Made by a program: the position numbers and the translations under genes. The notes below the pieces were generated by a model. That model was not told where the DNA came from and ran no database searches. It saw nothing but the letters and a program-made list of their open reading frames with translations. From a virus: a stretch of 40,639 bases of DNA. Location: IMG/VR virus record IMGVR_UViG_3300042294_000390, positions 1-40,639 of that record; one strand, given 5' to 3'. Below, in pieces: positions 1-40,639 of the stretch. Every line of letters begins with the position of its first letter. Positions within the stretch are counted from its first letter, which is position 1.

Positions 1-11
1 AGGCAGTTGCT

Positions 12-371
12 ATGCCTCAGGGTTACAAAAAGCCGCCCACCCCTGTCAGCATCAACCAACTGTCTGGCACCTATAAAAAGGGTGGCAAAGTACGAAAGTA
101 CGCAGAAGGTGGTATGTCTGACAAAGAGCAAGCTAAAGCCTACGACAGGTTTTACGCAGATGAAACGGCTCAAAATAAAGCCGAGCGTGAGGCTTTTATT
201 GAGGCAATGAAGAACCCGTTAGATGCAATGAGATTGTTACCAGAGCGCTTGAAAAAGGGCTACGAAGCAATTAGCAAAGGTCTAAAAGGTTCTGGCTCGG
301 TGACAACTACTGAGCGCGAAGTAAGTCGGACAGTAACACCGGCTAAAAAGCGTTCTGGCGGTGCGTGTTAA
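12..371 (+). CDS. Small basic phage protein with YAEGG motif, unknown function
   Basis: Encodes 119 residues, lysine-rich and without an obvious fold or membrane segment. The ATG at 12 gives a complete frame ending at 371. Residues 22-35 contain a Lys-Gly-Gly stretch followed by Tyr-Ala-Glu-Gly-Gly-Met, a motif that recurs in other virion-region proteins of this window. The C-terminus is basic and ends in Gly-Gly-Ala-Cys, resembling the Cys-containing ends of the two small proteins at 1200-1604 and 1612-1911. It is followed at once by a strong terminator, so it is the last gene of a unit that starts left of the window, probably the head module. No function is assigned; a minor virion or scaffold-related protein is possible. 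Confidence 0.75.
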   Translation: MPQGYKKPPTPVSINQLSGTYKKGGKVRKYAEGGMSDKEQAKAYDRFYADETAQNKAEREAFIEAMKNPLDAMRLLPERLKKGYEAISKGLKGSGSVTTTEREVSRTVTPAKKRSGGAC

Positions 372-376
372 ATAAG

Positions 377-400
377 GTGGGGGCTTCGGCCCCCGCTTTT
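377..400 (+). terminator. Rho-independent terminator
   Basis: A GC stem GGGGGC/GCCCCC (379-384 with 389-394) closes a TTCG tetraloop and can be extended by a T-G and a G-C pair outward. It is followed by TTTT at 397-400 and further T-rich sequence. It separates the gene ending at 371 from the one starting at 421, a natural place for strong attenuation after a head gene. Confidence 0.85.
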
Positions 401-420
401 AATTTATTTTGGAGAGCCGC

Positions 421-1200
421 ATGGCAACCGTAATTTCATCTATTTCGCGTCAAGGCGCATATGAACCGTTCGAGTTGCAGGTCTCTCGCGGTCAAATTCA
501 GGGGCACAGAAATGTTACTGTCTTTGGATTCAACCCTGATGTTGACCAAACTCAGGTTTCGGTTTGGCCTTTACCTAGTTTAATTACTTTCCCTGCGTCG
601 GCCATTCAAATGACCGTCAGTTCGACAAGTGCGAACGATACGTCAGCAGGCACAGGAGCCCGCACGGTCGTTGTACAGGGTCTTGATGCTAATTACAACG
701 AAGTCACAGAGACCGTCACGCTAAACGGACAAACAGCCGTCACGATGACTGCATCGCTTCTTCGCGTCAACTATGCCTATGTGGTAACAGCTGGCTCTGG
801 CAACAGTGCTGCAGGCAGCATCTATATCGGCACTGGTGTTGTGACCGCAGGCGTTCCTGCAACCATATACGACATCATTAAGCTAGATTACAACGTTACG
901 ACTACAGGCAGCTACACCATCCCAGCAGGGTATACGGGATATGTGTCTCAGGGTCTGTTTTCGACTGGTCAGCCCAGCGGGTCAACCCAAGTTGAAGGTC
1001 GTTTGTTGCTCCGTGGTACGAATAACATTCGCATGACTGAGGCGATCACCACGCTCAATAATGGTGTTGCGAACTATGTGTTTGAGTACCCGCTTGCAAT
1101 TCCAGAGAAGACAACGGTTGAAGCAACTGCGATTGCTAGTGCAAACAACAATGCGGTTTCGTCCATGTTCATCATTCTTTTGGTGAAAGAGGGGCCGTAA
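421..1200 (+). CDS. Beta-rich virion structural protein, possible head decoration protein
   Basis: Encodes 259 residues rich in Thr, Val, Gly, Ala and Asn with alternating hydrophobic residues, the composition of an all-beta phage surface protein. ATG 421 is chosen because GGAGAG at 411-416 lies four bases upstream; an in-frame TTG at 409 is less likely. There are no cysteines or membrane segments. It sits just after a terminator and before small connector-region genes, where decoration or head-fibre proteins are often found beside the capsid gene. The similarity is one of composition and position, not a recognised family, so the decoration role is an inference. Confidence 0.7.
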   Translation: MATVISSISRQGAYEPFELQVSRGQIQGHRNVTVFGFNPDVDQTQVSVWPLPSLITFPASAIQMTVSSTSANDTSAGTGARTVVVQGLDANYNEVTETVTLNGQTAVTMTASLLRVNYAYVVTAGSGNSAAGSIYIGTGVVTAGVPATIYDIIKLDYNVTTTGSYTIPAGYTGYVSQGLFSTGQPSGSTQVEGRLLLRGTNNIRMTEAITTLNNGVANYVFEYPLAIPEKTTVEATAIASANNNAVSSMFIILLVKEGP

Positions 1201-1604
1201 TGCCCGCCAAGTCTAAAGCTCAGTTCCGTCTGATGAAGGCGGTTGAATACAACCCTAAGATTGCTAAAAAAGTTGGCATATCAGAGGATGTCGCCAAAGA
1301 GTACACTCAGTCAAACGTCGGCAAGAAGGCCTATAAAAAGCTCCCAGAGACGATGAAAGAGGGTGGTGTGAGTCTGGCTATAGGCAGGGGCGAAAAACTG
1401 CCTGCGGATCAGGGTGCTGGATTGACAGCAAAGGGTCGGGCGAAGTACAACCGTGAGACGGGTAGTGACTTGAAGGCTCCGCAACCGGAGGGCGGTAAAC
1501 GTAGGGACTCATTCTGTGCGCGTATGGGGCCTGTAGCTGAGAAGAGCGAACGTGGATCACGCGCAAGGGCTTCGATGAAGCGTTGGAATTGTCCCGGTTG
1601 GTGA
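1200..1604 (+). CDS. DUF6321-like small basic protein
   Basis: Encodes 134 basic residues; its ATG overlaps the upstream stop by one base (TAATG). The C-terminal half, with GLTAKGRAKYNRETGS, then RRDSFCARMG and a final ASMKRWNC segment, matches my memory of the uncharacterised DUF6321 family found in phages and other large viruses. The N-terminal half resembles another short phage module beginning MPAKSKAQ. Residues 52-57 read MKEGGV, an instance of the recurrent motif discussed in the findings. The conserved Cys and Arg residues suggest nucleic-acid or metal binding, but no function is known. The family call is from memory. Confidence 0.75.
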   Translation: MPAKSKAQFRLMKAVEYNPKIAKKVGISEDVAKEYTQSNVGKKAYKKLPETMKEGGVSLAIGRGEKLPADQGAGLTAKGRAKYNRETGSDLKAPQPEGGKRRDSFCARMGPVAEKSERGSRARASMKRWNCPGW

Positions 1605-1611
1605 GGCGAAT

Positions 1612-1911
1612 ATGAAAAAAGGCAAGAAAATGGCTGTTGGTGGTTTGAGCAGCCTTGTTACTGATGGTGAGCAATCATCTGTCACGATCCCCGGCAGCAC
1701 TGCTGGTAACGCAGGTGCTATGACGGACATGATGAGTCAGGCGAGTTCTTTTGCTCCTGCGACAAATGACTTCCGTCCTTACTCTGAATACTCTCAAGAG
1801 GCTGCAGAGCCTACTTCGCAGGCGACAAGTCAGGCGATGAAGAGTGGTGGTAAGGCGACTTGTAAGATGTCTTCAGGCGGTAAGAGATCGTCTAAATGCC
1901 CTTCATGGTAA
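1612..1911 (+). CDS. Small Ser/Gly-rich protein, unknown function
   Basis: Encodes 99 residues of low complexity, rich in Ser, Gly, Thr and Ala, starting with a Lys-rich MKKGKK segment. The C-terminus carries repeated Ser-Gly-Gly-Lys units and two cysteines before a terminal Trp, echoing the Trp-Cys-rich end of the preceding gene. It begins 8 bp after that gene and ends 10 bp before the connector gene, so it is in the same transcription unit. It looks disordered and could be a linker or minor virion component. No family was recognised. Confidence 0.65.
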   Translation: MKKGKKMAVGGLSSLVTDGEQSSVTIPGSTAGNAGAMTDMMSQASSFAPATNDFRPYSEYSQEAAEPTSQATSQAMKSGGKATCKMSSGGKRSSKCPSW

Positions 1912-1920
1912 GGAAAGCAC

Positions 1921-2979
1921 ATGGCTTACTCTGGAACAGTCGGTCAAACGGTCATTTCAGTGCAAGATTTGATCGACCACGGTGCTCGACGCGCTGGGAA
2001 GCTGGCTGAAGAATTGACTTCGGAGCAAGTTTACTCAGCCAAGCAGTCGCTTTTCTATCTCTTATCCAATCTTTCCAATATTGGCATCAATTATTGGGCG
2101 ATTGGGCAAAAAGTCTTTGGTCTGAAGGCTGAACAGTTCATTTATGAGCTGCCTTTGGGCTCAATTGACGTCCTAAATGCCAATTACCGCACGATGAACC
2201 GCCCAACAGGGGGGTATTCGGCGTCTTCTGGCATCGCAAATAATGCGTTTGACAGCAACATCGACACGGTTTGCGTTCAAACATCGCCTAACGGCAACAT
2301 ATCGGTGAACTATGGCACTAATAACCCAATTTACGCTGGCTCTATTGGTATTCTTCCGGGCGTATCAGGAAACTTTGACATCCTTTTTGAGACTTCAACC
2401 GATGGCTCAACGTGGACGCTCCTCGAAGACACCGGAGTAACGACTTGGGTCGATAACGAGTGGCTTTGGTACCAGATTGATCCGGGTGCGAGTAAGCAGT
2501 ATTACCGGATGCGCGAGACTGGCGGCAATACGCTGCAGGTGCGCGAGTTCTACGTAGGGAATAACAGCCGAGAAGTCCCGATGGCGCGTCTGAACCGGGA
2601 TGACTACGTATCTTTGCCGAACAAGAACTTTACTGCGAACCAGCCGTACCAATTCTGGTTCAACCGGACGATTCCAAGACCGCAGATCAACCTATGGCCT
2701 ACGCCTTCTGACCCTTTTGTGCAGATGGTGGTGTGGTATTCGCGTCAGGTGATGGACGTAGGTGCCTTAGACGGGCAGCTAGAGATCCCTGATCGCTGGT
2801 ATTTAGCGGTACAGAACATGTTGGCGCACCAGATGTCGATGGAGTTGCCGGGTATTGATATGGCTCGGATTCAGTATCTTGAGATGCAGGCGGAGAAGTA
2901 TCTGTCTCTGGCTGAGTCTGAAGAGCGGGATAAGTCGCCGATCTATCTGGCACCGAACATTGCGGTATACACGAGGTAG
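1921..2979 (+). CDS. P22 gp4-like head-tail connector with inserted beta-sandwich
   Basis: Encodes 352 residues. The helical N-terminus (about 1-70) and C-terminal segment (about 240-352, with NLWPTP, YSRQ and a final helical pair) fit the tail accessory/adaptor proteins related to P22 gp4, which bind under the portal and close the head after packaging. Between about residues 98 and 216 lies an unrelated beta-rich segment with features of a discoidin (F5/8 type C-like) carbohydrate-binding fold: an early NAFDSN run, an ETSTDGSTWTLLED stretch and a YYRMRET strand. AGGAAAG at 1911-1917 is the ribosome site. The connector call rests on pattern recognition; the inserted domain is inferred. Confidence 0.6.
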   Translation: MAYSGTVGQTVISVQDLIDHGARRAGKLAEELTSEQVYSAKQSLFYLLSNLSNIGINYWAIGQKVFGLKAEQFIYELPLGSIDVLNANYRTMNRPTGGYSASSGIANNAFDSNIDTVCVQTSPNGNISVNYGTNNPIYAGSIGILPGVSGNFDILFETSTDGSTWTLLEDTGVTTWVDNEWLWYQIDPGASKQYYRMRETGGNTLQVREFYVGNNSREVPMARLNRDDYVSLPNKNFTANQPYQFWFNRTIPRPQINLWPTPSDPFVQMVVWYSRQVMDVGALDGQLEIPDRWYLAVQNMLAHQMSMELPGIDMARIQYLEMQAEKYLSLAESEERDKSPIYLAPNIAVYTR

Positions 2980-2981
2980 TT

Positions 2982-3317
2982 ATGCCGAGGTTTCTTGACA
3001 CACTAGGTTACTCGGACATAGCGATTGCAGTCTGTGATCGCTGTAAGATGAAGCGTCCGCACGCCGATCTGTCAAAAGACCCGAACTTTCCGGGGCTGAT
3101 GGTTTGTAGTCATAACTGCAAAGACCAATTTGACCCGTATCGATTACCGGCTAGAAAGACTGAGCGGATCACGCTTCGGTTCCCGCGCCCTGATGTTAGC
3201 GTGGCGGTAGATCCGAATGATATTGTGACGACAACTGGGTTTGTACTATCGACTAACCAAAACACAGATGATCCTGAGAACAACGGGAATCTGGATGTTA
3301 TTAGCACGGCACCATAA
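2982..3317 (+). CDS. Small zinc-finger-like virion-region protein
   Basis: Encodes 111 residues with CDRC near residue 18 and a second cysteine cluster, CSHNC, around residue 42, giving a likely four-ligand zinc knuckle. A conserved-looking QFDPYRLPAR segment and RFPRPD follow, a combination I recognise from many uncharacterised phage proteins. The C-terminal part is acidic and probably flexible. It starts 2 bp after the connector gene and its stop overlaps the next start (TAATG), so it is translationally tied to both. A structural-assembly role is likely from position, but the function is unknown. Confidence 0.7.
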   Translation: MPRFLDTLGYSDIAIAVCDRCKMKRPHADLSKDPNFPGLMVCSHNCKDQFDPYRLPARKTERITLRFPRPDVSVAVDPNDIVTTTGFVLSTNQNTDDPENNGNLDVISTAP

Positions 3318-5614
3318 TGGCACAAGTCACTATCTCGCAACTCCCAGCCGCCCAGTCGCTTACTGGGACGGAGTCGGTTCCGATTAGCCAGAACGGGCAG
3401 ACCGTCCAGACAACGGTCGCGGCGATTGCTAATTCCCCGACGCAACAGCAGACATTCATTACTGTTAACACCGAGTCAACGCTGCCGAATTCGCGCAGAT
3501 TGCAGGGTGGTACGGGCGTAGGCTTAACGGATACCGGCGCTCTGGGTTCGATCTCGATTATCCTTAATGGTGCTTCTGGAAGCCTTGAAACGTCTGTTAA
3601 CGGGATGATTTCCAAGACGAGCGGCAGCACTGTTGTTGGAAGGACGCTCACAGGCTCGTCTACAGGCGTTACAGTCACGAATGGCGACGGGGTGGCTGGT
3701 AACCCTGTCATTGCTCTAAATGGCCCTGTAGGCTCTATAAATGGCCTTAGCGGGTCTGGCATTCTAACCCTGCAAAATAGCTCGTCTGTAGGGGCTGTAC
3801 AGATCGCCGGAACGGCAGGTGAGATCGTCGTTACTGATGGCGATGGCCTGTTAGGCAACCCGACAATTTCTTTAGATGCAACGACTGTATCGCCCGGAAC
3901 TTACGGCTCTGGCACGCAGGTAGGGCAGTTTACGGTTGATAGTAAGGGTCGGATTACTTCGGCGGCTAACGTCACGATTACCGGTTCTGAGAACATTGTT
4001 GGCGGCGCTGCGAACCAGATTCTGTATCAACTAGGTCCGAATTCGACCGGTTTCGCCGTAGCTCCTACGGCTGCCGATACGTTCTTGAAGTGGGATGGCT
4101 CGGGGTTTGTCTGGGGTGCGATTGCCGGTGCGGGTACGGTTACTTCGGTTGATGGATCGGGTGGCACGACCGGATTGTTGTTTACGGGTGGCCCGATTAC
4201 ATCTTCGGGAACTCTGACGCTAGGCGGCACCTTAATAGTTGCCAACGGCGGTACAGGCGCAACTTCTTTAACTGGTTACGTAAAAGGTAACGGATCGAGT
4301 GCATTTACGGCTGCGGCAACTATTCCAAACACCGATATTACCGGTTTGGGGACGATGTCTACGCAAGCCGCAAATTCTGTGGCAATTACAGGCGGAACGG
4401 TCAATGGCGTAACCATAGGGGCATCGGTGCCCGGCGCAGGTACATTTACTTCGGTGACAATGACTTCGGGGACGATTACTACGCCTCCGAGCAGTGGCAA
4501 CGACATCGTCAACAAGACTTACGCTGACGCGATTGCCTCTGGTATCAACTTCCACGAGTCTTGTAAGTACGCGACAACTGCGGCTTTAGCTGCGAACACT
4601 TACAACAATGGCACGGCTGGTGTTGGGGCGACATTGACGGGTAACGTGAATGGTGCGCTAACGGTTGATGGGTATACGTTTGCCTCGCCTGCGGACAATG
4701 GCACCCGAATTCTGGTGAAGAATGAGTCGAACGCCGCACATAACGGCGTTTATACGTTATCTGCAGCGGGAAGCGCTGGTGGCCCTTATATCCTGATTCG
4801 TGCGACTGACTTTGACACAGCAGGTACGGGCGTTGACCAGATCAATCAGGGCGACTTCTTCCTGATTATTTCAGGTACTGCGAACGCTAATACCTCGTGG
4901 GTACAGCAGACACCGCTACCCGTTACGGTGGGCACGACAGGTATTACCTTCACGCAGTTTGGCGCACCGCTGACTTATTCGGCTGGCACAGGTCTTTCTG
5001 AGTCTCCTGCGTATACGTTCAATATTGCTAACACCACGGTGGTTGCTGGTACGTATGGCGGTGCAGCTACTGCAATGACCCTGTCGATCAACGCACAGGG
5101 TCAGATCACCAGCGCAACGGACGTATCGATTGCGATTGCGGCTAGTGCAATTACCTCGGGCACGGTTGATTCGGCACGTATCAGCGGTTCATACACTGGG
5201 ATTACCGGTGTTGGGACGCTGACAGCAGGTACTTGGAACGCCACGACGATAGCGGTAGGTTCTGGCGGCACAGGGCTAACAACCTACACCGCAGGCGATC
5301 TGATCTACGCATCTGGTACCGCAACGCTGTCTAAGCTGGCGCTAGGTACGACGACTTATGTCTTAGTGGCAGGGGCTGCAGCGCCTGAATACGTAGCTCA
5401 GAGCACCCTGTCTGTGGGTTCTGCAACGACGGCGACAACTGCCACAAATGCCACGAATGTAGCTACAACGGCAACTAGCACAAATGCTGACTTCTTCATC
5501 CCGTTTGTTGCTGCCTCCACGACTGGCAATCAGGCACTTGGAGTAGACGCCGGTATTACCTACAATCCATCAACTAATGCGATTACTGCCGGAATATCCG
5601 GTGGGACGTTCTAA
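3317..5614 (+). CDS. Large tail-fibre-like repetitive beta protein
   Basis: Encodes 765 residues made of repeated Gly/Thr/Ser/Ala-rich beta segments such as GTVTSVDGSGGTTGL, FTGGPITSSGTLTL and NGGTGATSLTGY. These are hallmarks of phage tail-fibre and spike shafts that form trimeric beta-helices. There is no enzymatic motif. The C-terminus ends GISGGTF, as does the separate protein at 16888-18114. Its ATG overlaps the upstream stop. It probably forms a fibre or whisker displayed on the virion. Fibre identity is well supported by composition; which fibre it is cannot be told. Confidence 0.75.
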   Translation: MAQVTISQLPAAQSLTGTESVPISQNGQTVQTTVAAIANSPTQQQTFITVNTESTLPNSRRLQGGTGVGLTDTGALGSISIILNGASGSLETSVNGMISKTSGSTVVGRTLTGSSTGVTVTNGDGVAGNPVIALNGPVGSINGLSGSGILTLQNSSSVGAVQIAGTAGEIVVTDGDGLLGNPTISLDATTVSPGTYGSGTQVGQFTVDSKGRITSAANVTITGSENIVGGAANQILYQLGPNSTGFAVAPTAADTFLKWDGSGFVWGAIAGAGTVTSVDGSGGTTGLLFTGGPITSSGTLTLGGTLIVANGGTGATSLTGYVKGNGSSAFTAAATIPNTDITGLGTMSTQAANSVAITGGTVNGVTIGASVPGAGTFTSVTMTSGTITTPPSSGNDIVNKTYADAIASGINFHESCKYATTAALAANTYNNGTAGVGATLTGNVNGALTVDGYTFASPADNGTRILVKNESNAAHNGVYTLSAAGSAGGPYILIRATDFDTAGTGVDQINQGDFFLIISGTANANTSWVQQTPLPVTVGTTGITFTQFGAPLTYSAGTGLSESPAYTFNIANTTVVAGTYGGAATAMTLSINAQGQITSATDVSIAIAASAITSGTVDSARISGSYTGITGVGTLTAGTWNATTIAVGSGGTGLTTYTAGDLIYASGTATLSKLALGTTTYVLVAGAAAPEYVAQSTLSVGSATTATTATNATNVATTATSTNADFFIPFVAASTTGNQALGVDAGITYNPSTNAITAGISGGTF

Positions 5615-5624
5615 GGAGTAAGAA

Positions 5625-6407
5625 ATGGCACAAGCCGGATATACGCCGATTGTCATCTACCACAGCACGACGGGCGCGGCTGTTCCTACTGCTGGGAACC
5701 TAGCCCCCGGAGAGTTGGGTCTGAACATTGCAGACATGAAGCTGTACTGCGAGAACTCCTCGGGTGTGGTGACTTTGTTGGCTTCTGCTGCGGGCGCTTC
5801 TGGCGATGTGACGTTAGCCGGTAATAACGCTTTCACAGGCGCAAATACCTTTTATAACGGAACAGGTCAGACGATTGGCACTGGCACATCGACGCAAGAC
5901 GGATTGATTCTGGCAGGTCGAGCTGGTGGTAGCTCTTCGTATCGCGTGACACTACAGCCGGGGACTTTGTCAGCCAGCAGATCGGTAACCTTCCCAGATG
6001 CGAATACCTTGGTTCCGGTAGCAACTCAAACTCTGACGTTCTCCGGCCCAACTGCTGCTAGAACTTACACGCTGCCGGATGAGGCTTCTTCGCTTGGATT
6101 TAGAAACATTCCTGCGGTAGCTGATAAAACCACCTCTTACAGCCTGCAGACCTCAGACGTAGGTCGAGTGGTGGGTGTTGGCTCTGGCGGCTCGATTACG
6201 ATCCCTGATGCGACGTTTGCGGCGGGCGATGCGGTCATCATCTTCAACAATACGACCGCAGGGATTACGATTACTTGTACGATTACGACGGCTTATATTG
6301 CTGGAACGGATGCAGATAAGGCGACGATGACACTAGCGACTCGTGGTATTGCAAGCATCCTGTTCGTATCTGGCACCGTTTGTGTTGTCTCTGGGAATGT
6401 AACCTAA
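5625..6407 (+). CDS. Tail-fibre protein with N-terminal GELGLN module
   Basis: Encodes 260 residues preceded by AAGGAG at 5613-5618. Residues near 25-50 contain LAPGELGLNIAD followed by KLYCENSSGVV, a short module common at the N-terminus of phage fibre and head-fibre proteins. The middle is beta-rich. The last 90 residues (from about SITIPDATFAAGDAVIIFNN) form a compact domain that is repeated, diverged, as a separate 89-residue protein at 13175-13444. The stop overlaps the next start (TAATG). It is probably a minor fibre or fibre-tip adaptor. Confidence 0.65.
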   Translation: MAQAGYTPIVIYHSTTGAAVPTAGNLAPGELGLNIADMKLYCENSSGVVTLLASAAGASGDVTLAGNNAFTGANTFYNGTGQTIGTGTSTQDGLILAGRAGGSSSYRVTLQPGTLSASRSVTFPDANTLVPVATQTLTFSGPTAARTYTLPDEASSLGFRNIPAVADKTTSYSLQTSDVGRVVGVGSGGSITIPDATFAAGDAVIIFNNTTAGITITCTITTAYIAGTDADKATMTLATRGIASILFVSGTVCVVSGNVT

Positions 6408-7795
6408 TGGCGCTCGTACTCAAAAACAGAGTCAAGTCCACTACCACGACAACAGGTACGGGGACGATCACCCTTGGTGCTGCGGCGGCAGGCTATCAGT
6501 CCTTTTCCGTCATCGGCAATAACAACGAAACCTACTACGTCATTAAAGGCACGACTGAGTGGGAAGTAGGCAAGGGTACGTACACCTCTTCAGGCACGAC
6601 GTTATCCAGAGACTTAGTATTTGGCTCTTCCAACAGCGGCGCGAAGGTAGACTTTGCAGCAGGTACGAAAGATGTGTTGTGTGCTTACCCAGCTGCGGCG
6701 ATGCCTCTGGGTGTACCGTTCTGTGACGATAGTGAAATAGGTACTGATCTCTCAGGTTGGACTCCATTTCAAGCAGCGCTGAATAATGGTGTGACAGGAA
6801 GCACTACGTTCGGGAACAATAATACGAATGGAATAGTCAGAACAAGAGAAGGTGCGGTAATTTCTGGCACCCGTTATTGGGGTGGTGTTCTTGCGCCAGA
6901 CGGAACTATTCATTGTGTTCCGTATGATGGCAACGGCCCAAGGGGTTTAAAGTTAAATCCAGATGGAACAAATTCCATATATACGCTTGCATATACAGCT
7001 ACTGTATCTCCATTTTACGTGGGCGGTGTTTTAGCTCCTAATGGAGATATTCATTTTGTACCTGCTAGAGCAATTCGCGGACAAAAAGTAAATTCTTCAG
7101 GGGTTGTTTCAACTTATTCGTTGGTTTATACCGGCGGACAGTATTTTGGTGGTGTATTAGCTTCAAATGGAGATATTCATTTTGTACCAAGCAATGCGCC
7201 AGTAGGTCAAAAAGTATCCGCTGCCGGGGTTGTTTCAACTTATTCGTTGATTTACACCGGAGGCACTTCTTACTTTGGTGGTGTTCTTGCTCCAAACGGT
7301 GACATCCATTTTGTTCCTGCCGCCGCCCCTGTAGGTCAAAAAATCTCAGCAGCAGGCGTTGTTTCCACTTATTCTTTAATCAATACTGTATCTGGAACAA
7401 AATATTCTGGGGGAGTAATTTCGCCTAATGGAGACATACATTTTGTTCCATATAACGCATCAGTAGGACAAAAAGTATCAATAGACGGTGTTGTTTCCAC
7501 GTATTCATTAATTTATACAGTTGGAGCTAATGCGTCTGGTGGTGTTTTAGCGCCTAACGGAGACATACATTTTGTTGGGTATAACGGGTTATATGGGCAA
7601 AAAGTTTCAGTCGCAGGGGTTGTTTCTACTTATAGCTATCCTTCAAATCCAGATTGCACTGGCGGGATTCTTTTGCCAAATGGCACCATTCAATTTATTC
7701 CTTATGATACCGGTGGGTGCTTAACAATCTCCACCAATCCCGGCTCACCGCTCGGCCCCGGCATCTGCCTCAGTTCTTTCCTGAACAAGTTCTAG
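6407..7795 (+). CDS. Receptor-binding fibre, seven-repeat propeller (paralogue 1)
   Basis: Encodes 462 residues from ATG 6407, which overlaps the upstream stop; a start 27 bases earlier has no support. Residues 1-110 form an anchor domain shared with the next two genes (KNRVKSTTTTTGTG, YQSF, ETYYVIKGTTEWEVG, GTKDV). From about residue 159 come seven repeats of 36-42 residues built on GGVLAPNGDIHFVP and VGQKxSAAGVVSTYSLxYT; the first and last are most diverged. Seven such units suggest a seven-bladed beta-propeller. The C-terminus ends LSSFLNKF, shared with paralogue 2. A host-recognition role is inferred from architecture and tandem duplication. Confidence 0.75.
   Translation: MALVLKNRVKSTTTTTGTGTITLGAAAAGYQSFSVIGNNNETYYVIKGTTEWEVGKGTYTSSGTTLSRDLVFGSSNSGAKVDFAAGTKDVLCAYPAAAMPLGVPFCDDSEIGTDLSGWTPFQAALNNGVTGSTTFGNNNTNGIVRTREGAVISGTRYWGGVLAPDGTIHCVPYDGNGPRGLKLNPDGTNSIYTLAYTATVSPFYVGGVLAPNGDIHFVPARAIRGQKVNSSGVVSTYSLVYTGGQYFGGVLASNGDIHFVPSNAPVGQKVSAAGVVSTYSLIYTGGTSYFGGVLAPNGDIHFVPAAAPVGQKISAAGVVSTYSLINTVSGTKYSGGVISPNGDIHFVPYNASVGQKVSIDGVVSTYSLIYTVGANASGGVLAPNGDIHFVGYNGLYGQKVSVAGVVSTYSYPSNPDCTGGILLPNGTIQFIPYDTGGCLTISTNPGSPLGPGICLSSFLNKF
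6881..7712 (+). repeat. Seven in-frame propeller-like repeats, array 1
   Basis: Seven coding repeats of roughly 110-125 bp. Adjacent units around 7100-7135 and 7226-7261 are nearly identical in DNA, while others encode the same residues with different codons. The array is visibly more AT-rich than the anchor-encoding DNA before it. Confidence 0.8.
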
Positions 7796-7805
7796 GATCA
7801 TTGTC

Positions 7806-9206
7806 ATGGCGTTTGTTACCAAAGACCGCATAAAAGTTACGAGCACCACGACAGGAACAGGTACGTTCACGCTAGGGGCAGCATCTACTGGCTATCAGAA
7901 CTTTTCCGGCGTGGGCGATGGCAATCAGACCTATTACACCATCGTAGGTGGAACTCAGTGGGAAGTAGGAATAGGCACGTATACCGCTAGTGGTACGACC
8001 TTATCCCGCGATACCGTGCTGGCTTCGTCTACCGGATCTGTGATTGATTTTGCGGCGGGGACGAAAGATGTCTACGTACCGCAGCCAGCAGAGAACACAC
8101 AGGGATCAGCGCCGACAGGGGACAACAACAGTATTGGCACGGATGGCATAGCGTTCGACAACTTCCAGAAGAACCTGTACCAGAGCATCAACGCTGGGGT
8201 GACGTTTAGGAATAACGGTGTTGCTGGGATTGGAAACACTTTTAGTGTGGTTTATACAACGAGTAATGCGTATTGGGGCGGGGTTCTTGCCCCTAATGGC
8301 GATATTCACTTTGTGCCTTTCGCCGCAGTAAGAGGTCAAAAAATATCAGCAGCAGGTGTCGTTTCTACGTATTCTCTTGTTTATACAGGGTCACAAATTT
8401 ACGCAGGCGGCGTACTTGCCCCCAATGGGGATATACAGTTTGTTCCCAACTCCGCAAACAGAGGTCAAAAAGTAAATGCCTCTGGCGTTGTTTCTACCTA
8501 TTCTTTAGTTTATACGACAACTGAAGCGTATCAAGGCGGCGTATTGGCTCCAAATGGAGACATTCATTTTGTGCCGTATAAGGCTGCTAGAGGTCAAAAA
8601 ATATCAGCCGCTGGCGTTGTTTCCACCTATTCTCTTGTATATACAGTTGCAGGTGGAGCAAATGGCGCATACAGAGGTGGTGTACTTGCCCCAAACGGAG
8701 ATATTCACTTTATTCCTAACGATGCAGCCGTTGGACAAAAAGTTTCAGCGGCGGGCGTGGTTAGCACATATTCTTTGGTTTATACAACGGGTAGTGCTTA
8801 TTGGGGTGGCGTTTTAGCGTCTAATGGTGATATATATTTTGTGCCTTACGCTGCTATTAGAGGGCAGAAAATATCTTCTGTCGGCGTTGTTTCCACCTAC
8901 TCATTGGTTTATACGGGGGCGGGCGGAGCGGCTGGGTATTCAGGCGGGGTATTAGCGCCTAATGGCGACATACATTTTGTTCCCAGTGAAGCTAATAGAG
9001 GTCAAAAAGTTTCAGCCACTGGCGTGGTATCTACATATTCGCTGGTTTATACCTTAGGGGGCAGCTATGCCGGAGGAGTTCTTGCGCCGAATGGGGACAT
9101 TTATTTTATTAATCATAATGGTGTTGTAGGCCAAAAAATCTCTACCTGCGCCGCCACCCCCTTCGGCCTTGACACCTGCCTAAGCTCATACCTGAACAAG
9201 TTCTAA
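7806..9206 (+). CDS. Receptor-binding fibre, seven-repeat propeller (paralogue 2)
   Basis: Encodes 466 residues, starting 10 bp after paralogue 1. The anchor domain (KDRIKVTSTTTGTGTF, GYQNF, TYYTIVGGTQWEVG, GTLSRD-like and GTKDVYV segments in the first 100 residues) is the cleanest of the three copies. Seven GGVLAPNGDIHFVP-type units follow from about residue 158 and again predict a seven-bladed propeller. The end is CLSSYLNKF. The loops between blades (for example YTVAGGANGAYR) vary in length while the blade cores are kept, as expected if loops carry binding specificity. There is no enzymatic signature. Confidence 0.75.
   Translation: MAFVTKDRIKVTSTTTGTGTFTLGAASTGYQNFSGVGDGNQTYYTIVGGTQWEVGIGTYTASGTTLSRDTVLASSTGSVIDFAAGTKDVYVPQPAENTQGSAPTGDNNSIGTDGIAFDNFQKNLYQSINAGVTFRNNGVAGIGNTFSVVYTTSNAYWGGVLAPNGDIHFVPFAAVRGQKISAAGVVSTYSLVYTGSQIYAGGVLAPNGDIQFVPNSANRGQKVNASGVVSTYSLVYTTTEAYQGGVLAPNGDIHFVPYKAARGQKISAAGVVSTYSLVYTVAGGANGAYRGGVLAPNGDIHFIPNDAAVGQKVSAAGVVSTYSLVYTTGSAYWGGVLASNGDIYFVPYAAIRGQKISSVGVVSTYSLVYTGAGGAAGYSGGVLAPNGDIHFVPSEANRGQKVSATGVVSTYSLVYTLGGSYAGGVLAPNGDIYFINHNGVVGQKISTCAATPFGLDTCLSSYLNKF
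8277..9150 (+). repeat. Seven in-frame propeller-like repeats, array 2
   Basis: Seven coding repeats in paralogue 2 with the same core (GGVLAPNGDI, then GQKxS, then GVVSTYSLVYT). Variation is concentrated in the segments between YT and GGV. Codons differ between units that encode identical residues, showing selection on the protein. Confidence 0.8.
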
Positions 9207-9216
9207 GGATCACGCC

Positions 9217-11379
9217 ATGACTTATGTCGTTAAAGATAGAGTAAAAGTAACAAGCACAACGACAGGCACTAGCACGTTCACACTTGACGCAGCGGTAAGC
9301 GGGTTTCAGAGTTTTGCATCTATTGCCTCAGGATCTGGGTGGAACATATCGACCGCGCAGCTTCTGCAAAGTTTTTCTGTAAACGCTCAGGATACGTCTC
9401 CGCGTGGTTTGTTCTTTAAGCCAGACGGTCTAAAGATGTACGTTGTCGGCGATGCTGGTGTTGATGTCAATGAGTACAACCTGTCTACAGCGTGGGACGT
9501 AAGAACAGCGTCTTTCCTCCAGAACTTCTCTACCCCGCAAGGCACAAGCCCGCGTGGCATATTCTTCAGAGCAGATGGCCTGAAGATGTACGTTGTTTTT
9601 GATGGCGGTGAAATCGTTGCAGAATACAATCTGTCTTCCGCATGGAATATTTCAACAGCGTCTTTTCTTCAGTCATTTTCAGTGCTTGCCCAAAACAGTC
9701 AGCCGCGAGGAATCTTTTTTAAGCCAGATGGCTTGAAGATGTACGTTTCCGGCGGAACGACAGACGAGGTTAACGAATACAACTTATCGTCGGCTTGGAA
9801 TATTTCTACCGCCTCATTTCTTCAGGTATATGCCATATCGGAAGATAGCGATGTATTTGGCCTGTTCTTTAGGTCAGACGGATTGGCGATGTACGTCACG
9901 GGCGCGACCAACAGCAGCGTCTATCAGTACAGTCTGGGTACTGCTTGGAACGTCACGACCGCTTCGTTCGTCAGATCGTTCTCTGTAGTAGGCCAAGAGA
10001 CAGACCCGCAGAGCGTTTTCTTCAAACCTGATGGGTCAGTGATGTACATTGATGGCCCGACAACAAGCGATGCCGTATTCCAATATTTACTGTCAGCTAA
10101 CGACACCTATTACGCCATCACCAACGGAACGGATTGGGAGCTTGGCATCGGTACGTTATCTATTGATGCCACAGAGTTATTCCGCAACACCGTCCTTGAA
10201 TCTTCCAACAGCAACGCGCTAGTTAATTGGGGTGCTGGCAGTAAGGATGTGTTCTGTACTTTCCCCGCCGACGCGACAGAAGGAACAGTACCGCAGGGGG
10301 ATACCAGTCAGGTAGGCACTGATCTGGTGGCTTGGACAAACCTGAAGAAAGAGCTAGACCGGACAACCATCAACGGTGTGCCGTACAACAATAACAATAC
10401 GGCAGGGGTGGTGAGTACGTTTAGTTTAATTTACACAGCAACAAGTGCATATTCTGGTGGCGTATTAGCTCCTAATGGAGATATATATTTTGTGCCTTAT
10501 GACGCAGTAAGGGGCCAAAAAATTTCGGCGGCTGGTGTAATTTCTACATATTCTTTGGTTTACACAACAAGCAATTCTTATGGAGGTGGAGTTCTTGCTT
10601 CAAATGGAGATATACATTTTGTGCCATTTAGAGCAAATAGAGGGCAAAAAATAAACGCTTCTGGTGTTGTTTCAACATATTCTTTGGTTTATACAGGTGC
10701 AGCAGGAACATTTAAGTATACAGGTGGCGTATTAGCCCCCAACGGCGATATACATTTTGTTCCTTATAACGCGATTGTCGGTCAAAAAGTATCATCTGCT
10801 GGCGTTGTAAGCACATATTCTTTGGTTTATACATTATCTGCTGCTTATAGTGGTGGCGTACTAGCGCCCAACGGGGACATTCATTTTGTTCCTAATGCCG
10901 CGCAAAGAGGTCAAAAAATCTCAGCTGCCGGCGTTGTTTCAACTTATTCGCTAGTCTATACAAATACTTCTGGCGCTTATGGTGGTGGAGTTTTGGCTCC
11001 AAATGGAGATATACATTTTGTTCCAGCAAAAGCCGTTGTTGGTCAAAAAATATCAACAGCCGGTGTTGTATCTACCTATTCTTTAGTTTATACATATACA
11101 ACAGACCCCGCTTATAACGGGGGTGTTTTGGCCCCTAACGGGGATATTCACTTTATCCCGATTTCCGCAGAAGTTGGTCAGAAAGTATCTGCTGCTGGGG
11201 TAGTTTCTACATATTCTTTAATTCTTACTCTTTCACAAAATGCTTATTCTGGAGGCGTGCTTTCGACAAACGGAGAGATTTTTATGATTCCGTTTACGGC
11301 ATCTAGAGGCCAAAAAATATCTACCGGCACAACAAGAAATATAGGTTACGCTTTATCGCCGTTCTTCAATAAATTTTAA
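9217..11379 (+). CDS. Receptor-binding fibre with two propeller-like arrays (paralogue 3)
   Basis: Encodes 720 residues, 10 bp after paralogue 2. The anchor domain starts as in the paralogues (KDRVKVTSTTTGTS, GFQSFASIA). At about residue 38 it is interrupted by some 257 residues carrying five repeats of about 48 residues (RGLFFKPDGLKMYVV, EYNLSTAWDV, TASFLQ), then resumes at residue 295 (NDTYYAITNGTDWELGIGT). Seven GGVLAPNGDI repeats of the family type follow, and the end is LSPFFNKF. The inserted array resembles PDG-type beta-propeller repeats. A fibre with two binding modules is the simplest reading. The function is inferred. Confidence 0.75.
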   Translation: MTYVVKDRVKVTSTTTGTSTFTLDAAVSGFQSFASIASGSGWNISTAQLLQSFSVNAQDTSPRGLFFKPDGLKMYVVGDAGVDVNEYNLSTAWDVRTASFLQNFSTPQGTSPRGIFFRADGLKMYVVFDGGEIVAEYNLSSAWNISTASFLQSFSVLAQNSQPRGIFFKPDGLKMYVSGGTTDEVNEYNLSSAWNISTASFLQVYAISEDSDVFGLFFRSDGLAMYVTGATNSSVYQYSLGTAWNVTTASFVRSFSVVGQETDPQSVFFKPDGSVMYIDGPTTSDAVFQYLLSANDTYYAITNGTDWELGIGTLSIDATELFRNTVLESSNSNALVNWGAGSKDVFCTFPADATEGTVPQGDTSQVGTDLVAWTNLKKELDRTTINGVPYNNNNTAGVVSTFSLIYTATSAYSGGVLAPNGDIYFVPYDAVRGQKISAAGVISTYSLVYTTSNSYGGGVLASNGDIHFVPFRANRGQKINASGVVSTYSLVYTGAAGTFKYTGGVLAPNGDIHFVPYNAIVGQKVSSAGVVSTYSLVYTLSAAYSGGVLAPNGDIHFVPNAAQRGQKISAAGVVSTYSLVYTNTSGAYGGGVLAPNGDIHFVPAKAVVGQKISTAGVVSTYSLVYTYTTDPAYNGGVLAPNGDIHFIPISAEVGQKVSAAGVVSTYSLILTLSQNAYSGGVLSTNGEIFMIPFTASRGQKISTGTTRNIGYALSPFFNKF
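9328..10098 (+). repeat. Five in-frame PDG-type repeats inserted in the anchor domain
   Basis: Five coding repeats of about 145 bp, each with FFKPDGLKMYV-like and YNLSSAWNISTASFLQ-like cores. They are absent from the two upstream paralogues, whose anchor domains run uninterrupted through this point. Confidence 0.8.
10456..11321 (+). repeat. Seven in-frame propeller-like repeats, array 3
   Basis: Seven coding repeats of the GGVLAPNGDIHFVP family in paralogue 3. The last unit is the most diverged (GGVLSTNGEIFMIP), as is the last unit of array 1, consistent with a specialised closing blade. Confidence 0.8.
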
Positions 11380-11400
11380 CCACCACACAAAGGAGAGAGT

Positions 11401-12753
11401 GTGTACAACCGAGAGAAAATCATCGCCACGATGCAGGAAATCTACGACGAGTCTAAAACTATTAAGCCATACGTCGTGATTGCGCAACCTCGTCGCAACT
11501 TAGAAGAAACAGCCGCACAGAATTTTGATGGGTATGACGGTCTGCACGTAGACCTGATGGGCTTCTCACATGGCTTTTGCAATATCGGCGGTGAGAAGGT
11601 AGACGTAGCCCGTAACTATTTGATTGAGCAGGCGCTGGAGTCTGGTGCCAAGTACATGCTCTTTATCGGTGAGGATACGGTTGTTCCTTACGACGCATTC
11701 AAAAGGCTGATGCGTACATCCGAGCAGTATCCTGACGCGGTGATCACAGGTGTGTACTACATCAAGTGTTCAGACGCGATGATCATGGTGCGTGAGGGTG
11801 ACTGGATCACAATCCCGAACGTTGATCCGGGGCAGATCATTGACGCTTGGCAGACCGGCATGGACATCATGCTGATCCCGATCAAGATCCTGCAAGACAT
11901 GAAGGCAGAGAACCCTGACTTGCCATTTTGCTGTATTGGCAACAACATCAATGATGAGATACCGTTCATTGGTGAGGACAACTTCTTTGTTCACCGTCTG
12001 CACAAGCGCGGCACCAAGCTGCTAGTCAACACGGACGTTCAGTGCCTGCACATGGACTTGGCGACAGGTATGTACACGGCGCATCCGTCGGTGGATTTGA
12101 AGAACTACTACACCAACATCCCGCCTACCAGACCGCTCACGTTGGATGACAAGGACTTTATCGACCGGCGCTGGGCTGATCGTCTGCCTAAAGGCACTGG
12201 CCCCGGTGCTGGGTATGCGGCAATCCTTGCTCAGATGCAGGAGGAAGGCCAGCCTATCCGCTTCAACATGGGCTGCGGTCGTGATCGGTTGGAAGGTTAT
12301 ATGGGTGTCGATATGCACAGCGACACTGATATTAAGATGGACATCATGGAGCTTGATCTGCCAGAGGGCTGTGCAGATGAGATATTTGGCAGCCATGTGA
12401 TTGAGCATTTCCCGCAGCATCGTGCGCCGGGCGTATTGGCTAACTGGCACAAGACGTTGAAGGATGGCGGCAAGCTGGTGTTAGAGGTGCCTGATCTTGA
12501 GGGGCTGTGTAAGGACTATCTGGAGCAGAGCGGCGCGGATCAGCACATGACGGCGATGTGTATTTTTGGGGCGCATGTAGATAGGATTACGCCTGAGACT
12601 GAGAAGAACGGTGCGTTGTCTCCTCATCTGTGGGGCTACACGCCTAAGTCATTGGCAGACTTGTGCGCCCATGTGGGATTCAAAGACATCCAGATACTGC
12701 CGCCGACTGGGCAGCATCCGGGCAAGAACTTTAGATTGGAGGCTACAAAATGA
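11401..12753 (+). CDS. Glycosyltransferase-methyltransferase fusion
   Basis: Encodes 450 residues from a GTG with AGGAGAG at 11391-11397. Residues about 20-240 look like a GT-A glycosyltransferase: VDVARNYLIEQAL, then GAKYMLFIGEDTVVP around residue 91 in the position of the usual Asp-rich metal site, and GEDNFFVHRLHKRG with a later CLHM. Residues about 285-450 are a class I SAM methyltransferase: FNMGCG (288-293) as motif I, GVDM after it, and HVIEHFPQH near 332. It probably transfers and methylates a sugar on a fibre or host surface glycan, or on phage DNA. The domains are clear; the substrate is unknown. It lies directly after the three fibres. Confidence 0.8.
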   Translation: MYNREKIIATMQEIYDESKTIKPYVVIAQPRRNLEETAAQNFDGYDGLHVDLMGFSHGFCNIGGEKVDVARNYLIEQALESGAKYMLFIGEDTVVPYDAFKRLMRTSEQYPDAVITGVYYIKCSDAMIMVREGDWITIPNVDPGQIIDAWQTGMDIMLIPIKILQDMKAENPDLPFCCIGNNINDEIPFIGEDNFFVHRLHKRGTKLLVNTDVQCLHMDLATGMYTAHPSVDLKNYYTNIPPTRPLTLDDKDFIDRRWADRLPKGTGPGAGYAAILAQMQEEGQPIRFNMGCGRDRLEGYMGVDMHSDTDIKMDIMELDLPEGCADEIFGSHVIEHFPQHRAPGVLANWHKTLKDGGKLVLEVPDLEGLCKDYLEQSGADQHMTAMCIFGAHVDRITPETEKNGALSPHLWGYTPKSLADLCAHVGFKDIQILPPTGQHPGKNFRLEATK

Positions 12754-13178
12754 GCATTTCACTTGAGGGCGTTGCGTCTAACCTAGCGGGTGAAGAGCGT
12801 GCGCTGGCTTATCTGAAGGTTGAGCATAACGGGCAGACGTATGACTGGACGCTGTTTATTCCAGCAGGCGCTGACCTGTCGGCTTATATCGCATCCAAAG
12901 AGGCGGCGATCTATGCTGACATTGATGCCAAAGAGGCTGCTTGGGCGGTTGCCCCTAGGACTCGGGAGATTCCTGATCCTATGGGCGGTGAGCCACGGAC
13001 GGTGGATATTGATAAGTCCGAAGTAGTGCGGCCTGATAACCCTGACTACTACGCGCTGCGACGTGCTGAGTATCCATCACTGGCTGACCAGTTAGATGCG
13101 ATGTGGAAGGGTGGCGAGGCGGCGACTGCTATGACGGCTCAGATTGCTGAGGTCAAGGCTAAGTATCCAAAGACATGA
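12750..13178 (+). CDS. Fibre-associated small protein, unknown function
   Basis: Encodes 142 residues; its ATGA overlaps the upstream stop. The C-terminal segment YPSLADQLDAMWKGGEA followed by VKAKYPK is a short helical module common at the ends of phage fibre and fibre-assembly proteins. The N-terminal part contains a beta-like HNGQTYDWTLFIP segment. Its position directly behind the fibre and glycosyltransferase genes suggests fibre assembly or chaperoning. That role is inferred from context; there is no enzymatic motif. Confidence 0.65.
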   Translation: MSISLEGVASNLAGEERALAYLKVEHNGQTYDWTLFIPAGADLSAYIASKEAAIYADIDAKEAAWAVAPRTREIPDPMGGEPRTVDIDKSEVVRPDNPDYYALRRAEYPSLADQLDAMWKGGEAATAMTAQIAEVKAKYPKT

Positions 13179-13444
13179 AGCTGCTTAAAGAACACGCCAA
13201 CAAGATCGTGAACATTGAGCATTCCCCGGTAGTCGTGATTCCTGCCGGGGAATTTTCGCAAGGAGACGCTCTGATTCTCTTTAATAACAGAGATGAGTTT
13301 GGAACGATCCAGTGCGAAGTGCCGAATAGTTATCGGTCTGGCTACACGGTAAAGTCTACGATGATTGAGTTCCCGCCGAGGTGCATGATGAATGCGGTGT
13401 TTATTGATGCGGATACGGTGGTGTTTATGAGGGGTCTAGCATGA
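13175..13444 (+). CDS. Standalone copy of a fibre C-terminal domain
   Basis: Encodes 89 residues, starting with an ATGA overlap. Its core, VVIPAGEFSQGDALILFNN, then a TIQC segment, then NAVFIDADTVVFMRG, aligns by eye with the C-terminal domain of the fibre protein at 5625-6407 (TIPDATFAAGDAVIIFNN, TITC, ASILFVSGTVCVVSG). It therefore looks like a detached beta domain of that fibre. It may cap or trimerise a fibre. The function is unknown; the homology is seen in the sequence but not computed. Confidence 0.65.
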   Translation: MKLLKEHANKIVNIEHSPVVVIPAGEFSQGDALILFNNRDEFGTIQCEVPNSYRSGYTVKSTMIEFPPRCMMNAVFIDADTVVFMRGLA

Positions 13445-13548
13445 GCGGGATTGTGTTGATGTTCTTTGGTGGTGCTGGTGCGGTTGGGGTTGTCTCTGAT
13501 GGCACATTTTCGGGTGCCCCGCTGTCTGATATATCTTTTGGCGGGTAG
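13441..13548 (+). CDS. 35-residue Gly-rich hydrophobic peptide
   Basis: A short frame of 35 residues overlaps the previous stop as ATGA at 13441-13444, the arrangement of most real neighbours here. The N-terminus (IVLMFFGGAGAVGVV) is hydrophobic and the rest is Gly/Ser-rich. It fills an otherwise empty 110-bp gap. It is too short for family assignment. It could be a tiny membrane peptide of the adjoining lysis region or a fibre-tip peptide. Confidence 0.5.
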   Translation: MSGIVLMFFGGAGAVGVVSDGTFSGAPLSDISFGG

Positions 13549-13555
13549 TTAGGAT

Positions 13556-14242
13556 GTGGATCCGCTAACTCTTTTAGCTGCTGCTAATGCTGCTGTCGCG
13601 GCGGTGAAGAAGGGCTGTGAACTTTACAAGGAAATAAAAAGCGCAGCGGGTGAAGTAAAAGAAGTGCTTGATGATCTGAAGGATCAGTACAACAAGATCG
13701 TTGATCCGACGCCGGTGCAGAAGCAGCAGTACTACGCAGAAGTACAGCGTGTGCAGGAAATAGCCAAGGCTGATCCGAACGATGTCTACACCCAGATTGG
13801 GGATCAGTTGGGCGTGTTGATGGATAGCTATGACGCTTTGAGCAAGGCGCTTTTAGCGGAGCAGGTAGCAGGCAGCAAGGTCTACAAGGGCGAGGAAAGT
13901 ATTGGTAGGCGGGCATTACGGCGCATCATCATAACCACAAGGCTAGATGCAATGCTGACTGAGATACGAGAGACGATGGTGTACCGAGCGCCGCCGGAGT
14001 TAGGCTCACTTTGGGGCAAGTTCGAAGAGATGTGGCAGACCATCGTCAAAGAACAAGAAGCAGCCCACGCTGAGGAACTTAAGCTAATACAGATTGCAAG
14101 ATGGCGACGCAGAAAAAGAATAGCGGAAATCAAGGCAAAAGCGGCATGGGTTTCGGCAGTAGTGTTCGTAGTTATATGGGCGGTGGGTCTAATGTGGCTG
14201 ACGACAAGAAGCACGATGATGAGAACGTCCCTTGGTCATTGA
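13556..14242 (+). CDS. Membrane-anchored coiled-coil phage protein
   Basis: Encodes 228 residues from a GTG at 13556. The N-terminus LLAAANAAVAAVKKGCELYKEIK, a long helical middle and an R/K-rich stretch before a C-terminal membrane segment (about residues 196-217, AWVSAVVFVVIWAVGLMWL) match a family of uncharacterised phage proteins I recognise by layout. Its last 142 bp overlap the next gene in another frame. It precedes the holin, so it may belong to the lysis region or be a virion inner-membrane protein. No clear ribosome site precedes the GTG. Confidence 0.65.
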   Translation: MDPLTLLAAANAAVAAVKKGCELYKEIKSAAGEVKEVLDDLKDQYNKIVDPTPVQKQQYYAEVQRVQEIAKADPNDVYTQIGDQLGVLMDSYDALSKALLAEQVAGSKVYKGEESIGRRALRRIIITTRLDAMLTEIRETMVYRAPPELGSLWGKFEEMWQTIVKEQEAAHAEELKLIQIARWRRRKRIAEIKAKAAWVSAVVFVVIWAVGLMWLTTRSTMMRTSLGH

Positions 14243-14406
14243 TTGTCGTAGTGCTGGCTGTGTTGTTGACGTTCTTTATTGTTATGCCAGTATTAGCATT
14301 TATGTACTACGATATGTATTTTGCAACACAGGCGGCTGTACAAGAAGTTAAGAAGATGAAGGAATTGCGGAGAGAGATTTTGGAAGAACGACTCTACGGA
14401 AGGTAA
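14101..14406 (+). CDS. Small single-span membrane protein of the lysis region
   Basis: Up to 101 residues with a strong membrane segment (SLIVVVLAVLLTFFIVMPVLAFM, about residues 46-68) followed by a charged helix (VQEVKKMKELRREILEERLYG). The proposed ATG at 14101 gives a Gly/Ser-rich leader encoded entirely inside the upstream gene. Starts at 14146, 14176 or a GTG at 14194 are equally possible, and none has a good ribosome site. It lies 3 bp before a three-span holin, so an antiholin or accessory lysis role is plausible. The coding of the membrane part is solid; the start is not. Confidence 0.65.
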   Translation: MATQKKNSGNQGKSGMGFGSSVRSYMGGGSNVADDKKHDDENVPWSLIVVVLAVLLTFFIVMPVLAFMYYDMYFATQAAVQEVKKMKELRREILEERLYGR

Positions 14407-14409
14407 ATC

Positions 14410-14922
14410 ATGCTGACTTTAATCTCTACACTTGGCGGCTACATCGTTGCTCTGTTCCCCAGACTTTTTGACATGCTGCAAGACCGTGCGGACAAGAAGC
14501 ACGAGCTGGACATCATGCACATGCAGATGCGTCAGCAATTAGCGCTGACTGACAAGGGCTATTCACCGTCCGACAAAACGGAAGAAGTCCGCGAGAACGA
14601 TGCACAAGATCACCAGCAGTACATGGCTCAGATGGGAATGATCTACAACAATCAGGAGAAGTTGCTGGAATCCTCGTCTCAGTGGGTTAAAGACATGACT
14701 GCGGCTACTCGGCCTTTCGTGACCTTCATCTTCGTGTTTGAGCTAGTTCTAATCAATCTGCTGACGATGCTGTGGATCTTCCTGCATGGCAACACAATCA
14801 CATCCGCGGGTGAGTTGATTCAGGTGATGGAAATCGTGTTTGACGCTGAAGAGATGGCGTTACTCGGCACGATCATCGCTATGTGGTTTGGCTCCCGTGG
14901 CAACTCGAAGGCTGGCAAATGA
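14410..14922 (+). CDS. Three-transmembrane holin-type protein
   Basis: Encodes 170 residues. There is an N-terminal hydrophobic segment (LISTLGGYIVALFPRLF), a long charged helical region, then two hydrophobic segments (FVTFIFVFELVLINLLTMLWIFL near 102-125, and MALLGTIIAMWFGSRG near 148-163). The terminal WFGSRG is typical of the 3TM holin superfamily found in phages and gene-transfer agents. It would form inner-membrane lesions that release the endolysin encoded next, whose start overlaps this stop as ATGA. The role is well supported by context. Confidence 0.75.
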   Translation: MLTLISTLGGYIVALFPRLFDMLQDRADKKHELDIMHMQMRQQLALTDKGYSPSDKTEEVRENDAQDHQQYMAQMGMIYNNQEKLLESSSQWVKDMTAATRPFVTFIFVFELVLINLLTMLWIFLHGNTITSAGELIQVMEIVFDAEEMALLGTIIAMWFGSRGNSKAGK

Positions 14923-15404
14923 AACTGCCGGTTGCCACAATTGCAATGATCAAGCACCACGAGGGTGTGAGATACAAGCCGTACAAGTGTCCGGCGAAGC
15001 TATGGACTATTGGGGTGGGGCATGTGCTTTACCCTGAGCAGGGCAAGATGCCGGTTGATCAGCGAGATAAGTTTGCCCTAAAAGCAGAGGACTCCCGTGT
15101 ATTTAGCAAAGACGAAGTGGATAAGATCCTTGAGAAAGACTTACAGCGTTTTGTCGCTGGTGTTCTTCGTTACTGCCCTGATCATCTTAACGAAAATCGC
15201 ATGGGCGCGTTGGTCAGCTTTGCATTCAATGTTGGGCTAGGCACCCTTCAGAGATCGACTCTGCGGCAGAAGCACAACCGAGGCGACTTCGAGGGGGTCA
15301 AGCAGGAGTTCCTGAAGTTTACCAAAGGCGGCGGCAAAGTCTTGCCGGGGCTTGTGAAGCGCCGGAACGATGAAGTTGCTCTCTACTTTACGGAGCCAAA
15401 GTGA
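14919..15404 (+). CDS. Endolysin, T4-type GH24 lysozyme (muramidase)
   Basis: Encodes 161 residues from ATG 14919, which overlaps the holin stop. Catalytic spacing is clear: Glu15 in KHHEG, Cys24 and Thr30 within LWTIGVGH, the Glu-8-Cys-5-Thr triad of GH24 phage lysozymes that cut peptidoglycan between MurNAc and GlcNAc. Later motifs include VSFAFNVGLGTLQRSTL and LPGLVKRRNDEVALY, both typical of the family. There is no signal peptide or SAR segment, so release depends on the holin. The next gene overlaps by 4 bp. Confidence 0.92.
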   Translation: MKLPVATIAMIKHHEGVRYKPYKCPAKLWTIGVGHVLYPEQGKMPVDQRDKFALKAEDSRVFSKDEVDKILEKDLQRFVAGVLRYCPDHLNENRMGALVSFAFNVGLGTLQRSTLRQKHNRGDFEGVKQEFLKFTKGGGKVLPGLVKRRNDEVALYFTEPK

Positions 15405-15874
15405 ATCCGTACCTAATTTTGGCAGGTGCAGCCGCTGTCAGTATCTTTGGTGGGCTTTCCTACTACAAGGGCTATGAGGGCGGTCAGGAGGCCGTACAGC
15501 AGGCTTGGGACAAAGAGAAGGCTGAGACAACTGCCGCCTACAATAAAGCGCTTCAGGAGGCTGTAGAGCGCCAGCAGCAGCTTCAGATGGGCGCGGACAA
15601 ACTAAGACAGGAGAAGACCCGTGAAACGCGTGATTTGCTTGCTCGGAATACCGCTTTGGCTAACAGCCTGCGCGACCGCCAAACCCGTCCCTCCGGTGCC
15701 GTGCCCAGTGCCTCCAGTGCTGGATCGAGTGCCTGTACCGGAAAAGAGCTTTACCGAGAGGATGGGGAGTTTCTTGTCGGGGTCGCTAGAGAAGCCGACG
15801 AACTCAGAGTCGCCCTCAAACAGTGCTACGCCCAGTACAACCAAGTAAGGGAGTCCTATGAGCAGCGCCGTTAA
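15401..15874 (+). CDS. Rz: i-spanin (Rz-like)
   Basis: Encodes 157 residues from a GTG overlapping the endolysin stop. One N-terminal membrane anchor (about residues 4-22, LILAGAAAVSIFGGLSYYKG) is followed by a long charged coiled coil (KEKAETTAAYNKALQEAVERQQQ), the classic layout of inner-membrane spanins. The outer-membrane partner is encoded inside it in the +1 frame at 15621. Together they fuse inner and outer membranes in the last step of lysis, which implies a Gram-negative host. Confidence 0.88.
   Translation: MNPYLILAGAAAVSIFGGLSYYKGYEGGQEAVQQAWDKEKAETTAAYNKALQEAVERQQQLQMGADKLRQEKTRETRDLLARNTALANSLRDRQTRPSGAVPSASSAGSSACTGKELYREDGEFLVGVAREADELRVALKQCYAQYNQVRESYEQRR
15621..15848 (+). 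CDS. Rz1: o-spanin lipoprotein (Rz1-like), nested in Rz
   Basis: Encodes 75 residues entirely within the i-spanin gene in another frame. GTG 15621 follows a strong site, ACAGGAGAAG at 15607-15616. The peptide starts MKRVICLLGIPLWLTAC: Lys-Arg, a hydrophobic core and a lipobox LTAC with Cys17 as the acylation residue. The mature part is proline-rich (PVPPVPCPVPPV), as expected of Rz1. It would sit in the outer membrane and bind the i-spanin coiled coil. Confidence 0.88.
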   Translation: MKRVICLLGIPLWLTACATAKPVPPVPCPVPPVLDRVPVPEKSFTERMGSFLSGSLEKPTNSESPSNSATPSTTK

Positions 15875-16250
15875 GTCAGATCCGGCTAAATGGAAGCGCA
15901 TTGTTGCTTCCGTGAAAGCCTCTGGAAAGGGTGGATCTCCGGGTCAGTGGAGCGCTCGGAAGGCTCAATTAGCAACTCAGAAATATAAAGGTGCTGGAGG
16001 GGGTTACAAAGGCCCAAAAAAGGCAGATAATTCACTTGCAAAGTGGACAAGCGAAGACTGGGGTACAAAGTCTGGCAAGCCGTCCACACAAGGTTCTGAG
16101 GCGACTGGCGAAAGATATTTGCCGAAGCAAGCCCGACAAAAATTAACTCCTGCCGAGTACGGTGCTACGACCCGTGCCAAGAGAGAGGGTACTAAACAAG
16201 GCAAACAATTCGTCCCGCAGCCTGAATCTATCAAGAAAAAGGTGTGGTAA
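15858..16250 (+). CDS. DUF5872-like basic protein
   Basis: Encodes 130 very basic residues; GGGAG at 15849-15853 precedes the ATG, which lies 17 bp inside the i-spanin gene. Conserved blocks LAKWTSEDWGTKSGKPS, TGERYLPKQAR and AEYGATTRAKREGTKQGKQF match an uncharacterised family (DUF5872 by memory) present in phages and algal viruses. The N-terminal SDPAKWKRIVASVKASGKGG portion resembles a second small module. It is probably nucleic-acid associated by charge, with unknown role. The family name should be confirmed. Confidence 0.75.
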   Translation: MSSAVKSDPAKWKRIVASVKASGKGGSPGQWSARKAQLATQKYKGAGGGYKGPKKADNSLAKWTSEDWGTKSGKPSTQGSEATGERYLPKQARQKLTPAEYGATTRAKREGTKQGKQFVPQPESIKKKVW

Positions 16251-16885
16251 TGACGACTGCCGCTGTAATGACATACGATAGCTTGGTTTCTGACATATCA
16301 AGCTATTTGGAGCGTACCGATCAGGCGACGCTAGAAAAGATTCCTACGTTCATCATGCTTGCTGAGCAGGTGATCGCTGCTGAGATCAAGTTTCTCGGCA
16401 ACCTTACCCCTATGCAGTCTAACCTTGTGACAGGTCAAGCGGTGGTAGATAAGCCTGCCCGCTGGCACAAGACTGTGTCGATGAATGTCACCGTCGGTGG
16501 TGTCAGACAGCCTGTATTCCTGCGTAAATACGAGTATCTGCGGGAGTATTGGCCTGACCCTACCCAGACCGACCCACCTAAGTTCTACGCTGATTACGAC
16601 TACACCCACTGGCTGATCGCCCCTACCCCGGACGATGACTATGCTTTTGAGGTGCTGTACTACGAGCGCATCCAGCCTTTGGATTCGTCCAACCAAACTA
16701 ACTGGTTCACCATCTACGCCCCACAGGCGCTGCTGTACGGCACTCTGTTACAAGCTATGCCGTTCTTGAAGAACGATGAGCGCATACCGATGTGGCAGTC
16801 TCAGTACGACAAGATTATGCAGGTACTGAAAGCCGAAGACATCCAGCGGATGGGTGATCGTCAAGCCATTGCATTGGATAGCTAA
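16250..16885 (+). CDS. Phage head-tail adaptor protein (SU10 adaptor-like)
   Basis: Encodes 211 residues from ATG 16250, overlapping the upstream stop, with AAGGTG just before. Helical N- and C-terminal parts (YDSLVSDISSYLERTDQ, IPTFIMLAEQVIAAEIK, and PQALLYGTLLQAMPFLKNDER) bracket a beta-rich centre with WHKTVSMNVTVGG, FLRKYEYLREYWPD and FEVLYYERIQPL. This is the pattern of adaptor proteins that ring the portal in short-tailed phages. It precedes the hub gene. With the gp4-like protein at 1921-2979 the genome has two connector-type genes, presumably two successive rings. Confidence 0.75.
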   Translation: MTTAAVMTYDSLVSDISSYLERTDQATLEKIPTFIMLAEQVIAAEIKFLGNLTPMQSNLVTGQAVVDKPARWHKTVSMNVTVGGVRQPVFLRKYEYLREYWPDPTQTDPPKFYADYDYTHWLIAPTPDDDYAFEVLYYERIQPLDSSNQTNWFTIYAPQALLYGTLLQAMPFLKNDERIPMWQSQYDKIMQVLKAEDIQRMGDRQAIALDS

Positions 16886-16887
16886 CT

Positions 16888-18114
16888 ATGAGCTACAACA
16901 GTCCCTTCACCGGAACGGTGATCCAGCCCACGGATGTTTCTTTCCGTGCGGTAACCCTATCGGCTAATACGCAGCTTCAGTGGCCTATTAACGGTAATGC
17001 AACGGATGACTACGCAGCTAGGATCATGAACGTGACGGCGACGACTTCGGGTCTGTCGTTATACATGCCGCCGGCGAACCAGACTTCGGTAGGTAACGAT
17101 GCCCTGATTCGAAACGTCGGGGCGAATACCTTCACCGTTAAGACGTTCGACAACGCTGGCACGATCATCTCAATTGCTGCTGGTGAGACGAAGTACATCT
17201 ACATCACAAACAACAATACCGAGGCAGGCACTTGGGGCACGATAGCTTTTGGTGTTGGCTCCTCAAATGCTGACGCTGGGACACTAGCTGGCTACGGTCT
17301 GTTGGCTACCGGGGTGACGCTTAACCAGTCGCATCCTGTCACGACCTTCAGCACCCCAGCTACAGCAACTGCAGCCTACCGCGCACAGACGTATGTGTGG
17401 ACAGGTGGTGCTGGCACGTTGACTCTGGATACCGTTAGTAACCTCGGCAACAACTGGTTTGTGATGCTGAGAAACGCTGGTACGGGTGCCCTAACTGTCG
17501 CAGCTCAGGGTGGAACGCTGATTAATGGTTCTGCCTCAATCATCATGCAGCCCTCTGATTCGGCGATTGTCGTCTGCTCTGGTACTGCGTTCTATACAGT
17601 CGGTTTGGGTAAGTCTACGCAGTTCAACTTCACCCAGTTGACGAAAGACGTCTCCGCAGGCGGTACGTTTACTCTAACGACTACAGAAGCATCTAACGTC
17701 ATCCAGAAGTACACAGGTACTTTGGCGGGGAATGCGACGGTTATCGTGCCTCCAACAGTTCAGGTCTACTACATCGTCAACGAAGCTGTTGGTGGGGTCA
17801 GTAACTACAACGTAACGATCTCTACAGGTTTGGGCAATTCAGTAACGATTGCTCAGGGTGAGAGCTCTATCGTTATCTGTGACTCTGTAAACATCATTGC
17901 TGCGATTACTGTTTCGGTAGGCCTTACTAACGTATCGCTTGCAAATGGTACTGTCGCCTCACCTTCTTTGAACTTTGCAAACGAAGTCAGTACGGGTATC
18001 TACCGCGCCACTTCTGGTGAGTTCAACATCGCTATTTTGGGTGTTAACGAGTTTACAGTTACTGCGAACGGTATTACGGCACCTAGCGGTATTTCCGGCG
18101 GGACATTTGTATGA
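16888..18114 (+). CDS. Fibre-like beta-rich structural protein
   Basis: Encodes 408 Thr/Val/Asn/Gly-rich residues with several similar beta modules (TFTVKTFDNAGTIISIAAGETKYIYI, and later TLINGSASIIMQPSDSAIVVC and SVTIAQGESSIVICD). These internal copies suggest duplicated small beta domains. The C-terminus GISGGTFV matches the end of the 765-residue fibre at 3317-5614. It begins 2 bp after the adaptor gene and its stop overlaps the hub gene start, so it probably sits close to the tail hub as a spike or fibre. It is not enzymatic. Confidence 0.65.
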   Translation: MSYNSPFTGTVIQPTDVSFRAVTLSANTQLQWPINGNATDDYAARIMNVTATTSGLSLYMPPANQTSVGNDALIRNVGANTFTVKTFDNAGTIISIAAGETKYIYITNNNTEAGTWGTIAFGVGSSNADAGTLAGYGLLATGVTLNQSHPVTTFSTPATATAAYRAQTYVWTGGAGTLTLDTVSNLGNNWFVMLRNAGTGALTVAAQGGTLINGSASIIMQPSDSAIVVCSGTAFYTVGLGKSTQFNFTQLTKDVSAGGTFTLTTTEASNVIQKYTGTLAGNATVIVPPTVQVYYIVNEAVGGVSNYNVTISTGLGNSVTIAQGESSIVICDSVNIIAAITVSVGLTNVSLANGTVASPSLNFANEVSTGIYRATSGEFNIAILGVNEFTVTANGITAPSGISGGTFV

Positions 18115-20201
18115 CCGCAAAGGTTTTCACCTTAGACACCGAGCCGGGCGTTCAGCGCGACGGTACCTTCTTCGACAAAAACTTGTATGTTGATGGTCGT
18201 TGGGTACGTTTCCAGCGCGGTCGCCCACGTAAGATCGGTGGCTATCGATCGATGACAAACGAAGTACACGGTTTGTCTCGTGGTGTCTATGTGAACTCCG
18301 AAGACGGTTTCAACCGTATCTTCAGCGGTTATTCAGCAGGCTTAGAGACTTTTTCGGTTGATAACAACGGCATCGGTGCAGGGCTTACGCCTTTTACGTT
18401 TGGCGGCAGTATTCTTACTTTAGGGACGGTTATCGGTGGTACTACATACACTAATGGTACTTATACAAACGTTAGTCTTACTGGGGGTACTGGTACTGGC
18501 GCTAAAGCAACGATAGTTGTCTCCGGTAACGTCGTCACGACTGTCACAATTACAACAAGCGGCACATCCTATTCTGTTGGCAACTCTCTGACTGCACCAG
18601 CTTCGGCTATTGGCGGTACGGGTTCTGGTTTCTCTGTGCCTGTGGCTACGGTTCAATCTGGCTTTACTGCGAGTAACCTAAACCTCTGGCAGTTCGATGC
18701 GATGTTTGACTCTGCTGGGTCACAGAACACCCTGCTGTTAGCGCATCCGGGGCTAAATCTCGCCCAGATCGACAACACAGCAAACTCACCTGTTTTGGCT
18801 GGTTCTGTATTGGGATCTGTCGTCACTCCATTGAAAGACATCAACGGGCCAACGCCTACAGGCAACGTCGTGTCGGTCTCTGGGGGTGTGGTGGTTCTAC
18901 ACCCTTACGTGTTTGTCTATGGCGACAATGGATTGATTAAGAACTCTGCAGCGGGTGATCCGTTTGACTGGAACAGCGCAGAGTCGAATGAGGTATCAGC
19001 AGCTTCTACGAAGATCGTAAAGGGCTTGCCAGTCCGAGGTGGTTCTAACTCCCCGTCTGGCTTATTTTGGTCGTTAGATTCGCTCATCCGAGTGTCTTAT
19101 GCGCCGCAGACTTTGGGTGTGTCTGGTACTCAGAACTGGGCACCATCTACCTATTGGCGCTATGACACCATTTCTAACCAAAGTTCTATTCTTTCTTCTC
19201 AGTCTGTTATTGAATACGACGGCATTTATTATTGGATTGGGGTTGATCGGTTCCTACTATATAACGGGGTAGTCAAAGAAATTCCCAACTCAATTAACCA
19301 GAACTATTTCTTTGACAATCTGAACTATGCTCAAAGACAAAAGGTCTGGGCGACCAAAGTGCCTCGGTACGGCGAGATTTGGTGGTTCTACCCGCATGGG
19401 GACTCGGAAGAGTGCAACAACTGCATCATCTACAACGTCCGTGAGAACACTTGGTACGACGGTGGCTTTAGTCCGGGCGCTGCGCGTTCGGCTGGTTACT
19501 TCTCGCAGGTCTTTAGGTTTCCAGTGAACGCTGGAACTAACCTGACGACCTCTGAGACTATCTTCTCATCGAACATCAGCACGACTAACGGCAACGCTGA
19601 CATCGAGATGGCGAACACGAACCAGATTGCTTTGAATCAAGTAGTCGATTCGGCGAGTGTTCCTAGTGGTGCCTATGTGATTGCTATAGCACCGAGTGCT
19701 ACACCGGGAAATATCACGGTCACCCTATCTGCGAACGCTACGGCGACTCAGACTGAGTTAGCTGAGTTCCAGACAATGCCGGGGCTGACGACGATTTGGC
19801 AGCACGAGATCGGCACAGATGCGGTTGACGGTCAGAACACCTTAGCGATTGAGAGCTACTTCGAGACATCGGACTTAGGCTGGGTAGCGGGTGGCCCTGC
19901 ACAGTCTCCACAGATCCCTAATGGCAGTATCGGCGAGAATAAGTGGCTGCATATTGAGCGTATTGAGCCTGACTTTGTATTGTCTGGTGAGATGTATGTC
20001 CAAGTCGTGGGTCGTCCTTATGCACAGGTTGAGGATGTCTACAGCCAGCCGTATGCATTTGATCCGAACACGAACAAGATCGACATGCGTGAGCAGCGCC
20101 GACTAGGTCGTTTAAAGTTTGGCAGCAACGTACAGGGCGGTAACTACCAGATGGGTCGTGTCTTGATTAGCGCCAACTTTGGCGATGTCAGGGGCTACTA
20201 A
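18111..20201 (+). CDS. P22 gp10-like tail hub / DNA-stabilisation protein
   Basis: Encodes 696 residues starting with an ATGA overlap. The N-terminus contains GVQRDGTFFDKNLYVDGRWVRFQRG followed by RPRKIGGYR, the hallmark start of hub proteins related to P22 gp10. Later segments IEYDGIYYWIGVDRFLLYNGV, EIWWFYPHGDSEECNNCIIYN and WYDGGF fit the beta-propeller body. Residues about 100-180 contain an inserted YTNGTYTNVSLTGGTGTGAKA domain of the kind found in many fibres. It would bind beneath the adaptor ring and hold tail parts. Family assignment is from motif memory. Confidence 0.75.
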   Translation: MTAKVFTLDTEPGVQRDGTFFDKNLYVDGRWVRFQRGRPRKIGGYRSMTNEVHGLSRGVYVNSEDGFNRIFSGYSAGLETFSVDNNGIGAGLTPFTFGGSILTLGTVIGGTTYTNGTYTNVSLTGGTGTGAKATIVVSGNVVTTVTITTSGTSYSVGNSLTAPASAIGGTGSGFSVPVATVQSGFTASNLNLWQFDAMFDSAGSQNTLLLAHPGLNLAQIDNTANSPVLAGSVLGSVVTPLKDINGPTPTGNVVSVSGGVVVLHPYVFVYGDNGLIKNSAAGDPFDWNSAESNEVSAASTKIVKGLPVRGGSNSPSGLFWSLDSLIRVSYAPQTLGVSGTQNWAPSTYWRYDTISNQSSILSSQSVIEYDGIYYWIGVDRFLLYNGVVKEIPNSINQNYFFDNLNYAQRQKVWATKVPRYGEIWWFYPHGDSEECNNCIIYNVRENTWYDGGFSPGAARSAGYFSQVFRFPVNAGTNLTTSETIFSSNISTTNGNADIEMANTNQIALNQVVDSASVPSGAYVIAIAPSATPGNITVTLSANATATQTELAEFQTMPGLTTIWQHEIGTDAVDGQNTLAIESYFETSDLGWVAGGPAQSPQIPNGSIGENKWLHIERIEPDFVLSGEMYVQVVGRPYAQVEDVYSQPYAFDPNTNKIDMREQRRLGRLKFGSNVQGGNYQMGRVLISANFGDVRGY

Positions 20202-20458
20202 TGTCTGATATTGCACTCGTCTACGATCCTCGGTACCACACGTTTGAGTCGTGGGCTGCTTTAATGGTTGAGGCGTATTCCACGCAGCAGTTGGCTATTC
20301 CTGATGGCGATTGGAAGACTTGGGCGGCTAGTTTGAAGGCGATTGATGTCTTCTCAAACGAGGCGATCCCCGGCCCTTACGTGTATGACAACTGGCAAGA
20401 CTGGGCGGCTGCATTAGTGAATGCAATCAATGTTAACCCATACGCTCCGGTGAAATAA
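20201..20458 (+). CDS. Small protein with two Trp-Ala repeats, unknown
   Basis: Encodes 85 acidic residues. Three similar short segments are visible: FESWAALMVEAY, DWKTWAASLKAIDVF and NWQDWAAALVNAINV, each a W-A helix separated by Pro/Tyr-rich turns. Its start overlaps the hub stop and its stop overlaps the next start, so it is tightly coupled to both. It could be a small tail-assembly or plug protein. The family was not recognised. Confidence 0.65.
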   Translation: MSDIALVYDPRYHTFESWAALMVEAYSTQQLAIPDGDWKTWAASLKAIDVFSNEAIPGPYVYDNWQDWAAALVNAINVNPYAPVK

Positions 20459-22404
20459 TGGCGCTATCTAGAGGCGACGTTGCTTACGTCTACAACACAT
20501 ATCTGGGCAGAGCTCCAGATGAGAATGACTACAAGAATCTTGTCGGTCAGAATATTAATCGTGCGGGATTAACTGACACCGTTCGGCAGTCGGATGAGTA
20601 CCGGAGTCTGACGCCTGAAGATCACATTGCTCGGCAGTTCCAGAGCGTTTTAGGAAGACCTCCAAGCGAGACTGAGCTTTCTAAAGTCATGGCGACGGAT
20701 GACTTTTTTGAGTTCAGCAGACGCCCGATGGGTGGAGCTACTACTGAGCGGATTGGTTTCAACCCAGACCAATTCAGACGCCAGCTATCTCAGCTACCTG
20801 AAGCTAACCTTGTCCGAGTCTTTAAGAACTATCTGGGTCGAATGCCGGATGAAGAGGCTTACAGGAACTACTTAAATCCCCTTGAGCGCCAGTTTGAAAC
20901 AACTGGGATGGGTACCCGTAAAAACTTGGCTGAAAGCATTGTTGACGTCAATTACGACTACGCGATGGATCCGAAGCGGCTAGATGAGGTGGGCTGGTCG
21001 CCGGAGGCGCAGGAGTACATCAATAAGAAGTTTGATGCTCAGGCGCGTGCTTATGCCGCTGAGAAGGGTATTGAGCTACCTGAAGACTTTGCTTCTTTAG
21101 CCCAGTTAAGAAACCCGTGGCAGGACAATCGTGCGGGTCTTGAGGGTTTAAACCTCATGACCCCGATTGAGTATGTCTCAAAGCCGATGGGTTTAGGGGA
21201 GCAGCCGAATCAGTTCGACATCTTTTCAGACTCTGAGCGGTATGAGTTGCCTGCTTATGCGATGTGGAACACCCAAGCGGGTACGGCGGCTTTCTCGGAT
21301 GAAGAAAAAGCCCGCGAGATGGTGAGTAAGTGGGGACCACAGGCTGCGGTAGACGCTTATGCTCGGAACCCTGCGGACTTTGTGAAGCAGGCTGCTGCCG
21401 GTGTATACGTAAATAATTGGATTGAGCAGAACACTGATCCTGAAGTAACCCAATCTGGCGGCAATGCTGATAAGTTGGCTGGTTTAGGGCAGAAGTACCA
21501 AGACCTGTCTAAGCGTGCGGTTGATCTTGGGGCTAACCCAGATGACATTGCCCAGTACACTTCTGACAGGGTAGGTCAGGTTGCTAATACTTTTGCTGAG
21601 TACAAAGAAGACACGACCCCGATGGGGTTTGGTCAGTTCTTATTACTTGCGGGTGGTCTGTATCTTGGTGCGATGGCGCTGTCTAGCTTAGCGGCAGGTG
21701 CTGGTGCTAGTTCGGTAGCCGGATCGGGTTTAAAGGTTGCGGCAGGTCAGGGTCTGGCACCGGGCATAGGGGCGTCTATTGGCGCTGGCGCAACACCGAT
21801 TGGTGCTGGTAGCGTAGGACTTACCGCAGGCGCAGGAGCAGGTCTAGCACCCGGTATAGGCACTTCTCTTGGCGCTGGTGCTGGGGCAATAGGCGCTGGC
21901 TCTGTTGGCTTGCAGGCACCTGCTGGAGCGCTCACGCCGACATTCCCTGTTGTTGGCGGCACTGATTTGCTTGGTCAGGGCTTAAAAATGCCAACCCCAA
22001 CACAGCCGGGTGCAAGTGGTGTTGGGAATATCAAGGTGCCTGCCGGTCAAGGTTTAGCACCTAATGTTGGTTCCAAAGTAGGCGCAGGTGCTCAACAGAT
22101 TGGCACGGGTTCGGTGGGATTAAAGTTTCCCGGCGTGACACCCCCACCGGGTAGCTTGTCTAGCTTTGTGAATAAAGCAAAAGACGTTCTGGAAACAGCG
22201 TCTGATCTTTCGGACGTTCTTGGTGGCGGGCAGCAGTCTCGACAGCAACAGCAACAAAATCGATTTGGGGTGCCTATTTATCGTAATCCCGCTGAGCTAT
22301 TTCCTGTAACAAATACTATGATGTCGCCTGAAGAAATTATGGCGAGACGAACAAGTAAGCCTACCTTTGTGGGTGGTTTAGAAGCTATAAGGAACTTAAC
22401 ATGA
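20458..22404 (+). CDS. Ejection-type virion protein with DUF4214-like repeats and Gly-Ala segments
   Basis: Encodes 648 residues. Three segments in the first 160 residues (VYNTYLGRAPDENDYKNL, QFQSVLGRPPSETELSKV, VFKNYLGRMPDEEAYRNYL) share the LGRxPD core of DUF4214. A membrane-like stretch (FLLLAGGLYLGAMALSSLAAG, about 394-414) is followed by three long Gly-Ala-rich repeats (GLAPGIGASIGAGATPIGAGSVGL and variants). The C-terminus is Gln-rich. Such large, partly hydrophobic proteins beside a transglycosylase are typical of internal proteins ejected into the host envelope. That role is inferred. Confidence 0.65.
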   Translation: MALSRGDVAYVYNTYLGRAPDENDYKNLVGQNINRAGLTDTVRQSDEYRSLTPEDHIARQFQSVLGRPPSETELSKVMATDDFFEFSRRPMGGATTERIGFNPDQFRRQLSQLPEANLVRVFKNYLGRMPDEEAYRNYLNPLERQFETTGMGTRKNLAESIVDVNYDYAMDPKRLDEVGWSPEAQEYINKKFDAQARAYAAEKGIELPEDFASLAQLRNPWQDNRAGLEGLNLMTPIEYVSKPMGLGEQPNQFDIFSDSERYELPAYAMWNTQAGTAAFSDEEKAREMVSKWGPQAAVDAYARNPADFVKQAAAGVYVNNWIEQNTDPEVTQSGGNADKLAGLGQKYQDLSKRAVDLGANPDDIAQYTSDRVGQVANTFAEYKEDTTPMGFGQFLLLAGGLYLGAMALSSLAAGAGASSVAGSGLKVAAGQGLAPGIGASIGAGATPIGAGSVGLTAGAGAGLAPGIGTSLGAGAGAIGAGSVGLQAPAGALTPTFPVVGGTDLLGQGLKMPTPTQPGASGVGNIKVPAGQGLAPNVGSKVGAGAQQIGTGSVGLKFPGVTPPPGSLSSFVNKAKDVLETASDLSDVLGGGQQSRQQQQQNRFGVPIYRNPAELFPVTNTMMSPEEIMARRTSKPTFVGGLEAIRNLT

Positions 22405-25223
22405 GCCCATTATTAATGATGGCTGAAGGCGGAAATGCCAGCGAAGCGCAAATTAAGGCAGCGTTTATTGAGAAATTAGGCCGTGAGCCAGAGCCAGAGG
22501 CGCTTAGGTACTACAAAACCCAAAGCCCAGAAAAGCTCTCGTCTGATATTGATAGTTCGTCAGAGCGTGCGGCTATTCTTACGAGAGCCTCTACAACTCA
22601 AACCTCGTCTAGTTCCGGCGGTGGTGGAGGTGGAGGTGGCGGTGGTGGTTCCTCGGGCGCTGCTTCTGCAAATAAATCTGTTTTGGACTCAATCAAGCAG
22701 ATTTACCTTGAGCAACTAGGTCGTCCTGCTGATCCTGAAGGGCTTGAATATTATGCTAATCAGATAGCCACGGGCAAAAAAACCGCAGCACGGGTAGCGG
22801 AAGAGCTTGATCGCACGACTGATGGTTTCAACTACGACCGGCAACAGATTTCCTCTGCTTATCGTAAAAACTTTGGCAGAAATCCTGATCAAGCCGGTAT
22901 TCAATACTGGATGGGTCAGGAAGATAAGCATCTTTATAACCAAGAGCAGTTTGCTAACTTGTTTAAGGGCTCCGCTGCCGATGTCGATGCAGAGGCTATT
23001 AGAAATAACCCCGAGGGGTTCGTAAAGTTTGCGTCGGATGCTTTAGCGGCTGACCCTTATTTTGGTGGTTTTGCGGTCGATAATCCTTACATTTACGACG
23101 AAGCCACGGCAAAGCTAAGGCCTAACGTATCTCGTACTGCGGCTGGTCAGTATGTTCAATTTGTTGACCCCATCACACAGCGTCCTGCATACAGCGGATA
23201 CACCCCAGATGGGCAGTTTAAGGTCTTTGCAGGCAACGATGTCTTGCAGCCTGATCGCATCCGTCAGGCCGTTAACTTAGCGACGATCTCTGGCTCTCTG
23301 TCGAAAGCAGATGCTGACCGGATTTTGAATGCGGTTTCCTCTCCAGAGAAGTTTAGAGAGCTTACAGGCAACGGAGACCCGAACGCTAACACCCTCTATG
23401 CCCTTCTGTCTGAGCCTAAGGCGACCGTAGTGTTGGATGCTTTGGGTGTTCAGATTGGCGAAGACGCTGATGCCTCTTTGGCAATGTCGGAATCGGCGGC
23501 TCGTCAAAGAATTGTCGATAGGGCAAGAGAGCAGACTGGGCAAAACATCAACCCTGCGACTTTGCTGCAGGCTGATGTAGCAAGAGAAATGGGCGTTAAG
23601 TTCCCATTTACCAAGGACAACCTAACGCTGGATCCGCTAACAGGAAAGCCAATCCGAACAATGATGACAGCGGAGGATGTTGCTAATAACATCTTCACGT
23701 ATCTAAACATCCCAACGGATAAAGAACTCAAGAACATCATATTGACGCCTCCGGGTGGGACGGCACCGGGTGGTGGTACGCCAACCACTCCGGCTGCGGT
23801 AACGGGTACAACGGGCGACTTCCGTGGATTAGCTTTCCCAGAAGCGCGTCCGACGACGATCAGCGAGACTCCGGCGATGTTGAATTTTGCTCCTTACACA
23901 TTGACTCAGCCGGGGTCGGGTCAACAGAAGACGACTGAGCCCCAGCCGGTTATCCCTAAAGTAGATACCAGAGTCGATCCTACGACGGGTACGCTGTTAG
24001 GCGCGGTGATTGGCTCTCTGATGCCAACTCCATCTGGAGGTGGTGTAATTCAGGGTGTGACCGATATTGTTGATGCTGTTAGTGGCGCGGTTCGTCCTAA
24101 AAACATACTTAATGATGTAAACGTAGATGCTGGTATTACTGAAATTCCTAGCACTTATGCTAAAAACGGTGGTCTTGCAACACCTTTAATGAAAGAGGGC
24201 GGTATGGTTCCCCATTTTGCAGACGGCGGTGTTAATCAAGTAGCTCAAGGCCTTGATAAGATCATCTCCGCCCCATCAGCTCGTGGCGCTTTGATTGGTG
24301 CCTTGATGACCCACTTAATGAACGCTCAGGCGCAGTCTCAGGCGGCTAATGCGTACCGAGGCATCGATATGTCTAAGGTAGGCGTTATACCTCCAAGAAC
24401 GACTCAAATCGGGCCTGTAAGGTTTGCCCCTTACCGTCAGTATGCGTCGGCTCCTGAGATTCCTCAGTCGATCAGCAGCCCGATCAATATCGGTGCCTTG
24501 AGAGCTAGTCAGACCCCTATGACCAGCTTCACCTCGACCGCGAACATGGTAAACCCATTAGAAAGATTTTCTTCATCAAGAAGTGCCTTACCAATGGGAA
24601 TTAGCCCACTTCTTGGTGGGATCAACCCAAATTTTCAGCCATCTTCTGATGTAGATTTAGACAAAATAAGACAAGGAATTCTCGCCACGCCTCCGGGCAT
24701 TATGGATGATGATTTTGTGCCTCGGACTCCCCAAAACGATATGCCTATGGGTCAGCGCTTGCAAAATATATTTGGCGCTCTGGGTCGTCCTATGGCTGAT
24801 GGCGGTGCGGCTTACTACACCTACGGTCAGCACATTGACCCACTGGAATACCTAGAGGGCATGGCACGAGGCGGTATGGCGCATGGTGGTCTGAACGAAG
24901 TCCACCACGCTGATAACGCTCCCTTAGTTCAGGGTCGTAAAGACTACCGTGCTGGTTCGGCTGTGACAGGCCCCGGCGATGGTCAGTCGGATGACATTCC
25001 TGCGATGCTGGCAGATGGTGAGTACGTCTTTGATGCGGATACCGTGGCTCAGCTAGGTAATGGTTCTACAAAGGCTGGTTCGAAGATTCTAGATCGGTTT
25101 AGAGAGGAACTCCGTGCTCATAAGCGCTCAGCTCCAGTGAATAAGATTCCACCGCCAAGCAAAAGCCCACTCGCTTATTTAGCAGAAGCGCAAAAGAAAA
25201 TGAAAGGAGCACGCCGTGGCTGA
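22401..25223 (+). CDS. Large ejection-type virion protein with DUF4214-like repeats
   Basis: Encodes 940 residues, starting with an ATGA overlap. The N-terminal third has three DUF4214-like units (FIEKLGREPEPEALRYY, IYLEQLGRPADPEGLEYY, YRKNFGRNPDQAGIQYW), with an 11-glycine tract (22617-22649) after the first. The C-terminal third contains MKEGGM, FADGGV, MADGGA and GGMAHGG elements and a conserved-looking GDGQSDDIPAMLADGEYVFDADTV block that I recognise from internal virion proteins of other phages. It ends in a basic tail. An injected or internal core protein is likely; the exact role is unknown. Confidence 0.65.
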   Translation: MSPLLMMAEGGNASEAQIKAAFIEKLGREPEPEALRYYKTQSPEKLSSDIDSSSERAAILTRASTTQTSSSSGGGGGGGGGGGSSGAASANKSVLDSIKQIYLEQLGRPADPEGLEYYANQIATGKKTAARVAEELDRTTDGFNYDRQQISSAYRKNFGRNPDQAGIQYWMGQEDKHLYNQEQFANLFKGSAADVDAEAIRNNPEGFVKFASDALAADPYFGGFAVDNPYIYDEATAKLRPNVSRTAAGQYVQFVDPITQRPAYSGYTPDGQFKVFAGNDVLQPDRIRQAVNLATISGSLSKADADRILNAVSSPEKFRELTGNGDPNANTLYALLSEPKATVVLDALGVQIGEDADASLAMSESAARQRIVDRAREQTGQNINPATLLQADVAREMGVKFPFTKDNLTLDPLTGKPIRTMMTAEDVANNIFTYLNIPTDKELKNIILTPPGGTAPGGGTPTTPAAVTGTTGDFRGLAFPEARPTTISETPAMLNFAPYTLTQPGSGQQKTTEPQPVIPKVDTRVDPTTGTLLGAVIGSLMPTPSGGGVIQGVTDIVDAVSGAVRPKNILNDVNVDAGITEIPSTYAKNGGLATPLMKEGGMVPHFADGGVNQVAQGLDKIISAPSARGALIGALMTHLMNAQAQSQAANAYRGIDMSKVGVIPPRTTQIGPVRFAPYRQYASAPEIPQSISSPINIGALRASQTPMTSFTSTANMVNPLERFSSSRSALPMGISPLLGGINPNFQPSSDVDLDKIRQGILATPPGIMDDDFVPRTPQNDMPMGQRLQNIFGALGRPMADGGAAYYTYGQHIDPLEYLEGMARGGMAHGGLNEVHHADNAPLVQGRKDYRAGSAVTGPGDGQSDDIPAMLADGEYVFDADTVAQLGNGSTKAGSKILDRFREELRAHKRSAPVNKIPPPSKSPLAYLAEAQKKMKGARRG

Positions 25224-26214
25224 TATTTTCCAAGGTGCGCCGAATCCGCCAACCGTAAGTACAGATCAGACTGTCACCTCGTCCCCGGAGTTTTATACCA
25301 ATTACCTTCAGGACATCGCTAACCTCGGTCAGGCGGCGGTTCAGCAGGGTGGCGTAGCTGGCTTTAGTCCTCTCCAGCAGCAGGCGTTGAATCTTGCTCC
25401 TGACGTAGCCTTTGCGGGTAGCGGCTCAGCAGGCACAGGTCAGCAGTACCTGACGGCCTCTGGTGCTACGCCTGCGACCTCGATGGTTAATCAGTACATG
25501 GATCCGTACATGCAGAACGTCGTAGGTGAGATGGCAAGACTGCAACAGCGGGGTATCCAAGAGAACTTCTTGCCTAATCTACGGGCTGGTGCTGCTGGTT
25601 CTGGTCAATTCGGTAGCCAGAGGGCTGCACAGATCGCGTCACAGTCTCTGAGAGACCTGCAGTCGGATCTGTTGGGTCGTCAGTACACCGCATTATCCGA
25701 AGGCTACAAAGGCGCTCTAGGGGCTGCACAGAAGGATTTAGAGCGGCAGTCGTTGGCTGGTCAGGCTTTGGGGCAATTAGGGCAAACTCAGCAGACTTTA
25801 GGTGCCTCAGGGCTCAAGACTTTGTATGACTTGGGTGCTAAAGAGCAGGAGTTAGGTCAGAGAGTATTAGACCAGCCCATGAAGACGGCTAAAGATTATT
25901 CCACGTTGCTGTCGGGTGCTGTTATTCCTGCAAGCACTACGAAGCAGACCGTTGGATCGACTGGTTACTCGAACAGCCCACTGTCACAGATTGGCGGGTT
26001 AATGGCGTTGCTTGGCTCTTTTGCTGGCGGCAATACGGGAACAGCTCAGAACTCTACCTCATCTGATCTTGGGGTCGCTCAGCAGGCGGTCAACCTAGCC
26101 AACTCCGTCAAGAAATTTGCTGGCTATGCTGACGGTGGTATGGTGAACCCTCAAGTTGCCTACACTGATGGGCAAGGTAATTATTACGACGCAAACGGCT
26201 ACCTCGTGGAGTAA
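25216..26214 (+). CDS. Ejection-type virion protein, Gln/Gly/Ala-rich
   Basis: Encodes 332 residues from GTG 25216 with AAAGGAG at 25203-25209; it overlaps the upstream gene by 8 bp. The body contains QYMDPYMQNVVGEMARLQQRG, GAAGSGQFGSQRAAQIAS and a Gln-rich helical run to about residue 225, a pattern seen in short-tailed phage internal proteins. A weak hydrophobic stretch (LSQIGGLMALLGSFAGG) lies near 260. Residues 304-309 are YADGGM, the recurrent motif. It is probably part of the ejected core with its neighbours. Confidence 0.65.
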   Translation: MADIFQGAPNPPTVSTDQTVTSSPEFYTNYLQDIANLGQAAVQQGGVAGFSPLQQQALNLAPDVAFAGSGSAGTGQQYLTASGATPATSMVNQYMDPYMQNVVGEMARLQQRGIQENFLPNLRAGAAGSGQFGSQRAAQIASQSLRDLQSDLLGRQYTALSEGYKGALGAAQKDLERQSLAGQALGQLGQTQQTLGASGLKTLYDLGAKEQELGQRVLDQPMKTAKDYSTLLSGAVIPASTTKQTVGSTGYSNSPLSQIGGLMALLGSFAGGNTGTAQNSTSSDLGVAQQAVNLANSVKKFAGYADGGMVNPQVAYTDGQGNYYDANGYLVE

Positions 26215-26217
26215 GTC

Positions 26218-28119
26218 ATGGCTGATGAAATGGATAGCGCACAACCAGCGCCACAGGGACAAAACCCGTTAGTTCAGGAATACTACAACACCACGGAAGC
26301 GCGGAAGGCTGAGGCTAAGGCGCAGATGGATAAGTTGATCCGTGCGCTTGATTCTCGCAAGAATCTTCCGTTCGACCCCATGCTGATGCGTGTAGCGGGT
26401 GCTTTGTTGCAGCCTACTAAGACAGGATCGGCTGGCGAGTCTATCGGCTACGCAGCGAGTGCTGCTGCTGATGAAGCTGAGAAGCAAGTTGCTCGTAACG
26501 CTGAGCTTGCCAAAATGGAGTTTGAGCTGGGCGAGAAGATGCGTCAGCAGCAAGCGACCGACGATCAAATGAAGTTCAGGATGAAGTATTTCGGTAACAA
26601 GCCTGCTGCTGGGGCTCCTGCTGCCGCTCCTGATCTTGCAATGCCATCACTGACTGCTACGCCGCCGGTTCCGGCTCAAGAGCTTTCTGCTGTCCCACAG
26701 ATGTCAACACCGGAAGCGCCAGCGGTCTTGCCGCAAGAGATGCCTCAAGCGGCACCACCTCCTGCCGGTGCTTTACCGCCTGCCGCACCTCCTAGTGCTT
26801 ATGTTCCGCGCCAAATTGACCCAATGCTGGCAGTCATTGATCCTGTGTCTTATGAAATAGAGATGAAAAGGAATGAGGCTGCTCGAAGAGATGCCGAATT
26901 GATCGCAAAACAAAAAGAAGCGGCTGCTAAAGAACGTGAGCAAGAGCTAAAAGAAAACTCCATCAATGTTCATGGGTTAACAGTTCCCATGACTAAAGAT
27001 GAAAGAAAGCAAGTTAATGAAGCCATTGCTAAAAAAGATTTAAAAACATTACAAAGCATATTTTTGCCTAAAGGCTCTCAATCTCCCTTCATCATAAAAG
27101 ATGATGAAGTAGTCGTCATGCCTGCTGAGGATTGGAAAAGAAAGCAAAAAGCGGCTGAAGAATTGGGTGAAATTAAGAGAACTATTCGTAATAAAACATA
27201 TTTAATGACCGGCCCTGAAGCAATTGCTCATGATGAAGCAAAACGTATGGGCGGAAAACTTTATAACGACTGGGTCAATAATTACTTCAAAGAACTTCAA
27301 GGTGGCACTGCTGGCCCAACAGCAGAGCCCGTTATTTCTGAAGAAGAGCGCACCTCTGAGCAAAAGCGTCGTGAGCGACTATCTGAAAAAAGAGGCGAGG
27401 CAGAGGCAAAGTCTCGTGATGAAATTATCTCTAATGCTAAGACTGCGGCAATTATTGAAAGACCTGCGGCTCAAATTTTTAAGATTGCGTCAGACCCAAT
27501 TAAGAGCAAAGCGCTGGGGCTTTTGGAAAACCCCACAGTATTTGACGCTATTGTTGGCGCTACAGCAGAAGGCGTTCGTGCTGGCCCCATCAATATTGGT
27601 ATCCCAGCTATTCGCGAGGCGGTTGCTAAAATTTCTGGCAATCCTAAAGAGCGTGAACAGATTCTTGATGCGCTCCAGATGTTAGGCCGTAACTACTCAG
27701 AGATTGAGTTGAACTTTACCCGTCTGTATTTAAAGGGTGAAGGTCAAGTGACAGAGGGTGAACGTGCAATTGTGAGACAGGTATCCGGCGGCGTTGCTAA
27801 CCGTAGAACGGTGGCTTTGGCGCAAACGGAAACATTGATGCAACGAGCTGCTTTTGATAAAGCGGTTAAGAGCGAATATTTACGTTGGGAGAAGGCTAAT
27901 CCCGGCAAATCAATTGATGAGTTTTCTGAGTCGGCTGGCTATCAAAAGCTGTTTAAAAACTTTGAAGACAACACCGACAAGATTTACGACAAGTATTTTA
28001 GTGAGAAGAAAGAGCCTAAAGCTGCTGAACCTAAAGCTGCGCCTTCTGCGGCACCAGCGAGCGGTGGTAGCTTAAGAGAGCGGATTGAAGCTGAGAAAAA
28101 AGCTAGAGGCCTGAAATGA
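26218..28119 (+). CDS. Large coiled-coil virion protein, probable ejection protein
   Basis: Encodes 633 residues. The N-terminal part is Ala/Glu/Lys-rich and helical; residues about 130-200 form a Pro/Ala-rich linker (PAAAPDL, PPPAGALPPAAPPS); a charged coiled coil follows; and a globular helical part (about 400-570) contains KALGLLENPTVFDAIVG and EIELNFTRLYLKGEGQVTEGER. The Lys/Pro-rich C-terminus overlaps the transglycosylase start by 4 bp. DNA here is more AT-rich than in adjacent genes, notably 26,880-27,320. The role is inferred from location between internal proteins and the transglycosylase. Confidence 0.65.
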   Translation: MADEMDSAQPAPQGQNPLVQEYYNTTEARKAEAKAQMDKLIRALDSRKNLPFDPMLMRVAGALLQPTKTGSAGESIGYAASAAADEAEKQVARNAELAKMEFELGEKMRQQQATDDQMKFRMKYFGNKPAAGAPAAAPDLAMPSLTATPPVPAQELSAVPQMSTPEAPAVLPQEMPQAAPPPAGALPPAAPPSAYVPRQIDPMLAVIDPVSYEIEMKRNEAARRDAELIAKQKEAAAKEREQELKENSINVHGLTVPMTKDERKQVNEAIAKKDLKTLQSIFLPKGSQSPFIIKDDEVVVMPAEDWKRKQKAAEELGEIKRTIRNKTYLMTGPEAIAHDEAKRMGGKLYNDWVNNYFKELQGGTAGPTAEPVISEEERTSEQKRRERLSEKRGEAEAKSRDEIISNAKTAAIIERPAAQIFKIASDPIKSKALGLLENPTVFDAIVGATAEGVRAGPINIGIPAIREAVAKISGNPKEREQILDALQMLGRNYSEIELNFTRLYLKGEGQVTEGERAIVRQVSGGVANRRTVALAQTETLMQRAAFDKAVKSEYLRWEKANPGKSIDEFSESAGYQKLFKNFEDNTDKIYDKYFSEKKEPKAAEPKAAPSAAPASGGSLRERIEAEKKARGLK

Positions 28120-29330
28120 TTGACATTGAAAAGCTCAACGATGATCAATTAAGGATTGTTGACAAGATTGAGGCCGAGGCTTCTCGTCAGGGTCTTGATC
28201 CTCGATTTGCTTTGGCAATTGCAAACATTGAGACCGGTGGTAAGTATCAACACAAGGTAGGTAAGAACGTCCTGAAGTCCCCTGCTGGGGCTTTAGGCGT
28301 TATGCAGTTGATGCCAAACACCGCAAAGTCTCTGGGGGTTGATCCGCTGGATGAGGATCAGAATATCCAAGGCGGGATTTCTTATCTCAAGCAGCATTAC
28401 GATACTTTCAAAGACCCGTACAAGGCTGCTGCGGCATACAACGCAGGCCCTAATTCTAAGTTCTTAAAGACGGGCGACTTTCAACATTTACCTCAAGAAA
28501 CTTTGCTGTACTTAGATAAGCTGGAGCAGCTCTATCCTGAGTCTGAGTTTAATAAACAAGTTTCAAGTGAACAAACTTCGTCATTGCCAGAGGTAACACA
28601 AAAATTACCTGCCTCTCTTACTGAAGACGTTCCCGAGCCACCACCTATTGATCCCAAAAGTGGTGCTTTAGTTGGCGCTGGTACGGGTGTAACAGCAGGT
28701 GCGGCTGAGACGGGTAAGAATTTATTGGAAAGACGCCGGGCGGCGGCTGCTGAGCCTGCTAAAGCGCCTGTATCGGGTTCTCCGGGACAGAAGTGGTCAG
28801 CTAAGACTGGCTTTGGTCGCGGTGAAGGTGAGACCGTCAGAGAGGTTTCTGAGGCTTTCCAGCGGGCTAAGAACAAGGGCAAGGTCTCTGGTCGTATTCC
28901 TGTGGGCGGTACTTTGAATATCCACGAGTGGGCGCGTCAGAAGGAGATGGCGGAAGAGTTGGCTCGACGCTCAGCCCTAAAAGAAGTCCCCGGTCAGGTC
29001 AGTCGAGCCCTTGGCAAGATTCCTTTGGGTAGCACTCTAGCTGGCGCTGGTGCTGGCTTAGACGTAGCGGAGACCGCTCAGCGTCTAAAGAGTGGCGACA
29101 TTGGCGGTGCTGGTATCTCTGGTATCTCAGCTTTGGGGCAGGCGGCTACGCTGATCCCCCATCCTGTTCCGAGGTTGGGTGGTGCGCTTACGGCTTTGGC
29201 GACTATGCCTGCGGACTACATTTACCAAATGATGCGCGAGAACAAAAAACGCAAGGAAAAGGGATTGCCGCCTATAACAACAATCCCCGAAGAAATTGAG
29301 TACGACCCAATGGGCAACCCCATAAGATAA
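28116..29330 (+). CDS. Virion-associated lytic transglycosylase (SLT domain)
   Basis: Encodes 404 residues. Residues about 12-120 form a soluble lytic transglycosylase domain: Glu39 in IANIETGG is the catalytic acid, followed by GALGVMQLMP (58-67), NIQGGISYLKQHY and AAAAYNAGP (104-112). It cleaves the MurNAc-GlcNAc bond without water. The rest is a Gly/Ala/Pro-rich and helical tail with a hydrophobic C-terminal segment. As last gene of the ejection-protein block it most likely opens the cell wall during DNA entry, distinct from the lysis endolysin at 14919. Confidence 0.85.
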   Translation: MIDIEKLNDDQLRIVDKIEAEASRQGLDPRFALAIANIETGGKYQHKVGKNVLKSPAGALGVMQLMPNTAKSLGVDPLDEDQNIQGGISYLKQHYDTFKDPYKAAAAYNAGPNSKFLKTGDFQHLPQETLLYLDKLEQLYPESEFNKQVSSEQTSSLPEVTQKLPASLTEDVPEPPPIDPKSGALVGAGTGVTAGAAETGKNLLERRRAAAAEPAKAPVSGSPGQKWSAKTGFGRGEGETVREVSEAFQRAKNKGKVSGRIPVGGTLNIHEWARQKEMAEELARRSALKEVPGQVSRALGKIPLGSTLAGAGAGLDVAETAQRLKSGDIGGAGISGISALGQAATLIPHPVPRLGGALTALATMPADYIYQMMRENKKRKEKGLPPITTIPEEIEYDPMGNPIR

Positions 29331-29375
29331 TTTGCTGCGGTCGTGCAAGCGACCTTGCCCCAGTGGGTGGGCAGT

Positions 29376-29418
29376 CCCCCGAGCGCCACTCTCTCCCTTC
29401 AGCTCGGGGGGATTTTTT
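29376..29418 (+). terminator. Terminator between converging operons
   Basis: A nine-base-pair stem CCCCCGAGC/GCTCGGGGG (29376-29384 with 29402-29410) with a 17-base loop is followed by six T at 29413-29418. It ends the late plus-strand transcript. The T tract overlaps the stop codon of the converging minus-strand gene. No matching T tract lies on the other side, so it is mainly a plus-strand terminator. Confidence 0.85.
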
Positions 29419-29635
29419 AGGGCCGCTGAGAATCTAAGCCCTTAGCGACTTCTTTGTTCATGTGCGACACGATCTCTACGCATCGTGCATGCTCTGCTTG
29501 TGATGCCCGTACAGCCACGACAGCGGCGATCTTATGGGCAAATTCGATGATGTCTACTTCAGGCGGATAGACCCCGTCTTTATCCGTGTTGTCGCAGTAG
29601 AAGAAGGTTTGGATGATGTCGTCGTTCGTTAGCAT
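29417..29635 (-). CDS. Small phage protein, unknown function
   Basis: Encodes 72 residues, last in the minus-strand operon. The sequence is acidic at the N-terminus and helical after that (IIEFAHKIAAVVAVRASQAEHARCVEIVSHMNKEV). Short proteins with a similar AEHARCVEIV helix are common in phage genomes but have no known role. It starts 4 bp after the nuclease gene stop, consistent with co-translation. Confidence 0.65.
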   Translation of the reverse strand: MLTNDDIIQTFFYCDNTDKDGVYPPEVDIIEFAHKIAAVVAVRASQAEHARCVEIVSHMNKEVAKGLDSQRP

Positions 29636-29639
29636 AGTC

Positions 29640-30404
29640 TTACTCGTATTGATTTTTGTATTGCCAGAAAGATAAGAGGGCGGTAAACATTAACCAACCT
29701 CTCGCCAGATCTTCTTCCGCCCACTCTTTGACTACCGCTAAATCGGCGTTAGTCCGAGAGACGAAGACGTTTGCACAGCGTGCCTCGGGCATCCCTAGAC
29801 CTACCCTATAAGCCGCAAGCTGCATCAGGTGCTCGTCGTAGCCGGCGACCTTAGCGGGATCGTCGAAGTCCTTCGTTTTGATGTCGATCACAATGCCATC
29901 GGTGTGCATATCGACTTTCCCGCCAAAGCCCATCTCGTGGGCAAAGGCACGCTCAGCAATCCACTTTTTAGCCCCGTAGTGGCTTTCTATCGCCTTCGTA
30001 CAGGTCTGCACATGGATTGGGAACGCTGAGGCCTTCTGACCCTCGTAGAAGCCCTGTATGGCGGCGTGTATCTCGGTACCCAGATCGGCAGCATCTCGGG
30101 CTTGGGCTTTAGAGTCCTGAACGACTCTTTTTAGCCACGCTGATTCGGTCTCGGCTTCCCCTCTTGGGAGGGTCAGGGCGGCTAGGATAGCCTGCTCCTG
30201 CAGCCAGACGTTTAGCCCCGGCTTAGCCGCGATGTTTAAGATCGTGGTGACTGAGGGAACGAGGTTGCGCTCTCTGGCATCCCGTAGGGTGGTGTTTCTA
30301 GGGGTGCCGTCTTTCTTCGAGGGGACTGTGTACATCGGATCCCCATCTCTGGTGTACCAGTGGGTACTCTCAGAAGAGTGGGGCTGTTTGGCTATAAGTG
30401 ACAT
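29640..30404 (-). CDS. PD-(D/E)XK (RecB/Cas4-like) nuclease
   Basis: Encodes 254 residues. It has the motif order of RecB-family exonucleases: GTEIH with His113, GGKVD with Asp165, VIDIKTK with Asp174 and Lys176, and QLAAYR with Gln195 and Tyr199. It probably degrades or processes double-stranded DNA ends in phage recombination or replication. The N-terminus, with SVTTILNI, fits the same family. It overlaps the winged-helix gene upstream by 35 bp, with AAAGGC as a weak ribosome site. No recombinase gene (Erf, RecT, Rad52) was recognised beside it. Confidence 0.8.
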   Translation of the reverse strand: MSLIAKQPHSSESTHWYTRDGDPMYTVPSKKDGTPRNTTLRDARERNLVPSVTTILNIAAKPGLNVWLQEQAILAALTLPRGEAETESAWLKRVVQDSKAQARDAADLGTEIHAAIQGFYEGQKASAFPIHVQTCTKAIESHYGAKKWIAERAFAHEMGFGGKVDMHTDGIVIDIKTKDFDDPAKVAGYDEHLMQLAAYRVGLGMPEARCANVFVSRTNADLAVVKEWAEEDLARGWLMFTALLSFWQYKNQYE

Positions 30405-30669
30405 GTTGTGCCTTTAGTTTTACTGGATGGATGTTCTTGCCGGTGATCTTGCACTTACGGGTGGGTAGCTCATCAATCAAGCCTATCGAGAGCATTTCAT
30501 TAACCCGACCACAGACTGATGCCAGCTCAAAGCCTGTGATCCTTGCGAGTTCTTTCCGAGAGTAGTCTTCATCAGGTTTCATCATTTTCAATATGGCTGA
30601 CGCTTGGGCTCCTACTTTTCCGCTGTCTTTATGTTCTCTGTAGGCTTCTATTGATGTATCCGCAATCAT
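30370..30669 (-). CDS. Winged-helix DNA-binding protein
   Basis: Encodes 99 residues. Residues about 25-70 (SAILKMMKPDEDYSRKELARITGFELASVCGRVNEMLSIGLIDEL) have the helix-turn-helix and wing pattern of small MarR/DnaD-like phage regulators, followed by a KCKITGKNIHPVK beta hairpin. The start overlaps the stop of the upstream Cro-like gene. It may act with that protein in regulating early transcription or replication. The fold is visible; the target is unknown. Confidence 0.7.
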   Translation of the reverse strand: MIADTSIEAYREHKDSGKVGAQASAILKMMKPDEDYSRKELARITGFELASVCGRVNEMLSIGLIDELPTRKCKITGKNIHPVKLKAQHVTYSQTAPLF

Positions 30670-30875
30670 GTTTTCTCCAAAAACTCTTCAATGTCTTCAA
30701 TCGACATGCCTGTCTTTTTGTAGATCAGAATCTTCATGTCTCCGCTGACACCCATCTTTCTACCTCTGATCTTGCAGATGACCGATGGGGGGACGCTCAG
30801 CGCCTTAGATAAGGCCGCATCATTCTTCAGCCCGTATTCTTTAATCAGAAAATCCAAAAGCGCGTGAGCGTCCAT
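30666..30875 (-). CDS. Small helix-turn-helix regulator (Cro/XRE-like)
   Basis: Encodes 69 residues. The segment NDAALSKALSVPPSVICKIRGRKMGVSGDMKILIYKKTGMSIEDIEEFL has helix-turn-helix spacing, with a recognition helix near residues 28-36. GAGG precedes the start. It is a plausible Cro-type regulator binding the divergent control region at 32486-32548, although it lies several genes downstream. Its start is separated from the upstream stop by 7 bp. Confidence 0.7.
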   Translation of the reverse strand: MDAHALLDFLIKEYGLKNDAALSKALSVPPSVICKIRGRKMGVSGDMKILIYKKTGMSIEDIEEFLEKT

Positions 30876-30882
30876 CTCATCC

Positions 30883-31524
30883 TCAGAAGGGTTCGTTTAT
30901 GTCGGAAATATCGTCGTCGTAAAAGTCTTGAGGGGAAGCCTTCTTACTCTTTTGCTCCCACTCAGGACTCGCCTGAATCGTCTTCTTTACACCCTCAGAT
31001 AGCTTGTCGAAGACCTGCTGGGGGCTGTTCTCGATACTGTAGATCATCGTATCGTTATGAGCCTCCGGTAGACCTACCTTCTTGATCTGAGCCGGTACAG
31101 GGTTGATCGTCTCGATGTTTGTGTATTCCTTACCATCGTTGCCGACGCTCTTCGTAACATTCAGCATCGCCCATACACCGAGCAGCTTCTCAAGGTTGAA
31201 GCCATTACGTTCAGCCTGAGTGAAGGCAGATCCCCGCCAAGACTCTAGGTCTACTGATAGTGTGGCCTTCTCATTGAGAGACAGGGTATAGCGCTTCGAG
31301 ATAGACAGCGGTTCTCCCTTATCGGTCAGGAGAGGGTTCCCATCGGCATCTTCAGAGTGAATCTCAAACTGAATCAGAATCTTCCGGTTAAGCTTATCTT
31401 TCCCCATGTAGGATGTTTTCTGGGTACCCAGATCAACAATCCTAAAGCACCGTGCGAGATGCATCCCCGCAGGTACTGGAGTGAATGAACCTGAACTATT
31501 GGACTCGGCTTTCGCTATTAACAT
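30883..31524 (-). CDS. Phage replication-associated protein, NGO0469-like
   Basis: Encodes 213 residues from ATG 31524, chosen for AGGAAG just upstream; longer in-frame starts are unsupported. The N-terminus (MLIAKAESNSSGSFTPVPAG, ARCFRIVDLGTQK) and WRGSAFTQAE, LEKLLGVWAMLNVTKS, KEYTNIETINPVP are hallmarks of a family named after Neisseria NGO0469 and described as phage replication initiation or ssDNA-binding-like. The beta-rich body and acidic C-terminal tail (DFYDDDISDINEPF) resemble ssDNA-binding proteins. Binding of single-stranded DNA during replication or recombination is the likely role. Confidence 0.7.
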   Translation of the reverse strand: MLIAKAESNSSGSFTPVPAGMHLARCFRIVDLGTQKTSYMGKDKLNRKILIQFEIHSEDADGNPLLTDKGEPLSISKRYTLSLNEKATLSVDLESWRGSAFTQAERNGFNLEKLLGVWAMLNVTKSVGNDGKEYTNIETINPVPAQIKKVGLPEAHNDTMIYSIENSPQQVFDKLSEGVKKTIQASPEWEQKSKKASPQDFYDDDISDINEPF

Positions 31525-31678
31525 GATCTTCCTTTCGCATCTGGGCAGACAAGCCACATTCGTATCGAAGCACTGCCCAGTCTGCTTCGGTGGCGAAACC
31601 TGTGTAAGCGCGGTCAAATGCCGCTTCAAGTATCTGTTGACGATCTAACATCATCTGATGGTATTCAGCTTGATTCAT
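31496..31678 (-). CDS. Small conserved phage protein, unknown
   Basis: Encodes 60 residues, helical, with a GFATEADWAVLRYECGL segment that I recognise as recurrent in small phage proteins. It overlaps the start of the replication-associated gene by 29 bp and the end of the next upstream gene by 14 bp, consistent with the compact minus-strand operon. No function is known. Confidence 0.65.
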   Translation of the reverse strand: MNQAEYHQMMLDRQQILEAAFDRAYTGFATEADWAVLRYECGLSAQMRKEDHVNSESRVQ

Positions 31679-31883
31679 TTTTCTCTCTCATTAATTTCCT
31701 ACCTGTTGCCAAATAGATGTCTTTTTTTTCTTTAAGGATTTTGTTGTAAATATTTTCTAAGTCATAAATTGCATCCTGCAAAATATCTAGCTTCATAATG
31801 TAATGAGCATCTTCAAACTCTTTTGAGAATTTAATCTCAGTGTTGTCTATTCCCTCTTCATATTTAACGCTGAATGCTCTCAT
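31665..31883 (-). CDS. Small charged helical protein, unknown
   Basis: Encodes 72 highly charged residues predicted mostly helical (LQDAIYDLENIYNKILKEKKDI). The gene is AT-rich compared with the surrounding operon, suggesting a different origin. It overlaps the upstream gene by 4 bp and the downstream one by 14 bp. The family was not recognised. Confidence 0.6.
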   Translation of the reverse strand: MRAFSVKYEEGIDNTEIKFSKEFEDAHYIMKLDILQDAIYDLENIYNKILKEKKDIYLATGRKLMREKNESS

Positions 31884-32149
31884 GTGTTCTTCTCCTTTAG
31901 CTTGGCTTCGATGGCGCGTAAACCGCTTAACATTTCTTCCTTAGCGGAATCGTGAATTTTCTTTAAGTCTTCACCCATGTTGCTGTACGCAGAATCTGAA
32001 ATGCGGTTTGGCGCATAGGCATCTAACATTTCCTGATCCGTCAGCCCCTGCCATTCGCGCTTTGCTGCTGCTGCTGCTACTGCCTCACGAACTGCAACAC
32101 ATATCGGGCGCTGGCACTCCGAGTGGCAAGTGTGTATGTCATCTCTCAT
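31880..32149 (-). CDS. Small protein with N-terminal Cys/His motif, unknown
   Basis: Encodes 89 residues. The N-terminus HTCHSECQRPICVAVREAV has four Cys/His candidates for metal binding (His6, Cys8, His9, Cys12, Cys17), followed by an Ala-rich helix and REWQGLTDQEMLDAY, a run common in small phage proteins. Its start overlaps the stop of a 30-residue membrane peptide gene. The function is unknown. Confidence 0.65.
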   Translation of the reverse strand: MRDDIHTCHSECQRPICVAVREAVAAAAAKREWQGLTDQEMLDAYAPNRISDSAYSNMGEDLKKIHDSAKEEMLSGLRAIEAKLKEKNT

Positions 32150-32238
32150 TCAGAGTCTCCCAAAAGAATGCCAAGAACAATCGCCAAAGCCAAAGCCAAG
32201 ATACCGGCACCAATCATCAGCAGCCCAGTGACCATCAT
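32146..32238 (-). CDS. 30-residue single-span membrane peptide
   Basis: On the minus strand a 30-codon frame runs from ATG at 32238 to a stop at 32146-32148, overlapping the next gene start as ATGA. The peptide is MMVTGLLMIGAGILALALAI followed by a short VLGILLGDSE end: a single hydrophobic span with an acidic tail. It fills the only gap in the minus operon and is close behind another membrane protein gene. Phage membrane peptides of this kind can affect host envelope or superinfection, but no role can be assigned. Confidence 0.65.
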   Translation of the reverse strand: MMVTGLLMIGAGILALALAIVLGILLGDSE

Positions 32239-32240
32239 AA

Positions 32241-32459
32241 TTATTTAACAACTACCAGCAAGAACACCATGATGCCGACGACTGATGCGTAGATCATGTT
32301 CTTGATCTTCTCTCGGCGTAGAGTGACATCGTCTGTGAGCAGGGATTCCTGCAGCAGCTCCATGTCGTGGCTGTACTCCATGTGCGAGGGCGGCACATAA
32401 AATTTGCCAATCTCAATGCCAGTGCGAGTGCGGTAAGGGGTAATCGTTGGTTTGTCCAT
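32241..32459 (-). CDS. Small C-tail membrane protein, first gene of minus operon
   Basis: Encodes 72 residues from ATG 32459, with AGGAG at 32468-32472; an in-frame TTG 18 bases earlier would overlap that site. The N-terminus KPTITPYRTRTGIEIGKFYVPP is a conserved-looking segment, followed by a charged helix and a C-terminal membrane span (NMIYASVVGIMVFLLVVV). It is the first gene after the divergent promoter. The cytoplasmic domain is probably N-terminal. The function is unknown. Confidence 0.7.
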   Translation of the reverse strand: MDKPTITPYRTRTGIEIGKFYVPPSHMEYSHDMELLQESLLTDDVTLRREKIKNMIYASVVGIMVFLLVVVK

Positions 32460-32485
32460 TGTGTAATCTCCTATCAACTAAGTGA

Positions 32486-32548
32486 ACTCTACATCATTTA
32501 ATTCCAAGTTACAATACGCTTGTACAAAAAAACTAGTCATGGTTTAAT
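32486..32548. promoter_or_regulatory. Divergent promoter pair with shared dyad
   Basis: Plus strand: TTGTAC (32520-32525), 17 bp, TTTAAT (32543-32548), reading to the Cro/YdaS-like gene. Minus strand: TTGTAA (32514-32509), 17 bp, TAGAGT (32491-32486), reading to the early minus operon. The two -35 boxes lie back to back and form an inverted repeat TACAA-N5-TTGTA (32510-32524), so one bound protein would cover both. The Cro-like proteins at 32570 and 30666 are candidates. Promoters are predicted by eye. Confidence 0.6.
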
Positions 32549-32569
32549 CTGGCATTAACGGAGGACAAC

Positions 32570-32770
32570 ATGACGTTGCAAGAATATTTCTTAAACCAGC
32601 CTCGCGGAACGAAAGTCGCAATGGCGCGAGGACTAGGGATAACGAAGAACTGGCTGAGCCAGCTTCTGAACGGCAGCAAAGTACCAAGCCCCGCTCTGGC
32701 GGTGGCGATTCACAAATATACCAAGGGCGCGGTCAGCAAAAAGGATTTGCGCTCGGACATTTTTGGGTAG
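32570..32770 (+). CDS. Cro/YdaS-like helix-turn-helix regulator
   Basis: Encodes 66 residues with an excellent GGAGG at 32560-32564. The body (GTKVAMARGLGITKNWLSQLLNGSKVPSPALAVAIHKYTKGAV) has the helix-turn-helix of YdaS/Cro-like antitoxin-type regulators, with the recognition helix near KNWLSQLLNG. It is the first gene of the plus-strand early operon, directly beside the divergent promoters, so it most likely binds the dyad there and sets the early switch. No lysogeny integrase is seen in this window. Confidence 0.85.
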   Translation: MTLQEYFLNQPRGTKVAMARGLGITKNWLSQLLNGSKVPSPALAVAIHKYTKGAVSKKDLRSDIFG

Positions 32771-32780
32771 TATGATCATC

Positions 32781-32872
32781 GGGAACAGCTAGGGTAGCTC
32801 CTGAAAAGCCGATTCGTTACCGGCCTGCTGCGTCCCACCTATTTCGTAACGAGCCAATAACGTGAGGCTATG
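32781..32872 (+). ncRNA. Structured leader RNA before the replication gene (c4-like?)
   Basis: The 99-bp gap holds several pairings. AGCTA-GGG-TAGCT (32787-32799) is a small hairpin. TTCGTTAC/GTAACGAG (32813-32820 with 32846-32853) is an 8-bp helix. Its loop CCTGCTGCGTCCC (32824-32836) can pair with upstream GGGAACAGCTAGG (32781-32793) in 11 of 13 positions, giving a pseudoknot or an alternative fold. AGCC/GGCT (32852-32855 with 32866-32869) overlaps the ribosome site GAGG of the next gene and competes with the 8-bp helix. The plan recalls phage c4-type antisense/leader RNAs; that identity is untested. Confidence 0.5.
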
Positions 32873-33565
32873 ATGCACTATTACCAATTTCATATTGGCG
32901 ACTACCGAGCCGCCACTTCTCATTTAAGCAACGAAGAAGACCTAGCTTATCGCAGGCTTCTGGACATGTATTACGACACCGAAGCTCCAATACCCACCGA
33001 TATTGATTGGGTTTGCCGTCGGTTACGTCTGGGTTCCGAAGTGGTTACATCAGTGCTCAAAGATATGTTTGAGCTTATCGAAAATGGGTACGTCAATCGA
33101 CGCGCTGACAGCGAAATTAAGGCTTATCACGCCTACAAGCTGAAACAGCAGACCAATGGAAAGCGTGGTGGTAGGCCGAAGAAAACCCAAGCCAAACCCA
33201 CCGCTAACCCAGAGGAAACCCAACATGAACCCAAAAAAAGCCTAACCACTAACCAAGAACCAATAACCATAGTAGAGGCAAAACCTAAGCAGTCTCGTGG
33301 AACTCGACTGCCTGCTGACTGGAAACCCTCTGAAGAACAAATAGCCTTCTGCAAGACCGAGAGACCTGATCTTCACCCTATGGCTACTGGTGATAGGTTT
33401 AGGGACTTCTGGATCGCGCAGGCTGGCTCTAAGGGGGTGAAGTTGGACTGGGATGCTACTTGGCGAAACTGGGTTCGTAATGAGAAGGCCGGCGGCAATA
33501 AGCCCCAGCAGGATAAGCCCGGCTTTTTCATGGGACGCAAGTTATCGGGGGTGAATCATGGATAA
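32870..33565 (+). CDS. DUF1376 replication protein (YdaU-like)
   Basis: Encodes 231 residues; the second ATG (32873) is as likely a start, as it lies 5 bp from GAGG. The N-terminal domain YYQFHIGDYRAATSHLSNEED, AYRRLLDMYYDTEAPIPTD, VVTSVLKDMFELIENGYV is the DUF1376/YdaU domain of phage replication-initiation proteins. A basic linker (NGKRGGRPKK) and a second domain (LPADWKPSEEQIAFCKTERPDL, WDATWRNWVRNEKAGG) follow. It probably recognises the origin and recruits the helicase encoded downstream. Its expression may be controlled by the structured leader just upstream. Confidence 0.85.
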   Translation: MMHYYQFHIGDYRAATSHLSNEEDLAYRRLLDMYYDTEAPIPTDIDWVCRRLRLGSEVVTSVLKDMFELIENGYVNRRADSEIKAYHAYKLKQQTNGKRGGRPKKTQAKPTANPEETQHEPKKSLTTNQEPITIVEAKPKQSRGTRLPADWKPSEEQIAFCKTERPDLHPMATGDRFRDFWIAQAGSKGVKLDWDATWRNWVRNEKAGGNKPQQDKPGFFMGRKLSGVNHG

Positions 33566-33989
33566 CGTTGACACTTTGTTATCGCGGCTGACTAAGGTCA
33601 AGGGTCGCAATGGCTCGTGGACTGCTTGTTGTCCCGCCCACGAAGACCGCAGCCCTAGCTTATCAATCAGGCAATTAGATGATGGTCGCATCCTGATGCA
33701 CTGTTTTGCGAACTGCTCGATCCAAGCTATCGTCGATGCAGTAGGCATGGATGTTGGTGACTTGTTCCCGCCTGACGAGAAGCGGATGAATTACCCCGAT
33801 CCCGCGAAACCTGTGAAGGCTGCTTTTTATGCAACAGATTTGATGAGGATCATTCACTTTGAGGCGACGATTGTCCAGATCGTGGCGTTCGATATGTCTG
33901 AGGGTAAGAAAGTTAGCGAAACGGATCGCCAGCGCGTTCGGCTGGCTTATGAGCGAATTTCAGAAGCTGTGAGGTATGCGAATGTCTAA
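33558..33989 (+). CDS. Primase-type CHC2 zinc-finger protein without catalytic domain
   Basis: Encodes 143 residues. The zinc module is clear: TACCPAHEDRSPSLSI with Cys25 and His28, then ILMHCFANCSIQAIVDAVGM with Cys49 and Cys53, as in DnaG/T7 primase zinc-binding domains that read the priming site. No TOPRIM or RNA-polymerase domain follows, and the C-terminal half is short and helical. It overlaps the helicase gene by 8 bp. It may recruit host primase or partner with another phage protein. Confidence 0.8.
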   Translation: MDNVDTLLSRLTKVKGRNGSWTACCPAHEDRSPSLSIRQLDDGRILMHCFANCSIQAIVDAVGMDVGDLFPPDEKRMNYPDPAKPVKAAFYATDLMRIIHFEATIVQIVAFDMSEGKKVSETDRQRVRLAYERISEAVRYANV

Positions 33990-34992
33990 CGTGACAATGA
34001 TCGAAGAAAGAGCAAAGGCCTTAGACGAGGCGCGTCGGTTGCGTCTTATTTCCGCGAAGGAAATTGACGTAGACAAGTACATCAAGACTACTGACGTCAC
34101 CCATCAAGTGCATGAGCCTTCTGTGTGGCTGGAAGAGATGGCAGAGAACTTCGGGAGCCCAGCTCGTACCGAGTCTTTGTCCTACTTGTGCTGGCCTTCG
34201 TCTACGGGCGACTTCCAGTTCCGTCCGGGTGAGATTACGATCTACGCCGGCACCAACGGCGGCGGCAAGTCTTTGGTGACAGGTCAGATCGCGTTAGGGT
34301 TGATCCAACAGGGCCGCAAGGTGTGTATTGCCAGCTTCGAGATGAAGCCCATGCAGACCCTGTACCGGATGCTGCGACAGTTCTCTGGCATCAACTTTGA
34401 GAGCCCATTCTCTCGCGTCACTAAGTCTGACTTTCTCAAGATCGTTGACAGGTTCTACGAGTTCTCAGACAAAAAGATTTGGCTATACGATCAGCAGGGC
34501 ACCACCAATGCTAAGCAAGTGATTGCGATGGCGCGGTTCTGCGCGGTGGAGCTCGGCGTTCAGCATGTCTTCATCGATAGTCTGATGAAATGCGTGGCTG
34601 CGGAGGACGCATACAACGAGCAGAAGTATTTTGTTGATGAGTTGTGCGCGTTAGCTCGGGATCATCAGATTCACGTTCACCTTGTCCACCATATTCGCAA
34701 GCTATCGAACGAAGAGAATATGCCGAGCAAGACAGACATCAAGGGCACTGGTGCGATTGCAGATCAAGTGGATAATGTGTTCCTCGTGTACCGAAACAAA
34801 AAGAAGGAGCACGACATTCAGTCAGGGAAGGACGTTGACCCAGCGACACCGGATCTCGTATTGATGTGCGAGAAGCAGCGCAACGGTGAGTTTGAGGGTT
34901 GGTTTCCGATGTGGTATCACAAAGATAGCCAGCAGTTTGTTGACCGGTTTGGCGGCGTTGCTATGGCATTCGATTTTAAAGGTGACTTTTGA
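33982..34992 (+). CDS. SF4 replicative helicase (DnaB/T7 gp4/Twinkle type)
   Basis: Encodes 336 residues from ATG 33982, 7 bp from GAGG; an ATG two codons earlier is too close to that site. Walker A is GTNGGGKS (90-97), Walker B HVFIDS (195-200), and the downstream HLVHHIRKL and SKTDIKGTGAIADQVDNV segments are signature motifs of hexameric SF4 helicases. It would unwind DNA at the replication fork. The N-terminal region is too short for a primase domain, consistent with the separate zinc-finger gene just before it. Confidence 0.88.
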   Translation: MSNVTMIEERAKALDEARRLRLISAKEIDVDKYIKTTDVTHQVHEPSVWLEEMAENFGSPARTESLSYLCWPSSTGDFQFRPGEITIYAGTNGGGKSLVTGQIALGLIQQGRKVCIASFEMKPMQTLYRMLRQFSGINFESPFSRVTKSDFLKIVDRFYEFSDKKIWLYDQQGTTNAKQVIAMARFCAVELGVQHVFIDSLMKCVAAEDAYNEQKYFVDELCALARDHQIHVHLVHHIRKLSNEENMPSKTDIKGTGAIADQVDNVFLVYRNKKKEHDIQSGKDVDPATPDLVLMCEKQRNGEFEGWFPMWYHKDSQQFVDRFGGVAMAFDFKGDF

Positions 34993-35180
34993 GGTATGTA
35001 TCAGAATTTCAGCATCAGTGTCTCGTCCGTGAAGTTATCCGAATGCGGATTGCGGACAGGAATAAAGCTCATGAGTTTTTGCGAATGTGGGAAAAGAACC
35101 ATGATGATTACGAGCTCCGGGCTTTGGTTAAAGCTCAGTGGGATAAAGGGAACAGAGGACAAAAGGGAGAATGGAAATGA
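34989..35180 (+). CDS. Small conserved phage protein, TTG start
   Basis: Encodes 63 charged, helical residues (EFQHQCLVREVIRMRIADRN, FLRMWEKNHDDYELRALVKAQWDKG). The frame is chosen over an overlapping 62-codon ATG frame at 34996 because its RNRGQKGEW-type end and overall character match known small phage proteins, and its stop makes an ATGA overlap with the next gene. The start is a TTG at 34989 overlapping the helicase stop, with AAAGG at 34978-34982. The function is unknown. Confidence 0.65.
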   Translation: MRYVSEFQHQCLVREVIRMRIADRNKAHEFLRMWEKNHDDYELRALVKAQWDKGNRGQKGEWK

Positions 35181-35422
35181 CTGAGATGAGCAACTTCCAG
35201 AAAAACTTTCTGGCAACCAGCGGACATGTACAAGTCTTTACACAGACCGAGTTTGATGAAGCGCTGACGGTAGCCAAGGCTGAGATCATGGCGATGGCTA
35301 TCGAGACCACGAAGACCGCGATCCTGATTGAGCGTGAGGCCTGCGCGAAGCTGGCTGATGATGATGGTCAGACTGAGCTGGCAAAGAAGATACTGAACCG
35401 CCTGCCATCACAGAGACAATGA
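35177..35422 (+). CDS. Small helical phage protein, unknown
   Basis: Encodes 81 residues from ATG 35177, which overlaps the upstream stop and has GGGAG at 35165-35169. It is largely helical (TEFDEALTVAKAEIMAMAIETTKTAIL) with REACAKLADD near the end, a short segment found in many small phage proteins. The stop overlaps the RuvC-like gene start. No function is known. Confidence 0.65.
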   Translation: MTEMSNFQKNFLATSGHVQVFTQTEFDEALTVAKAEIMAMAIETTKTAILIEREACAKLADDDGQTELAKKILNRLPSQRQ

Positions 35423-35877
35423 TCTGGATCGGCGTTGACCCCGGCTTACGATCAGGTGCCATTGGTGCGGTTGATCATGACGGGAACTTCATCGCTGCTT
35501 ATGACATCGCTGCGGTGGATGACCGAATCGATGCGAGAGCTTTGAAGCAAATGATCTTAGACATGACAATACCGGGGGATGACTATGCAATCTGTGTGGA
35601 GCAGGTTTGGACGATGCCAAAGCAGGGGATCGCTAGTACGGGCAGGTTTATGCGTGCCTATGGTGCTATTGGTGCTGTTTGTGAATTACTCTGTGATCGC
35701 GTTTTCTACGTTACTCCGCAGGTTTGGAAGAAGGACATGAAGTTGACATCAGACAAAGAGCAATCGCTTGCGGAGGCGAGACAGAGGTTCCCGCAGGCGG
35801 TGCTGAAGCTAAAGAAAGATCACGGTAAAGCGGAAGCATTATTAATCGCGGAATACGCGAGGAGGGCATGGGGATGA
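35419..35877 (+). CDS. RuvC-like Holliday junction resolvase
   Basis: Encodes 152 residues, starting with an ATGA overlap. The RNase H-like core is apparent: IGVDPG with Asp7, ICVEQVW with Glu61, and KKDHGKAEALLIAEYA with Asp134 and Glu139 as the C-terminal acidic pair. SGAIGAVD and QGIASTGRFMRAYGAI also match the family. It cuts branched DNA produced in replication and recombination before packaging. It lies among the replication genes and overlaps the next gene by 4 bp. Confidence 0.88.
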   Translation: MIWIGVDPGLRSGAIGAVDHDGNFIAAYDIAAVDDRIDARALKQMILDMTIPGDDYAICVEQVWTMPKQGIASTGRFMRAYGAIGAVCELLCDRVFYVTPQVWKKDMKLTSDKEQSLAEARQRFPQAVLKLKKDHGKAEALLIAEYARRAWG

Positions 35878-36056
35878 TGTTTGATAATGACGATCAGTTG
35901 CGCTGTGCGTTTGCGGCGTTTGCCTTACAGGGGATCATGAGCAACGTCGAACCCGAGGCTTTAGAGAGTGAGCATCACATGAGATTTATTGCGGAGACTT
36001 GTTTTGACATGGCAGACATGATGATGGGAGTTCGGAATGCAACTGCCAGACATTGA
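35874..36056 (+). CDS. Small acidic phage protein, unknown
   Basis: Encodes 60 residues from ATG 35874, which overlaps the RuvC stop and is 8 bp from GGAGG; an earlier ATG at 35868 is too close to that site. The sequence is acidic and helical (QLRCAFAAFALQGIMSN, HHMRFIAETCFDMADMMMG). Similar short proteins are common in phages. Its last 20 bp overlap the next small HTH gene. Confidence 0.65.
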   Translation: MMFDNDDQLRCAFAAFALQGIMSNVEPEALESEHHMRFIAETCFDMADMMMGVRNATARH

Positions 36057-36201
36057 AATCTATCAGGCGTGGATGGCTGGAGCGTCGATAGGGTCACTAG
36101 CGAAGAAGTACAGAGTAGAGAAGCAGCACATAAGAAACATCCTAGCCAAAGTTGCGAAAGGGAGAGAATGGACAGAGAGATTGACCCAAACAGAGCAGTA
36201 G
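36037..36201 (+). CDS. 54-residue helix-turn-helix protein
   Basis: A 54-codon frame starts at ATG 36037 with GGGAG at 36027-36031. The peptide contains IYQAWMAGASIGSLAKKYRV followed by EKQHIRNILAKVAKG: a typical helix-turn-helix of the resolvase/sigma-like kind (GASIGSLAKKYRVEKQHI). It overlaps the previous gene by 20 bp and the next by 34 bp in different frames, as do other genes here. A small DNA-binding protein in a replication operon could be a regulator or a packaging-recognition accessory. Confidence 0.7.
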   Translation: MQLPDIEIYQAWMAGASIGSLAKKYRVEKQHIRNILAKVAKGREWTERLTQTEQ

Positions 36202-36500
36202 ATTTCATCCGGGATAACGGCAAGATCTACGCCAAAGCCAAAGCCGACAGAATCTACATGGAAGAGTATCGTAAGAGCCTTAAAGCAATTCTGATGAAGC
36301 AATCGTTAGAGACTGCGGTGAATGCACAAGAGCGTGAGGCGTACAGCCATGCCGAGTACATCAAGCTGCTAGAGGGCTTGAGAGAAGCCGTAGAGACTGA
36401 AGAGCGGTTACGTTGGGAGATGGTCGCAGCACAAGCAAGGGTCGAGGTCTGGCGCTCACAAGAGGCTAGTAACCGGGCGATGGATAAGATTACGATATGA
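36168..36500 (+). CDS. Conserved helical phage protein, unknown
   Basis: Encodes 110 residues from ATG 36168, preceded by GGGAGAG at 36160-36166; longer in-frame starts lack support. The sequence is charged and helical throughout (PNRAVDFIRDNGKIYAKAKADR, EEYRKSLKAILMK, NAQEREAYSHAEY, ARVEVWRSQEASNRAMDK), a pattern familiar from phage replication clusters next to Ref-like nucleases. It overlaps the next gene by 4 bp. A recombination accessory role is possible; none is proven. Confidence 0.7.
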   Translation: MDREIDPNRAVDFIRDNGKIYAKAKADRIYMEEYRKSLKAILMKQSLETAVNAQEREAYSHAEYIKLLEGLREAVETEERLRWEMVAAQARVEVWRSQEASNRAMDKITI

Positions 36501-36790
36501 ACAATAAGCTGACCGCAGCAGAGCGTAAACATCTGGCTCGGGTCAAGAGCCTGCCCTGCTCGGTCTGCAATGCCCCGCCCCCGAGCTCAGCCCACCACAT
36601 CAATCAGGGTCAGCAGTACACCACGGTAGCCCTGTGCTACGACTGCCACCAAGGCTCGATGATGGGCTGGCACGGGCAGAAGCGGGCGTGGGCTATCCGC
36701 AAGATGGATGAGCTGGACGCCTTGAACGTGACCATCCAGCGCCTACTGTGTGATGGGTTGCCAATTGAGCAAGAGGAAAAAATATTTTAA
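36497..36790 (+). CDS. Ref-like HNH nuclease
   Basis: Encodes 97 residues. LPCSVCNAPPPSSAHHINQG, then VALCYDCHQGSMMGWHGQKR match the zinc and histidine pattern of the RecA-dependent nuclease Ref of phage P1 and its relatives: CxxC, His-His, CxxCH, then WHG. Ref cuts DNA in RecA-bound displacement loops. Here it would act with host RecA, near the phage RuvC-like resolvase. Short length is usual for the phage forms. It ends an operon segment; a promoter lies just downstream. Confidence 0.8.
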   Translation: MNNKLTAAERKHLARVKSLPCSVCNAPPPSSAHHINQGQQYTTVALCYDCHQGSMMGWHGQKRAWAIRKMDELDALNVTIQRLLCDGLPIEQEEKIF

Positions 36791-36797
36791 AAAATGG

Positions 36798-36826
36798 TTG
36801 ACTCATTGTTTAACAGGCGATTAAAC
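36798..36826 (+). promoter_or_regulatory. Promoter for the 36871 gene
   Basis: TTGACT (36798-36803), 17 bp, TTAAAC (36821-36826). The spacer contains ATTGTTTAA, also present at the same side of the promoter at 37496-37525. It is predicted by eye. Confidence 0.55.
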
Positions 36827-36870
36827 TCTGTCTCACGGTCAAGTTGATCGGATGCGAAAGGGGCGAAATC

Positions 36871-37476
36871 ATGGCAATTCATTCATACGCAGTCATCGAG
36901 AACGAAGCTGCATACAACGCAGCAATCAAGCGCAACATTCTTGCCAACGCGCAGAAAACTTGGCGTAAGAACACCGAGCGTGCGGAGGAAATTGAGGCGG
37001 TTCTCGAAGATGGTCGTCTGTACGATCATGGTCGCGTGTCCTACGCAGAAGGCTTCATGGGTAGTATGGCTAAGGCTTACGACACATTTGGCAAGCTAAC
37101 CCCGGCCCAGTCTGCAGCCATCCTGAAGGGTATCGATGCCCGCGCAGCACGCAAGGCAGAGTGGGCAGACAAGCAAGCCGCCCTGAACGCCTCCCGTACT
37201 CACGTTGGTGAGATCGGTCAGAAGCTCACCTTAGAGCTGACTCTCAAGAAGGTTATCGAGATCGAGGGCATGGCTTTCAGCCGCTACGACAACGGTCTTA
37301 CCTTCATTTTCATTTTTGAGGATGCTGAGCAAAACGTAGTAATTTACAAAGGCCGTAGCAGCGCCTTGATGGACTTGGACGAGGGCTCAGTAGTTTCCTT
37401 GATCGCAACAATCAAAGACCACGGCGTGCGTAACGGTGTCAAACAGACAATCATCCAGCGCCCAAAAAAAGTTTAA
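36871..37476 (+). CDS. Phage protein with C-terminal OB-fold-like domain
   Basis: Encodes 201 residues from ATG 36871, with AAAGGGG upstream; a start 27 bases earlier is unsupported. The N-terminal half is helical (ENEAAYNAAIKRNILANAQK, AEGFMGSMAKAYDTFGKLTPAQ). The C-terminal 85 residues (VGEIGQKLTLELTLKKVIEIEG, LTFIFIFEDAEQNVVIYKG, GSVVSLIATIKDHGVRNGVKQTI) look like an OB-fold-type beta barrel as found in ssDNA-binding proteins. It has its own promoter and downstream hairpin, so it may be strongly expressed. A DNA-binding role is inferred. Confidence 0.7.
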   Translation: MAIHSYAVIENEAAYNAAIKRNILANAQKTWRKNTERAEEIEAVLEDGRLYDHGRVSYAEGFMGSMAKAYDTFGKLTPAQSAAILKGIDARAARKAEWADKQAALNASRTHVGEIGQKLTLELTLKKVIEIEGMAFSRYDNGLTFIFIFEDAEQNVVIYKGRSSALMDLDEGSVVSLIATIKDHGVRNGVKQTIIQRPKKV

Positions 37477-37490
37477 AAATATTTGCATGA

Positions 37491-37525
37491 GGGGGTTGAC
37501 CGCCCCCAATTGTTTAATCTAAGAT
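37491..37525 (+). promoter_or_regulatory. Hairpin with embedded promoter
   Basis: GGGGG (37491-37495) and CCCCC (37503-37507) can form a 5-bp hairpin whose 7-base loop holds TTGACC (37496-37501). With an 18-bp spacer, TAAGAT (37520-37525) would be the -10 box for the gene at 37568. The same DNA could therefore be a weak terminator for the upstream gene and a promoter for the next. Confidence 0.5.
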
Positions 37526-37567
37526 TACACCACTGACACGTTGGTCAGGAAGCGAACGGAGCGAACC

Positions 37568-37855
37568 ATGAAAAACGACATCAACACCATCGACACACTA
37601 GGCACACTGCTGGCACAGATCGCTGATCTGGAGGCGCAGGCCACTGCAATCAAAGACGACCTCAAAGACGCAGCTACCGCACCCGGCGGCAGCAAAGTGT
37701 TTGAGGGTGGCTTGTTCAAGGCTACTGTCGTCGAGTCAAACCGCAGCGTCATCGACTGGAAGCGTCTGGCTGCTGATCTGGGCATCACCGAAGAGCAGCT
37801 TGCTGGCTACACCAAGACTTCCGCAGTCTTCAGCGTCAAAGTTACTTCACGTTAA
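37568..37855 (+). CDS. Small coiled-coil phage protein, unknown
   Basis: Encodes 95 residues from ATG 37568 with GGAG at 37558-37561; an earlier in-frame start is unlikely since the DNA before it is promoter-like. A Leu/Ala/Asp-rich helix (LGTLLAQIADLEAQATAIKDDLKDA) is followed by a beta-like section (FEGGLFKATVVESNRSVIDWKRLAADLGI). The start is preceded by a direct repeat AGCGAAC (37551-37557 and 37560-37566). Small proteins of this layout occur in many phages; no role is known. Confidence 0.65.
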   Translation: MKNDINTIDTLGTLLAQIADLEAQATAIKDDLKDAATAPGGSKVFEGGLFKATVVESNRSVIDWKRLAADLGITEEQLAGYTKTSAVFSVKVTSR

Positions 37856-37868
37856 TCAGGGGGAAATC

Positions 37869-38105
37869 ATGGAATCAATTCGAATCAACGGTGTAAATCG
37901 GTACGAAGGCATCTACGTGGACACGCAGGGCCACAATGTCTGGATCAACATGCAAGTGCGGGGCGGCAGCGCCTACACTAACATCACGCCGCTGGAAGCT
38001 CAGCGGATGATCAAGGCGCTGGAGGCCGCGATCAAGGATGTCGAGCAGTATGAGGCCAAAGAAGAGGCCCGGCTCGATGCGATGTACGAAACCGAGGAAG
38101 ACTAA
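37869..38105 (+). CDS. Small phage protein, unknown
   Basis: Encodes 78 residues from ATG 37869, preceded by AGGGGGAAA at 37859-37866. An N-terminal beta segment (IRINGVNRYEGIYVDTQG, VWINMQVRGGSAY) is followed by an acidic helix (PLEAQRMIKALEAAIKDVEQYEAKEEARLDAM). The frame starts well inside a longer open frame that overlaps the previous gene, so only this part is accepted. The stop overlaps the next start (TAATG). The function is unknown. Confidence 0.65.
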   Translation: MESIRINGVNRYEGIYVDTQGHNVWINMQVRGGSAYTNITPLEAQRMIKALEAAIKDVEQYEAKEEARLDAMYETEED

Positions 38106-38404
38106 TGTACGAGGTCTGGGAAACCTACAACCCTCTGAATCTCGCCCAGTACCGCTTCATTGCGGTACCCAAGGGCGGGTGTGCTGAGGATGACTGCGGA
38201 TATGGGGCAACCCCTGAGGAGGCCATAGAGCACCTCAGGGAGGTCATGGGAGAGGATATGAGCGATTTTCCACGTGCGGAGGTAGTTCGGGTGCTCGAAG
38301 ACGTTCAAGCGTTCCTGAGCTCGTTTAAAGGCCTTGGCGGGGATGTTTCAGAAGCGGTGCAGTTAGCCCAGCTTGTCAGCAACGTATTAGCAAAATGCAA
38401 ATGA
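38105..38404 (+). CDS. Small acidic phage protein, unknown
   Basis: Encodes 99 residues overlapping the upstream stop by one base. The N-terminal part contains a beta-like YEVWETYNPLNLAQYRFIAVPKGG stretch and GATPEEAIEHLREVMGED, similar to small HicB-like or inhibitor-like folds in which a short beta sheet packs on one helix. The C-terminal helix is LAQLVSNVLAKCK. The HicB resemblance is weak and no toxin is beside it. The function is unknown. Confidence 0.6.
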   Translation: MYEVWETYNPLNLAQYRFIAVPKGGCAEDDCGYGATPEEAIEHLREVMGEDMSDFPRAEVVRVLEDVQAFLSSFKGLGGDVSEAVQLAQLVSNVLAKCK

Positions 38405-38475
38405 AATATTTCTACCTGTATTTGATTGTGACTTTGGCAATTCTTTGGATAATTCAAGAAACTGGGCTGCTTTAA
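38401..38475 (+). CDS. 24-residue membrane peptide
   Basis: A 24-codon frame overlaps the previous stop as ATGA at 38401-38404. The peptide is MKYFYLYLIVTLAILWIIQE plus a short ETGLL-type end: one hydrophobic span. There is no good ribosome site, so translation would depend on reinitiation after the upstream stop. It could be chance, but the hydrophobic composition and overlap pattern match other genes here. Confidence 0.4.
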   Translation: MKYFYLYLIVTLAILWIIQETGLL

Positions 38476-38508
38476 ACGGGGTCGAGTTTTCGGAAAATGG
38501 AGAAAAAC

Positions 38509-38700
38509 ATGAATGACTTGCAAGTAATTGACAAAATAGAAAAAGACTTCAATCGGGTAGCCGACATGGCGTATGAGGAGTATTGCAGCAAGATGATTCT
38601 CATGGCTGCGATGGAGGACATCATTGAGGACGGGACTTGCTCGACGAGTATCAAGGAAATAGCTGAATACGCGATGAAACTCGTGAATGCTGAAAAGTAG
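38509..38700 (+). CDS. Small acidic helical protein, unknown
   Basis: Encodes 63 residues from ATG 38509 with GGAGA at 38499-38503 (an earlier ATG at 38497 contains that site and is less likely). It is highly acidic and helical (VIDKIEKDFNRVADMAYEEYCSK, MAAMEDIIEDGTC, IKEIAEYAMKLV). It is the last gene before the structured non-coding region that starts at 38707. No family was recognised. Confidence 0.6.
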   Translation: MNDLQVIDKIEKDFNRVADMAYEEYCSKMILMAAMEDIIEDGTCSTSIKEIAEYAMKLVNAEK

Positions 38701-38706
38701 GTAGAC

Positions 38707-39143
38707 TGACGTTTCATTGGGCAAGCGCAGTGCCTTAACAATGAGACGTCAAGGACGGCGGCTGAGCCGACTGCGTACAGCACCGAGTGGCATGGAGATC
38801 GGCTGGGCACCACCCCCGCCCCCGTAGACGGGAACTCTACGGAGAGAGTCGGTCTCCATACCAGTCGGGAAAGCGGATGCTGTGAATGCGCAGGCTGATG
38901 CGCGGATTGGATTGCGTGACCTCCTAGACTGATCTAGCGCAATTCATTTAGCAAAGCCGGAGATCAGCACCGGTCATAGACGCAGCGAGTACCGACCCCC
39001 ACACGCATGAGGATTGGGAGATGCAATTCAAGCCTGCGCCGGTTAGCCATAGGCCTAGCCGGGTACCAGTCCTCATCCGTGTTGGGTGTTAAGCCAGCAA
39101 TCGAGGATGTTGACGCAAGCCGTTTTCTGGCTTTCCGGTTTGC
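38707..39143 (+). ncRNA. Large structured non-coding RNA candidate (~440 nt)
   Basis: No credible gene covers 38701-39189, but base-paired segments fill it. P1: 38707-38719 with 38739-38751, 13 pairs including one U-G. P3: 38783-38798 with 38853-38868, 14 of 16 pairs, enclosing CCGTAG/CTACGG (38822-38827, 38837-38842). P4: GCGCA/TGCGC (38888-38892, 38899-38903). P5: 38908-38916 with 38938-38946, 9 pairs, enclosing CTAGA/TCTAG. P6: 39001-39017 with 39066-39082, 16 pairs around one C-C mismatch, enclosing 39039-39046 with 39055-39062. A pseudoknot closes the 3' end. It resembles the large ornate RNAs of phages (GOLLD, ROOL) in setting and size class, but no match can be claimed. Confidence 0.65.
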
Positions 39144-39189
39144 CTAGTTGAAGACCAAATCGAGCCCAACACCAACAGAGGAGAGAGAG

Positions 39190-39375
39190 ATGGAGAACAA
39201 GGACATCAAGATTAGCCTGCTTTACAATCTAGATGAGGTTAACGTACTATTAACCTTATTAGGTAGCTTGCCCTTCAATCAGTCAGCTCAGATGATTGCG
39301 AATATCCGGGAGCAGGCCTTACCGCAGTTACCACTACAAGAAGTTGCGACCGAGCAACCAGCAACAACTAACTAA
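39190..39375 (+). CDS. Small phage protein, unknown
   Basis: Encodes 61 residues from ATG 39190 with a strong AGAGGAGAG site just before (39177-39185); a longer TTG frame reaching into the structured region is rejected. The sequence NKDIKISLLYNLDEVNVLLTLLG, LPFNQSAQMIANIREQALPQL is a recognisable small phage protein type in which a strand and helix precede a Pro/Gln tail. No function is known. It follows the ncRNA candidate directly. Confidence 0.7.
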   Translation: MENKDIKISLLYNLDEVNVLLTLLGSLPFNQSAQMIANIREQALPQLPLQEVATEQPATTN

Positions 39376-39390
39376 TTGCTGAGACGCAAC

Positions 39391-39585
39391 ATGGATAGGG
39401 ACTTAGAGACTCGTTTTGCCGTACACGAAGCCGTTTGTGAAGAGCGCGCAAAGCATATTGCCAACAGCCTCGACAAGGGCTCAGACCGTATGCAGAGGAT
39501 CGAGTACCTGCTGTACATGGTAATGATCATGGTGCTGCTAGGCCCCGGAGCCGCAGCCGAGTTCCTAAAGAAGCTATTCGGATGA
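39391..39585 (+). CDS. Small C-tail membrane protein (XhlA-like layout)
   Basis: Encodes 64 residues from ATG 39391; a TTG five codons earlier is less likely. An amphipathic N-terminal helix (FAVHEAVCEERAKHIANSLDKG, MQRIEYLL) leads into a C-terminal membrane span (YMVMIMVLLGPGAAAEFL). This layout is shared with XhlA-type holin-associated proteins, but the gene is far from the lysis cassette. Its stop overlaps the small terminase start by 4 bp. Confidence 0.6.
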   Translation: MDRDLETRFAVHEAVCEERAKHIANSLDKGSDRMQRIEYLLYMVMIMVLLGPGAAAEFLKKLFG

Positions 39586-40073
39586 GTGAGCAAGAAAAGC
39601 CAAAGAAGCGGGCTGGTCGCAAGACCGAGTATGACCCGCTGATCGCCGCAGAGATATGCACAAGGATCTCTTGCGGTGAGTCATTACGCCAAATCTGCAT
39701 GGAAGACAGAATGCCCGTACACAGCACAGTCTATCTGTGGCTGTTGCAGAATAAGCAATTCTCAGACAATTACGCGAAGGCCAGAGAAGAGCAAGCAGAC
39801 ACCTTAGCCGATGAGATACAAGCGATTGCAGATGAGCCGCCTGCAGAGATCGTTGATGACAAAGGCATAAGCCGCACAGATAGTGGCTGGGTGACATGGC
39901 AGAAGAACCGCATAGACGCCCGCAAGTGGGTAGCCTCGAAGCTGAAGCCTAAGAAGTACGGCGACCGCCAGATCGTCGCAGGGGATGCAGAGAACCCGCT
40001 AGAGATGAAGGTAGACACCAGCGTGTTCGATGCCGTCCTGAAGAACATCGAGCTGACAAAGCAAAGCAAATGA
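39582..40073 (+). CDS. terS: Terminase small subunit
   Basis: Encodes 163 residues. The N-terminal RAGRKTEYDPLIAAEICTRISCG, SLRQICMEDRMPVHSTVYLWLLQNKQFSDNYAKARE is the helix-turn-helix DNA-recognition domain of small terminases, which bind the packaging site and pass DNA to the large subunit. The middle (IADEPPAEIVDDKG) and the helical WVTWQKNRIDARKWVASKLKPKKYG segment are standard for the family. The C-terminus is likely the ring/large-subunit interface. It implies that the large subunit lies just to the right. Confidence 0.85.
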   Translation: MSEQEKPKKRAGRKTEYDPLIAAEICTRISCGESLRQICMEDRMPVHSTVYLWLLQNKQFSDNYAKAREEQADTLADEIQAIADEPPAEIVDDKGISRTDSGWVTWQKNRIDARKWVASKLKPKKYGDRQIVAGDAENPLEMKVDTSVFDAVLKNIELTKQSK

Positions 40074-40234
40074 GATTCTGCACATCCTGCCAGTACACAA
40101 GGGCAGAAGAGGGCGGTGAGAAGCAGCAGCGGGGCAAGATTCTCAGGTGGATCTGCAAAGCCTGCCTGAACAAGCAGACCCAGAGTAAATATCAGAAGCA
40201 CGACGAGCCCCAACGGGTGCGGGAGCTGAGATGA
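40070..40234 (+). CDS. 54-residue zinc-ribbon protein
   Basis: A 54-codon frame overlaps the terminase stop as ATGA and ends in an ATGA overlap with the next gene. It has two CxxC pairs, CTSC (residues 4-7) and CKAC (29-32), with a Gly/Lys-rich hairpin between, the pattern of a zinc ribbon, and a basic C-terminal half. It probably binds nucleic acid. In the packaging module a small zinc protein could be an HNH-type remnant or accessory, but no His residues for HNH catalysis are visible. Confidence 0.7.
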   Translation: MRFCTSCQYTRAEEGGEKQQRGKILRWICKACLNKQTQSKYQKHDEPQRVRELR

Positions 40235-40416
40235 CCGAGCAAGAGAAAGCCGAGCTAAACGAAGTCCTCGATTCCGCATTCGAGCGCTGGTGGTTCCCGG
40301 TTGACGCTGCGGTGATTGCTGAGCGCGAAGCCTGTGCCCTGTTGGTTGAGAAGCTGGGGGCTGAGGGCTACGGGACGCTGGCGATTGCCGCGATGATTAG
40401 AAAGGGCGGGGAATGA
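40231..40416 (+). CDS. Small acidic phage protein, unknown
   Basis: Encodes 61 residues with ATGA overlaps at both ends. It is acidic and helical (TEQEKAELNEVLDSAFERWW, AEREACALLVEKLGAEGYGTLAIAAMIRK), including the REACA helix seen in many small phage proteins. No function is known. Confidence 0.65.
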   Translation: MTEQEKAELNEVLDSAFERWWFPVDAAVIAEREACALLVEKLGAEGYGTLAIAAMIRKGGE

Positions 40417-40562
40417 CCGGGCCTATCTTAGCTATCTACTGGGGGATCGTTGCGATCCTGTCTATCTACTTTGCCGTCTTGACTCTTGATCTGCCTGCTC
40501 AGCCTGTATGTGGCGCTACGATCTACGAGACGCGCACATGGTGCAAGCACCGACTCTGGTGA
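40413..40562 (+). CDS. 49-residue single-span membrane protein
   Basis: A 49-codon frame begins at an ATGA overlap with the previous gene. The N-terminus (GPILAIYWGIVAILSIYFAVLTL) is one hydrophobic span and is followed by a short tail with two cysteines (VCGAT and TWCKH), which could form a disulphide outside the cytoplasm. It has the pattern of several small phage membrane proteins. No function can be assigned. Confidence 0.65.
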   Translation: MTGPILAIYWGIVAILSIYFAVLTLDLPAQPVCGATIYETRTWCKHRLW

Positions 40563-40639
40563 TCAACGACCTCGAAATCCGCATCGCCGAGCGCAAAGCT
40601 GCGCTTGCCCAGCGCCAACACGAGAAGGCGCTCTGGGAT
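40538..40639 (+). CDS. Partial gene cut by the right edge, possibly large terminase
   Basis: An open frame starting at ATG 40538 (or ATG 40508, same frame) runs off the window. The visible part, TLVINDLEIRIAERKAALAQ then RQHEKALWD, is helical and charged. It lies four genes after the small terminase, where the large subunit is expected, but no ATPase motif is reached before the edge. The start is uncertain because neither candidate has a good ribosome site. Confidence 0.4.
   Translation, partial: MVQAPTLVINDLEIRIAERKAALAQRQHEKALWD

Follow-up and report, generated by a model that had tools for sequence, protein, structure and literature searches.

Exchangeable structured RNA domains, among them a cassette with two complementary hairpin loops, in a gene-free region of a phage genome

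Relation to described RNAs

Among the described systems the closest as large RNAs are GOLLD and ROOL, the latter possessing an unconserved linker that is flanked by tertiary and kissing contacts and being found near tRNA islands (PMC12286853). A first-pass annotation of the viral DNA studied here (IMG/VR record IMGVR_UViG_3300042294_000390, positions 1-40,639; this whole stretch of 40,639 nt is called the window below) had proposed a large phage RNA, perhaps of a new class and likened to GOLLD and ROOL, in a gene-free region. The RNA is apparently new indeed, but it is a mosaic rather than demonstrably a single large class of the GOLLD/ROOL type, and the comparison is fair as an analogy and as an analogy only. 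Similar to GOLLD and ROOL, which are often located near tRNA islands, the RNA is phage-encoded, long and highly structured, with likely kissing contacts and a variable linker (PMC12286853). It shows no sequence or covariance-model match to these RNAs, however, and its domains are small and swap independently into different stems. With respect to the tRNA-island location, a tRNA was found within 1 kb of the cassette domain described below in 16 of 127 cores from IMG/VR loci and in none of 105 control windows, whereas a search of the window itself for tRNA and tmRNA found none.

Targets of RNase III in lambda RNA are known (PMC5371410, which has the paper on the N leader RNA among its references). 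The stem of the lambda N leader is an RNase III target. One locus, in a lambda-like phage (L010), carries a cassette on this same stem, downstream of nutL and ahead of the N start codon, with identical flanks, whereas the lambda stem tip is unrelated to the cassette. The window copy has another position, upstream of terS and with no N gene or nut site identified. The prophage RNAs STnc100 and PasD resemble the cassette in their location near lysis genes (PMC13192938), but they have other sequences and Rfam models, and the cassette does not match RF02076. The Proteo-phage-1 RNA (RF03044) is likewise a small structured phage RNA. In phage PS-1 it precedes the cassette by ca. 150 nt (L004:2770-2849), as a separate sequence that does not match the cassette. 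Purine riboswitches have a three-way layout with a helix P1 and kissing of two hairpin loops. The cassette also has a P1 and two hairpins with complementary loops, but these hairpins are separated by a hypervariable insert, a third junction strand is absent, and there is no Rfam match.

A search of the region against Rfam, GOLLD and ROOL included, gave no match at gathering scores and only chance-level matches at a relaxed E-value. Similarly, no family in Rfam 15 covers the cassette, the scaffold or the pseudoknot domain, either in the window or at the other cassette loci. Literature searches by exact letters and by topic found nothing relevant in open papers; a 2017 NAR survey of structured RNAs fell outside their scope and could describe it. 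Structured phage RNA is already known as a kind, but the cassette class and its domain swapping look new.

The gene-free region and its folding

The region begins directly after the stop codon (38698-38700) of one small gene and stops ahead of the ATG of the next, in the following surroundings:

38497-38700, plus strand: upstream small gene, 67 amino acids, no family match
39190-39375, plus strand: downstream small gene, 61 amino acids, with GGAGAGAGAG upstream and a purine-rich stretch preceding the start
39582-40073: terS (Pfam Sf6_terminase), separated from the 61-amino-acid gene by a gene for 69 amino acids

Comparative sequence data show this region to be a coding-strand structured RNA of exchangeable domains; within its operon it precedes two small genes and terS, the gene of the terminase small subunit. 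Megablast of 25 kb against phages gave no match.

The helices that the first-pass annotation had paired by eye were reproduced on recomputation, with all 13 pairs in 38707-38719/38739-38751, 14 of 16 in 38783-38798/38853-38868, all nine in 38908-38916/38938-38946 and 16 of 17 in 39001-39017/39066-39082; three of these four helices contain G-U pairs. The plus strand of the 501-nt region folds at -202.4 kcal/mol (z -5.86) and none of 100 shuffled sequences was as stable, which disposes of a fold no better than shuffled sequence; the minus strand has a z of -2.70. When the window was scanned from end to end in 160-nt segments, the region supplied ranks 3, 5 and 7 of 506, and since ranks 1 and 2 lie elsewhere its folding energy is not unique in the window. 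Among other stable segments, 161-320 has a strong RNA fold (z -4.04) within the open reading frame 12-371, while 29601-29760 (z -3.23) lies at the junction of the genes 28116-29330 (plus strand) and 29640-30404 (minus strand) and overlaps the latter. The single minimum-free-energy structure of the whole region was set aside: it disrupts the conserved hairpin A of the cassette, and the fold is therefore better drawn from comparative analysis. That the region has no plausible coding frame was also confirmed. The longest open frame wholly inside it has at most 46 amino acids, and a conserved protein frame across the region is refuted by the insert lengths of 29-54 nt in relatives, which disrupt the frame.

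Scaffold, slot and pseudoknot domain

As judged from sequence comparison, three RNA parts make up the mosaic, namely a scaffold, the cassette and a pseudoknot domain (module 3), each with compensatory changes. The covariation found in homologues of all three bears out the base-paired RNA proposed earlier, and two of the domains occur alone or in other settings in other phages. The scaffold and the adjoining stalk comprise:

38701-38996, plus strand: scaffold RNA, with closing helix 38771-38776/38980-38985, several hairpins and a slot at 38881-38981
38707-38751, plus strand: scaffold hairpin I, 38707-38719 with 38739-38751, inner pairs compensatory
38783-38868, plus strand: long scaffold stalk hairpin, 38783-38798 with 38853-38868 plus inner pairs
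39001-39082, plus strand: second stalk hairpin, 39001-39017 with 39066-39082, variable tip

The scaffold is conserved in freshwater relatives, with double changes in 12 of 57 consensus pairs (12 relatives). Relatives found via terS retain 38701-38882, and several of them also 38979-39173, at ca. 80-92% identity and without the cassette. The slot lies between AGUYGGGAAAGCGGAUGC and GCAGCGAGUACC; it holds the cassette in the window, whereas in relatives no fewer than six unrelated inserts, 29-54 nt long, occupy it. Apart from the slot, the relative L512 is near-identical to the window, with agreement in 197 of 206 aligned columns. Neither the scaffold nor module 3 directly matched annotated phages, and both are so far found in IMG/VR contigs only. 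Module 3 consists of:

39079-39172, plus strand: pseudoknot domain, whole; covariation in 19 sequences
39079-39087/39164-39172, plus strand: helix P1'
39091-39097/39127-39133, plus strand: helix P2
39115-39122/39136-39143, plus strand: pseudoknot helix, double changes in 8 of 8 pairs
39101-39104/39160-39163, plus strand: UCGA pairing

The pseudoknot domain is a second undescribed RNA class. It is present in 33 IMG/VR stretches and has a covariation score of 0.475 against 0.189 for shuffled alignments, a value reached in none of 500 shuffles (19 sequences). Standalone copies finish in a U-tract (L522, L523, L525, L541 and L543), so that in these P1' probably also serves as the stem of a terminator.

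Architecture and covariation of the cassette

The comparative data show the cassette to be, at the level of sequence, a separately evolving RNA domain, mounted on a stem and exchanged as a whole. Its parts in the window are:

38883-38976, plus strand: TGAAT cassette, 94 nt, which forms the core of the new RNA class and comprises the AAT junction, hairpin A, the variable insert and hairpin B
38880-38884, plus strand: P1 left strand CUGUG, pairing with 38975-38979; short in the window copy
38975-38979, plus strand: P1 right strand CAUAG, seen in the sequence, with P1 covariation at class level
38888-38903, plus strand: hairpin A, GCGC-AGGCUGAU-GCGC, double changes in 4 of 4 pairs in the class
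38894-38899, plus strand: kissing strand GCUGAU of loop A, complementary to 38963-38968; CUGA/UCAG almost invariant in a loop-unbiased scan
38904-38955, plus strand: variable insert of the window copy, with its own hairpin 38908-38916/38938-38946
38956-38974, plus strand: hairpin B, GCCGG-AGAUCAGCA-CCGGU, double changes in 4 of 5 pairs in the class
38963-38968, plus strand: kissing strand AUCAGC of loop B, complementary to loop A

The covariance model matches the window at 38873-38986 with 36.9 bits and an E-value of 2.8e-7, the window itself being included in the model. Across phage loci the cassette is recognized by two islands, UGAAU ahead of the hairpin GCGC-AGGCUGAU-GCGC and the hairpin GCCGG-AGAUCAGCA-CCGGC followed by CCA; the flanks pair as the closing helix P1 and the two loops are complementary over six bases. 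The covarying set of P1, hairpin A, insert and hairpin B that defines the class is present. The insert between the hairpins ranges from 27 to more than 170 nt and is barely more stable than shuffled sequence (mean fold z -0.46), so that inserts are not uniformly structured.

Pattern scans of IMG/VR found cassettes in more than 120 stretches each; 210 distinct cores were extracted, and 66 diverse ones were aligned for covariation. In this alignment 92.1% of the cells of the named structure pair, compared with 77.8% after shuffling, and 220 cells have double changes compared with 66. The covariation score of 0.386 (shuffled, 0.115) was reached in none of 500 shuffles, and a slid alignment gave at most 0.138. 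Double changes occur in 17 of 25 pairs, including 9 of 10 in P1. Because the scan patterns preset GAAT and the loops and extraction demanded stems, the invariance of these letters and the high percentage of pairing follow in part from the search design. When no stem filter was applied (273 cores), hairpin A was fully paired in 258, hairpin B in 245, and P1 had at least six of eight pairs in 259; a scan that left both loops free still recovered AGGCUGAU in 96 of its 103 cores, and nearly all of the B loops contained UCAG. A tight-loop variant pattern gave two matches and was rejected, one of these (L431) having a TGAATGCGC..GCGC hairpin A with different loops.

Loops A and B are complementary in nearly all copies and likely kiss. 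This rests mainly on the complementarity, since the loops are near-invariant and only one compensatory change (ACUGAU with AUCAGU) was seen, besides several G-U at the outer pair. G-U exceeds A-C by 25 to 2 in hairpin A and by 31 to 13 in hairpin B, which favours RNA on the plus strand, as the first-pass annotation had argued from G-U pairs. The kissing loops are more conserved than pairing alone requires, although the stems vary freely, and this hints at a further partner. Any two such cassette RNAs could also pair in trans via their loops.

Distribution and genomic context

A sensitive blastn search of the region against annotated phages returned 130 records, all of which share two short islands at varying spacing; their hosts are Klebsiella, Pseudomonas, Escherichia (including phages P1 and RCS47), Salmonella and Erwinia. 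With the islands and the window insert as query, at least 220 annotated phage records were found. Cassette matches occur in 951 of 5,426 complete E. coli genomes, counting partial matches and E-values up to 1, and GTDB genomes with the motif are mainly Gamma- and Betaproteobacteria, with single Magnetococcales and Verrucomicrobiota MAGs.

The positions of the cassette are diverse. It is located between Q and the lysis genes in ES2, phiEt88, IME10 and an E. coli prophage, within tRNA clusters in D3, ZC03 and KP591P1, adjoining tRNAs in RCS47, and beside repressors in mEp460 and PAJU2. In the lytic phages IME11 and T765 it lies in gene-poor stretches of 2-3 kb, together with tRNAs and STnc100, respectively. 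All 22 tRNAs near cassette cores are on the same strand as the cassette. The gap to the next gene varies widely, and in some copies tRNAs come next; the ORF-based distances in IMG loci are too noisy to be firm.

The P1-like phage RCS47 harbors two cassettes (L002:2001 and 2430), the second with a compensatory GCAC/GUGC stem. In lytic Taipeivirus phages the cassette is followed at a distance of 1.3-1.5 kb by STnc100 matches (L137:3216-3430 and L005:3550-3764), and the L137 copy has GGUGAAU after the helix strand that pairs with CACCAAACA.

N leaders and competing stems

Comparison of L010 with the lambda sequence showed that its flanks are those of the lambda N leader all the way from the stem base up to where N starts, and that the cassette takes the place of the lambda stem tip. 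This type of flank is common to 18 loci, several of which are upstream of short arginine-rich proteins. The N-leader cassettes have a start codon at a distance of ca. 40 nt, and they look cis-acting.

In 27% of 165 cores, strand b of P1 has an upstream partner a whose score exceeds the 99th percentile of mismatched controls, and 44 of the 45 resulting a-b helices extend into the P1 strand, so that a and the downstream strand c would compete for b, as a switch or in a folding intermediate. In many N-leader copies a competing hairpin CCAAAG..CTTTGG was seen by eye.

Possible function

The most likely explanation, which taken as a whole we rate somewhat short of an even chance, is that the cassette would be a portable RNA domain that caps stems in phage leaders and tRNA clusters and acts via RNA processing or folding. 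Kissing of loops A and B would lock a compact fold and hold P1 closed. The cassette would cap stems in leaders and intercistronic regions and work within the transcript; which stem forms would be set by the competition between the upstream and the downstream strand for the same strand b, and the cassette may influence processing of the stem, for which RNase III, acting as it does on the N leader of lambda, is the most likely enzyme. The window copy would shape or release RNA between two operon parts. This proposal is made because of the covariation, the strand bias of G-U pairs, the precise swapping in the slot, the N leader of L010, the a/b competition, the positions between Q and lysis genes and in tRNA clusters, and the RNase III targets in lambda RNA (PMC5371410). 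The short P1 of the window copy and its location outside an N leader count against it. Because the distance to the next gene varies widely and tRNAs follow some copies, simple control of the translation of a single gene does not hold in general.

A wider reading, put forward more tentatively, is that of a very widespread undescribed system of proteobacterial phages, in which conserved stalks and the kissing cassette would display hypervariable inserts and in which units would be swapped among leaders, tRNA clusters and terminators, serving as bistable or trans-acting devices in infection, including N control in lambda relatives.

The main rival to a stem-capping domain, unlikely but to be taken seriously, is a large RNA resembling GOLLD or ROOL and acting in trans: the mosaic would be released as a stable RNA, accumulate late in infection and assemble or scaffold something, with the inserts as cargo or specificity parts. 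It draws on the co-location of cassettes with same-strand tRNAs, on the lack of conservation of the inserts, on the gene-poor stretches of IME11 and T765, and on the linker, kissing contacts and tRNA-island setting of ROOL (PMC12286853). No Rfam match to GOLLD or ROOL was obtained, however, the domains occur separately, and the proximity of N-leader cassettes to a start codon looks like action in cis. An aptamer domain for a ligand or protein, with a layout like that of purine riboswitches and strands a, b and c as the switch, is improbable. It would explain the AAT junction beside P1, the near-invariant kissing loops and the competing a-b and b-c pairings, but no Rfam riboswitch matches, the invariance of GAAT is partly inherent in the search patterns, the downstream genes share no class, and the long and variable insert stands in place of the second junction. 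It is very improbable that the cassette is a mobile DNA element with DNA-hairpin ends and incidental RNA structure: its exact boundaries and its presence or absence in near-identical phages are in line with this, but the G-U excess over A-C is strand-specific, the flanking helix P1 covaries and continues into the cassette, the slot is refilled with other inserts rather than emptied, and no transposase was found beside the cassette in the annotated loci examined. Chance structure or an undetected coding region can practically be dismissed, for although some other windows of the genome fold as strongly, covariation in three separate families already refutes chance structure and the insert lengths break any frame.

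Returning to the cassette as a stem-capping domain, an RNA domain of P1, D3, lambda relatives and up to ca. 17% of complete E. coli genomes was apparently missed by Rfam and the searched literature. Since laboratory phages carry it, its function is directly testable. The cassette also illustrates how RNA evolves when whole domains are swapped where helices end and conserved frames carry hypervariable inserts, and it neighbours tRNA genes, where GOLLD and ROOL also live. Any phage-specific role would be carried by the variable insert and the stalk tips. The upstream stalk tips in L002, L005, L017, L021 and L055, in which ARAGORN found no tRNA, sometimes have the tRNA T-loop sequence GTTCRANTC. 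Inserts are exchanged too, a given insert type being found with differing closing helices or upstream regions (L002/L003/L030, L006/L055, L011/L028 and L012/L053).
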